Origin: Flavobacteriaceae bacterium
Lineage (GTDB): Bacteria; Bacteroidota; Bacteroidia; UKL13-3
Assembly (NCBI GenBank): GCA_025363675.1
Contig: JANYDJ010000187.1
Location: 1-48,671, forward strand
Direction of reading: 5' to 3'
DNA length: 48,671 nt
Shown here: piece after piece, positions 1 to 48,671 of the stretch
Layout of the letters: every line of letters begins with the position of its first letter
Numbering within the stretch: the stretch's first letter is position 1
The notes under the pieces: model-generated
The model's database searches: none
What the model was told of the DNA's origin: nothing
Seen by the model: the letters and a program-made list of their open reading frames with translations, nothing else
Position numbers and translations under genes: made by a program

Positions 1-243
1 TACTTTTTGTGTAAAAAGTATTGCCCCCACGGCGAGTGGACGGCTTTAAAACAGATCATGTTGATCATAATTTTACGTAATAATATCAAAAAAAATACGG
101 TACCCAAAAAGGATGCGAGCTAAACGCCTATTCCTATAAAATAATATGGCAGACGAAATTGTTTATCCCTTATTTAAATACCTAATAAAATTAGATCAAA
201 TTCCTGACAAGTTTTCAAGTTTCAGATCGGAACTTTCTACCCT

Positions 244-367
244 GCCCTCGTAAGACTCCACCATGTGAGTATATTGTTCAAGTCTCCATACTTGAGGCAA
301 AGACTCGTAAGTATAGAGACTGACCGTATGGTACTCACAAGTTACGCTTCGCTAAACTTGCGAGGGC
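244..367. repeat. Structured intergenic element with nested inverted repeats
   Basis: Outer arms GCCCTCGTAAG (244-254) and CTTGCGAGGGC (357-367), one G-U/mismatch; middle arms TGTGAGTA / TACTCACA; inner arms AGTCTCCATACTT / AAGTATAGAGACT with one mismatch. No credible ORF. Confidence 0.6.
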
Positions 368-374
368 TACATGT

Positions 375-773
375 TTAGTTACCACTTTTATCTATTCTAG
401 CAAATAGATAAATATAAACTGCGAAAAGCCAATTCAAATCTAAAGCCAGAGTCATTGATGCTTTAGTGTCATCCAGGGCCGTTTTTTCATAACTGCCATT
501 TACCGCTCCAATATAATTAAACATTTTATCAAAATGGAAATATATTAGTATTAAAGTAAAAATGGCAAAGAGCAGTAAACTTAAAATAAGGAAGAAATAC
601 TTCGCATTTTCATACTTCCTTAAAACTCGAATTAAAAGGAATAAACCTAAAAGCGAATATCCTAAAATAATTGCCCATTCTCTCATTTCTGCATCCATAT
701 TACCTATATCATCAGCACTAAATCCATAAGAAATAAGAATGAAGAAAAAAGCAATTAAGATTTTAAAATACAT
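375..773 (-). CDS. Small multi-TM hypothetical membrane protein
   Basis: 132-aa ORF with several hydrophobic segments; no family recognised. Confidence 0.6.
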   Translation of the reverse strand: MYFKILIAFFFILISYGFSADDIGNMDAEMREWAIILGYSLLGLFLLIRVLRKYENAKYFFLILSLLLFAIFTLILIYFHFDKMFNYIGAVNGSYEKTALDDTKASMTLALDLNWLFAVYIYLFARIDKSGN

Positions 774-828
774 TTGGCAAATATAAATGCTGCTGTACTT
801 TTATTTGAGAATTTGTTAGAATCCTTTT

Positions 829-931
829 TGTCTGAATCACGGATTATTCGGATTACACAGATTGCACGGATATTTCTGAGATATAATAATCCGTGTTAAT
901 CCTTTAATCTGTGTAATCTGTGATTCAGACA
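829..931. repeat. Inverted repeat built of ~9-bp ATCYGTGTA-like units
   Basis: Termini TGTCTGAATCAC...GTGATTCAGACA; both arms decompose into 8-10 bp units such as ATCCGTGAT, ATCTGTGTA, ATCCGTGCA. Confidence 0.75.
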
Positions 932-935
932 CAAA

Positions 936-1742
936 TTACTTCTTCCCCTCTACCTCATTCTTATACTCCACAAACGCTTTGAAAATTACCATAGCGATGC
1001 TGTCTTGTCCAGAAATTGAGGTGAGGTATTTGCGTTCGATGGCGTTGCTGAGGTAGCCGGTTTCTACCAATACACTGGGCATAGCAGTTTTCCATAGTAC
1101 TAAAAATCCTGCCTGTTTCACACCACGGCTGTAGCGGTTGGTCTTTTTAAAATTTTTCTCTACATGTGCGGCCATGTCCAAACTTTGCATGAGGAACTGG
1201 TTTTGGTACAGGCTGAATATAATATGTCCCTCGGCACTGCTGGGGTCGAAACCATCGTAGTTGGCTTGGTAGTTATTTTCTAAAAGTATGGAAGCATTTT
1301 CTCGTTTGGCCACCATTAAGTTGCCCGCAGTTTTGTATAGGCCCATGGCGTAAGTCTCGGTTCCGTAAGCACTTGGGCTAGTGCTCGCATTTACGTGAAC
1401 AGATAAAAAGAAATCGGCATTATTTTTATTGGCAATTTCTGCACGCTCATGCAACGCAACAAAGGTGTCGACTTGTCTTATATAAATTACTTTGATGTTT
1501 TTAAAACTATCACTAATTAATTTGCCTAACTTATTGCTGATGGAAAGCGTAATGTCTTTTTCATTGGCCCCACCATACATACATCCATGGTCGTAACCCC
1601 CGTGCCCAGCATCTATTACCAAAGTTTTTATTTCGGTTCCAGACTTCCGTGCCGGCACTTTAAAGGCAGCCCAAGCACACCCAATAAAAAGAATAAGGGT
1701 AGCATGGGCAAGGTATTTGTATTTTTGCAACTTCATTTTCAT
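936..1742 (-). CDS. N-acetylmuramoyl-L-alanine amidase (Amidase_3)
   Basis: VIDAGHGGYDHGC, SVHVNAS and VLVETGYLSN motifs of Amidase_3; N-terminal hydrophobic segment. Confidence 0.92.
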   Translation of the reverse strand: MKMKLQKYKYLAHATLILFIGCAWAAFKVPARKSGTEIKTLVIDAGHGGYDHGCMYGGANEKDITLSISNKLGKLISDSFKNIKVIYIRQVDTFVALHERAEIANKNNADFFLSVHVNASTSPSAYGTETYAMGLYKTAGNLMVAKRENASILLENNYQANYDGFDPSSAEGHIIFSLYQNQFLMQSLDMAAHVEKNFKKTNRYSRGVKQAGFLVLWKTAMPSVLVETGYLSNAIERKYLTSISGQDSIAMVIFKAFVEYKNEVEGKK

Positions 1743-4490
1743 TTGGACAAGTTCAATTTATATACCACAATATTGCAAAAGGGTTTAAAATCTCGTTTAT
1801 TCATTCCCCGCAAAACTAAACCCAATAAAGGTTTTGGCCGGTTGGTGTTTTTCACCAAATACGCCTTACTGTGTATTAGCTGTATATTATTCTGTTCACT
1901 CAACAGCATGGGGCAAAGCAAAACAGACACGCTTAAGAAGTTTGATACCACCATCCACATCCACTCCATCAATGAAACCGATACGCAAGAAATATCGACC
2001 GATACGCTAACTATCGGCGATTCACTTTCTAAAAATGATACTATTGGATTGCGTGCCGGAAAGGATGGACTGAAATCGGATGTGAATTATACTTTTGACG
2101 ATTCCAGTTATTTTGATGTAGAGCATAAAGAATTTCATTTATGGGGCAAGGCACATGTCGATTTTGAAAAAATAAAACTGAATGCCGGTTATATAAAAAT
2201 AAATTTTGGGAATAATACCGTCAATGCCGAACCAAGTATAGATAGTTTGGGTAATCCCTATAACCTTCCTGTTTTTAATGATGGTGATCGAGATTATATA
2301 TGCCAGAAAATGAGTTATAATTTCCAAACCAAAAAAGGGAAAATATATGGATTAATTACTGCCGAAGGCGATGGACTGATACATGGTGGTCAGGTAAAAA
2401 AAGATTCGCTTGATAACTTATATGTAAAAAATGCAAAATATACTACGTGTACAGATACGCTGCACCCACACTTTTATATACTGGCCAAAGAATTGATGAT
2501 TATTCCCGGTAAGCAAATAGTGAGCGGTCCCGCACAGTTGGTGGTGGCCGATGTGCCCACACCTATCATTTTGCCTTTCGGTTTTTTTCCTATTAAAAAG
2601 GGACAGCGGCGTGGCATATTACCACCGAGTTTTGCCAACAGCAGGGCACAAGGTTATTACCTAAAAGGATTGGGATATTATATACCTATTAATGACTATG
2701 TGGATTTGGCAGTGAGGGCAGATATATATTTTAATGGAAGTTGGCAAGGTTATGTAGCCCAACAGTATAAAAAGAATTATAGTTTTGCAGGGAGTTATAC
2801 ATTGTCGTATGGCAATATAGTTTTTGGAGATAAGAAAGCAGATGATTTTACGCGTACCCGTAATTTTAATTTTGGTTGGCGGCACACCATCGATCCCAAA
2901 AAAATACCAGGTTATACCTTTAATTTGGATATCAATTTATCATCATCCAATTATTATCAAACTTCTACTTCATACAATTATAATGATATCACAAAAAATA
3001 TAATTCGATCATCGGTAAACCTAGGTAAGAGCGACCGTAAGAATAGATATAATACTACTATTGCCTTAAACCACGATCAAAATTTGCAAACGCACGATAT
3101 TAGTTTCACGCTGCCCGAGATAAATTTTACGTATAATAGTTTTGCCCCTTTTGCCAATAAAAACCGGATAGGGATTCCAAAATTTTATGAGAACATCCGC
3201 ATAGGATACACCCTTAATTTTAAGAACCAAATAAGAACCAAAGATACCATTCTTACCCAGCATCCGGATACTATTCCCTATTTACTAAAAAATGGTATGG
3301 TACATCGCATACCGCTCAATCTTCCCACTTTCAAAATATTCAAATATCTGAATGTAGCACCTACTGCCGACTATCAAGAATATTGGTATTATAAAACGGT
3401 AGAAAAAGCTTGGAATTCCATTAACCAAAAGCTGGATACCTTCTATAATAAAGGTTTTCAACGAGCTTATAGTTATGGTGGGCAGGTGCAATTAAGCACG
3501 GCAGTATATGGAATACTTAATATTAATAAGTTGGGTCTTGTGGCGGTGAGTCATGTAATTCGTCCCTCCATTTCGTTCGAATATCGTCCCGATTTTTCAG
3601 ATACTAAATATGGTTTTTATAAATATAACCGACGCGATTCCCTTACTTTTTATCCGCAGAAATATTCTATTTTCGAGCAAGGTATTTATGGCGGACCAGG
3701 GGCGGGCCAACAGGGCAATATGAGGTTTAGCATTGTTAATAATTTAGAAGCAAAATATAAACACAAAACTGATACAGGAATTGAAATAAGAAAAGCATCA
3801 TTGATTGATAATTTAACCATCGGAGCCTTTTATAATTTCTTGGCTGATTCATTTAAAATGTCAAACGTAAGTATAAGCGGTGCTACCCGATTATTTAAAC
3901 GTTTTGCCATTAATTTTGGAAGCACCATCGACCCCTATAAATATAATAGTACCCACCGCGTAAATGAATATGATATAGATGTGAAAAAACTTAAATTTGG
4001 ACAACTACTCAATGCAAGGTTTGCAGTATCAGCAAGCTTAACGGCCGATGATTTTAACCCGAAACCTAAAACCAAGTTAGGAGCAAAAAAAGATACCAGT
4101 GCCGAACAAAAGTATATAACAGCCAACCCCGATATTTTTGTGGATTATAATATACCTTGGTCTTTAAACTTATCATATACTTTTATATATACTCATTTTC
4201 CGTTGGCTATAGCTGAGCAGCAAACAAAAATACAACCCACCCTTATGTTGAGTGGCGATATAAAACTCACACCCAAATGGAAAATAGGATTTAGCACCGG
4301 TTACGATTTTTATTCGAAACAAATTACCTTCACCAATATCAATATATACCGCGACCTCCACTGCTGGGATATGGCCTTCGACTGGGTGCCAACCGGACAG
4401 TATAAACGTTATATGTTTACCCTCAAAGCCAAGTCAGCATTGTTACAGGATTTGAAACTGAATAAGCGGAGAGAATGGTTTGATAAGTAG
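1743..4490 (+). CDS. LptD/OstA-like outer membrane LPS assembly protein
   Basis: ORF 1587-4490. N-terminal OstA-like region (FDVEHKEFHLWGKAHVDFEKIKLNAGYIKINF) then a long beta-barrel with VADVPTPIILPFGFFPIKKGQRRGILPPSF. Start uncertain: TTG at 1743 or 1773 more plausible than the ORF start, which overlaps the divergent amidase. Confidence 0.82.
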   Translation: MDKFNLYTTILQKGLKSRLFIPRKTKPNKGFGRLVFFTKYALLCISCILFCSLNSMGQSKTDTLKKFDTTIHIHSINETDTQEISTDTLTIGDSLSKNDTIGLRAGKDGLKSDVNYTFDDSSYFDVEHKEFHLWGKAHVDFEKIKLNAGYIKINFGNNTVNAEPSIDSLGNPYNLPVFNDGDRDYICQKMSYNFQTKKGKIYGLITAEGDGLIHGGQVKKDSLDNLYVKNAKYTTCTDTLHPHFYILAKELMIIPGKQIVSGPAQLVVADVPTPIILPFGFFPIKKGQRRGILPPSFANSRAQGYYLKGLGYYIPINDYVDLAVRADIYFNGSWQGYVAQQYKKNYSFAGSYTLSYGNIVFGDKKADDFTRTRNFNFGWRHTIDPKKIPGYTFNLDINLSSSNYYQTSTSYNYNDITKNIIRSSVNLGKSDRKNRYNTTIALNHDQNLQTHDISFTLPEINFTYNSFAPFANKNRIGIPKFYENIRIGYTLNFKNQIRTKDTILTQHPDTIPYLLKNGMVHRIPLNLPTFKIFKYLNVAPTADYQEYWYYKTVEKAWNSINQKLDTFYNKGFQRAYSYGGQVQLSTAVYGILNINKLGLVAVSHVIRPSISFEYRPDFSDTKYGFYKYNRRDSLTFYPQKYSIFEQGIYGGPGAGQQGNMRFSIVNNLEAKYKHKTDTGIEIRKASLIDNLTIGAFYNFLADSFKMSNVSISGATRLFKRFAINFGSTIDPYKYNSTHRVNEYDIDVKKLKFGQLLNARFAVSASLTADDFNPKPKTKLGAKKDTSAEQKYITANPDIFVDYNIPWSLNLSYTFIYTHFPLAIAEQQTKIQPTLMLSGDIKLTPKWKIGFSTGYDFYSKQITFTNINIYRDLHCWDMAFDWVPTGQYKRYMFTLKAKSALLQDLKLNKRREWFDK

Positions 4491-4568
4491 GAGTAAGGAA
4501 AGGGGTAAGGGGTAAGGGCCATTCGGCGTCAGCTCCTTATCCCTTACTCCTTATCTCTTGCCCCTTTT
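4488..4568. repeat. Heptamer-arm/core palindromic element, copy A
   Basis: ggagtaa|ggaaagg|ggtaagg|ggtaagg|GCCATTCGGCGTCAGCTCC|ttatccc|ttactcc|ttatctc|ttgcccc; arms complementary; lies between convergent stop codons. Confidence 0.85.
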
Positions 4569-4894
4569 ACATCTACGAGATATTTTACTATAACCTTCAC
4601 TGATGAATCGGGAATGGGAGCACCAAAATTCTTCACCATTTTATCTACTATTTTCTGCCAAGTTTTTTCAGGGAAATTGGGTTGCATTTCTATATACTTT
4701 GTGGAGTGACAGGCCAAGCAATGGCGTTGAAAAGTTTTTTGTCCCACAGCAACAGGTAAATAAGGTTCGAGTGTCGATAATTCTTTTGCAGGCTCTTTAG
4801 TTTTGGGTGTTTCTATAATAGTTTTTTTATCTTCAGTACATGAAAATATATATAATATAAACAGGAGTATATATAATCGTTTTATATAATACAT
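4544..4894 (-). CDS. Small c-type cytochrome lipoprotein, likely SorB-like partner of the upstream oxidoreductase
   Basis: CLACH heme-binding motif (CxxCH), lipoprotein-like N-terminus (LYIFSCTEDKK). ATG overlaps the stop of the upstream sulfite-oxidase-like CDS (TAATG). Confidence 0.8.
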   Translation of the reverse strand: MYYIKRLYILLFILYIFSCTEDKKTIIETPKTKEPAKELSTLEPYLPVAVGQKTFQRHCLACHSTKYIEMQPNFPEKTWQKIVDKMVKNFGAPIPDSSVKVIVKYLVDVKGARDKE

Positions 4895-6084
4895 TATTCT
4901 ACAATTAAATTTAATGTTTCAATTTCATTTCGCATATAGCCACTTCGGTTCCACTGGTGTGGTGGCTGGGTTTCTCCCTTGCTATTGGTGGCTTTCACTT
5001 TAATTGTATATTTGCCAGCAGCGGTTGGTTTCCAACTATATTTCCACCTTCGCCAAGTATACTTTCCCAATTCAGGATTTAGTTTTGTTGCTTGCCAAGT
5101 TTTACCATTATCTACAGAAATTTCTACTTTTGTTATTCCATCACCACCATCAAAAGCCAGGCCTTCCAGTGCACAATTTTCATTTGCTTTTATTATAGTG
5201 TTTGGTTCTGGATTTACAAAAATAGAACGCACATCCATTTTACTAATTGGCACTACATCTTTGGCAAGCTTATCATGTTTTTCATCTCCGTTTGTTACAC
5301 CTTTTGGCACCAAATAAGCTTTCTTCATCCAGTACCCTTTAAAGGTATCATTATATACTTTTATCTCGTTGAGCATTCCTACCCAATAGGTTGCATACCA
5401 GCCTGGCACAACAAGTTTCAGCGGATAGCCATTCAACAAAGGCAAAGGCTTATCATTCATTTCATACGCAACCATTACTTCACCATCCATAGCATGGTCA
5501 ATTTTTAGCGACTTCACAAAATCAGGAACCGACTCGAGCGGGGGCTCATCCATGCCATTAAATGCTACTTCAAATGCACCATTTTTTACGCCAGCCAAGG
5601 CTAAAATATCTTTTAGTTTCACCCCTGTCCATTTTGCATTTCCCATGGCCCCATTTTTCCATTGTCCCCCCGGTACTTGTGGGCTGAAAAAGCTGCGGGC
5701 ATTGCCAGCACACGCTGCAAGAGCATTGATTGTATAGGGTTTAAATTTTGTTTTTAGGTCGGTTAATGATAATGATAGGGTTCTGTTTACGTGGCCGTTT
5801 ATAGTTAATCGGTATTCATTGCTATCTATTTTTGATGGCATATTGGCCAAGTGCCAGCGAACAAAAAATACATTATTGGGGGTATAGTCATATCTAAAAT
5901 ACCACAAGGGCGTTTCCAAATTTGCAGGCCGGTCGGTAAGTAAAATCATATCGTCTTTGCCTTCCGCTTTTACCATCAACTCTTTGTTTACCACTGTGGG
6001 TGCCGCGTTATCACTGCCTCCACCACTGTTACATGACAAGGCCAAAAATGTATATATGATATAATATAGTTTAAATTTACGCAT
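4894..6084 (-). CDS. Sulfite oxidase-family molybdopterin oxidoreductase (SorA/SoxC-like)
   Basis: Mo-ligand region ALAACAGNARSFFSPQVPGGQWKNGAMGNAKWTGVKLKDIL, NGYPLKLVVPGWYATYWVGMLNEI, and a C-terminal Mo-co dimerisation-like domain. Confidence 0.88.
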   Translation of the reverse strand: MRKFKLYYIIYTFLALSCNSGGGSDNAAPTVVNKELMVKAEGKDDMILLTDRPANLETPLWYFRYDYTPNNVFFVRWHLANMPSKIDSNEYRLTINGHVNRTLSLSLTDLKTKFKPYTINALAACAGNARSFFSPQVPGGQWKNGAMGNAKWTGVKLKDILALAGVKNGAFEVAFNGMDEPPLESVPDFVKSLKIDHAMDGEVMVAYEMNDKPLPLLNGYPLKLVVPGWYATYWVGMLNEIKVYNDTFKGYWMKKAYLVPKGVTNGDEKHDKLAKDVVPISKMDVRSIFVNPEPNTIIKANENCALEGLAFDGGDGITKVEISVDNGKTWQATKLNPELGKYTWRRWKYSWKPTAAGKYTIKVKATNSKGETQPPHQWNRSGYMRNEIETLNLIVE

Positions 6085-6243
6085 ATCTATCTTAAACGTG
6101 CTGCAATTAAGGGAACGTATATAATATATGCAAGCAATTTTTAATTTTCATAGTTGCTACGGTTACATTTTTCATTTTTTAGCGGCTCACAAAACTCATT
6201 AATATTGCTTAATATTGTCCCCTTATTAAAAATTTAATTTATT

Positions 6244-7083
6244 ATGAACTCACTAAAATACTATACAATTATTGCTCTTGTTTCATTTTTGGGTGCGTGC
6301 AAAAATGCACCAGATAAGAAGGAACCAGAAATGGAAATTACAAAATCGACAATCAAGGAAGAAAGTGTATCATATAATGCAGACACTACCACGCTCAATG
6401 GATTTGTAGTATATGATGAAGCTATAAAAACCAAACGTCCGGTAGTGCTTATTATACATGAATGGTGGGGCTTGAACGATTATGTAAAAAGCAGGGCAAG
6501 GCAATTGGCGGCCCTAGGTTATATAGCCATTGCGGTCGATTTGTATGGTAACAATAAAGTAGCGGATAATCCACAAGATGCAAGCGAGCTTGCCAAACCC
6601 ATTTATGCGAATCCATCGATGGCAAAAAAACGTTTTGATGCGGCCCTTGCAAAAATAAAAACATATAGTGTTGCAGATACAAACCAAATGGCAGCTATTG
6701 GTTATTGTTTTGGCGGTGCTATGGTATTGAACTTTGCCCGCTTGGGAGAAAAAAACTTGAAAGGTGTGGTATGTTTCCATGGCAATCTTGCGGGCGTGCC
6801 TATCAGTAAAAATATCCGTAATCAAAAAGTTTTGGTATGTAATGGTGGGGCCGATGAATATGTGAACGAAGAGGAAATTGCAAAATTTAAAATGCAGATG
6901 GATTCTATAAAAGCAGATTATACTTTCAAATCGTATCCCGATGCTACCCATGCCTTTACCAATCCGGCCTCCACAGAAGCAGGAGAAAAATTCCATATTA
7001 ATATAAAATATAATGCTGCCGCCGATAAAGCTTCGTGGGATGATATGAGAGCTTTTTTTGCAGAGATATTTAGAAAAGAGTAA
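6244..7083 (+). CDS. Dienelactone hydrolase family protein (secreted lipoprotein)
   Basis: IIHEWWGLNDYVKSRARQLAALGYIAIAVDLYG, IGYCFGGAM, and Asp/His motif near GADEYV/DATHAFTNP; lipoprotein signal LGACKN. Confidence 0.92.
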   Translation: MNSLKYYTIIALVSFLGACKNAPDKKEPEMEITKSTIKEESVSYNADTTTLNGFVVYDEAIKTKRPVVLIIHEWWGLNDYVKSRARQLAALGYIAIAVDLYGNNKVADNPQDASELAKPIYANPSMAKKRFDAALAKIKTYSVADTNQMAAIGYCFGGAMVLNFARLGEKNLKGVVCFHGNLAGVPISKNIRNQKVLVCNGGADEYVNEEEIAKFKMQMDSIKADYTFKSYPDATHAFTNPASTEAGEKFHINIKYNAAADKASWDDMRAFFAEIFRKE

Positions 7084-7085
7084 AT

Positions 7086-7206
7086 AGGAGGAATAAGGGA
7101 TAAGGAATAAGGACCATGCGGCGTAAGCTCCTTATTCCTTACTCCTTATCCCTCGAATAAACCATGCGGCGTCAGTTACCGCCAACCGCCTACTACCAAC
7201 CGCCCC
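7086..7206. repeat. Heptamer-arm/core palindromic element, composite copy B (two cores)
   Basis: Core 1 ACCATGCGGCGTAAGCTCC (7113-7131) with TAAGGRA / TTAYTCC arms; core 2 ACCATGCGGCGTCAG (7161-7175) followed by CAACCGC-type heptamers. Confidence 0.8.
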
Positions 7207-7231
7207 TCGCCAATAGAAAACAAATAACCGA

Positions 7232-7741
7232 ATGAAAAAATATCTCACCATTATCATACTTCTCATTTCACAATTTGCTTTTGCTCAAAAAAATGTGCAG
7301 GTTACTGACTCGTTTAAAATAGTTTCGGCAACCGATAGCCTTACTATAAATCTTGATATGATAAAGAAAATAGCGGCTCAAAAATTACCCGATTTACGGC
7401 TTACCAATCACCATGGAGAATTTAAAAAACTTCTCACAAATTTGCAGGGAATACCTATCAAAACTTTTCTTGAAAAAATAAAACCGGTTACCGAAAAACC
7501 AAAAGAACTGAGCGAATACTATTATATATTTCGTGTTGGCGACGACTATATAAATGTATATTCGTGGAACGAGATTTTTAATACCGCAGTAGGCGATTCT
7601 ATATATATAATAACAAGCTACGATGGATTTAACTTAGACACCATGCCCGATAAAATAATGATTGTATCCATGAGCGACAATACCACCGCACGCCGCATGC
7701 TTAAAGGGTTAAGAAGGATTGAAATTTGTAGGGTGAAGTAG
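7232..7741 (+). CDS. Hypothetical secreted protein
   Basis: 169-aa ORF with signal peptide MKKYLTIIILLISQFAFAQ; no family recognised. Confidence 0.7.
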   Translation: MKKYLTIIILLISQFAFAQKNVQVTDSFKIVSATDSLTINLDMIKKIAAQKLPDLRLTNHHGEFKKLLTNLQGIPIKTFLEKIKPVTEKPKELSEYYYIFRVGDDYINVYSWNEIFNTAVGDSIYIITSYDGFNLDTMPDKIMIVSMSDNTTARRMLKGLRRIEICRVK

Positions 7742-7827
7742 TGAGGAGTAAGGAGTAAGGAGTAAGTAGTAAGGAGTAAGGAGCTGACGCCGAATGGTCC
7801 TTACTCCTTATTCCTTGCTCCTATTTT
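7742..7827. repeat. Heptamer-arm/core palindromic element, copy C
   Basis: AAGGAGT repeats | GGAGCTGACGCCGAATGGT | TTACTCC TTATTCC TTGCTCC; fills the gap between two convergent stop codons. Confidence 0.85.
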
Positions 7828-9696
7828 CTAACTACTCCTATAAGCCATTTCATAAATCGATTTCACGTGCGGGCCCAAGAAAATTCTTGCATATATTCTT
7901 ATAATAGCAATACCATCTATAATAGTACTTAGGGTTACACATAGGGCCAATAAAGTTTGGTTTTCGTGTATGTGTGTAAAAATTAAATCCTCTCCTATAA
8001 AAGTTGGTGTTATTGGAAAGCCTGACACGCCTAAGCAGCACAGTAAAAATATAAATGCAATTCGGGGGCGTTTATATGCATAGCCGTGAAATTGGTCCAA
8101 ATCAATTCCCGATTCAATTCGTTTTAATCTATATAAAGCTATATAGCCAATAATGCCAGCAACTATAATACCGCTTAGATAAAACACAGACTCATCGATT
8201 TTATATTTTTCATTGAATGATATAGCGAGTGCAACCCAAAAGTGGTTCAAAATAATTAAGGTCCAGCTTAAGATTGCTTTTTTTCGTTCGGTAAATGCTT
8301 TCACCACCATTATTAAACCAATTACTGAGAAGGTAATGGGCAAATATTGTTCTACATGGTTTGGGATTAAATCTCTATGATAATAACAAAAGAAACTAAC
8401 TAGATATGCTGGAATAAAGAAAATAAATAAACGTTTCACCGTTAAAAAATCTAAGCTTTTTCCTAATTTCTTAAAGGGGTTCCAAAACACCCGATACATA
8501 AACGAATCTAAGTTCCATTCTTTTAAACATAATATATATAAAGTATATTGAATTTTCTTGGGGAACGAACTTTCTATAGATCTTTGTCGGGGTGAAAAAT
8601 TATAAAACTGTTCCCGAATTAAATAACTCACCACCGATGGCGATACCAGCAATTGATAGGTTCTTAGGAATGCATTTCCCGCAAAATGAAACAAAGCCAA
8701 GTTTTCAAAACCTGCAGCAACTTCAATAAATATTAAACCAATTTGTGCGATAGAAGCATAAGCAATCTGACTTTTTACTGATGACTGAACGCGGGCAATT
8801 CCGGTAGTGATGATAGCCGTAAACAATCCCAAAACCCCTATTAAAATACGAATAGATAATTGGTGTTCCCAGAAAGGAAAAGTTCTAAGCAACAGAAACA
8901 CGCCCAAGTGCACCGATAACGATCCATAAAAAATAGCACTGGATGGCGTTGGTCCTTCCATAGCCCTTGGCAACCATGACGAGAAGGGGAGCTGTGCCGA
9001 TTTTGCCAATGCAGTTACCAATATCGTTAATGATATAAATACACCTATCATACTATGGCTCACCAAATGTTCGTGTACCAATTCATAGTTGTTCAATTTC
9101 ATAAAAGTAATATTCTCGTGCCACAAATGGTGACTTGCCCACATCGCTAAAATTAAACCCACATCGCCAATTCTATATATTGAAAAAACTTTTACAGCAT
9201 TTTTTACAGGGAGATATCTTTCACGATAAAACGCAATTAATAAGAAGGAGGATATACCCAATATTTCCCAACCTACAAACAAGGTCTCGAAATTGCCTGA
9301 AATTACCGCAATATTATAACCTATATAAAAGAACAATATGGTATTGAAGAAACGTTTATAGCCAGGCTCTCGGTGCAAATAATAGCGGCTATAAGTAGTA
9401 ACCAAGAAAGTGAGGAAAGCCCCAACCAACAAGTAAGTAGCTGTAATTTTATCGAAATAAAAATCGATATAAAATTCGTAATCGGCTGATTGGTATAATA
9501 CAATATCTTTTAAGTTGAGTGCTTTGTGATTGGTGCATAACCAACAGATAAAAAATATAACCGTACCTACTAAATGTATACCGACGGTAAAAAATGCTGT
9601 TCGCGAAATGAGGGTTTCTTTTTTCTCGGGCAGAAATAAACTTATAATAAATCCCAGTACGGGCAGCAATATAAAAAATGGAAGTATGTGTTGCAT
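7828..9696 (-). CDS. dabB: NuoL/MrpA-like proton-conducting subunit, DabB-type inorganic-carbon transporter subunit
   Basis: NADH-quinone oxidoreductase chain 5-like sequence (TTYSRYYLHREPGYKRFFNTILFFYIGYNIAVISGNFETLFVGWEILGISSFLLIAFYR; LPRAMEGPTPSSAIFYGSLSVH), adjacent to and downstream of a DUF2309/DabA gene. Confidence 0.85.
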   Translation of the reverse strand: MQHILPFFILLPVLGFIISLFLPEKKETLISRTAFFTVGIHLVGTVIFFICWLCTNHKALNLKDIVLYQSADYEFYIDFYFDKITATYLLVGAFLTFLVTTYSRYYLHREPGYKRFFNTILFFYIGYNIAVISGNFETLFVGWEILGISSFLLIAFYRERYLPVKNAVKVFSIYRIGDVGLILAMWASHHLWHENITFMKLNNYELVHEHLVSHSMIGVFISLTILVTALAKSAQLPFSSWLPRAMEGPTPSSAIFYGSLSVHLGVFLLLRTFPFWEHQLSIRILIGVLGLFTAIITTGIARVQSSVKSQIAYASIAQIGLIFIEVAAGFENLALFHFAGNAFLRTYQLLVSPSVVSYLIREQFYNFSPRQRSIESSFPKKIQYTLYILCLKEWNLDSFMYRVFWNPFKKLGKSLDFLTVKRLFIFFIPAYLVSFFCYYHRDLIPNHVEQYLPITFSVIGLIMVVKAFTERKKAILSWTLIILNHFWVALAISFNEKYKIDESVFYLSGIIVAGIIGYIALYRLKRIESGIDLDQFHGYAYKRPRIAFIFLLCCLGVSGFPITPTFIGEDLIFTHIHENQTLLALCVTLSTIIDGIAIIRIYARIFLGPHVKSIYEMAYRSS

Positions 9697-9705
9697 ATCT
9701 GTATC

Positions 9706-12204
9706 TTATTTTAATAAATAAACGGAAATATTTTCTTCGTGCGATTCTATGATAGGGGTGAGGTCGGGCACAGTATCTATATGTTTTGTGAGTGGCTGGT
9801 AGGTGATAAATTTCCCATTTTTAAAATATGAAAATTCTTTTGTTTCAGGATGCACCACTACTAAATGTACCCATTCATTGATAAACCATTCGTACGTGGC
9901 AGGTATTATTTGTATAGTTTCTAATACCACATCGGGGAAATGCTCTACAATAATCATTAATCGAACGGGGTCATGCACTTCTATCATCTGGCTTGGTAGG
10001 CCGGGTCGTAGGTCGCCATCTATGCCATTGGCTACGCCAAATAATCCCATTACATTATGGGGCAATTTTGTTCCCGCTCCCAGTTTTTGATTATCGACTC
10101 TGGAGAAAAAATATTCCAGATTAATTCCGCCACAAACCGGTGCGGCGGCTTTTAATATATTCACCAAAAATTTTCCTTCAGGGTCTACCTCGTAGTCAAA
10201 TGAATTTAAAAAGCAGCGGCGGTCCAAAAATATATTTTTGGTTAAAGCTCTTCTGCCTATTATACAAAGAGCATTGGTGGCATGGTTTAATTCGGGCCGT
10301 GGTTCAAATAATGAAACCGATCGTACTCTAATTCTCTCATGTATTTTTTCAGCACTTTCTTTGGTATTAATTGATACAAATCTTCTGGATCTTTCTTTTG
10401 AATTCGAATCTAATGCCTTATCAAAAATTACTTCGTTTTGTGTATGTCTTTCTAAGTTTATGGATGAAAGAGAATTTTCATCATAAAACACAATTTCATC
10501 TCTTGTTGTATCATGCAGGCCTCCTATAAATTGTGTTCCATCGGGTATAATAATACCACGTGTTTCTAATATTTTTCTCACTTCTATATGGTTGGCCATA
10601 AATGATAAGACCCTTGAGTTTACTGAGCCCGCCCTGCCTGAACAGGCACCACAATCGTAAGCGGTGTAGTGTGGATTATTAACACTGCTACTGCCGTGCC
10701 CAATAACATATACTATAGGTGCAAAATCTTTTACCAACCCAATGCTTTTTAGTACACCTTCTAATCTGTTCGCCATTTCATCAATGGTAAAACCAATCTG
10801 CAAATCATTCTCTATATCATTCACATTTTTGTTCTCGATAGTGAGCTGCGAAAACTTATCCATGTGCTTAAATGAAGATGCACTTGCAGGGCCCATAGAG
10901 GGACGAAATATATTCACAAACAATTTAAATGCCGACCAAAAACCAAGGGTTTGAGAAATGAGCCAACCACTGTGTAATGAGTGCGAAGTTTTGCTAAAAT
11001 GTATATCTTTTTCTCTTTTCTGTTTATTGCCAATTTCTTTAACTAAATATTTGGGCGTTACAGGTGCAGGGCATACTTTGGTATAAAACTTTCCTTCCTC
11101 AGGCTGGTAAAAAAACTCAACTCCAAAAAAGCCTGGGGTTCCAAAAGTTTCGCATTCGGGCTCTAATTCTTCCAGATATCTTCTGAAAGAAATCTCCCGA
11201 TCATCGATGCAAAACATTGCTTGGAAATTTTTATCTTTTATATATACTTTTTCAGTTTTTTCTAATTTAATTCCCGCAAGTACCTCATCATAATAACTCC
11301 ATTCAAATGCATCTTGCCATATAGTCATCACATCCGCTATTTCCGATTCGGGGCATACGCCAAATAAATCTACGGGTCTTTCCACAATCTTACTTACCAA
11401 AGGTTGCCACTTGTTTTCGCCAAATTGGTAATCGAGTGCATCAATCTCTAACAGTAATTCGAATACTACTAAACTATGTATGGATATTCTTTTGGTGTCT
11501 AACAATGTTTGCGGAAAATCCTCAACCGCCGATACCATTCCCGACCATCCCTGATGTGCAAATTGTTGATCGAATAAATATTGTTTATATAATGTTTCAT
11601 CGCCTACCACAATAGCAAGCAGGTCTGAAATCTCGCAGGTGCTTTTTAGTAATAATTCTTTGGCTCTTTTTGTTCTAAAAATGCTGGAATAACTGTTGCG
11701 TTCCATTTCGCGGATAGAGGAAAGGAAGTTTTTTTCTTTAATGGGGAAACTCCAAATCGAAATTCCCTGATCTAAATAACTGCATAAAACTCTAAATAAA
11801 ATGGGGTGTACCAACGATTCTAAATCGATATGGTAATGTCTTTTCCAGTTCGATTTTAGGGAGCCGATTTTTGGCAATCCCGGACTATGATACTCTTTGT
11901 GTAATACTTTCTCTTTCCATTCATTTAAATGAGCTGCCCCTTTTCTATCCATAATAACTTGATCAAGTATATAATCTTTGATGCGTTTTTTATGATATAA
12001 ATCTTTGTATTCTTTAAATGAAAGTGAAACCCTATAGCCTAGCATTTCTGAGGCAGTACGCAGGGCTTCATAAAATTTTAAATGTTGGAAGGCATGCAGT
12101 GTATTGTGATGAATAAAATCTTTCAACGGTGCCTGTGCGGGCAAAAAATGTTTTAGGTCATGTAATACTTTGTGCTCATCGAACGGGATATTTTCTGTCG
12201 TCAT
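9706..12204 (-). CDS. dabA: DUF2309 / DabA probable inorganic carbon transporter subunit
   Basis: Beta-carbonic-anhydrase-like motifs FCIDDRE (Cys-x-Asp) and GHGSSSVNNPHYTAYDCGACSG (His...Cys); N-terminus LPAQAPLKDFIHHNTLHAFQ. Confidence 0.9.
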   Translation of the reverse strand: MTTENIPFDEHKVLHDLKHFLPAQAPLKDFIHHNTLHAFQHLKFYEALRTASEMLGYRVSLSFKEYKDLYHKKRIKDYILDQVIMDRKGAAHLNEWKEKVLHKEYHSPGLPKIGSLKSNWKRHYHIDLESLVHPILFRVLCSYLDQGISIWSFPIKEKNFLSSIREMERNSYSSIFRTKRAKELLLKSTCEISDLLAIVVGDETLYKQYLFDQQFAHQGWSGMVSAVEDFPQTLLDTKRISIHSLVVFELLLEIDALDYQFGENKWQPLVSKIVERPVDLFGVCPESEIADVMTIWQDAFEWSYYDEVLAGIKLEKTEKVYIKDKNFQAMFCIDDREISFRRYLEELEPECETFGTPGFFGVEFFYQPEEGKFYTKVCPAPVTPKYLVKEIGNKQKREKDIHFSKTSHSLHSGWLISQTLGFWSAFKLFVNIFRPSMGPASASSFKHMDKFSQLTIENKNVNDIENDLQIGFTIDEMANRLEGVLKSIGLVKDFAPIVYVIGHGSSSVNNPHYTAYDCGACSGRAGSVNSRVLSFMANHIEVRKILETRGIIIPDGTQFIGGLHDTTRDEIVFYDENSLSSINLERHTQNEVIFDKALDSNSKERSRRFVSINTKESAEKIHERIRVRSVSLFEPRPELNHATNALCIIGRRALTKNIFLDRRCFLNSFDYEVDPEGKFLVNILKAAAPVCGGINLEYFFSRVDNQKLGAGTKLPHNVMGLFGVANGIDGDLRPGLPSQMIEVHDPVRLMIIVEHFPDVVLETIQIIPATYEWFINEWVHLVVVHPETKEFSYFKNGKFITYQPLTKHIDTVPDLTPIIESHEENISVYLLK

Positions 12205-12330
12205 TTTTTTTTATTGTTTATATATATGATAAAATATAAGGTTAATGGAATTGAATAAATGTTTAATTGAATAAACAAAACATTAGCCAAAATTTAGGCT
12301 AACGCTTTCTAACAAATAAAATAAAGAGAA

Positions 12331-12684
12331 TTAGACACGAAAATTACAAACCATTATATATATGGGGTTTGTAATTTCTTTGGCAATAGCTGAGTTATAG
12401 ACTAGTTTAACGTGCGTATATTGAAATTGAATATCAATTAGGCCATAGGGTAGTATAAAGTTGAACCACCCATAATCATCTTCTGTTTCGTTTTCAAACA
12501 GGTCATTTCCAAATGAGTTCACCACTTCTAGCGAAGAATGCACGTATTCAGTTTGATGGTGTTTAAAAGAAATATCATTAGCAGAATTGGTGGACCCCAA
12601 ACATGATAAACTCTGAGATAAAAAAGCCCCAATGAACACAACCAGTAATAGGAGTGTGGTAATGGGTGTTTTAACTTTTTTCAT
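12331..12684 (-). CDS. Hypothetical small protein with N-terminal signal/TM segment
   Basis: Internal start MKKVKTPITTLLLLVVF preferred; the longer ORF (to 12960) would overlap the uvrD 5' end antisense. Confidence 0.55.
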   Translation of the reverse strand: MKKVKTPITTLLLLVVFIGAFLSQSLSCLGSTNSANDISFKHHQTEYVHSSLEVVNSFGNDLFENETEDDYGWFNFILPYGLIDIQFQYTHVKLVYNSAIAKEITNPIYIMVCNFRV

Positions 12685-12860
12685 GACTGAACTGCTGCTC
12701 TGCTTTTTTATAAAGTGCAAAAGTAACCGATTATTACACAAAAGACAATGTAAAAATAATATCACAAGATGGCGGAATGTGGAAAGACCTGAGGCTACCT
12801 TGTTGAAAACTTGACCAAAATAGGGCAGGGCGTTTTTGTAATTTTGTAGGACTATATATA

Positions 12861-15197
12861 ATGGATTATTTAAAGGATTTAAACCCCGAACAGCTTGCTG
12901 CTGTTCAATGTACCGAAGGTGCTGTAATGATAGTGGCAGGTGCAGGCTCGGGCAAAACACGGGTACTTACTTACCGCATTGCCAATATTATGCAGAAAGG
13001 GGTGGACCCGTTTAATATATTATCGCTCACTTTTACCAACAAGGCTGCCCGCGAAATGCGTGAACGTATCGAAAGTGTGGTAGGGCCCGAAGCACGCAAT
13101 CTGTGGATGGGGACTTTCCACTCCGTATTTGCCAAGCTATTGCGATATGAAGCCCACCGCTTGGGGTATCCCAGTAATTTTACCATTTATGATACTGATG
13201 ACAGCAAGAGCCTTATTAAATCTATTCTTAAAGAGATGGAATTGGATGATAAAGTATATAAACCTTCCATGGTATTGTCTCGTATCTCATCTGCCAAAAA
13301 TAATTTAATATCGCCCGATGGTTATGCACAAGATGCCGAAATTAAAGATAATGATGCCAGTGCCCAGCGGCCTTTAATGGGAGAAATATATAGTCGCTAC
13401 CAATTGCGTTGTTTTAAAAGCGGCGCTATGGATTTTGATGATTTATTATTTAATACCAACAAAATTTTAAAACAGTTTCCCGATGCATTATCTAAATATC
13501 AGCATAAGTTTAAATATATATTGGTAGATGAGTATCAGGATACCAATTATTCGCAATATGTAATAGTACGTAGGCTTGCTGCCATGCACGAAAATATATG
13601 TGTGGTGGGCGATGATGCCCAAAGTATCTATGCTTTTCGTGGTGCCACTATCGAGAATATATTAAATTTTAAAAAGGATTATAAAGACGCTAAAATATTT
13701 AAGCTCGAACAAAATTATCGCAGCACACAAACTATAGTAAAAGCATCGGGCGGGGTGATAAAAAATAATAAAGACCAGTTGCAAAAAGAAGTATGGACCG
13801 ATAATGTGCTGGGCGATAAAATAAAAGTATTGCGTGCCATTAGTGATAATGAGGAAGCGAAATTGGTAGCAGAAAATGTATTCGAACATAAAATGCTGCA
13901 CCATGCCTATAATAAAGATTTTGCAGTATTATATAGAACCAATTCGCAGAGCCGAGCTTTGGAAGAAGCTTTTCGCAGAGCCAATATTGGGTATAAGATT
14001 GTGGGCGGTATGAGTTTTTATCAACGCAAAGAAATAAAAGATTTATTGGCTTATTATAGACTAACGGTAAACCCCAATGATGAAGAGGCTTTGAAGCGTG
14101 TGATAAATTATCCCGCCCGTGGCATTGGCGATACCACCATGAGTTATATTATAGCAATAGCAGGTGCTAAAAATATATCTTTATGGGAAGTATTACAAAC
14201 CGCAGAAAACCACGCCGACCTAAAAAGTGCCTATAAAAAACTCACCGATTTTAGAGCTCTGATACAAAGTTTTATTATAGAAGGGAGAAAAAATAATGCT
14301 TATGACACTGCCATGTATGTAGCGAAACATAGCGGGATACTTAAACATTTATATGATGACAAATCGGTGGAAGGAATGGCCCGATATGAAAATATAGAAG
14401 AATTATTAAGTGGTATAAAAGAGTTTGTGGAAGAGGATGAAGTATCGTTATATGATAATGAACCTATGCCGCGAACCCTGGAATTTTATTTGCAAAATAT
14501 TGCCCTGCTCACCGATAACCAGAAAGATGATAATGATACCGATGTGGTACAAATGATGACTATACATTCATCGAAAGGGTTGGAGTTCGATAATTTGTTT
14601 GTGGTAGGATTGGAAGAAAATTTATTTCCCTCGCAGATGAGCCTGGGTAGCCGTGCAGAGCTGGAAGAGGAGCGAAGATTGTTTTATGTTGCCATTACGC
14701 GTGCTCGCAAAAAGCTAACACTCAGTTTTGCTACCACACGTTTTCGTTTTGGTACTTTGCTCAACTGCGAACCAAGTCGTTTTTTAAATGAGATAGACCC
14801 AACATTGGTTGATATGCAAGCACCCACTTTTAAAACGGGTTTTGGTAATTTTGGTGGCTTCGATGATTTCGAAAACCGCAGTGGTTTTTTGGGGCAGAAA
14901 TCTGCTGAAAAATCCTATTTCCCCAATCAAGTGGGGGCATTTAAAGGCAAGCCGCCAATCAATAATCCTATCGGGAAAATAATACCCAAGCATCGTACAC
15001 CGCCTGAAATTAAAGACTTTGTACCCGAAGATACCTCTAAGCTAGAAGCAGGAATGACAGTACAACACATGCGTTTTGGAAATGGGAAAGTAGTAGAACT
15101 TGAAGGCAAAGGCGATGAACGAAAAGCAACAATCGAGTTTGAGCAATATGGCTCGAAAAAGATTATATTGAAATTTGCGAAGTTAAGAATTATATAG
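12861..15197 (+). CDS. UvrD/PcrA-family superfamily 1 DNA helicase
   Basis: Walker A GAGSGKTRVLTYRI, LVDEYQDTNYSQY, VVGDDAQSIYAFRGA, LEQNYRS, MTIHSSKGLEFDNLFVVGLEE, YVAITRARKKL; C-terminal GMTVQHMRFGNGKVVELEGKG domain. Confidence 0.97.
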   Translation: MDYLKDLNPEQLAAVQCTEGAVMIVAGAGSGKTRVLTYRIANIMQKGVDPFNILSLTFTNKAAREMRERIESVVGPEARNLWMGTFHSVFAKLLRYEAHRLGYPSNFTIYDTDDSKSLIKSILKEMELDDKVYKPSMVLSRISSAKNNLISPDGYAQDAEIKDNDASAQRPLMGEIYSRYQLRCFKSGAMDFDDLLFNTNKILKQFPDALSKYQHKFKYILVDEYQDTNYSQYVIVRRLAAMHENICVVGDDAQSIYAFRGATIENILNFKKDYKDAKIFKLEQNYRSTQTIVKASGGVIKNNKDQLQKEVWTDNVLGDKIKVLRAISDNEEAKLVAENVFEHKMLHHAYNKDFAVLYRTNSQSRALEEAFRRANIGYKIVGGMSFYQRKEIKDLLAYYRLTVNPNDEEALKRVINYPARGIGDTTMSYIIAIAGAKNISLWEVLQTAENHADLKSAYKKLTDFRALIQSFIIEGRKNNAYDTAMYVAKHSGILKHLYDDKSVEGMARYENIEELLSGIKEFVEEDEVSLYDNEPMPRTLEFYLQNIALLTDNQKDDNDTDVVQMMTIHSSKGLEFDNLFVVGLEENLFPSQMSLGSRAELEEERRLFYVAITRARKKLTLSFATTRFRFGTLLNCEPSRFLNEIDPTLVDMQAPTFKTGFGNFGGFDDFENRSGFLGQKSAEKSYFPNQVGAFKGKPPINNPIGKIIPKHRTPPEIKDFVPEDTSKLEAGMTVQHMRFGNGKVVELEGKGDERKATIEFEQYGSKKIILKFAKLRII

Positions 15198-15217
15198 TGC
15201 TATAATGAGTACGTTTA

Positions 15218-15239
15218 TGGTTGGTGGGGACACCAACCA
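15218..15239. repeat. Perfect 9-bp hairpin with 4-nt loop
   Basis: TGGTTGGTG-GGGA-CACCAACCA between convergent uvrD-like and vapC-like genes; no T-tract on either side. Confidence 0.75.
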
Positions 15240-15268
15240 GATGCAGTAAAAAGTTGTTACAGGTAACC

Positions 15269-15667
15269 TTATTCAGTCCAATCTTCTATAGTAATTCCTT
15301 TTATTCTCTTTAAATGGTTGGTATTTTTAGTAACCATTACCAATTTGTGTTTTATAGAAGTAACACCTATTAATAAATCAAAGTCATCGATAACTATTCC
15401 CGCTTTTCTTAGTCTTGCTTTTTCCTTTGCATACAAGTCAAGCGAATGAAAGATAGGAACTATTTTTACACCGGTTAAAAAATTATCAAGAGCTTTTTGA
15501 TTCTTTTCTTTTTTCTCACTATTCTCAACGCCAAATTTCAATTCCGCTAAAGTTATTTCAGAAATAAAACAGTTATCAGGATTTGCGTTCTCAAATTTTT
15601 TCTTGAGTTCGTATTCACCTTTTATATAATAAATACAAATATTGGTATCAATTAGATATTTCTTCAA
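15269..15667 (-). CDS. PIN-domain toxin, VapC-like
   Basis: LIDTNICIYYIKG, ISEITLAELKFGVE, and IDDFDLLIGVTSIKHKLVMVTKNTNHLKRI PIN motifs. Confidence 0.9.
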   Translation of the reverse strand: MKKYLIDTNICIYYIKGEYELKKKFENANPDNCFISEITLAELKFGVENSEKKEKNQKALDNFLTGVKIVPIFHSLDLYAKEKARLRKAGIVIDDFDLLIGVTSIKHKLVMVTKNTNHLKRIKGITIEDWTE

Positions 15668-15984
15668 AACTCTTCTATCTCTCGTTTAAAATTTCTACTA
15701 CTTTTAATAGCATGAATAATATCATCTGCAGATTGTTTTGAATCCCAAGCTCCAAAAGCTTTAAAAAAGGAGTTTTTCTTGTCTGATATATCTGTTTTTA
15801 TGGAAAGCGTAAGTTTTGAAATAAGGTCAAGCTTATTATGAGGACTAAGATTATCCAGCAACTGTAAGTAACCTTCTATTAAAGTTGTATTGATATCTGT
15901 AGATTTCATTTTATGATTTATTTTCAATGCAAATATAATAAAAAGCAATTGTTTTTCAAATAAAATTAAATATTCCTCAACCAC
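15664..15984 (-). CDS. VapB-like antitoxin (start uncertain; internal MKSTDIN start near 15909 likely)
   Basis: Small ORF immediately upstream of the PIN toxin with 4-nt ATGA overlap; C-terminal IIHAIKSSRNFKREIEEF. Confidence 0.75.
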   Translation of the reverse strand: MVEEYLILFEKQLLFIIFALKINHKMKSTDINTTLIEGYLQLLDNLSPHNKLDLISKLTLSIKTDISDKKNSFFKAFGAWDSKQSADDIIHAIKSSRNFKREIEEF

Positions 15985-16104
15985 TCCACCAATTTCTCAA
16001 AAGAATACTTCTTGTTCTAAATCCACAGCGTCCCTTGTGGTTAGCTTTTTACCGCAAAGCACGCAAAAAACTTTGCGTTTCTTGAGTTTTTATAGTTCGA
16101 GTAT

Positions 16105-16677
16105 TTATCTAATATATCTTTTTTGAGATTTTTTAATTTTAGCAAAAATATGACCTCTTATATTTACACAAAAATAGAGATTATGTGCTCTTTGCAAAGC
16201 AGCAGGAAAGCATGCCGATATATCGCCATAAACTAAGTGATATCCAATCTCGGAAATAATATATTGCTCATTGGTACCTGAAAAATATCCATTAAGATAA
16301 CTAAACCTGATTGATAGTGATGGGGGAGGTAAGCACATCAAAAACATATAATCAATTTCAGTATATACCCGTAAATAATGTTGGGCATTATTAAATGTTT
16401 GCATATACCCAAAACCAACTTGATTTAAACTGGAATAGCCGCCACCACCAGTTCCCACATCGTGTTTTATACCATAACCCACATCCAAGCCAAAATTGTT
16501 CGATTTGCCAAAAGCTACTGCGGGTGATATAATAAATGCTCTACTTTTGATATCACTTTCATTCGCTTTTTGTATATATGGTAATTGGTAATTTTTGGTA
16601 AGCAGTGGTTGCGAATTACTATTATAATACATAGTAATACTTAATAGAAGGATGATATATATTCTAATCATTATCAT
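16105..16677 (-). CDS. Hypothetical exported / outer-membrane beta-barrel-like protein
   Basis: 190-aa ORF with signal peptide, aromatic-rich strands (LDVGYGIKHDVGTGGGGYSSLNQVGFGYMQTF). Confidence 0.6.
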   Translation of the reverse strand: MIMIRIYIILLLSITMYYNSNSQPLLTKNYQLPYIQKANESDIKSRAFIISPAVAFGKSNNFGLDVGYGIKHDVGTGGGGYSSLNQVGFGYMQTFNNAQHYLRVYTEIDYMFLMCLPPPSLSIRFSYLNGYFSGTNEQYIISEIGYHLVYGDISACFPAALQRAHNLYFCVNIRGHIFAKIKKSQKRYIR

Positions 16678-16711
16678 ATATTAAAATTACAACAAAAAGT
16701 ATATAGGTTAA

Positions 16712-17491
16712 TTAATTTCCTTTAAAAATAGCTTTGCGTTTTTCAACAAACGATTGCACGCCTTCTTGGTAATCATTACTGCGGCCAGCTATTTCTTGGC
16801 AGTGGGCTTCATAATCCAGCATTTCGTCCAGAGAAGAAGTGCCAGATTTGTTTAGCATTTTTTTCATTAAACCTATAGCTTTTGTGGGTGCCGATTTATA
16901 ATAGTCAACAAATTTGTTAACTTCCTCATCCAGCATTTCTGTGGGCACTACGCGATTTACTATACCCAACTGCAATGCTTCTGCTGCGGTAATTTTTGTA
17001 CCCATGGTTGCCATTTCAAATGCTTTGCTGCTGCCTACCGCTCGTGGTAAAAAATAACTGGAGCCTGAGTCGAGCACCAAACCCACATTGATAAAAACTT
17101 CTATCATGGTTGCAGCTTCGCTTGCTATTATTATATCACATGCCAGGGCAATAGAACAGCCTGCACCGGCAGCTACACCATTCAGTCGGCAAATAATAGG
17201 TATGGGCATATTACGCATAGCCCTAATAATGGGATTATATCTTTTATATAATGATTCGCTTAGCGAGCGTTTTTGTCCCGCAATGGCTTTCAAATCTTGA
17301 CCCGAGCAAAATGCTTTGCCGGCTCCGGTAAGCACTACTACCCTTATCGATTTATCTTTTTCAATAGCTTTGAGTGCATCCTGCATCTCAAAACTTTGTT
17401 GATCGTTGAAGGCATTGAATGAATCAGGTCGGTTGAGGGTGAGGCAACAAACACCATCATTTACCTCAAATATTAAAGTTTCAAATTGCAT
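16712..17491 (-). CDS. Enoyl-CoA hydratase/isomerase family protein (PaaG-like)
   Basis: Crotonase motifs LTLNRPDSFNAFN, GAGKAFCSGQDLKAIAG, LNGVAAGAGCSIALACDIIIASEAATM, TKITAAEALQLGIVNRVV. Confidence 0.92.
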   Translation of the reverse strand: MQFETLIFEVNDGVCCLTLNRPDSFNAFNDQQSFEMQDALKAIEKDKSIRVVVLTGAGKAFCSGQDLKAIAGQKRSLSESLYKRYNPIIRAMRNMPIPIICRLNGVAAGAGCSIALACDIIIASEAATMIEVFINVGLVLDSGSSYFLPRAVGSSKAFEMATMGTKITAAEALQLGIVNRVVPTEMLDEEVNKFVDYYKSAPTKAIGLMKKMLNKSGTSSLDEMLDYEAHCQEIAGRSNDYQEGVQSFVEKRKAIFKGN

Positions 17492-17526
17492 ATATTATAT
17501 ATTGATTTTCTTTGTGCAAAATAACA

Positions 17527-17557
17527 TAAAAAAAGCCCCCGTTAATACGAGAGCTTT
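17527..17557 (-). terminator. Rho-independent-like terminator downstream of the Omp28-like gene
   Basis: Minus strand AAAGCTCTCGT-ATTA-ACGGGGGCTTT(TTTT): 11-bp stem with G-U pairs, 4-nt loop, then U tract. Confidence 0.8.
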
Positions 17558-17580
17558 CAAATATTTTTTTATTTTTTTAA

Positions 17581-18447
17581 CTATTCAAGAATGTTTGCAT
17601 TCTGGAATTTAAGTGTTGGGCCAGTTCCGTCTTTGTAATATATTACAGTAGCAATTACAAGATTTGCTGCTTTCCATGTTGCAGGAATTGTTTTTGTATA
17701 GGTTTTAGTAACTGTTTTGTTGGCATCAATATTACCACTTGCAATTAACTCACCTTTACAAGATGAAGAAGTAAAGCAATGACGAACCACATGATTATGA
17801 GTCATATTGATAGTTCCATGATCTGTAATTTGATCAGCTAGAAGGCCATTCTCTAATATATAGGTAGCTAGGTAATAATCAACTCCACTTTGAGCTGATA
17901 AAAATTTAGAGTTAGTTGTTACTGTTAAAGTATTTCCACTAATAGATTTAGCTATTGAAGTACCTACGATACAATCATTGCCGATAATTTGATTTACTTT
18001 CTTTTTCACCTCAGTAACACCTGATGATTTTGGAGTATAACATGGAATCAAACCTGTACCAATACCAAAAGAAGGAACATTGGTTGTATTCAAGAAATCG
18101 GCAAGTAAAGCATCACCTGCAGCACAAGAAAATAGATCGCCTGAGTGAACACTAAAAGGAACGACAGTGCCTTTCATGTCAGAGTTTACTTGGTCAAAAA
18201 TTGGAATTCCCAATTCTCCGCACACATGGCACCAAAGGCCAGTTACGTCGTAAATAGGGGCTTTAACATCGCTTTGTGGTAATTGGCATGTGCCATCATC
18301 TTTGGTAGCACTGGCATTGTAATTAACGGCTGATTTGTCCATACAACCTGGAGTATCGGTAGTAGTAGCGGCCTTCTTCTTGCAAGAAGTAAGACCCATT
18401 GTGCAGACGATAGCTGCAGCAGATAAAATTAGGGTAATTTTTTTCAT
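17581..18447 (-). CDS. Omp28-related outer membrane lipoprotein
   Basis: Lipobox LTSCKKK, GCMDKSAVNYNASATKDDGTC motif, thioredoxin-like GLWCHVCGELGIPIFDQ. Confidence 0.8.
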   Translation of the reverse strand: MKKITLILSAAAIVCTMGLTSCKKKAATTTDTPGCMDKSAVNYNASATKDDGTCQLPQSDVKAPIYDVTGLWCHVCGELGIPIFDQVNSDMKGTVVPFSVHSGDLFSCAAGDALLADFLNTTNVPSFGIGTGLIPCYTPKSSGVTEVKKKVNQIIGNDCIVGTSIAKSISGNTLTVTTNSKFLSAQSGVDYYLATYILENGLLADQITDHGTINMTHNHVVRHCFTSSSCKGELIASGNIDANKTVTKTYTKTIPATWKAANLVIATVIYYKDGTGPTLKFQNANILE

Positions 18448-18501
18448 GATTTATTTTTTATTTGGATTTGAGGTGCAATTTACAACCATTTTTTTAAATT
18501 A

Positions 18502-20733
18502 TCAAACATTTAACCAATAAATAAATTTTACTACTAGGGCTCTGTTTTTCATATTCAAGTATTGATCGTAGTTATCGGAGTATACCAGGTAGAAGTCGCT
18601 CATGGGGCGGAACCGCCATTGTAGGCGGCAATTGATGTTGGTATTTTTGGTTTGGGCATTATACTGAACAAAAGTAGTGAAGAAAAAATTCTTGGCAAAA
18701 GCCATTTCTGCTTTTGGGCTAATGTATATAATATTGGCCGTTACATTGGGATATCTGATCAAATCTTGCGATATATTTAAACTAAAGATTCCGTAAGGTT
18801 GTAATCTATAGCTTAGGTCGAGGTATTTTGAGAATCGCTGCCCTGTGTAGAAGCCCCCATACGTAGTGCCAATTCCAAAATTAAATTTTTTACGGGTATT
18901 GCTCTGAAAACGGGTATTGATATAACGGTAAAAATAATCGTGAGCGGGCAATTGTATTCCTGTAATGTTTGCAGGATATAACAATTTGGTATACTGATTT
19001 ACAAACTCAAAAAGAAACCCTCCCGAATTTTGGAATTTTATTTCCAGGTTAGGGTTTATCTGAAAATCGGTAACACGGTGTAAAGTAGAATCGAAATAGG
19101 TGTCATTATATAATTCTACTTTATAATAGTTTATGGTTTTTTTTAATTTTCCTTTTGGGTAGAAACGATACCCAATATCTGGTTCCAGCCTACCATAGCT
19201 CATTCGGGCAACTTTGTTGTTTGCTGCATTGTATAACTCGGTACGCGGAACAAATCCCACATTGGCCAGATAATATTTACCTACATATTCATGATTCCAA
19301 GTAAAATATAATGAATTGGTTTGGTATGCCAAAAAAGAAGCATTTGCCTGTGTTGACATATTGGTTTTATAACCCGGACTAAAACTCTGGTGCACGAAAA
19401 CTTTACCCACCCATTTATTATCGGGCGATAATATATTAAGGTCCATTCCTACCACCCTATTATATGATGATTCTGCATCGTTCACCTTGCCCGTTTTTTG
19501 TCGGTTCACTACTATAAATGCCAAATTATGCGAACGTTTTCTGCCCTTCACAAATGCCAATTGTCTCTGAAAAGCAGCCACAAAATAGTTTTGACCATTA
19601 ATCTGCAAAGCCTTGTCAGATGCGGTTTGTACATCCATAATTCCAGTTCGCCATTTGTGATTTATTTTTCCGCTAAGCCTTGCACCTGCTATAATAGGTA
19701 TATTCTTCAATTGCAAATCGACGGGACTTTGGTACAAACCAATTTGTCGCGAAAAGAAAGGGCGTATCTGCCTAAAACCAAACTGACTAAACAGATCGGA
19801 ATTTTCTAAAAAGAACAAACGTTTTTCGGGATATGCCAAATTAAATCGGGTTAAATTTATTTGCTGCCTGTCCACCTCCACTTGCGAAAAATTGGGATTA
19901 ACGGTTAAATCTAAATTCAGCGAAGGGGTTATGGCAACTTTGGCATCAAGCCCCGCACTGGCTGTATTGTTTGGGTTTGGCTGAGATGCAGAATCAACAC
20001 TGCTGCCCGCTATGGCGTAAGGAATTAGCGATATATTCATACCCGGATGTGGTGGCTGCTCATCCCATATTAAGGTGCCCGTAAAAGCCAAACTTGCTAT
20101 ATTAAAAATACGGGGAACACGGGTCCAGGTGCTGCTTTCATTTCGTTTCAAATCATTGCGGCCAAAGTTGAGGCCCCATGTTTTTAAATTGGCCTTATAT
20201 CGAAGTGTTTTTAAGGGCACGGCCATTTCTACCACCCATCCATAATTATATCTTTTCACACTGCTGTACCATACATTGTCCCAATCTGTGGTAACGCCAA
20301 AGTTTCCTCCATTTGATATAAGTCCTTCACGCTGTGCCCCCACGGGGTTTACGCCAAAAGCAAAACCATTTGTTTTATCGCTAAAGGGTTCAAGTATAAT
20401 AGTAAAAGCATCGCTAATAGGATAACTGAAATCGCGTTTCAAAGATTGTACTATATAGTCGCCGGGCAAACTATCATAACAAATTGCGGCTACATAAAAG
20501 AAATTATTATCAAACGAAACCATGGCTTCGGTTTTGGTTTTTGCCTTGCTGCTATCAAAAGGAAATACTTGTTCAAAATCTTTAGCACGCTGGGCTGTTT
20601 GCCAACAGTCCTCGTCCAATATGCCATCGATTTTTATGGGCTGATGCGTTTTTTTTATATGTAGTTCTTGGGCATTTGTATGTTGGATACCTATATAAAA
20701 ACAAAAAGTAAATACAAGAATTTTTTGTAGCAT
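18502..20733 (-). CDS. DUF5916 / CBM9-like domain outer membrane protein
   Basis: IKIDGILDEDCWQTAQRAKDFEQVFPFD, FGVNPVGAQREGLISN, PEKRLFFLENSDLFS motifs and C-terminal beta-barrel. Confidence 0.88.
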   Translation of the reverse strand: MLQKILVFTFCFYIGIQHTNAQELHIKKTHQPIKIDGILDEDCWQTAQRAKDFEQVFPFDSSKAKTKTEAMVSFDNNFFYVAAICYDSLPGDYIVQSLKRDFSYPISDAFTIILEPFSDKTNGFAFGVNPVGAQREGLISNGGNFGVTTDWDNVWYSSVKRYNYGWVVEMAVPLKTLRYKANLKTWGLNFGRNDLKRNESSTWTRVPRIFNIASLAFTGTLIWDEQPPHPGMNISLIPYAIAGSSVDSASQPNPNNTASAGLDAKVAITPSLNLDLTVNPNFSQVEVDRQQINLTRFNLAYPEKRLFFLENSDLFSQFGFRQIRPFFSRQIGLYQSPVDLQLKNIPIIAGARLSGKINHKWRTGIMDVQTASDKALQINGQNYFVAAFQRQLAFVKGRKRSHNLAFIVVNRQKTGKVNDAESSYNRVVGMDLNILSPDNKWVGKVFVHQSFSPGYKTNMSTQANASFLAYQTNSLYFTWNHEYVGKYYLANVGFVPRTELYNAANNKVARMSYGRLEPDIGYRFYPKGKLKKTINYYKVELYNDTYFDSTLHRVTDFQINPNLEIKFQNSGGFLFEFVNQYTKLLYPANITGIQLPAHDYFYRYINTRFQSNTRKKFNFGIGTTYGGFYTGQRFSKYLDLSYRLQPYGIFSLNISQDLIRYPNVTANIIYISPKAEMAFAKNFFFTTFVQYNAQTKNTNINCRLQWRFRPMSDFYLVYSDNYDQYLNMKNRALVVKFIYWLNV

Positions 20734-20812
20734 GTGGCGGCAAAGTTATAGTCGCCCCGCCGATTTTTTTTAAACCTTTCTGTTTTAAACAGTTTTGGCT
20801 AAACTTTTATTA

Positions 20813-23800
20813 TTATAGGGGCAGGGTTAAAGTAAATTCAGTATATAAACCTTCTTCGCTATCAACATTAATAACACCGTTATGTGCTTTTATTATATCA
20901 TAACTAAGACTAAGACCCAAGCCTGTGCCGCTTCCCGAAGGTTTGGTGCTAAAAAATGGTTCAAATATTTTCTCCTTTGTTTTTTGCGGTATACCCATAC
21001 CATTGTCATGAATTTTTAGCACAATATACTTGTTTAATAGTTCAGAACTAACGGATACTTCTGGCATATAAGAACTGTCGTCTTTTTTTTGCTTTTCATT
21101 TACTGCATATAATGCATTGTTAAATAAATTAAGCAAAACCCTGCTTATGTCTTGTTGCACTATATTAACTTGGGGAACGGAAGGGTCGAGGTGCTGCGAA
21201 ATTTTGCAGTGAAACTCGGGCGAATTGGCCTTGGCCGACTGGAATGCTAGTTTTATATATTCGCTGCACAAATCATTAATTGCCACCATTTGTTTTTCGC
21301 CCGAATTATTGCGACTATGTTCTAGCATATTTTTTACTATACTGCTGGCCCGGTGTCCGTGCTCATTTATTTTTTGAAGATTTTTGATGAGGTCTTCACC
21401 AATTTCTTTGCGTTCAGTTTCGTCCGAACTTTCATTGAAGTCGGTAATTAAATCTTGTGAGAGTTTTGAAAAATTGGTAACAAAATTGAGCGGGTTCTGA
21501 ATTTCATGGGCAATACCAGCAGTCATTTGTCCTAGAGCAGCAAGCTTTTCGCTTTGTACCAATTGTTCCTGTGTAGTTTTTAACGATTCAATAGTGCGAC
21601 TAAGTTCAGCGGTGCGTTCTTTCACGGTTAGGTCTAATTTTTCATTGGCTTTTACCAGCGTTCTATTATATAGTTTTATGAGCATATATAGTACGATAAA
21701 AAATAAAACAATATATATAATAATGGCCCACCAACTCAAATACCAGGGACTCATAATTCTAAACTTATATATAATTTCATCGGCTACTTTACCTTCGGCG
21801 TCGCGTGCTTCCACATGCAAAGTATAACCGCCGCTTGCTAGGCCATTCAGTTCTAGGTAACTTTCTTTTTGCCACTCACTCCAATGGCTATGTAGTTCAT
21901 CAATTTTATACCGATAAGTATTGCCTTGGGGATTAATAAATGAATTAATGCCAAATTCAATTCGGATATCGTTGTTGTTATAATCAATTTTTGGCGAAGT
22001 ATTTTGTACCAATACAGGATTGCCTTCTATGTCGAAAAATATACCACTGTGGGCAATGGAAGCATCGCCAAGTTTCACCAAACTGATGGTAGTTTTTGGC
22101 TTCATTTCAGTTGTTTGCACCCCAACCATTCTATATACTTTATCTTCGAAAGCCATCCAGAGGTTTTCGCCGTATTCGCACACAGCAGTAGGTATTTCAG
22201 TAATACTATAGGCGGGAGAGTGTTCCACCATTTTGCTGTTAACAATATGTTTTAAACGGTTTTTGGTATATAACCACATGCTGTTTGAAAGTATATTGTT
22301 TTTATTTTCAATTCCTCCAAATGTTTGTGATAATTGCACCTCCTTTTTAAAATCAGAACCCTCTAATATATAGATATTATTTTTACTTTGGAACAAAGGT
22401 TTTCCCTCTTTAATAAGAATATATATTTTTCCTGTTTTAAGTTCTGCATGCTCCACCGATTTCATTTCGGGGTATTTGAGCAAGCCACTTAAGCGGGTTC
22501 CTATCCACATACTTTTATCGGGGTTTTCGTATAGGGAAGTGGCTTCTTCACTTAGTTTATCCAATTTGCCAATTTGTTTTACCTCGTTTCCCACTATACT
22601 ATACTTATAGCAACCTGTAGTAGAAAAAGCATATATTATTCCGCTAATATTCCCTTTTTGTATATGGGTAAATATTTCTTTTTCTCCCAATAACTTTGCC
22701 ACATTGTCTTTAATTTGAAACAAGCCATTGGAAGTAGCTACCAATAAAATTTCATTTTCAGTATATAAATCCCAGCACTCGGTTTTTGCTCCTGCTACTT
22801 GTGTGTGGCTTAGGTTTGCATTGATAACTGATACCCCTCCGCTACTTGCTATATATATATTGCCATTTTGCGAAACAATATCAGTGGCAAATCCTTCTAA
22901 ATCGATGTTGGGGAAAGATTTGATGCGACTGTTCAATAATATATGGGTAATTCCTTTGGCATGGCCTACCCATAAATTACCGGCATCATCGGGATACATA
23001 CTATATATTTCATTCGATGGTAATAGTAAAGTATATAGTTCTACGCCTTCTGAATTAAATATTTTAACACCATCGTGAAAAGTACCAACCACATATTGTT
23101 GGTTTTTTAAACTGCAGAATGCGGTGACGCCATTTTTTGCAAATGAATTTAATGCTGAATGGCTAGGTGCTGTTAGACCATCTTTAAAATTAAAAACGCC
23201 ATCGTAATAGGTAAATATTTCCAAGCCCTTGGTATTATATATGCCCCCAACTATATCATAGTTTTTTAATTGAAGAGCAGCTGGGTAAGGAATAAAATTT
23301 CCATTTTGAATAATTCCCAATCCTTGATCGATAGTGTTAATATATAAATTTTTACCATCAGTTAGTCCACCAACCAGTTCACCTTTGGTAGGAAGTATCA
23401 CGGTTTTATACTCCTTAGCCGATTTCTTGATACTCACCAAATGGTTCCGCATATAAAAGTATACATCTTCTCCAGCAACAAATACATTTTCATCGTTACC
23501 AGTTTTCTTATCTGCAAAACTATTTTTATTAAGTATACTTATATATTCAGTAGTGCCATCGGGTTTAAATTCTAAGATGCCAAAGTCGCCTAGGCAGGCA
23601 ATATATAAATCGCCAGTTTTGCTAAAGGCTATGTGTCTGGCGGGATTGGGCGTTTTAAAAGTTGTCCAATTGCTTCCATCAAAGCGAATAATGCCTTCAT
23701 TGTTGGCAAACCACATACGACCATAACTATCTTGTTTGGCGTCCCAAATTTTCAGTTCGGCATTATAATCTTTATGGTTATAACTATTTGATAGAAATTG

Positions 23801-23860
23801 CTGGGAAAATAAATTCCCATTTATAAATATATATATTATTAATAGTAGACTTTTACGCAT
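20813..23860 (-). CDS. Sensor histidine kinase with N-terminal beta-propeller / Y_Y_Y periplasmic sensor
   Basis: Two-component regulator propeller repeats ([14 protein letters not shown]), [39 protein letters not shown] (Y_Y_Y), H-box [19 protein letters not shown], HATPase [18 protein letters not shown]; no receiver or HTH domain. Confidence 0.93.
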
Positions 23861-23864
23861 ATAG

Positions 23865-26837
23865 TTATTTTAACAAATCGTCGTATAAAACTGAGAAATA
23901 AAAGAGTGCTCCAATAGTAGGCCCACCAATAGATTGCATATAACGAACATTGGTGATATTACTTCCTCCAAATTTGAGCATGGTGTTGTATTTTTTATCT
24001 AAATGATAGGTAACTGAAACATCGAGGGTATAATAGGATGGAACTGTTCCTTTTTTGGTATATTCTTCATAGTAATAACTCTGTGCCCATCTGTATATAG
24101 CTGATAAACCCACTTTTTTCCAAAGTTTGATGCCATTAAAACCTATATTGAATTTATTTTTCGGGGTATTAAATCGTACCAAATAATCTTGGTCAGTATA
24201 GGCTTTGGTTTCTTGCAATATATTATAAGTATAGTTGCCAAAAAGGGTTATTTTCTTTGAGTAATAATAATTCAAACTCACAGTGGAGCCATAAGTATTT
24301 ACAGGCACTGTAGAATTAATTGATCTACGAAAAATGAAGAGATTATTGGGTTGGCTTAACTGATTGGCGTATATTTTTTTCGGGCTGTTACTTACGGCAA
24401 CATACTGTTCAGCAGTAATCATATTTTGGTACCTGTTATAGTATAATACCACATCTGTTTCCAGTTTATTAAAAGTAAACCCACGCCAACCTATTTCAAA
24501 TGCTCTTACTTCTTCGGGTTTTATATTTTTAAGCGTTGGTTTTACCAGTTGATTGGTATCTCCACTAATTAGATAATTGTTATAAGAAGTCTGCGTATAC
24601 ATATTCACAAAGTTATTTCCATTATTATCTATAAGTAGAAGTTTTCTTTCTAATGCACTAGCCTCAAAACCTCCAAAATTTTGTAAATGGGGCGATTTGA
24701 TATTGTTGAACTGGTCATATAGCGAAGGCATTTTATATCCAATTTGTGCAGACACTCTTATATTATGTTGTTTGCGTTTCCCCATAATGAAAACACTTGA
24801 TATTCTTGGGCTAAATCGTATATCGAACCTTTGCATTTTGTCAGCTCTCACTGATGCTTGCACTTTAATTCTCTTATTATAAAAATCTTTTCTTGCTTGT
24901 ACAAAACCACCTACTTCATTACTAAATATTCTGTCTTTGCCATCGGTTAATAAAGTACCCTTTGTTAGTGGGGCATATAAACGATAGTTTGCCCCAGCCA
25001 ATAGTGAAATTTTTTTAACCAAATCTTTAAAATCATATATATATTCACTGAACCATACTTTAGAACGGCTATAAAACTGACTGCCCGATTGTTGATCATT
25101 ATGCGTAGTTACATATTTCCAAGTTGAGTCGAATGCGGCGGTGCCCGGTGTTAAACGTGCCCCACCCGACATTGCTTTTAAAAGACCCGAATCCTTAATT
25201 CCACTATTATAATATAGGGAGCCCAAATACGTATTATTTCCATCGGCAAATTTGCGAGCTGCCGCATCATCGCCTACAGCTATGGCAGGTAAGCCCAGAT
25301 TTTTTTGGTTGTTAATATTGTTATATTGACCGGTATATGCAAATAAATATTGGTCATACCAGTTTGGGTCATTTTTAGCCCCTTGATTTATTTTCTCGGC
25401 ACTCCAGTTAAAATCATAACTGGTTCCAGAATTTTCGGCACTTATATAAGATCTGAAAACATGATTTTTTCTTTTCGCTTCAAACTTGTGCATTTGTATA
25501 ATAAAGTTCTGCACCTGTGTGCGATTTTCAGTTTGGAAATTGGCATTGCCTGTACCCACCCTCGAGGTCCATGATAGCTCCGTGTTTTTATCAGGTCTAT
25601 AATATATACCAGCATCCGATTTTAAACTATGTATATTATAGTTAAATACATCTGCTTCTCTATAGCCCGTTCTTGAAACTTTTAAAGGTTGTGCTAAGCT
25701 AACTCCGGGGGGGCCTGCTATATGTGTTTTAGAATTCATGAGTTGAAAATTTTCATCGCCACCCACATTTATTCCATCATACCCCGGATTGTTTGTGCCT
25801 GGTGAATATCCATAATAGGTATTGTTTTTACTAGTGCGATAATCTGATATATCATTATAATCTTTGGCATGCCAATCGGTCCCATTCATATAATTCATTA
25901 CTATCTTATATGCTAGTTTTTTGTTAATAGTATTTGCATAGCGTAAACTTAAATCGTAAAATGGACTTACAGGTTCATCCACTGCATCCACATGGTTGGT
26001 GCCAGTTTTTACATTTACGCTTAAACCTTTATATTGAAATGGATTTTTGGAACTAGTATTGGTAAGTCCATTCAATGCATTGGGGCCATATAATGCACCC
26101 GCAGCACCCGCAACCAATTCTGTTTTTTCTATATCTAAATCAATGGGGCCATTTAATTGTACCAGTGTAGTACTAAAACCCGGCAAGCCCAATTCCATAT
26201 TATCATACCGTTGTATAAAACGGCGATTGTATGCGGCATTAAATCCACGGGTATTAATTACTTTAAAATTTAAACTGGTGGTAATTACATCTACACCGGC
26301 AAGGTTTGAAATTCTATCATTGGCACTAAGTCCAGCATTGTATAATAATTGTTTGGGATCAAGTGTTTCTATACTGGCTGAGCTTTCAAATTTGAGTTCT
26401 CTTTTGCGAGATGCTGATATCACTATCTCCCTAATAACTTCATATTTTTGTTTTAGTTTAAAATTTATATAAGTACTGTTTTCATCAACCCATGCAGTAT
26501 CACTTTCAAAACCATTGTATGAACATAGCAATCCAACTCTTTTATTATTCAAATTTAGCTTGATAAAAAATACGCCTTGGTCATTTGTATATACTATATT
26601 CAACGTGCCTATTTCCGTAATTGCAGCGAATGACAAATATTCATTATCATTAATAGACCTTACTGTTCCATATAATGTGCGAGAAAACAATGCCCCTTCT
26701 GCAACACCAGTAGTATCGGGTGTTTCAACACGATGCCTCCGTGAGTTAGAACGATAGTCTTGGCTGTATGCCATTTGTATAATACAAACTGTAAAAGCAA
26801 ATATTGAAAATTTTCTCAAAATATTTAATTTGTGCAT
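23865..26837 (-). CDS. TonB-dependent outer membrane receptor (tandem paralogue 2)
   Basis: Carboxypeptidase-D-like N-terminal domain, plug (LSANDRISNLAGVDVITTSLNFKVINTRGFNAAYNRRF), barrel; strong similarity to the next ORF. Confidence 0.92.
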   Translation of the reverse strand: MHKLNILRKFSIFAFTVCIIQMAYSQDYRSNSRRHRVETPDTTGVAEGALFSRTLYGTVRSINDNEYLSFAAITEIGTLNIVYTNDQGVFFIKLNLNNKRVGLLCSYNGFESDTAWVDENSTYINFKLKQKYEVIREIVISASRKRELKFESSASIETLDPKQLLYNAGLSANDRISNLAGVDVITTSLNFKVINTRGFNAAYNRRFIQRYDNMELGLPGFSTTLVQLNGPIDLDIEKTELVAGAAGALYGPNALNGLTNTSSKNPFQYKGLSVNVKTGTNHVDAVDEPVSPFYDLSLRYANTINKKLAYKIVMNYMNGTDWHAKDYNDISDYRTSKNNTYYGYSPGTNNPGYDGINVGGDENFQLMNSKTHIAGPPGVSLAQPLKVSRTGYREADVFNYNIHSLKSDAGIYYRPDKNTELSWTSRVGTGNANFQTENRTQVQNFIIQMHKFEAKRKNHVFRSYISAENSGTSYDFNWSAEKINQGAKNDPNWYDQYLFAYTGQYNNINNQKNLGLPAIAVGDDAAARKFADGNNTYLGSLYYNSGIKDSGLLKAMSGGARLTPGTAAFDSTWKYVTTHNDQQSGSQFYSRSKVWFSEYIYDFKDLVKKISLLAGANYRLYAPLTKGTLLTDGKDRIFSNEVGGFVQARKDFYNKRIKVQASVRADKMQRFDIRFSPRISSVFIMGKRKQHNIRVSAQIGYKMPSLYDQFNNIKSPHLQNFGGFEASALERKLLLIDNNGNNFVNMYTQTSYNNYLISGDTNQLVKPTLKNIKPEEVRAFEIGWRGFTFNKLETDVVLYYNRYQNMITAEQYVAVSNSPKKIYANQLSQPNNLFIFRRSINSTVPVNTYGSTVSLNYYYSKKITLFGNYTYNILQETKAYTDQDYLVRFNTPKNKFNIGFNGIKLWKKVGLSAIYRWAQSYYYEEYTKKGTVPSYYTLDVSVTYHLDKKYNTMLKFGGSNITNVRYMQSIGGPTIGALFYFSVLYDDLLK

Positions 26838-26847
26838 TGTATAATAT

Positions 26848-29796
26848 TTATTTCAGTAAATCGTCATATAGAATAGAAAAATAATATAATGCCCCTATGG
26901 TAGGCCCACCCACTGCTTGCGAATAACGGTTATTGGTAATATTACTTCCTCCCAATTTTAGCATGGTATTATATTTAGGTAAATGATAGCTTAACATCAG
27001 ATCCAAGCTGTAATAAGCGGGAACCTTACCAAAGTGGCTAAATTCACGAAAATCATATTGATCTACCCATCGGAAATTGGTACAAAAACCAAACTGCTTC
27101 CATACTTTAATTCCCGTAATACCTAAATTTAACTTATTTTTAGGCGTATTAAATCCAGAAATAAAATCTTGTGCCAGAAAAGCAGAAGGATTAATTAAAC
27201 TATTATAATTATAATTGCCGGTAAATGTATATTTCTTAGATAAAAAATAATTGAAAGCAAAAGTAAATCCGACACAAGAAATAGGAATTTCTGAATTTAC
27301 TGAGCGACGGTATATCTGTGTGTTTTGCGGATAAAGATTATAGGGAGAAATAGTGTCATCCTTATTGGCTAGGGCGATGAACTGTTGTGCAGAAATTAAA
27401 TTGGTATACTTGTTAATATATATATTTACATCAGTTTCCAATTTCTTAAATAAAAAACTTCTCCAACCTATTTCTACTGCACGGATTTCTTCAGGCTTGA
27501 TATCTTTAATTACGGGCTTTCTTAACTGAGAAGGATCGCCTGAATTTTTATATGCCTTCACGGAGTTTTCAATATACATATTTACAAAATCGGTTCCATC
27601 AGCATTTTTCCGCACCAGTTTTAAGTCAGCAGAAGTTTGATAAAATCCCCCATAATTAAAAAATGGTGGAATCAAAATACTAACATACTGATCGTATAAT
27701 GCAGGCATACGATAACCAATTTGTGCAGAAACGCGAATATTTTGATTTCTCTTTTCTCCCAAGCTGTAATTTACGGAAGCACGTGGACTAAACTTGAGGT
27801 AAAAACGATCCATTTTGTCAAGCCTGGCAGATGCCTGTAGTTTAAGCCTCCTATTCATTAATTCTTTGCTTACTTGCACAAAACCACCAAATTCATTAAT
27901 GTATATTCTATGTTCCGCATCCGAAAAAATAGAACCCAAGCTTAATGGAGCATACAGTTTGTAATTTGCACCCGCTAATAGAGAGAACTTTTTTATGATA
28001 TCTTTAAAATCATATATATATTCAGTGTACCATATTTTCGACAAGGAGTTGAACTGACTCCCACCTTCTGAAATTTTATGTAAAGTAACTTGTTTAAATA
28101 CAGAATCGTATTCTTTGGATCCCGCAATTAAGCGTGATTGACCTAAAATGAGATTTGCAAGTGTTGAGTCAGCACCCTGCAAAATTTGATTGTAGAGTTT
28201 ACTATTATCCCCATCAGCAATTTTTCTGGCAGCAGCATCATCGCCTACTTTTATCGAATCGCCAGTGAGCATATTATAATAACCAGAATAAGCAAGTAAG
28301 TATTGCACAAACCAATTTGCATCTGGTTTTGCGGCTCTATTTATCAGTACGCCTGTTAAATTTAGATCGAAAGTTACGCCATTGTCTTCCATACTTACAT
28401 AACTTCTAAAAACATGGTTCCTCACTTTAACTTCTACTTTGTGATTTTGTATAAAGAAATTTTTTATTTGTGTTCTGTTCTCTGTTAGAAAATTGGTATT
28501 CCCATTAGCAAATCTTGATGTCCATGATATTTCAGAATATTTATTGGGGCGGTAAAAAAAGGCTATATCACTTTTTAAATTATATGATTTATAATTAAAC
28601 ATCTGGTTTTCGAGATAGCCTGTGCGTGAAATTTTTAAAGGTTTATTAATAAGTGTAATAGGGCCAAACTTGGTGGGGAATGTAGAATTTGCAGAATCAA
28701 AAATATTGCTCACCTCATCGCCACCTGTGTTCAATCCGTCGTATCCTGGGTTTTTCAGGCCCGGTTTATATCCATAAGTAGTTAAATTATTGGTATAAGA
28801 ATAATCGGAAGCATCACGATAGTCAGTGGCTTTCCAATCAGTACCTGCATAATATCCGAGTGTGAATTTATAGGCAAGTTTTTTGTTGATTAAATCGGCA
28901 TACCGAATATTGATATCATATAATGGGCTGGGAGTTGCATCTATTCCATCAACATGGTTCACACCTAATTTCGAACAGAAACTAAGTCCCCGATATTTGA
29001 ATGGATTTTTGGAAGTGGTATTCATTAAACCATTCAATGCATTGGGTCCATATAGTGCTGATGAAGAACCTGGAATAAGTTCTACTTTTTCTATGTCCAA
29101 ATCTATTGGCCCATTAAGCTGCCCCAAAGCAATGTTGAAGCCGGGCATGGCCAAATCTATATTGTCAAACTTTTGTACAAACCTTCTGTTGTATGCCGAA
29201 TTAAAACCCCTTGTATTTAATACCTTAAAATTGATACTTGTAGCAATTGCATCAACCCCTGCAAGGTTGAGCATTTGGTCGTACATGCTCAAAGAAGTAT
29301 TATATTGAATTTGTTTGGGGTCAAGGGTTTCAATAGTTACCGGGGATTCAAATTTACGCTCGTTTTTTCGGGAAGCAGAAACCACGACTTCTTTAATAAC
29401 TTCAAACTTTTGTTTAAGTTTGAAACGTATATAGTTACTATTCTCGTCAACAATTGCCGTATCTGATTCAAAACCAATATAAGAACAAGCGAGTATGTTT
29501 TTTTTTGTTAGATTCAGTTTGATAGAAAATACACCTTGTTCATTACTGTATACTATATTTTTGGTACCCACTTCAGTAATTGAAGCCAAGGTTAAATATT
29601 CATCATCTGACAGCGACTGCACGGTTCCATAAATCGTACGTGCATTTATTGCTCCTTCTGCAAGGCCAGTAGTATCAGGTGTTTCCACACGATGCCTCCG
29701 CGAGTTGGAACGGTAATCTTGGCTATATGCAGTTTGAATGATTAAAACTACATAAGCAAGCAATGATAATTTTCTGCAAATATTTATTGCCTGCAT
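26848..29796 (-). CDS. TonB-dependent outer membrane receptor (tandem paralogue 1)
   Basis: Shares YSQDYRSNSRRHRVETPDTTG(V/L)AEGA N-terminus and GGPTIGAL(F/Y)YFS(V/I)LYDDLLK C-terminus with the adjacent paralogue. Confidence 0.92.
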   Translation of the reverse strand: MQAINICRKLSLLAYVVLIIQTAYSQDYRSNSRRHRVETPDTTGLAEGAINARTIYGTVQSLSDDEYLTLASITEVGTKNIVYSNEQGVFSIKLNLTKKNILACSYIGFESDTAIVDENSNYIRFKLKQKFEVIKEVVVSASRKNERKFESPVTIETLDPKQIQYNTSLSMYDQMLNLAGVDAIATSINFKVLNTRGFNSAYNRRFVQKFDNIDLAMPGFNIALGQLNGPIDLDIEKVELIPGSSSALYGPNALNGLMNTTSKNPFKYRGLSFCSKLGVNHVDGIDATPSPLYDINIRYADLINKKLAYKFTLGYYAGTDWKATDYRDASDYSYTNNLTTYGYKPGLKNPGYDGLNTGGDEVSNIFDSANSTFPTKFGPITLINKPLKISRTGYLENQMFNYKSYNLKSDIAFFYRPNKYSEISWTSRFANGNTNFLTENRTQIKNFFIQNHKVEVKVRNHVFRSYVSMEDNGVTFDLNLTGVLINRAAKPDANWFVQYLLAYSGYYNMLTGDSIKVGDDAAARKIADGDNSKLYNQILQGADSTLANLILGQSRLIAGSKEYDSVFKQVTLHKISEGGSQFNSLSKIWYTEYIYDFKDIIKKFSLLAGANYKLYAPLSLGSIFSDAEHRIYINEFGGFVQVSKELMNRRLKLQASARLDKMDRFYLKFSPRASVNYSLGEKRNQNIRVSAQIGYRMPALYDQYVSILIPPFFNYGGFYQTSADLKLVRKNADGTDFVNMYIENSVKAYKNSGDPSQLRKPVIKDIKPEEIRAVEIGWRSFLFKKLETDVNIYINKYTNLISAQQFIALANKDDTISPYNLYPQNTQIYRRSVNSEIPISCVGFTFAFNYFLSKKYTFTGNYNYNSLINPSAFLAQDFISGFNTPKNKLNLGITGIKVWKQFGFCTNFRWVDQYDFREFSHFGKVPAYYSLDLMLSYHLPKYNTMLKLGGSNITNNRYSQAVGGPTIGALYYFSILYDDLLK

Positions 29797-29806
29797 GAAT
29801 TATATA

Positions 29807-30700
29807 TTATTCAATAATAATTTTTTTAGCCAATACTTTTTCATCACCTATTATATTAATAATATAGACACCGGGAGTATAGGTGCTTGTTTGAATAGTT
29901 GAAAGGCTACCACCGATATGCTCTTTGATATATATATTTTTGCCATGCATATCAGTAATGGTAATCATTACATTTTTATCAATATTAGTATTAGTCAAAT
30001 TCAAATTTATCAAATGTTTGGCGGGATTGGGGTAAATTTCTAATTCAGTAATTTCTTTAACTATAATTCCCGTATTGCCTCCTGTTATATCAACATCATC
30101 TATAATAAGTTTACTGCCTGCTTTATTTGCTGTTATGGTACTTGAAACAAATAATACGAGTATAGTATCGGGAACTTTGGAATCAAAATAGTTAACATTT
30201 ATTTCTGTTTTTTTATATGTGGATGTAGAGTCGGTTATAATAGCTATCCCTAATCCAACAGTATCAGTTTTGTTGGTGGTGGTATTCCAGCGAGTGAGGG
30301 TAAATAGAGCAACCGCCGAATCCGTTCCCTTGGGTATATACTTATGCCAAAAAACCAATTTATCGGGGCGGTATTTATTGGAAGCACCCATAATAGGATT
30401 AAAGTTAACCAGTTTGCCCAAAAATATAGAACCGGTATAGTCAGGAATACCAGCACCCTGGGGTTTGTTGGTAACATGAATGGTGTTTATTTCGCAAGCA
30501 AAGCTACCACTATGTGCATCGGTCGATTTGTAAACTGATTGCGGATTGCCCAAGAAAGTCAACCCATTTGTAGATACCCACGCATTTGCCTCAGTACCAC
30601 TCCAGTTTTCAAAGCCACCATTAGGTACTTGGGCATTCACTTTATTACCCATCAAAAGGACAATAGCGAAGATTTGTAATGTTTTTCTCATTTTTTTCAT
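29807..30700 (-). CDS. Secreted protein with PCMD/carbohydrate-binding-like region and T9SS type-A sorting domain
   Basis: Signal peptide, VPNGGFENWSG, C-terminal LEIYPNPAKHLINLNL...KKIIIE (Por-secretion type-A CTD). Start taken at MKKMRK. Confidence 0.82.
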   Translation of the reverse strand: MKKMRKTLQIFAIVLLMGNKVNAQVPNGGFENWSGTEANAWVSTNGLTFLGNPQSVYKSTDAHSGSFACEINTIHVTNKPQGAGIPDYTGSIFLGKLVNFNPIMGASNKYRPDKLVFWHKYIPKGTDSAVALFTLTRWNTTTNKTDTVGLGIAIITDSTSTYKKTEINVNYFDSKVPDTILVLFVSSTITANKAGSKLIIDDVDITGGNTGIIVKEITELEIYPNPAKHLINLNLTNTNIDKNVMITITDMHGKNIYIKEHIGGSLSTIQTSTYTPGVYIINIIGDEKVLAKKIIIE

Positions 30701-30764
30701 TTTGGTTTTAACAGCAAATAAAAACAATTGAGTGCAAACGAACAATTAAATTTAATGATTTAAC

Positions 30765-30794
30765 GAGGTATAATCGAATGAGGTATGATCGAAT
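30765..30794. repeat. 15-bp direct tandem repeat, 2 copies
   Basis: GAGGTATAATCGAAT / GAGGTATGATCGAAT (14/15 identical). Confidence 0.85.
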
Positions 30795-30833
30795 GATTTT
30801 TATTTGGTATAAAAAAGGAGCAGCACAAATATT

Positions 30834-32033
30834 TTAGCCCATGAAAGCCCCAAATACCAAAACTGCCAAAACCAGAAAAGGTGAGGCCAATTTTCCCAAC
30901 CATAAATAAGCTACCGTACCTATTATAATAGCCACATTAGCCCAGTCCATTTGTAAAGGACGCATGAGCAATACGGCAGCGGCAACTACCAATCCTGCTG
31001 AAGCGGCATTAATTCCCTCGATTGCTTTTTGCACGCGGTTATATGTTTTGAGCCGGTGCCATATTGGATGAAAAAAGAAGATAAGCAACAGCCCAGGCAA
31101 AAAAATAGCAATGCTACCAATGGCACACCCCAATATAATACCCCAGCCGCCAAGTCCGCTCAAGGCCATACCGTTCGCATAACTCGATATACTGAAAACA
31201 GGTCCTGGCAAAGCTTGGCTCATGCCCACCCCGGTCATAAAAGTTTGGTGGTCCATATAATTTTTGAACAATACATACTGGTCGTACATCATCGGAACCA
31301 ATACATTACCACCACCAAATACCAAGCTGCCATATCGGTAGGTATTTTCAAATAACAAGGCTGGTCTATTTTGCAACAGGTTGCCCAGCAGTGCCGCTAC
31401 TATCCATATGGCAAGAAAAACCCAAAGGTTTCCCCATTTGATATTGGCAAATGAGTCTTGTGGTTTCACCAAAGTTTTTCCCGTGGTAAAGTTGGTAATA
31501 AATCCTCCCAGCACCAACAAAATAGGAATAAGAACTGGGTGACTATATATAATAAGTGTGGCAGCAGTAAAAATTAAAATGAGTGCATGCACCTGATTTT
31601 TTACCATCTGGCCAGTGAAACGCAATGCCGCAAAACACATAAACCCCACAGCCATGGCAGGGATATATTGTAATACCTTAACCACATTTATATTATTGCC
31701 AAATACCGATACCATCCATGCCAACATCCCCATTAAAAAACACGAAGGCAAAACCCAAAGTGCAAGTGCAATGGCTGCAAATACAGGTCCGCTGCGGCGA
31801 TAGGCTATAGTAGTAATAGTTTGTGTGCTGGTGGGGCCGGGCAACATTTGGCAGAAGGAATTTATTTCGAGCAATTCTTCTTGGCTAATAAATCTGCGTT
31901 TCTTTACCAATACATCGCTGAACCTAATAAAATGTACTTGCGGACCACCAAAAGCAGTAAGCGATAACCAAAATACTTGCCGTAAGAACGCAAGCTTGCG
32001 TAATTCTATTATTTTTGCCCCTGCTTTATCCAT
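30834..32033 (-). CDS. chrA: Chromate transporter family protein (full-length ChrA, two duplicated halves)
   Basis: FWLSLTAFGGPQVHFIRF, FCQMLPGPTSTQTITTIAYRRSGP and second-half FGGGNVLVPMMYDQYV...GVGMSQALPGPVFSISSYANG. Confidence 0.93.
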   Translation of the reverse strand: MDKAGAKIIELRKLAFLRQVFWLSLTAFGGPQVHFIRFSDVLVKKRRFISQEELLEINSFCQMLPGPTSTQTITTIAYRRSGPVFAAIALALWVLPSCFLMGMLAWMVSVFGNNINVVKVLQYIPAMAVGFMCFAALRFTGQMVKNQVHALILIFTAATLIIYSHPVLIPILLVLGGFITNFTTGKTLVKPQDSFANIKWGNLWVFLAIWIVAALLGNLLQNRPALLFENTYRYGSLVFGGGNVLVPMMYDQYVLFKNYMDHQTFMTGVGMSQALPGPVFSISSYANGMALSGLGGWGIILGCAIGSIAIFLPGLLLIFFFHPIWHRLKTYNRVQKAIEGINAASAGLVVAAAVLLMRPLQMDWANVAIIIGTVAYLWLGKLASPFLVLAVLVFGAFMG

Positions 32034-32053
32034 CTATTTTTTTATGACCGCAA

Positions 32054-32635
32054 ATGTATCCCATCATTAAATATATCAAACCGATTTTAATTTGTTTTTG
32101 TGCAATCGTTTTTTTTGTTTCACAGCCATCATGTAAAAATGGTGGTGGAAACCTTCGCCAAAAAAAGGTGGACAGCCTTGCCTATAGCTTAATGCAGATG
32201 GAGGATAAATTGAATGTGGATACCGATGATTTGGGAATTGAAACCCGAAAGATGGAAAAAGTTTACCGCTTGCTTCAAATAAAAGACACTGCAATTACTT
32301 TGGAAATGGGAATTCTTTTGGAGCAATATATGAATGAAATTAGAATATTTAAAGAGGTGATAGCTCACAAAGCTGAGTTGCAAAAAGAGCTGGGAGAACT
32401 AAAACAACAACTCAAAAATTTGAACCACAGTTTGAAAGAAGAAAAGATGACTGAGGAAGCATTTAAAAAAGCATTTGAAGGAGAGAAGGCAGATATACTG
32501 CATTTGGAAGAAATGGTGGAAGAGAAGTTCGAGCCTTATTTGCACATTCAATCAGAACACGCGAGAATTGCTCCCAAAATTGAGGAATATGCAGCTAAAT
32601 TTGCCGACGAAAAACCATCAAACAAAAACCACTAA
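32054..32635 (+). CDS. Putative coiled-coil lipoprotein
   Basis: 193-aa ORF with lipobox-like [10 protein letters not shown] and a long charged helical region. Confidence 0.7.
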
Positions 32636-32655
32636 ATCAATATATACTATATAAA

Positions 32656-33372
32656 ATGGAACCACTAAAATACAAACGTGTACTATTAAAACTAAGCGGC
32701 GAAAGTTTGATGGGCGATAAACAATATGGTATTGATGCAGCAGTGCTCGAGCAATATGCCACCGAGGTAAAAGCCGTGGTTGATATGGGAGTGGAGGTAG
32801 CAATAGTAATAGGAGGCGGTAATATTTTTAGAGGAGTGCAAGGGGTGGCAGGTGGAGTGGTGGACAGGGCACAGGGCGACTATATGGGTATGCTTGCAAC
32901 GGTAATTAATTCGATGGCTTTGCAGGGAGCATTAGAAAAATGTGGAATAAAAACACGCTTGCTCAGTGCTATTAAAATGGAACAAATTTGCGAACCTTTT
33001 ATTCGCCGCCGGGCTATCCGTCATTTAGAAAAAGCAAGGGTGGTGATATTTGGAGCAGGTACCGGAAACCCATATTTTACTACTGACACCGCAGCATCTC
33101 TTAGAGCTGTTGAAATTGAAGCTAACCTGGTTTTGAAAGGTACCCGTGTAGATGGAATATATACAGCCGACCCAGAAAAGGATGCTACCGCAACAAAATA
33201 TGAGGAGCTTACTTTCTCCGAAGTATATAAACAAGGACTCAATGTGATGGACCTAACTGCTATAACACTTTGCCAGGAAAACAAATTGCCCCTTGTAGTT
33301 TTTGATATGAATAAACAAGGAAATTTTAAAAAGCTAATGATGGGAGAAAAAATAGGAACACTGGTGAAGTGA
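32656..33372 (+). CDS. pyrH: UMP kinase
   Basis: [54 protein letters not shown]; followed by frr. Confidence 0.98.
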
Positions 33373-33456
33373 TAGTAATAAGTCATTAGTCGTTAGTCAT
33401 TAGTGGCTGACGCCGAATGGCACTAACGACTAACCACTAATTAACTAACCACTAAA
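33373..33456. repeat. Heptamer-arm/core palindromic element, copy D (AGTCATT-type arms)
   Basis: AGTCATT AGTCGTT AGTCATT AGT | GGCTGACGCCGAATGGC | ACTAACG ACTAACC ACTAATTA ACTAACC ACTAA. Confidence 0.85.
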
Positions 33457-33471
33457 AAAATAATTTTGATT

Positions 33472-34035
33472 ATGAATGAATTAATAAAACCTATGATTGA
33501 CGGCATGGAAAGTGCCATGGAAAAATGTATGAGTCATACCGAGCACGAGTTCTCTAGAATTAGGGCAGGTAAGGCAACACCTAATATGTTGGACAGTGTG
33601 CAGGCAGAAGTATATGGTATGAGAATGCCATTGAACCAAACTGCAACAGTAGGCACATCCGATGCTCGCACACTCGTAATTACACCATTCGATAAAACGT
33701 CTATCGGACCTATCGAACGTGGTATTACAGAAGCCAATTTGGGTTTTAACCCAACAAACGATGGTAATGTTATTCGCATAACGGTGCCTGCACTAACCGA
33801 AGACCGTCGCCGCGATTTGGTGAAGAATGTGAAAGCTGCAGCAGAACATGCCAAGGTTACCATACGCAACGAACGCAAAGATTATAATGAACTTATACGC
33901 AAACTAAAAGCTGATGGTATGAGCGAAGATGATATGAAAGCGGGCGAAGATAAAATTCAGCAAATTACCAATGCAAATGTGGCTAAAATTGATAGCTTAA
34001 TGGCTGCAAAAGAAAAAGAAATAATGACTGTTTAA
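33472..34035 (+). CDS. frr: Ribosome recycling factor
   Basis: EFSRIRAGKATPNMLDSVQAEVYG, DARTLVITPFDKTSI, TEDRRRDLVKNVKAAAEHAKVTIRNERKD. Confidence 0.98.
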   Translation: MNELIKPMIDGMESAMEKCMSHTEHEFSRIRAGKATPNMLDSVQAEVYGMRMPLNQTATVGTSDARTLVITPFDKTSIGPIERGITEANLGFNPTNDGNVIRITVPALTEDRRRDLVKNVKAAAEHAKVTIRNERKDYNELIRKLKADGMSEDDMKAGEDKIQQITNANVAKIDSLMAAKEKEIMTV

Positions 34036-34040
34036 AATAG

Positions 34041-34127
34041 TAATAAGGAGTAAGGGATAAGGAGTAAGTGCCATACGGCGTTAGCTCCTCACCCCTTGCT
34101 CCTCACTCCTTACCCCTAATTCCTATC
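34041..34127. repeat. Heptamer-arm/core palindromic element, copy E
   Basis: TAAGGAG TAAGGGA TAAGGAG TAAGT | GCCATACGGCGTTAGCTCC | TCACCCC TTGCTCC TCACTCC TTACCCC TAATTCC. Confidence 0.85.
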
Positions 34128-34132
34128 CTCTC

Positions 34133-36205
34133 TTGTTTGGCCGCCGCAAAAATTTATATATAGCCGACACGCCCAAAAAGCGTAGGCGGTTTCGCGGCCT
34201 TAAAATTACTTTTATTTTGCTGGGAAGTATCATCATACTTTCAACCATATTTGCCTTTTTTTTCAGGCAAAATTTATTGAACTGGGCCATAGAAAAAGCA
34301 AAGAACAAAGCAAAAAATTATCATGCTACCTTGGCGGTGGGCTCAGCTACCATTAGTGGATTAGCCAATGTGGAAATTACGGATGTGTCGCTAGTTCCTG
34401 ACAATGCCGATACACTTTTATATATAGGAAAAGCTTCAACAGGATTGCGGTTGTGGAAATTAATTACCGGCAATATCATGTTTTCACATTTGCAACTGGA
34501 CCAAGGGTTTGTTAAACTTGTGCGATACGATTCCACCAGAAGCAATTATAGTAATTTTACCAAACAAAAAGATAGCGATGAGCTTGAAAGTAATTCCAAA
34601 ATAAGCTTGGCCCAAAAAGGATATAAGATTATTAAAAATGTATTGGGGCAAATTCCGGGAAAAATAGAAGTGGGCGATTTTACTATATCATATACCCGTG
34701 GCGAAAATAAGTATTATATAAAAGCTGATGGTTTGAAACTGGACGATGAAATGGTTAAATGCAATATTGATATCTCCACCCCGGTTAGTAATAAAAAGTT
34801 GGAAGAAAGCAAAGTGGAAAGCTCCCCAGATATACAGAGATTGAAAGTGGAAGGCTTGTTCGATCCTGATAATATGACTGGCGATGTGAATATAAAAAGC
34901 CGCGATTTTAATATGATGTATATTCCCTTGGCTCAAGAAAAGATGGGATTGAAACTGGGGGCTAAAGAACTCAATTTAAAATTAAACGAGGTATCTTACC
35001 ACAATGGTGAACTGATACTCAAAACATTTGCCGAGATGAAAGATATAGTTATCAATCATTCACGCTTAGCAAATAATGATGTGAAAATAGCAGTAGGCTC
35101 AGGCGATTTGCATGTGATGGTGGGTGAAGATTATATTACTTTGGATAGCAGCAGCACTTTCAAATTAAATAAAATAAATGTACATCCTTATTTTCGTTAT
35201 CAGCGGAGCCCTGTTATCGATTACGACTTAAAACTAACCACTGACCGAATGGCGGCTAACGATTTTTTTAACTCGCTGCCCGATGGTATGTTTGAAAGCT
35301 TGTCAGGTATTGATGCCGAAGGTTTCCTCACCTACCGAATGGATTGCCACCTATGTGATACTTCTCCCTGGGATGTGAGTTTTAATTCGGATATGCAAAA
35401 AGAAAATTTTAAAATAAGGCGATATGGAAAAGCATATTTACCGATGATAAACGGAGAGTTTGTATATACTACTTATGAGTATGGCAATCCCAAAAAAATA
35501 TTGGTAGGTCCAGATAATCCTGATTATACAAATTTAGAAAATGTATCAGAGTATTTAAAAAATGCAGTGCTTACTACTGAAGATCCTGCTTTTTTTGGCC
35601 ACCGTGGTTTTATTGTAGAATCTATTCGGCAGTCCATCGCTCAGAATTATGTATATAAAAGGTTTGTTCGCGGTGGAAGTACCATATCCATGCAACTGGT
35701 AAAAAATATATATTTAAGTAGGCAAAAAACATTGTCGCGAAAAATGGAGGAAATGTTATTGGTGTGGATGATAGAAAACCTGGGCATAGTGGGCAAACAA
35801 AGAATGTACGAAGTATATATGAATATTATAGAATGGGGGCCAGGTGTATATGGAGTGGGTGAGGCCAGTCGTTTTTATTTTGAAAAATTACCTTCGCAGC
35901 TCAATTTGCAGGAAGCGATATTTATGGCATCTATTATACCGCACCCCAAATGGTTTGCAAGTAGTTTTAATGATACCACACAAATGCTCAAAAAACATTA
36001 TAAAGGTTATTATAGTCAAATTTCGGGGCTTATGGTGGCACGCAAACTTATAAACCCCGAGGATACCACCGGGCTAGAACCCAATGTAGTATTGCGGGGT
36101 CCGGCTAAAACTTTATTACGGAAAACCATTCCCATTTCTGATAGCACCGAGTTATATGATAACCCGCCCTTGCTAATGGATGAAATAAAATATAGAGACT
36201 ACTAA
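34133..36205 (+). CDS. GT51 peptidoglycan glycosyltransferase (transglycosylase) with AsmA-like N-terminal region
   Basis: GT51 motifs AVLTTEDPAFFGHRGF, RGGSTISMQLVKNIYLSRQKTLSRKMEEMLLVWMIE, NIIEWGPGVYGVGEASRFYF; no transpeptidase domain. TTG start by default; weak start. Confidence 0.88.
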   Translation: MFGRRKNLYIADTPKKRRRFRGLKITFILLGSIIILSTIFAFFFRQNLLNWAIEKAKNKAKNYHATLAVGSATISGLANVEITDVSLVPDNADTLLYIGKASTGLRLWKLITGNIMFSHLQLDQGFVKLVRYDSTRSNYSNFTKQKDSDELESNSKISLAQKGYKIIKNVLGQIPGKIEVGDFTISYTRGENKYYIKADGLKLDDEMVKCNIDISTPVSNKKLEESKVESSPDIQRLKVEGLFDPDNMTGDVNIKSRDFNMMYIPLAQEKMGLKLGAKELNLKLNEVSYHNGELILKTFAEMKDIVINHSRLANNDVKIAVGSGDLHVMVGEDYITLDSSSTFKLNKINVHPYFRYQRSPVIDYDLKLTTDRMAANDFFNSLPDGMFESLSGIDAEGFLTYRMDCHLCDTSPWDVSFNSDMQKENFKIRRYGKAYLPMINGEFVYTTYEYGNPKKILVGPDNPDYTNLENVSEYLKNAVLTTEDPAFFGHRGFIVESIRQSIAQNYVYKRFVRGGSTISMQLVKNIYLSRQKTLSRKMEEMLLVWMIENLGIVGKQRMYEVYMNIIEWGPGVYGVGEASRFYFEKLPSQLNLQEAIFMASIIPHPKWFASSFNDTTQMLKKHYKGYYSQISGLMVARKLINPEDTTGLEPNVVLRGPAKTLLRKTIPISDSTELYDNPPLLMDEIKYRDY

Positions 36206-36217
36206 TTATATATATTG

Positions 36218-37339
36218 ATGCGAGTAGCTGTAAATGCCAGATTCTTGTTAGCCGGACGATTGGAAGGCATCGGTAGGTTTTCGCATGAAACCTTGAGCAG
36301 GTTGGTAAAAGCAAAACCCGATTGGCAATTTATATTTATTTTCGACCGACCTTATGATAAACAATTTATATATGGGCCCAATGTAATACCTGTTGTAGTT
36401 GGTCCACAAGCTAGGCATCCGATTTTGTTTTGGTGGTGGTTCGAAATTTCATTGCCACGTGTTTTTAAAAAATATAAAGCAGATATATTTTTTTCGCCCG
36501 ATGGATATTTGAGTTTAAAAAGTGATATACCCCAGATTCCCGTCTTTCACGATTTGGCTTTTGAGCATTATCCAGAAGGCGTGAGCAAAGTAAATTTGTG
36601 GCATTATAAATATTTCTTCCCTCGCTACGCACGCAAGGCTTCCAAGATATTAGCAGTATCGCAAGCCACGGCAGATGATATACAAAAACTATATCATATA
36701 AATGAAGACAAAATAAAACTGATTAATAATGCAGCATCCGATATTTTTAAACCATTAAATGATATACAAATTGCTGAAACAAGAAATAAATATACCAATG
36801 GCCATCCCTATTTTATATATGTGGGTGCCATTCACCCACGAAAAAATTTGGTAAATTTATTGTTGGCTTTCGATTATTTTCACAAACAAAATCCCAATAG
36901 CAATTATAAACTTGTAATAGCTGGCCGCAAAGCTTGGAAGAATAAATTGATTGACGAACTCTATCATACTTTAGATTGCAAAGAGCATATTATATTCACG
37001 GGCCGATTGCATGATGAAGAACTTGCAAAAGTAACAGCATCTGCCACTGCTTTATGTTATCTTTCTTTATTTGAAGGATTCGGAATTCCTATTATAGAAG
37101 CCATGCAATGTGGTGTTCCTGTTATCACTTCCAATATTTCATCTATGCCCGAGGTAGCGGGCGGGGCAGCACTTCTGGCCAATCCCCTAAGCCCAACAGA
37201 AATTTGTAAAGCTATTACCCAAATTTCTACGGATGAAAATTTGAGAAAGGAATTGATACAAAAAGGATTTGAAAATGCAAAAAGATATACTTGGGATGGA
37301 GCTGCAAAAACCCTGATTGAAATATTGGAAAAACGATAA
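36218..37339 (+). CDS. GT4-family glycosyltransferase
   Basis: GAIHPRKNLVNLLLAFDYF, FTGRLHDEELAKVTASATALCYLSLFEGFGIPIIEAMQCGVPVITSNISSMPEVAGGAALL. Confidence 0.94.
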   Translation: MRVAVNARFLLAGRLEGIGRFSHETLSRLVKAKPDWQFIFIFDRPYDKQFIYGPNVIPVVVGPQARHPILFWWWFEISLPRVFKKYKADIFFSPDGYLSLKSDIPQIPVFHDLAFEHYPEGVSKVNLWHYKYFFPRYARKASKILAVSQATADDIQKLYHINEDKIKLINNAASDIFKPLNDIQIAETRNKYTNGHPYFIYVGAIHPRKNLVNLLLAFDYFHKQNPNSNYKLVIAGRKAWKNKLIDELYHTLDCKEHIIFTGRLHDEELAKVTASATALCYLSLFEGFGIPIIEAMQCGVPVITSNISSMPEVAGGAALLANPLSPTEICKAITQISTDENLRKELIQKGFENAKRYTWDGAAKTLIEILEKR

Positions 37340-37366
37340 AAAAATAGAACAGACTATAGGTAGTAT

Positions 37367-38974
37367 TTACTTTACAATTTTTTTGGTATATATTTTACCC
37401 CTCACTTCAATATTCAATATATATATTCCCGATGGTTTGTCGCATAAATTAATTTCTTGCATTTGCGATTTGGTGTTATACGAGCGTATATTTTCTCCCA
37501 AAGCATTATATATATCTATTTTAGTAATAATCGATTGGTCGTTCATCTCAATATAATATATTCCATCTGAAGGATTCGGATACACACTCACCTCCATCGA
37601 CTCACTTTCAATTAATGAAATAGAAGTTGTCTTCCCCGTTTTGGCCACTGTCCTTACAAACCACACATCAAGCGAACCATCACTGGTATTGGCCCATACA
37701 GCACTCATAGTATCATTATCCAAAGCGATACCCATAAAGTCATTTCCATTTTGTGCCAATATATTATTATAGGCAACTAGCGAATCGCTTAATTTAATAT
37801 TTGCTGAAAAGTTTACAGAATCTTTATCACGAAATGCAGCATAAAATTCAGAGGCAGTAGCATACCCAAAACCGTTTGCATTTCTTCGGTCACGCCATGA
37901 TATAACTAAGTCTCCATCGCTATCAAAATCGGCCCAAATTAAATCTTGCATTTTACCATTCTGTTGGGCATCGTCATTAATGCGAACCGCTGCAGTCCAT
38001 GTGTTTCCAGCATTGTGGCTCTCGGTCATCATTACATCAATATCGCCAAACGGCGAATAAGGATATATAAAAACCAAATGATTGCTATCGGCGGGATTCA
38101 CCAAAAGTTTATAGGCAAGCTTTGCTGAGTCATTTATATTTCCTGTGTTGCCACTTAATATTTGCTTATAAGTAAAACTGTTTCCATTATTATTAGATGA
38201 TGCCAATATATATTGCGGATAAACATTTTGTGCAGTAACATAGCTGGGATAAGCTGCATAAAAATGAGTTCCAATAGCGATAGGTGCGGCCATGGGAGCT
38301 TGTATGGCATTACCCACCAAATAGCCTGTTGTATCAATATACCGCCAAGCTTTCCAAGTTTTTCCACTATCAACCGAGCAGGTATAATAAGGCCTGTTGG
38401 GTGCGGCAATCCATGGAGCAGGTTTGGTGGTAAGATATAGTTTATCGCCTTGTTTGTTAATGGCAATAAAGGGCCTGTCCAAAGCACTCTTGCCGGGGTC
38501 AGCATCCACATCTATCATCTTCACAGGTGTTCCCCAACTCAAGCCACCATTCACCGATTTATATAAATATACACCGCCCGAATCGGGGCTTTCTCTATAA
38601 TCTATATAACTCAAAAACAGATTCCCATTTTCGTCGAACACCATCGATGGGTCGGCCGATTTGTAGGTGCTTGGCACTATATGTGGCATGGTAATAGTTT
38701 TGTTCCAAGTTTTGCCCGCATCAAAACTGCTTCTTATTTTAATACTTAATCTACCGGTATTGCCAATTACAAAACCCATCCAAGCCACTACTATGTTTTG
38801 GGTATTTTTTGGATTAACAACTATATAAGGTTCACCTTCAAAAAAAGCACCATTTGAAATGTTTTGGTTTTGGGCATTTGTTTTAAAAATGCTGCCTATA
38901 ATAATGAAAACCGCAAGTATATATTTTATCATATTGATTCGTTTTTTTGGGTTGTTTGATTGTATTAAATTCAA
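37367..38974 (-). CDS. Sialidase/BNR-repeat-like secreted protein with T9SS type-A sorting domain
   Basis: Repeated Asp-box-like SFDAGKTWNKT, NGGLSWGTP, VDSGKTWKAW, NAGNTWTAA; C-terminal VSVYPNPSDGIYYIEM...TKKIVK. Confidence 0.88.
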   Translation of the reverse strand: MNLIQSNNPKKRINMIKYILAVFIIIGSIFKTNAQNQNISNGAFFEGEPYIVVNPKNTQNIVVAWMGFVIGNTGRLSIKIRSSFDAGKTWNKTITMPHIVPSTYKSADPSMVFDENGNLFLSYIDYRESPDSGGVYLYKSVNGGLSWGTPVKMIDVDADPGKSALDRPFIAINKQGDKLYLTTKPAPWIAAPNRPYYTCSVDSGKTWKAWRYIDTTGYLVGNAIQAPMAAPIAIGTHFYAAYPSYVTAQNVYPQYILASSNNNGNSFTYKQILSGNTGNINDSAKLAYKLLVNPADSNHLVFIYPYSPFGDIDVMMTESHNAGNTWTAAVRINDDAQQNGKMQDLIWADFDSDGDLVISWRDRRNANGFGYATASEFYAAFRDKDSVNFSANIKLSDSLVAYNNILAQNGNDFMGIALDNDTMSAVWANTSDGSLDVWFVRTVAKTGKTTSISLIESESMEVSVYPNPSDGIYYIEMNDQSIITKIDIYNALGENIRSYNTKSQMQEINLCDKPSGIYILNIEVRGKIYTKKIVK

Positions 38975-39079
38975 AAGGTTTAATATAGATATTGCAATCT
39001 TAAAAAATCTGTAATGGATAGAATAGCTATCGGGAATAAAATATAATAAGCCGCGGCGGAATAATTTAAAAAATATTTG

Positions 39080-39586
39080 TTAGTCTTTCCGCTTCATAAT
39101 AGGCACTGTAGAACATGGTTCTCCATACATAATACTTTTTGCCACGGGTGCAAGTTTGGCAGTTATCTCCACATAGGCAGCAGTAGGTACTGGTAAATCT
39201 CCACAGCCTTTTATTACTACTTTTTGTCCTGCAAAATCTTGTATATTTATTTTGCTCAATGCCTCGGTAATTAATATATTTTCGAGCATCTGTAAATCGC
39301 CAAATATAATACGCTTGGCATGTGGCTGCAATGCATTGGCAAGTAACATATAAGCCCAAGTGGGTACTATTGCATCGGCAGAACAGGTAATAGCCACATG
39401 CTTATTTTTATATTGAGTCCAATCATGCGTTTTTATATATTCTCTGAAATCTTTTTCTTTCAAAATCAAACCCATATATAAACAATCTTTTATATCGAAT
39501 AAAACTTTCTCACTGCGATCATAATAATCTTCCAGATTAAAAGTAATCAGTCCACTGTTTGCAACTTTGTTTACGAATTCATCCAT
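39080..39586 (-). CDS. DUF2480-like protein
   Basis: MDEFVNKVANSGLITFNLEDYY start preferred over the longer ORF, which overlaps the upstream gene. Confidence 0.7.
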   Translation of the reverse strand: MDEFVNKVANSGLITFNLEDYYDRSEKVLFDIKDCLYMGLILKEKDFREYIKTHDWTQYKNKHVAITCSADAIVPTWAYMLLANALQPHAKRIIFGDLQMLENILITEALSKINIQDFAGQKVVIKGCGDLPVPTAAYVEITAKLAPVAKSIMYGEPCSTVPIMKRKD

Positions 39587-39609
39587 ATTGTATGATAACA
39601 ATTGAGTGC

Positions 39610-40530
39610 TTATCTTGTTTTGCCCTGCGTGCCTTTTGTTTTTATACCATCCACGTCGCCAATTTCTTTGTGCTGCCATATTCCTTTTCCCCATTTCAGT
39701 CCATCGAACGAGCCATCAGGTATCATATTATTTTTGCCTTTAAGGGGCGTGGGCGAAGGGATTAAATTATCGAACACAATCATCATATCTCCGGGAGCAG
39801 CCTCGGTATATCGCAATATAATATTGGCATCATCGGCATAGCTAAGAATAAAACGGCTTTTTACTACATCATCTTTCAGTATTTTAAATATGGGAGCCCC
39901 TAAGGTTATTTTTCCTTTTTTATCGAGTGTAAGTACATCGGCTACTTTGCGATTGCAGGTACTGTCTGCTTTATCCAATCCTAAAAGTATATAATAAGTT
40001 TGTTTTTTGTATTTCACGGTGGTGATGTTATAATACAATGCTCCAAACCATTGCTGGTGGCCGCCAATAGCCGTTGTTGCATTTTTAGTGAGCAAACTAT
40101 CGCTGCGGTCTATTAAAGGAATATAGGGGGGGATGGCAGCATCTTTTTTTTTCTTTTTAATGGTTTTTATATATTCAGGATTAAACTGCAATACACCATA
40201 CTGCCGGTAGCTGCCATTGTTCATGCGGAGATGCCAAGTGAAAATCCGGAACTTATCGTCTTCGGGTTTTTGAATAGAAATGGCTTTGAGCGAATCGAAA
40301 GGATAGTAATAAGAATGATCAATTTTGATGGCATGGAGCAAGGTCTTTACAAAAAAGTAGGTAGTAGTAAGCCGTACATTCTCGTTGGTGTCATTCACAA
40401 ATGTGTTTGACAGGCCTTCCAGTTGTATCTCGGCATCGGCCAACGAGTCGAACTGCACTTGGCTTTTGTCTTGTGCTGTGCAAGTTGCAGCGGCAACAAT
40501 GAGTATAAATATTAGAAAAGTTTTTTGCAT
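39610..40530 (-). CDS. Hypothetical exported protein
   Basis: Signal peptide MQKTFLIFILIVAAATCTAQ; GDMMIVFDNLIPSPTPLKGKNNMIPDGSFDGLKW. Confidence 0.75.
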   Translation of the reverse strand: MQKTFLIFILIVAAATCTAQDKSQVQFDSLADAEIQLEGLSNTFVNDTNENVRLTTTYFFVKTLLHAIKIDHSYYYPFDSLKAISIQKPEDDKFRIFTWHLRMNNGSYRQYGVLQFNPEYIKTIKKKKKDAAIPPYIPLIDRSDSLLTKNATTAIGGHQQWFGALYYNITTVKYKKQTYYILLGLDKADSTCNRKVADVLTLDKKGKITLGAPIFKILKDDVVKSRFILSYADDANIILRYTEAAPGDMMIVFDNLIPSPTPLKGKNNMIPDGSFDGLKWGKGIWQHKEIGDVDGIKTKGTQGKTR

Positions 40531-40631
40531 ATAAATTACGAACGACAAATTTGCAGGATTATTGTGTGAATTTATCAACCATTTTTGTTTGCTTAATATA
40601 GTCCCCTTAATTTTGGCAAATAATCTGCTAC

Positions 40632-43502
40632 ATGAAGAAATATCTGCTATTTGCCCTCATCATCTTTTTAAAGGCTTTTTCAGTAAGTGCCCAAACGGGT
40701 TCTATATATGGGCATGTGAAAGAAACTGGGACTGCAAAAATACCCATTGCCCAGGTTCAAATAAATGTGAAGGGCACCGCAAAATCTACACGAACAGATA
40801 GCTTGGGCACTTACGAAATTACCAACTTGAAACCTGGGGAATATACTTTGGAGTTTGTGCTGAACGGCTATGAAAAAGTAATATATAATGATTTAAAAGT
40901 AATTGCAAATGAGCGGTTGACGCAGGATGTGGAGATGGCTGCCATTGTAGTTACGTTCGACCAAGAAGTGAAAGTATATGGCAAACGCAAATTGGTGGAT
41001 ATTGAAAAACCACAATCGGGAGGCTATGTTTCGCAGGACCAATTGGAGTTAAGTCCGGTGAGGAGTGTAGAAAAAATTATCAATACACAAGCTGGGGTAA
41101 TGAATTCTCCGGCAGGAATTAGTATACGCGGGGGCCGCAGCTCCGAAACTGGATTTTTGGTAGATGGTGTTTCAGCAACCGACCCATTAAGTGGCACCGG
41201 TTTCGGACTCGATTTGGGCTCGAACTCCATGCAGGATATTGAAGTAACAACAGGTGGAATTGGGGCCGATGTAGGAGATGCCACCGCAGGTGTGGTGAGC
41301 ACCAAATTAAAAAGTGGTGGAGATAAAACCGAGATTTTTGCACAATATAAAAGAGATAATTTTGGGAATTATAAAAATTGGAACTCCGTATTCAATTCAC
41401 AAAGTTTGGAAATGAATTATGGTGGAACCATCAAATGGAAAAAAGGTAGGAAGGACAGCCTCACTTCACGACCCAAGATAAAAAAATTGCGTTTTTATAC
41501 AGCAGGTAAAGTTTCATTTACTGACGAGTATACACGCAATCCCGCTAATCAGGTAATATCATCATTATATCCCAATAAAACTTGGACGCCTTATCAAGAC
41601 AATAGATGGAGTGCAATGCTGAAATTGAATTATGATTTTTCTCCAAAAACAAAATTGTCTTTTTCTTATGTACGCTCGCTTACCGTAAACCAAGATTTGA
41701 ATATGCTTCGCGTTACTGGAAATGATGTGGGTTTTAATCCCGGATATCAATATATATTTAGCAAACAAATGGATCATGCAAATACGTTTACCCATGATAG
41801 TTATTTGGCCATTATTACCTTGCAACATACACCCAGCAGAAAGTTCACCCATAAAACTACGTTCTCACGTTTGTTTGTAAAACTTCGTGCCGATGCCAAC
41901 GGAAATCCATGGCGGCCCGATGTAATTAATACACAGCTCGACCCTGATAATATTGTAACTTTTCCTGTTACTTATTTTAGCAAAAACGATTCGTTGAATT
42001 TTGTAAATCCTGTGAGCGGTTTATATAATAACAATGGATTGGCAACTTTGTGGCATAGTCATTATGTGGAAGAATATGTGTTTAGATGGAATGCAACTTA
42101 TTATAGTAATAAATTTAACCGCATCAATTTTGGAACAGAGATGAAGTTTCAAGAATTGCAATGGATTGATATCAATCGTCCGTGGGTAGGGGCTCCTATA
42201 CAATTGGCAAACGGACAATATACACAAAGTTTTCGCTTGGGAGATAACAGTGATATATGGAAAGTGAATGTGCAACGCGGTGCCTTTTTTCTCACCGATA
42301 AAATAAAATACAAAGGCTTGATTGCCGATCTGGGTTTCCGTTTTGAATATTGGGCACCTGGAAAATTTGTAGATGATGCTGTTAACAATCCCAAATCTCC
42401 GATACTTGATCAAGTGCGAGAAGATTATAAGAAGAGCACCGTAAAGTTATTCGATAGAAGATATAAGTTTAGAATGTTGCCCCGCATTGCCGCGTCGTTT
42501 CCCATCCGCGATAAGCAAATGTTATATTTCAATTACGGGCACACCACCATATTGCCCCACCCCAGTTATATATATGCCGGACTTAATCCATTATATACCG
42601 ATCGTTCTACTATTGCACGGGTGGGAAATCCAAATTTAAATCCCGAAGTTGATATAAGTTATGAGATAGGATTGCGGAGCGAAATCACTTCCAATGATGC
42701 ATTAAATGTATCTGCATATATGAAAGATAAATATGATTTTGTTACTTCTGCCACGGTATTAATTCCCGATGCAACGGGTAGGTTGGTTAGCCGCACACTC
42801 CGCATCAATAGCGACTATGCACGTATGCGAGGTGTAGAAGTAACTTATATAAAACGTATCAAAGCCAGATTGGTAGGTCAGGCATCTATCGGGTATATGA
42901 TAGCTACGGGGCAAAGTTCGTCAGCCAACGAAGCTTTGAAAGAATTATTAGCAACGGGTGCCAGAGAAGATACCAAAGAATTTTATTTGGCATGGGACAG
43001 ACCCATTGATGCAAAAATGAATTTAACCTATAAAGTGGCAGATAAAAAAGGTATATGGAAAAATAAACTCAACCGCTTTGCATTATATGCCGAAATGAAT
43101 TACCGCTCGGGCCGCAGGTACACACCCTATATAGCCCAAGGATTTGAACCCAATACACAGCGACCAATATATGTGCAAGACCCAAATCCCGAGGCAAAAT
43201 TTAGCAAGTTGGGTACCTCATGGTTTTGGATAGATATAAATTTTAGAAAATGGTGGATGATAAAAAAAACACAGATTGCTTTCACTTTTGAAATCACCAA
43301 TATACTCAATAATAGAAATGCAACTATTATAAATCCAGTAACTGGCACCGCCTACAAACCCGGACAAAATGTGCCCACCGAGTGGCAAGACCCACGCTAT
43401 ATAGATCCGCGTGACCCCCGCAGTAGTAACCTTCCCCCGTTTGACCCATCGAGATATTCGGAGCAAAGGCATTATATGTTGGGGGTGTTGGTGAAATTTT
43501 AA
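40632..43502 (+). CDS. TonB-dependent receptor with carboxypeptidase regulatory-like domain
   Basis: GSIYGHVKETGTAKIPIAQVQINVKGTAKST, plug GISIRGGRSSETGFLVDGVSATDPLSGTGFG, C-terminal barrel ending HYMLGVLVKF. Confidence 0.94.
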   Translation: MKKYLLFALIIFLKAFSVSAQTGSIYGHVKETGTAKIPIAQVQINVKGTAKSTRTDSLGTYEITNLKPGEYTLEFVLNGYEKVIYNDLKVIANERLTQDVEMAAIVVTFDQEVKVYGKRKLVDIEKPQSGGYVSQDQLELSPVRSVEKIINTQAGVMNSPAGISIRGGRSSETGFLVDGVSATDPLSGTGFGLDLGSNSMQDIEVTTGGIGADVGDATAGVVSTKLKSGGDKTEIFAQYKRDNFGNYKNWNSVFNSQSLEMNYGGTIKWKKGRKDSLTSRPKIKKLRFYTAGKVSFTDEYTRNPANQVISSLYPNKTWTPYQDNRWSAMLKLNYDFSPKTKLSFSYVRSLTVNQDLNMLRVTGNDVGFNPGYQYIFSKQMDHANTFTHDSYLAIITLQHTPSRKFTHKTTFSRLFVKLRADANGNPWRPDVINTQLDPDNIVTFPVTYFSKNDSLNFVNPVSGLYNNNGLATLWHSHYVEEYVFRWNATYYSNKFNRINFGTEMKFQELQWIDINRPWVGAPIQLANGQYTQSFRLGDNSDIWKVNVQRGAFFLTDKIKYKGLIADLGFRFEYWAPGKFVDDAVNNPKSPILDQVREDYKKSTVKLFDRRYKFRMLPRIAASFPIRDKQMLYFNYGHTTILPHPSYIYAGLNPLYTDRSTIARVGNPNLNPEVDISYEIGLRSEITSNDALNVSAYMKDKYDFVTSATVLIPDATGRLVSRTLRINSDYARMRGVEVTYIKRIKARLVGQASIGYMIATGQSSSANEALKELLATGAREDTKEFYLAWDRPIDAKMNLTYKVADKKGIWKNKLNRFALYAEMNYRSGRRYTPYIAQGFEPNTQRPIYVQDPNPEAKFSKLGTSWFWIDINFRKWWMIKKTQIAFTFEITNILNNRNATIINPVTGTAYKPGQNVPTEWQDPRYIDPRDPRSSNLPPFDPSRYSEQRHYMLGVLVKF

Positions 43503-43504
43503 AA

Positions 43505-43567
43505 AGTAGTTAGTAACTAGTAGTTAGTAATCAGTAATCAGTGGTCAGTGGTCAGTGGTTAGTGGGG
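43505..43567. repeat. Heptamer tandem array AGTNNYY without core
   Basis: AGTAGTT AGTAACT AGTAGTT AGTAATC AGTAATC AGTGGTC AGTGGTC AGTGGTT AGTGGGG. Confidence 0.85.
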
Positions 43568-43673
43568 GAGCAGTATTTAGTAGTTTGGATATAGAGGGCA
43601 AACAATAATATTATATACTTTTTCCGAATTGTGTAAGATGCTTTGGAATGAACTTTTTTCATGCATGCTCTCA

Positions 43674-43755
43674 AGTCCCTTTAGGGACGGAACATTGGTA
43701 TAGAAAGTACCCAAGCCTCAGACCTTCCCAGTCCCTTTAGGGACGGAACATTGGT
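43674..43755. repeat. Two REP-like palindromes (left pair)
   Basis: AGTCCCTTTAGGGACGGAACATTGGT at 43674-43699 and 43730-43755, identical. Confidence 0.92.
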
Positions 43756-44216
43756 TACACCAACTCCTTAAAAATGTATCGCTCATCATACTCAATTTCA
43801 AACTCATCCAAAAACTCTATATATTCTTCCCTAAAAGATTTCTTGCGATGATGTTCTTCTTGGTTTTTTATATACTCAATTACATTTTTCAAATCAGATT
43901 TACTATATGAAAAAGCACCATATCCAGCTTGCCATTCAAATTTGCCTTTTACTAGTTTGTTGTCATTAATCCATTCAGAAGAACTCCCTTTTATGTCCTG
44001 CATCAAATCGGAGATCGATTGGGAAGGTCGCAATCCAATTAGTAGATGCACATGGTCAGGGACTCCATTTATGATAAGCATTTTGTGCTGATTTGCTTGT
44101 ACAATTCCTGTTATATATCCATATAGTTTGTCCTTCCATGAGGAATGTATTACACCCTCTCTGTATTTAACTACGAATACGATTTGTAGATGTATTTGTG
44201 TGTATGTATTTGGCAT
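43755..44216 (-). CDS. IS200/IS605-type Y1 (HUH) transposase, RAYT-like
   Basis: HUH motif DHVHLLIG; C-terminal catalytic-Tyr helix VIEYIKNQEEHHRKKSFREEYIEFLDEFEIEYDERYIF; flanked by REP-like palindromes. Confidence 0.93.
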   Translation of the reverse strand: MPNTYTQIHLQIVFVVKYREGVIHSSWKDKLYGYITGIVQANQHKMLIINGVPDHVHLLIGLRPSQSISDLMQDIKGSSSEWINDNKLVKGKFEWQAGYGAFSYSKSDLKNVIEYIKNQEEHHRKKSFREEYIEFLDEFEIEYDERYIFKELV

Positions 44217-44220
44217 GTTT

Positions 44221-44304
44221 ACCGATGTTTAGTCCCTATGGGACTTTTGGTTCGAGGGTATTCTTTTTTTGTTACCGATGTTTAGTCCCTATGGGACTTT
44301 TGGT
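44221..44304. repeat. Two REP-like palindromes (right pair, opposite orientation)
   Basis: ACCGATGTTTAGTCCCTATGGGACTTTTGGT at 44221-44251 and 44274-44304, identical. Confidence 0.92.
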
Positions 44305-44452
44305 TTGTTGAATTATTAATGCAAACTTATATGATGAAAAAATATTGCGAATAATAATTTCTCCACTTAATAATCCACAATTATGTACTTTGAAAAAATA
44401 TTTGATTGTGTTGCAGTAGGTGGCACATATATTTGTATATTAATTTAGGAGT

Positions 44453-44731
44453 TTGAACTTGAAAAACAATAAATTAAAATATATATTCTTAATTGCAACA
44501 ATTGCACTACACTTTCTGTCGGTATTGTCACTTAAATTACTTGATAGTTTTGGGTTGATTATTTTAATATTTATACTTTGTATAGGATGTGGCGTATTTA
44601 TACAAAATTCGAAAGAAATTATAAATAGTAAAATTAAGGATTTAGGTTGGGGGCTACTTTATGGTTCGTTAACTTCATTTGGCATTGTAATAGTTTTTAT
44701 GATTTGGCTATCATTTAATTGGCCAAAGTGA
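44453..44731 (+). CDS. Small hypothetical membrane protein
   Basis: 92-aa ORF, three hydrophobic segments; TTG start with AGGAG just upstream. Confidence 0.55.
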   Translation: MNLKNNKLKYIFLIATIALHFLSVLSLKLLDSFGLIILIFILCIGCGVFIQNSKEIINSKIKDLGWGLLYGSLTSFGIVIVFMIWLSFNWPK

Positions 44732-44748
44732 TAAGATATCCCGCCCCC

Positions 44749-44820
44749 AGTCCCTTTAGGGACGAGACATTGGTAAAGATGTCACGTAGTCCGTCTTAAG
44801 TCCCTTTAGGGACGCAACTC
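44749..44820. repeat. Two further REP-like palindromes, second one degenerate
   Basis: AGTCCCTTTAGGGACGAGACATTGGT (44749-44774) and AGTCCCTTTAGGGACGCAACTC (44799-44820). Confidence 0.85.
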
Positions 44821-44870
44821 CCACACTTTGTTTTTTGCAATCGCCTTAAGAAAGTATAATATATAATAAC

Positions 44871-46151
44871 CTATCTCGGCCTCCTCGGCTTTCTAATATT
44901 CACCTTACTGTTCTTTGCAGATTTTTCATGGAATGCAGGGCCGGGAACATGTTGTGTAGACTTCTTCAATTTAATAGTTTTCATCTTAACAACAGGCTCT
45001 TCTTCCTGTATAATTTTATCTGAAATCTCTAAATTTTCTGGAACTTGTATGTTGGGAATATCATAGTTCATCAACAATTGTATTGCTTCCAATTTATCCA
45101 GTTCATCCGCTTTCAAAAATGATATAGCAATTCCTTTTTTATCTTTTCTTCCGGTTCTTCCAATTCTATGTATATAGAGTTCGGGGGCATTGGGCAAATC
45201 GAAATTAATTACATGGGTAACCTCTGCCACATCAATACCACGGGCTATTACATCGGTTGCGATGAGTACACGGCACGCCCCTTTTTGAAAATCATTCACT
45301 ACCGCAAACCGGTGATTTTGTGATTTGTTGGAATGTATAACGGCAGTATCACTTATATAGTTTGATAGATGTTCATATACCAAATCGGCTAAGTGTTTTG
45401 TGGATACAAATACAAGCACTTTATTCATATCTGTATTTTCATCCAACAATAATTTAAGGAAATTTATTTTGGTATGGAAGTTTGGAACATTATAATAGGT
45501 TTGCGATATATTCTGCAAAGGTGTTCCAATAGGTGTGGCTTCTACTTTTTCTAAATGCGGAAAATATATATCCATCAGTGCTTCCACATCTTCATTTAAT
45601 GTTGCTGAGAACATTAGATTTTGCCTACGTTCGGGTATACTGTCAAATATTATTTTTAGCTGCGTTCTGAAACCCAAATTTAGCATTTCATCAAACTCAT
45701 CTATTACTAATTTCTTTATATTTTTTGTACGCAAATTTCCTGTGGCAATCAAGTCCACAATTCGTCCTGGGGTGCCCACTAGTATATCTAATCCTTCACT
45801 CACTTCTGCTATTTGTGGTTTTAAGTTCACCCCACCAAAAACACCTACTGCGGTTAATGATAAATACTTGGTTAGCTTATTTACTTCTGCCAAAACCTGC
45901 ACCACCAATTCACGTGTGGGAACTAATATAAGAAGTTTTGGATTTCGGTCTTTTGAATATTCTAACTGACGCAAACAGGGCAGCAAATATGCATAAGTTT
46001 TTCCCGTGCCTGTTTGTGCAATTCCGCACACATCTTTGCCCGACATTACCACCGAAAAAACTTTTTCCTGTATAGTAGTAGGTGTGGTCATACCCATGTC
46101 AGTAAGGGCATTGAGGAGTTGTTTGTTGAGGTTTAATTCGCTGAAAGTCAT
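44871..46151 (-). CDS. DEAD-box RNA helicase
   Basis: TPTTIQEKVFSVVMSGKDVCGIAQTGTGKTYAYLLP, LVPTRELVVQV, VIDEFDEML, MFSATL, VLIATDVIARGIDVAEVTHVINFDLP, YIHRIGRTGR. Confidence 0.97.
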   Translation of the reverse strand: MTFSELNLNKQLLNALTDMGMTTPTTIQEKVFSVVMSGKDVCGIAQTGTGKTYAYLLPCLRQLEYSKDRNPKLLILVPTRELVVQVLAEVNKLTKYLSLTAVGVFGGVNLKPQIAEVSEGLDILVGTPGRIVDLIATGNLRTKNIKKLVIDEFDEMLNLGFRTQLKIIFDSIPERRQNLMFSATLNEDVEALMDIYFPHLEKVEATPIGTPLQNISQTYYNVPNFHTKINFLKLLLDENTDMNKVLVFVSTKHLADLVYEHLSNYISDTAVIHSNKSQNHRFAVVNDFQKGACRVLIATDVIARGIDVAEVTHVINFDLPNAPELYIHRIGRTGRKDKKGIAISFLKADELDKLEAIQLLMNYDIPNIQVPENLEISDKIIQEEEPVVKMKTIKLKKSTQHVPGPAFHEKSAKNSKVNIRKPRRPR

Positions 46152-46190
46152 AATAGAATGTTGCAAAGATAGGTGATATATAGTATTATA

Positions 46191-46232
46191 GCATTCCGCC
46201 GAATGGCCCTTACTCCTTATCCCTTACTCCTA
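46191..46232. repeat. Truncated heptamer/core element, copy F
   Basis: GCATTCCGCCGAATGGC | CC TTACTCC TTATCCC TTACTCC TAAG; one arm only, overlaps the 3' end of the EamA CDS. Confidence 0.75.
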
Positions 46233-47173
46233 AGTACTACTAATATTTCTTCTCGCCAATCTAACACTATAATACCTCCGATACATAACAACAAACAAAA
46301 CCATATAATAGGTTTCGGTTTTTCGTGACCCACCAAGGTGTTGAAAAGCATAACTACCAATGGTAAATTGGCAAAAATAGTCTGAGCTTCTGCCACGGGA
46401 AGATAAGCTAAGCAAGCAATACTACAACTCACCCCAATAACAGGACCCGAAATAGTTCCGATAATTATATATATAATACCTTTTGGATTTTGTATAAAAG
46501 GTGCCAAAGGAAATATATTAAACTTGCCACGTGATGCATCTGCAACTATGATAATAAGTGTAGCACTTAGCATTCTAATTAATCCAATAGTATAGGGTTC
46601 GGGCATATTCACTGAATCCATTTCACGACCCATCTGTGTTATGGCCAATCCCAATCCTTGGCATACTGCAGATATAAAAGCATAGATAAATCCTGCTTTG
46701 ATAATTTGGGTTTTTATATCACTTGTGTTTTTTGATTTGCTGAGAATAACCAGTATAATACCGCCGATGGTGATAGTCATTCCCAACCAACCTATGATAT
46801 TAATATTTTGGCCACTAAATATATATGCAGCAATAGCAGCAGCTAGTGGCGATGCACAGCTGATAAGGGTTGTATAAGTGGAACCTATAGTGCGAAATGC
46901 TTTAAATACAAAATAATCTCCGATGGCTAAACCCACAATTCCTGACAGTCCGAAATAAAACCATTGTGAGTTTTTGAGTCGTGAAAATTCTGTTCCAATA
47001 TCAGAACCTTTATATATAAATATGAAAAAAGAAAATATAAATAGTAATACCGTAGCTAATACCAATCTGGATTTATTGACTACTGCAGGTTCATATATAA
47101 TAGATGCTTTGGTAAACGAAACGGTGGCTGTGGACCAACAAACAACCGTGAGCAACGCAAATATAACACCCAT
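46217..47173 (-). CDS. EamA/DMT-family transporter
   Basis: Ten-TM-like protein with duplicated EamA halves (YTTLISCASPLAAAIAAYIFSGQNINIIGWLGMTITIGGIILV; AEAQTIFANLPLVVMLFNTLVGHEKPKPIIWFCLLLCIGGIIVL). Confidence 0.9.
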   Translation of the reverse strand: MGVIFALLTVVCWSTATVSFTKASIIYEPAVVNKSRLVLATVLLFIFSFFIFIYKGSDIGTEFSRLKNSQWFYFGLSGIVGLAIGDYFVFKAFRTIGSTYTTLISCASPLAAAIAAYIFSGQNINIIGWLGMTITIGGIILVILSKSKNTSDIKTQIIKAGFIYAFISAVCQGLGLAITQMGREMDSVNMPEPYTIGLIRMLSATLIIIVADASRGKFNIFPLAPFIQNPKGIIYIIIGTISGPVIGVSCSIACLAYLPVAEAQTIFANLPLVVMLFNTLVGHEKPKPIIWFCLLLCIGGIIVLDWREEILVVLRSKG

Positions 47174-47655
47174 TAGCGAAGGCGGTCGGCTGAGCGGATT
47201 AACGCATCATCGCGGTTGATGCCATCTACCGCAATAAAATTGAAAAGCAGCATCAAAATCATCAAAGCCATATTTACCCAACTAAGGGCAGTGATATCAA
47301 ACACATCAACATCCATAATCCCCATCCACAATCTAATGATAGAAAGAATAAATAGTATAATAAATAAATAATTAACAAAACAGGTGCCTCGCTGCACCTT
47401 ACGATTGCGAAACTGGAATATGCTAACAAAAGAAAGAAGGCCACTTATACATATCGCAACTAAAGGAAACATATAAGAATCGTTTTCGACAAGTGATCCG
47501 CCATCAATTTTCATAGAATTGGTAGTGGCTGAAAGCGATTGCAGATAAGCATGCCCATTAATAGTATAGGGTAGTTCAATAATCGGCATAGAGGCAAAAT
47601 AGCATGCCAATAAAAAATTGATGAATAAAAATAGGTGTTGAATACGTTGAATCAT
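47173..47655 (-). CDS. DUF4293-like membrane protein
   Basis: MIQRIQHLFLFINFLLACYFASMPI start and four TM segments; overlaps the downstream EamA gene by 1 nt. Confidence 0.78.
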   Translation of the reverse strand: MIQRIQHLFLFINFLLACYFASMPIIELPYTINGHAYLQSLSATTNSMKIDGGSLVENDSYMFPLVAICISGLLSFVSIFQFRNRKVQRGTCFVNYLFIILFILSIIRLWMGIMDVDVFDITALSWVNMALMILMLLFNFIAVDGINRDDALIRSADRLR

Positions 47656-47690
47656 TTTATGTTTTGTAATTAGTATTTTAAGTTTTTTTT

Positions 47691-47770
47691 GTCACTCTGA
47701 GTTTATCGAAGAGCGACAATAGGACTACTGCTTAGTTTGTCTATGTTTCGATTAACTCAACATGACAAAC
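47691..47770. repeat. Inverted pair of TGAGTTTATCGAA-type imperfect palindromes
   Basis: GTCACTCTGAGTTTATCGAAGAGCGAC (47691-47717) and, reverse-complemented, GTTTGTCATGTTGAGTTAATCGAAACATAGACAAAC (47735-47770). Confidence 0.8.
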
Positions 47771-47892
47771 TTTTTCACACTGCGAAGATGAAGATAGAAT
47801 TCCAAATTTAATGCAAAACCTGTGAAAAAACTTTCAATTTTGTTAAGAACCTTGGCTAATCAAATGTTTATATTTGCTCCCCTTTTACGCAC

Positions 47893-48671
47893 ATGATCAA
47901 AGCCTCAACCATAGACCAGATAGTAAACACCGTTAGAATAGATGAGGTGGTGGGAGAGTTTGTAACACTAAAAAAACGGGGCGTGAACTATGTGGCCAAT
48001 TGCCCTTTTCATAACGAGAAATCTCCTTCGTTTACGGTATCGCCCACCAAAGGTTTATATAAATGTTTTGGTTGTGGAAAAGCAGGCAACTCCGTACATT
48101 TTATTATGGAGCACGAGAGCATGAGCTACCCCGAAGCATTGCGTTTTCTTGCCCAAAAGTATAATATTGAAATTGAAGAAGATAAGAATATAGATTTTGA
48201 TCAGGTAAAGGCTGAGAATAAAGAACGTGAATCGCTACTAGTAGCTCTTGATTGGAGCAGCAAGCATTTTGAGCACACCTTATTTGAAACCGAAGAAGGG
48301 CAAAATATAGGTCTCAGTTATTTTGAAGAGCGTGGTTACCGGCACGATACTATGCACAAGTTTGGATTGGGCTATTGCCTAAACCAATGGGATGGTTTTA
48401 TCAATGCCGCCACAGCTGCCGGCTACAAAACAGAATATTTAGAAAAAGGTGGACTGATTAAGCAACGCGAAGACCAAACGTGGTTCGACTTTTTTAAAGG
48501 TAGGGTCATGTTTCCCATTCATAACCTAAGCGGAAAAGTGATAGGTTTTGGTGGAAGGGTTTTAGAAAAGAATGCAAAAATTGCCAAATATTTAAATAGC
48601 CCCGAGAGCGAAGTATATCATAAAAGTGATGTATTATATGGAATTTATTTTGCCAAAAAAGCAATTAAAGA
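47893..48671 (+). CDS. dnaG: DNA primase, 5' part (runs off window end)
   Basis: ATG at 47893; MIKASTIDQIVNTVRIDEVVGEFVTLKKRGVNYVANCPFHNEKSPSFTVSPTKGLYKCFGCGKAGNSVHFIMEHESMSYPEALRFLA (CHC2 zinc finger). Open to 48671; absent from the ORF track. Confidence 0.95.
   Translation, partial: MIKASTIDQIVNTVRIDEVVGEFVTLKKRGVNYVANCPFHNEKSPSFTVSPTKGLYKCFGCGKAGNSVHFIMEHESMSYPEALRFLAQKYNIEIEEDKNIDFDQVKAENKERESLLVALDWSSKHFEHTLFETEEGQNIGLSYFEERGYRHDTMHKFGLGYCLNQWDGFINAATAAGYKTEYLEKGGLIKQREDQTWFDFFKGRVMFPIHNLSGKVIGFGGRVLEKNAKIAKYLNSPESEVYHKSDVLYGIYFAKKAIK

Follow-up and report, generated by a model that had tools for sequence, protein, structure and literature searches.

Dispersed intergenic hairpin repeats with a common core and a dominant heptamer class that differs between species in a freshwater Bacteroidota genus

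The stretch of 48,671 nt analyzed here (the window), from a Flavobacteriaceae bacterium, raises the question of what kind of repeat is formed by tandem heptamers that flank a common core on both sides, and of whether such a repeat belongs to an already described family. A first-pass annotation of the window had listed seven cores and described them as a dispersed intergenic family with a near-invariant core. A search with the core GCCATTCGGCGTCAG, allowing up to three mismatches, returned seven matches, all at the places listed, against a mean of 0.37 and a maximum of 3 in shuffled sequence; the searches of the window and of the whole genome both bore out the description. The copies, together with one array that lacks a core, are as follows.

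4488..4568 (+): copy A, GGRRTAA class; arm 4488-4517, core GCCATTCGGCGTCAGC 4518-4533, inverted arm 4534-4568 (core search, arm parse, RNA fold)
7087..7153 (+): copy B, GGRRTAA class; arm 7087-7112, core 7113-7128, inverted arm 7129-7153 (core search, arms, fold)
7161..7213 (+): second core ACCATGCGGCGTCAG; right arm degenerate, of ACCGCCA-type heptamers
7736..7822 (-): GGRRTAA-class copy; core 7783-7798, arms 7736-7782 and 7799-7822 (core search, arms, fold)
33373..33455 (-): GTTAGTC-class copy in the pyrH-like/frr gap; core 33406-33421, an arm on each side (core search, arms, fold)
34039..34124 (+): GGRRTAA-class copy in the frr/transglycosylase gap; arm 34039-34069, core 34070-34085, inverted arm 34086-34124
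43505..43565 (strand not assigned): heptamer array without a core, GTTAGTA and GTGGTCA types
46193..46234 (-): truncated GGRRTAA-class copy; part of the core, CCATTCGG, and one arm, the second arm missing

Arms of 7-bp units on both sides, as initially proposed, are present in most copies, but the copy at 7161 lacks a separate left arm, and its right arm is degenerate. Nor do the copies share one arm type, because the heptamer class varies and the copy with its core at 33406-33421 is built of GTTAGTC rather than GGAGTAA. Copy A lies in the gap between an LptD-like gene and a cytochrome-like gene (genes identified by Pfam), folds as RNA with a z-score of -6.1, and occupies a site that is also occupied in two other species of the genus (G001 and G002).

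The source genome (G000; 3.5 Mb, 279 contigs, 87% complete) contains 31 exact matches to the 16-letter core CCATNCGGCGTNAG and 47 with at most one mismatch, most of which carry heptamer arms on both sides; the armless one-mismatch matches (L046, L049, and one in L057) are chance matches. The first-pass annotation had held that a few copies without periodic arms would speak against a family; dozens with periodic arms were found genome-wide. The genomes of the three species are metagenome-assembled, about 10% of G000 and 25% of G001 having been read in contiguous stretches, and contain 31 (G000), 24 (G001), and 6 (G002) exact cores. The exact core is absent from the other genomes of the family, and one distant genome has two core matches, both armless (L031 and L034). 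When 85,462 species genomes were scanned with the core plus a right-arm grammar, which catches only some of the arm classes, the only match was the assembly of G001, a Bacteroidetes genome assembled from a freshwater metagenome. Judged from these genome searches, the core appears to be confined to one freshwater Bacteroidota genus. Spread via viruses was rejected, since an extended pattern had no match in viral contigs. Heptamer arrays without a constant core also occur in other families of the class (G035, G039, and G048), with arms that are often inverted in G035 and G039; the arrays of these two genomes share no head motif, and a core general to the Bacteroidota was therefore rejected. Sixteen other genomes of the family yielded one array in about 300 kb of sampled DNA, and a Nostoc plasmid bears an inverted heptamer hairpin.

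The constant centre is composite and consists of GCCATNCGGC joined to GTCAGC. Half A, GCCATNCGGCA, adjoins the purine-rich arm and half B, ATCAGGCGTCAGC, the pyrimidine-rich arm; the halves are usually fused, lie 53 or 112 bp apart in some copies, and half B also heads single arms. A core-blind search for 8-mers beside heptamer arrays ranked GCGTCAGC first in G000 (17 of 22 occurrences beside arrays, P 8e-42) and in G001 (20 of 41, P 6e-44), and the same search yielded nothing comparable in G035 or G039. At least six classes are represented among the arrays behind GCGTCAGC (CTCCTTA, CACTGAC, CGACTAA, AAATCGT, CATTAAC, and CTGCCTA). It might be supposed that GCGTCAGC is a nucleation site at which an enzyme, either a reverse transcriptase or a polymerase that slips, adds or replaces 7-nt units, starting from this head and using a template that changed between species. 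We consider this highly improbable; if it were true, most arrays of a genome would have their class switched in trans. In some copies the centre contains a small nested palindrome, such as TCCCGAATAGTCGGGA in G001 or CCGCCGCGGCGG in G002. A gene-carrying version between the core halves was sought and rejected, since the spacers do not exceed about 110 bp and distant inverted arms were paired by weak similarity only. Separately, arrays of the AGTATAA class often adjoin a sequence that is roughly CCAGCGGAAGCAGC (L115 5287, L130 4562, L136 15236, and L174 9377), which is perhaps a second head motif.

The 7-bp periodicity of the arms proved genuine: at one score threshold, 359 kb of G000 contained 37 arrays at period 7 versus 0-4 at periods 4-6 and 8-12. 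Pairing between arms was counted directly rather than by a covariance model, because a single alignment cannot accommodate arms of different classes. Among 74 elements, 51.9% of positions formed Watson-Crick pairs at register 0 and the same share one heptamer further, compared with 22-35% at other registers. When right arms were swapped among all elements, pairing fell to 43.5% and none of 500 swaps was as good; when they were swapped within species and class, pairing was 51.8% and 201 of 500 swaps were as good. The class positions are constant and the R/R positions vary independently between the arms; as a swap within a class costs no pairing, each arm draws its variable purines independently of the other. 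Inversion of the elements thus holds at the level of the heptamer class, without base-by-base proof-reading, and the mutual complementarity that had been described for the arms holds for classes and not unit by unit. Hairpin-templated correction and base-by-base compensatory pairing were rejected on the same ground. As a further observation, some heptamer arrays are hundreds of bases long (G001 C3:184762-185266 and C5:26955-27435; G000 C166:7297-7533), and some of these have 14-bp higher-order units.

Both strands of the tested copies fold strongly as RNA (z -4.7 to -7.3, the latter for the copy at 33373..33455), and the structure resides in the heptamer arms; the core itself forms no more than a 3-bp GCC/GGC hairpin and lacks a GTAG/CGTC tag. 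Only one of 73 core elements lies inside an ORF. With gene calls that are mechanical ORFs and hence approximate, the other 72 lie in 55 co-directional, 11 convergent, and 6 divergent gaps, against a background of 308, 95, and 112 among 515 gaps, so that divergent gaps are under-used (6/72 versus 112/515). By the same rough calls, the core centre lies a median of 37 nt from the neighboring 3' end, which implies that the arm starts at the stop codon; the outer ends of the arms are often TAG...CTA. In co-directional gaps the core points with the genes in 30 cases and against them in 25, and a sense-strand RNA element was rejected on this count. The strong folding, the closeness to 3' ends, and the scarcity between divergent genes are what would be expected if the elements were selected 3'-end RNA hairpins, serving as terminators or stabilizers, whose arms drift under compensatory change. 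This explanation is nevertheless distinctly improbable, because the arms of an element pair with each other no better than with those of another element of the class, A.C mismatches are not avoided, core orientation is unbiased, and one copy stands between pyrH and frr, which usually form one operon.

The dominant heptamer class is species-specific, namely GGRRTAA in G000 and GTRRTCA in G001 (classes were assigned by eye and simple rules). Three consecutive GGRRTAA units matched 111 times in G000, 2 times in G001, and 14 times in G002, and three consecutive GNNGTCA units matched 0, 176, and 6 times, respectively. Eighteen G000 core sites have orthologous flanks in sampled G001 DNA, and 17 of them hold a heptamer element there, although some of these G001 loci were fetched because they bear elements. 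At the remaining site (the L011 ortholog), the heptamer hairpin of G000 C173 is matched by an unrelated palindrome, CCTGAGTTTATCGAAGGG..., at G001 C2:137902-138045 in the same intergenic site. No clean empty site was found among the compared sites. In complete contigs only, the G001 ortholog contains an array for 5 of 6 array-bearing and 3 of 17 array-free G000 gaps, a small sample of 23 gaps (Fisher P 0.009).

At these shared sites the arms are often spelled differently. In the pyrH-frr gap, the arm class is GTTAGTC in G000, GTRRTCA in G001, and GGRRTAA in G002. The G001 ortholog of copy B is of the GTRRTCA class with an inverted core, the copy at 34039..34124 has an altered core in both G001 and G002 and a changed class in G001, and the place of the coreless array at 43505-43565 is taken by other heptamer classes in both species. 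In six class-switched ortholog pairs, mean arm identity is about 0.50, with flanks about 83% identical, and class-switched arms are no closer to their ortholog than to elements of the same genome (0.47-0.61 for most). By inspection of the alignments, 6 of the 18 G000/G001 sites have an inverted core: the window copies at 7113 and 7783 (the latter in a convergent gene pair), L001, L053, C150:13776, and C124:56819. Sites L001 and L012 keep GGRRTAA in G001, where it is a minority class, which hints, though it does not prove, that GGRRTAA came first and GTRRTCA spread in G001. Neither the many heptamer classes around one core nor their difference between species at the same sites had been noticed in the first-pass annotation.

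The order of units within the arms differs between the genomes in how far it is shared. Unrelated loci of G001 have unit order in common (for left arms, 0 of 2000 shuffles; for right arms, P 0.008), and the left arms of G000 give no such signal between loci (P 0.96). Hybrid arms are present (G001 C5:60180; L060; L010). As a single case, L027 and L074, from different species, have the identical left-arm unit order AA, GG, AA, AG with all class letters different; the letters may have been changed in place, and chance is also possible. Such in-place change with unit order kept was rejected as a general account, since it fits this one pair and not others. In addition, L077 (G001 C14) joins flanks that are found at two G000 elements, L012 (C175) and L016 (C201), and is possibly an insertion or rearrangement ending at a heptamer element.

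Alternatively, a DNA- or RNA-binding protein could recognize the heptamers, reading the class letters and leaving the purine positions free, so that a change in its specificity would be followed by co-evolution of every site. The constancy of the class positions beside the independent R/R positions, the species-wide extent of a class, and a core orientation that ignores transcription, as for a DNA site, are in keeping with this idea. We nonetheless judge it improbable, in view of the several unrelated classes with the same core in one genome, the variable array length, and the shared unit order in G001, which points to copying.

A somewhat unlikely account is a small non-autonomous mobile element, resembling a MITE, inserted repeatedly at hot spots after stop codons, with an active subfamily and class of its own in each species. 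Under this account, the shared unit order in G001 would resemble a recent burst, the mixed core orientation at orthologous sites is what independent insertions would give, and the frequent start of the outer arm ends at TAG and the unrelated palindrome at the L011 site would also agree with it. Strong hot spots would however be required for 17 of 18 shared sites, the inverted share of 6/18 is not clearly 50%, no target-site duplication is demonstrable from inverted heptamer arms without an empty site for comparison, and about 1.15 Mb of G000 and G001 revealed no autonomous copy or transposase flanked by matching ends. REP/RAYT systems also comprise short dispersed extragenic palindromes with mosaic insertions, but their short palindrome tagged with a tetranucleotide (GTAG/CGTC) is absent from the heptamer elements. 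A RAYT driver was rejected for want of correlation: PF01797 counts are 4 in G000, 4 in G001, and 0 in G002, although G002 has elements, and reach 15 in genomes without the element. The window itself contains a RAYT-type (Y1_Tnp) transposase gene at 43755-44216 (-), flanked on each side (repeats 43673-43757 and 44218-44304) by pairs of its own palindromes, AGTCCCTTTAGGGACGGAACATTGGT and ACCGATGTTTAGTCCCTATGGGACTTTTGG, which are distinct from the heptamer elements. XisI, the distribution of which has been compared with that of heptamer repeats (PMC4679880), was rejected as a correlate because only G035 lies above the cut-off. As neither RAYT nor XisI tracks the elements, no responsible enzyme or intermediate was found in these comparisons.

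The explanation that we favor, albeit tentatively and with a likelihood a little under one half, is that the elements are old, genus-specific dispersed intergenic hairpin repeats, with arms altered through slippage in steps of 7 nt and through copying from one locus to another. Its starting points are the shared sites, the symmetry at class level, the turnover of class, the inversion of the core, and the shared unit order in G001; across the species compared, the pattern resembles concerted evolution among dispersed repeats whose sites are conserved. A feasible course of events may be that the element sites are ancestral and that their arms are altered by slippage and copied between dispersed copies, where the common centre and arms would permit template switching or short-homology conversion. 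A successful class would overwrite others while the sites persist, and the inverted arms would let the centre flip. The location 3' of genes may reflect tolerance of insertions there, and a weak role as 3'-end hairpins is possible, though unproven. A unit order common to unrelated loci, as in G001, is expected from copying between loci. Two observations count against slippage and copying: the trace of copying is found in G001 but not in the left arms of G000, and the unit order kept across the class switch between L027 and L074 is not predicted by plain copying. That the comparisons brought out no enzyme or intermediate also speaks against this explanation, and with no clean empty site among those compared, repeated targeted insertion retains some probability.

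The view that the element belongs to no known family stands in that an Rfam search of the window gave no family matching it and that the core seems peculiar to the genus; the inverted-heptamer layout, however, is already known, since inverted heptamers occur in Xanthomonas, Nostoc, and other Bacteroidota families. Rehm et al. (2015; PMC4692102) described intergenic heptamer repeats, GGGAATC in Xanthomonas and GGGGAYT in Nostoc, that are rare between divergent genes. A Xanthomonas genome has 70-75 inverted pairs, and 83% of the repeats keep their position in a sister Xanthomonas species. The present elements have in common with these repeats 7-nt units, intergenic location near stop codons, scarcity between divergent genes, inverted pairs, and sites kept in sister species. 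By contrast, those genomes have one class each, with no reported constant core or change of class between species, and their repeats have quadruplex-forming G-tracts (PMC4692102); the main classes here, GGRRTAA and GTRRTCA, have no four-G-tract quadruplex pattern, GGATTCG-type copies (L004 and L045) being a minority. In the P6b stem of the Nostoc tRNALeu(UAA) intron, which consists of complementary 7-nt repeats, the classes TDNGATT and NNTGAGT replace each other with the structure kept, but this concerns two classes at a single intron site (Kaasalainen et al., 2015; PMC4476775), whereas the present elements are spread over the genome and share a fixed centre. TAACTGA repeats, which are patchy over Beggiatoaceae, Cyanobacteria, and Bacteroidetes, and cyanobacterial STRRs are likewise tandem intergenic heptamers, but are direct repeats of one word, mostly near start codons, without inverted arms or a core (MacGregor, 2015; PMC4679880). 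No description of a fixed centre, a class-independent head motif, or a species-wide change of class at shared sites was found in the open-access literature, and the inversion of the core at a third of the compared sites is likewise beyond what that literature was found to describe.

Arms that are respelled with other 7-letter words at kept sites are unusual for bacterial repeats. Heptamer repeats are found repeatedly in Cyanobacteria, Xanthomonas, Beggiatoaceae, and Bacteroidota. Here, species of a single genus combine shared sites and a fixed anchor with different words, which makes it possible to distinguish overwriting in place from hot-spot insertion and from co-evolution of binding sites.

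Follow-up and report, generated by a model that had tools for sequence, protein, structure and literature searches.

Heptanucleotide-repeat hairpins with swappable arms around a fixed core in a Flavobacteriaceae genome

Heptanucleotide repeats of bacterial genomes

Heptanucleotide repeats have been known from bacteria since about 1990 and, to our knowledge, have no accepted cause. The short tandemly repeated repetitive (STRR) heptanucleotides of cyanobacteria are degenerate intergenic arrays that belong to several families per genome; we know of no description of STRRs as core-centred hairpins with concerted arms. The term STRR is used in PMC4748335 and other papers. The P6b stem of the tRNA-Leu (UAA) intron of Nostoc and Calothrix contains heptanucleotide repeats of class I (TDNGATT) or class II (NNTGAGT), which have undergone repeated wholesale class replacement (PMC4476775). 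In Beggiatoaceae, Cyanobacteria, and some members of the Bacteroidetes, TAACTGA forms direct repeats that for the most part lie immediately 5' of start codons, and one set of 170 is inverted (PMC4679880). REP and REPIN palindromes with RAYT, and GTAG- and CGTC-tagged repeats, have also been reported (PMC3733652).

The element described here lies between the genes pyrH and frr in the window, which is the whole analysed stretch of 48,671 nucleotides. The genome of the window (G000) is a fragmented draft with 87% completeness, and it was compared with two species of the same genus, G001, covered for 2.34 Mb or about three quarters, and G002. The nearest precedent of the element is the Nostoc trnL P6b stem. 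Both have a degenerate stem of 7-nt repeats with complementary repeats opposite, two families at the same site, and wholesale replacement; complementary heptamers with exchange of the whole class at one site were found at pyrH–frr and at 15 switched loci. However, the P6b stem is restricted to one intron site and has no dispersed core, whereas the hairpins of this genus occupy many loci, have at least six families, and differ by a species-wide flip of the dominant family. Their sites are intergenic instead of being located in a group I intron, and a search of the window against Rfam at gathering thresholds gave no match. The element works in the manner of the P6b stem without belonging to that feature of a single site.

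The degenerate intergenic arrays and the several families per genome are shared with cyanobacterial STRRs. There are 120 strict period-7 arrays in the 2.34 Mb of G001, compared with 0–4 for each of the remaining periods between 5 and 12, and 245 of 282 arrays found with looser settings are mostly outside ORFs. The TAACTGA repeats are similar in being intergenic heptamer arrays that occur sporadically across phyla, and their unit is close to the AGTRRYC family. By contrast, they are essentially direct and precede start codons, whereas inverted pairs prevail here (41 inverted versus 13 direct in G001) and most positions are 3' of stop codons. Dispersed, short, intergenic, and possibly mobile hairpins are characteristic of REP and REPIN sequences as well; however, the stem sequence of REP is conserved, whereas conservation is limited here to the core, and one stem sequence can take the place of another. 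Because the swappable-arm hairpins resemble P6b in their working, are not members of P6b, and are not REP/RAYT on the tests made, they are rated as a new form of a known, mechanistically unexplained sort of repeat.

The pyrH–frr element and its dispersed copies

It had been proposed in the initial annotation that the pyrH–frr element retains the core of the other copies in the window, carries a completely different heptamer alphabet, and has arms that still pair. The core is not a chance similarity, as there are four matches with up to three mismatches in the window versus 0.04 expected. The 21-nt arms are 90% complementary, and the folding of the strand exceeds that of shuffled sequences (RNA −26.2 kcal/mol, z −5.6; DNA z −5.4), in agreement with the proposed pairing. 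The arms do belong to another heptamer type; however, the complete difference was slightly overstated, since AGTCRTT and AGTAAGG both contain AGT, and the contrast of two alphabets widens to include at least five further arm families in the same genome. The window includes at least four further core-centred copies (near 4525, 7121, 7790, and 34078), all of which have TAAGGRR/YYCCTTA arms. A remnant with a single arm is located near 7169, and an array that lacks the core at 43505–43565.

Table 1 Features of the window discussed in the text, with gene names taken from the initial annotation
Feature	Position	Strand	Remarks
Left arm TAGTAATAAGTCATTAGTCGTTAGTCATTAGT	33373–33404	+	AGTCRTT-family heptamers; outermost unit TAGTAATA
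Core GGCTGACGCCGAATGGC	33405–33421	+	Modules GGCTGACGCC and GCCGAATGGC, GCC common to both
Right arm CACTAACGACTAACCACTAATTAACTAACCACTAA (also given as ACTAACGACTAACCACTAATTAACTAACCACTAA)	33421–~33456	+	Complementary heptamers AACGACT/AACCACT
pyrH (UMP kinase), upstream gene	32656–33372	+	Stop codon TGA 33370–33372
frr (ribosome recycling factor), downstream gene	33472–34035	+	ATG 33472
Second element, just 3' of frr	34037–34126	-	TAAGGRR arms; core AGCTAACGCCGTATGGC 34070–34086 (- strand)
Element with TAAGGRR arms	4497–4567	-	Core 4518–4534; half-switched orthologue in G001
Element with TAAGGRR arms	7736–7837	+	Core 7782–7798
Element with TAAGGRR arms	7088–7154	-	Core variant GCTTACGCCGCATGG 7114–7128
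Degenerate one-armed element	7162–7213	-	Core ACTGACGCCGCATGG; GGCGGTT-type array
AGTRRTC heptamer array	43505–43565	+	Without core and without partner arm
Y1 (RAYT-like) transposase gene	43755–44216	-	PF01797

The core GCTGACGCCGAATGG is present in about 45 copies in G000, almost all of which are intergenic. With up to two mismatches allowed there are 48 matches, a few of which are chance matches at two mismatches that are located in genes and have no arms (L043, L045). There are 17 exact and 17 one-mismatch copies versus none for a reversed control at one mismatch, and all scored copies with at most one mismatch are intergenic. At the same threshold, G001 contains 25 matches and G002 seven. 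A first search of the genome contigs with a combined arm-plus-core pattern gave no match. The other genera of the family contain at most single isolated one-mismatch matches to the core, none with arms, and the presence of the element in these genera was therefore rejected. A viral origin was also rejected, because the sole viral contig matching the core and the start of an arm has no heptamer arms. The copies occupy tandem, convergent, and divergent gaps alike, mostly just after stop codons. Intrinsic terminators would have a T-run after the hairpin and lie at convergent or 3' ends; inspection by eye of the listed copies revealed no consistent T-run, and all gene orientations occur, divergent ones included.

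The arms of the copies in G000 belong to at least six families (TAAGGRR, AGTCRTT, AGTRRYC, GGATTCG, GAAGTTG, GTAGGCA, and GTTGTGG). When typed with hand-made patterns, the left and right arms are of one family in 37 of 38 pairs, compared with a mean of 19.0 and a maximum of 27 after shuffling. The lone discordant pair reflects a typing artefact and is most likely L009, a copy with GTAGGCA arms; a truly mixed copy is L044, with an AGT left arm and a TAAGG right arm. The mean best pairing of the arms is 16.1 of 21 positions, versus 12.8 when the arms are shuffled among the copies and 9.8 at randomly chosen positions in the window. The left and right heptamer families therefore covary across copies, as had been suggested, and the swapping of arms around a fixed core is confirmed as real and general in G000.

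Arm families at orthologous sites of sister species

In the pyrH–frr gap, the AGTCRTT arms of G000 correspond to AGTRRYC arms in G001, where AGTAAAC/AGTAGTC units surround GCTGACGCCGTATGG, and to TAAGGAG arms around a degenerate core in G002. The pyrH orthologues of the two relatives have 93–95% identity. The hairpin has thus been kept in both relatives with another heptamer family on both of its sides. The element after frr has TAAGGRR arms in G000 and AGTAATC-type arms in G001.

The flanks of 30 copies from G000 could be mapped to G001, and 27 of these copies are real elements with arms. A heptamer element is present in 25 of the 27 corresponding gaps, and two gaps have none. Since only 22% of G001 gaps of at least 60 bp contain any heptamer array, the sites are ancestral or else strong hot spots. 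According to a by-eye reading of the gap sequences, both arms have switched at 15 loci (L007, L010, L011, L014, L018, L023, L024, L026–L029, L032, L037, L039, and L042), the family is unchanged at L005, L017, L020, and L022, the elements L006, L008, L012, L019, and L044 are half-switched, one-armed, or nested, and L002 is uncertain. The joint change of the two arms around a fixed core, noticed initially at one site, is therefore evident both among copies and among orthologous loci.

The dominant arm family flips genome-wide between the sister species. Three consecutive TAAGGRR units have 114 matches in G000 versus three in G001. The corresponding AGTRRTC triplet has two matches in G000, 268 in G001, and nine in G002, and none among 65 further genomes from the order. 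The joint change of type in the two arms of a given site, seen between sister species, points to a repeat-making process that lacks an explanation and is linked to a step of seven bases. The genus represents a natural experiment, with about 45 sites, one fixed core, opposite dominant families in sister species, and switches of both arms. The questions of why the unit has seven bases and why the arms agree become answerable by strain-level sequencing.

Explanations of the concerted arm exchange

The concordance of the arms is at the level of the family and not at that of individual bases. In 26 TAAGGRR elements of G000, the pairing of an element's own arms equals that of within-family shuffles (z 0.3, and the same with G-U pairs), and for the 20 AGT elements of G001 it does not exceed that of the shuffles (z −1.5). 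The kth unit of the left arm matches the kth unit of the right arm at a frequency of 0.132 versus 0.143 expected (p 0.69). Neither base-level compensation nor copying from arm to arm is visible, because arms within a family pair no better than shuffled ones. The initial annotation had offered two causes, selection for a hairpin and a mechanism that copies one arm from its partner; the concerted change that both were meant to explain is real, but these comparisons demonstrate neither of them. Compensatory selection acting base by base, or a recent templating event, would make the variable positions agree within an element, which is the opposite of these results. The order of units in right arms is common to different loci more often than in shuffles (p 0.001), and sharing of the left-arm order is not significant (p 0.11). 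In long AGT arrays, the similarity of units is elevated at lag 2 (z 11.1) and reduced at lag 1 (z −8.7) relative to shuffles, and the lag-2 likeness is a growth step of two units, or 14 nt. Of 51 TAAGG arms, 10 have AGT-type remnants directly beyond their outer end, compared with a background of about 3% per 15-mer, and none has them between the arm and the core. Nested arrays of different families also occur. Because remnants of the older family are located only at the outer ends, turnover of the arms from the core outward is suggested; the outer TAGTAA could, however, be a boundary consensus instead of a remnant.

The best explanation, which is put forward tentatively, is that the pyrH–frr element belongs to a dispersed family of intergenic heptanucleotide-repeat hairpins, with core-outward turnover of the arms and subsequent slippage. 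A new inner hairpin, composed of the core and a small number of heptamers from whichever family was common in the genome at the time, would enter at the core of an existing element, either by insertion or by gene conversion from another copy. Each arm would afterwards lengthen and vary alone by repeat slippage, with the two-unit step that long arrays show, and outer units of the older family would disappear. It is proposed that the families of both arms agree because both inner arms arrive together, and that individual units are unmatched because each arm later evolves alone. Rather than being under fine selection, the hairpin is probably tolerated or provides a slight benefit as an insulating 3' structure. 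Inner-hairpin turnover is consistent with the excess of concordance over shuffles, the 15 concerted switches at retained sites, the species-wide flip, the absence of a base-level match between left and right arms, the outer-only remnants, the nested arrays, the shared order of right-arm units, and the contrast of lag 2 and lag 1. It is opposed by the insignificant sharing of left-arm haplotypes between loci and by the half-switched elements L012 (in G001) and L044 (in G000), which an event affecting both arms at once would not produce without later loss; furthermore, no enzyme was identified and no recent event was caught.

A possible, though rather unlikely, alternative is local template switching at the hairpin, or quasipalindrome-type mutation, which would seed a heptamer from one arm to the other before slippage expands the arms separately. 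Template switching of this type is a known mutation mechanism that makes and repairs hairpin stems (PMC8794818). It would account for the concordance without any mobile enzyme, and the lag-2 signal is a slippage signature; however, there is no leftover unit-by-unit match of the arms, even adjoining the core, and the takeover of dozens of loci by one family per species is not explained. Quick later slippage could erase a templating signal.

The near-exclusive period of seven helped the idea of a non-standard repeat-generating system, which had been raised from the pyrH–frr element. In G001, the G-rich strand runs toward the loop in 39 of 39 scored array pairs, with two ties. A scan of GTDB genomes for (ACTGAYT)3ACTG gave at least 120 matches, some in draft bins with possibly wrong taxon labels, and those listed include Cyanobacteria, Anaerolineae, Planctomycetota, Verrucomicrobiota, Bacteroidota, and others. 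Among the listed loci, which were chosen for holding one heptamer array, other perfect arrays have period 7 in 118 cases versus at most 7 at other periods, and 38 adjacent pairs are inverted versus 15 direct. In distant phyla, among the matches listed (L219–L338), the G-rich strand faces the loop in 34 of 37 pairs, and the loops, as far as read, have no kinship to the core GCTGACGCCGAATGG. A general, hitherto undescribed process acting across many bacterial phyla, with polar heptamer hairpins, a 7-nt step, a restricted vocabulary, an inward G-rich strand, and family replacement from the loop outward, would imply enzyme-driven or templated writing of repeats rather than ordinary slippage; such a process is considered unlikely. 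The strict polarity and the lack of base-level arm matching constrain any mechanism, and we know of no earlier report of these features. TAAGGRR hairpins with unrelated loops are present at L084 and L094, in a genus (g58) of another Bacteroidota family of the class.

Selection for a paired stem, in RNA or as a cruciform, would let the arms drift and purge discordant states, so that only complementary families are seen. The strong folding (z about −5.5), the rarity of discordant elements, and the intergenic position right after stop codons, which would fit a role at transcript ends, are in line with it. Nevertheless, such selection is distinctly improbable as the cause, since pairing at variable positions is no better than in within-family shuffles whether G-U pairs are counted or not, any newly complementary heptamer would need to originate twice, and copies are found in all types of gaps alike. 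It is very doubtful that a mobile hairpin was re-inserted independently at preferred gaps in each species, in which case orthologous elements would not be the same element. Core and arms do act as a dispersed family with like ends (TAG...CTA), and there are full-length forms whose ends, GGCTGACGCCTGA and TCTGCCGAATGGC, are separated, but occupancy of gaps common to both species far exceeds the 22% expected, only two gaps are empty in G001, and neither a target-site duplication nor a transposase was found.

Movement of a REP/RAYT-type palindrome by a Y1 transposase is extremely improbable and RAYT-driven mobility was rejected: Y1 transposases occur in G000 and G001, one of them in the window about 200–300 bp from a heptamer array, but G002 carries the element without a Y1 match, the Y1 gene of the window has palindromes of its own, similar to GTCCCTWTRGGGAC, on its flanks instead of the element, other Y1 genes have no heptamer arrays beside them, and no arm sequence is conserved. 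The Y1 gene has paired short palindromes on both sides, GTCCCTTTAGGGAC on one and GTCCCTATGGGAC on the other, and with them forms a REPtron-like unit at 43680–44310 that is separate from the heptamer element. Lost palindrome surveillance was rejected as a cause, because SbcD is present in G000, undetected in G001 and G002, and patchy in relatives without the repeats; lost mismatch surveillance was rejected because MutS is present in 36 of 36 genomes.

Among the G001 loci L099–L218, the module GCTGACGCCTGA also follows non-heptamer repeats, for example ...TTTTTGAAGTT-TGCTGACGCC... and ...GAGCGNAGTCGAAGCA-TGCTGACGCCTGA, the former in copies spaced 78 bp near C6:11973–12129 of G001, which suggests a wider modular grammar of repeats. 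The most over-represented 10-mer of G001, CGCCGCGGCG, has 66 occurrences on both strands versus 0.4 expected, is often embedded in TTCGCCGCGG, and is possibly another palindromic repeat.
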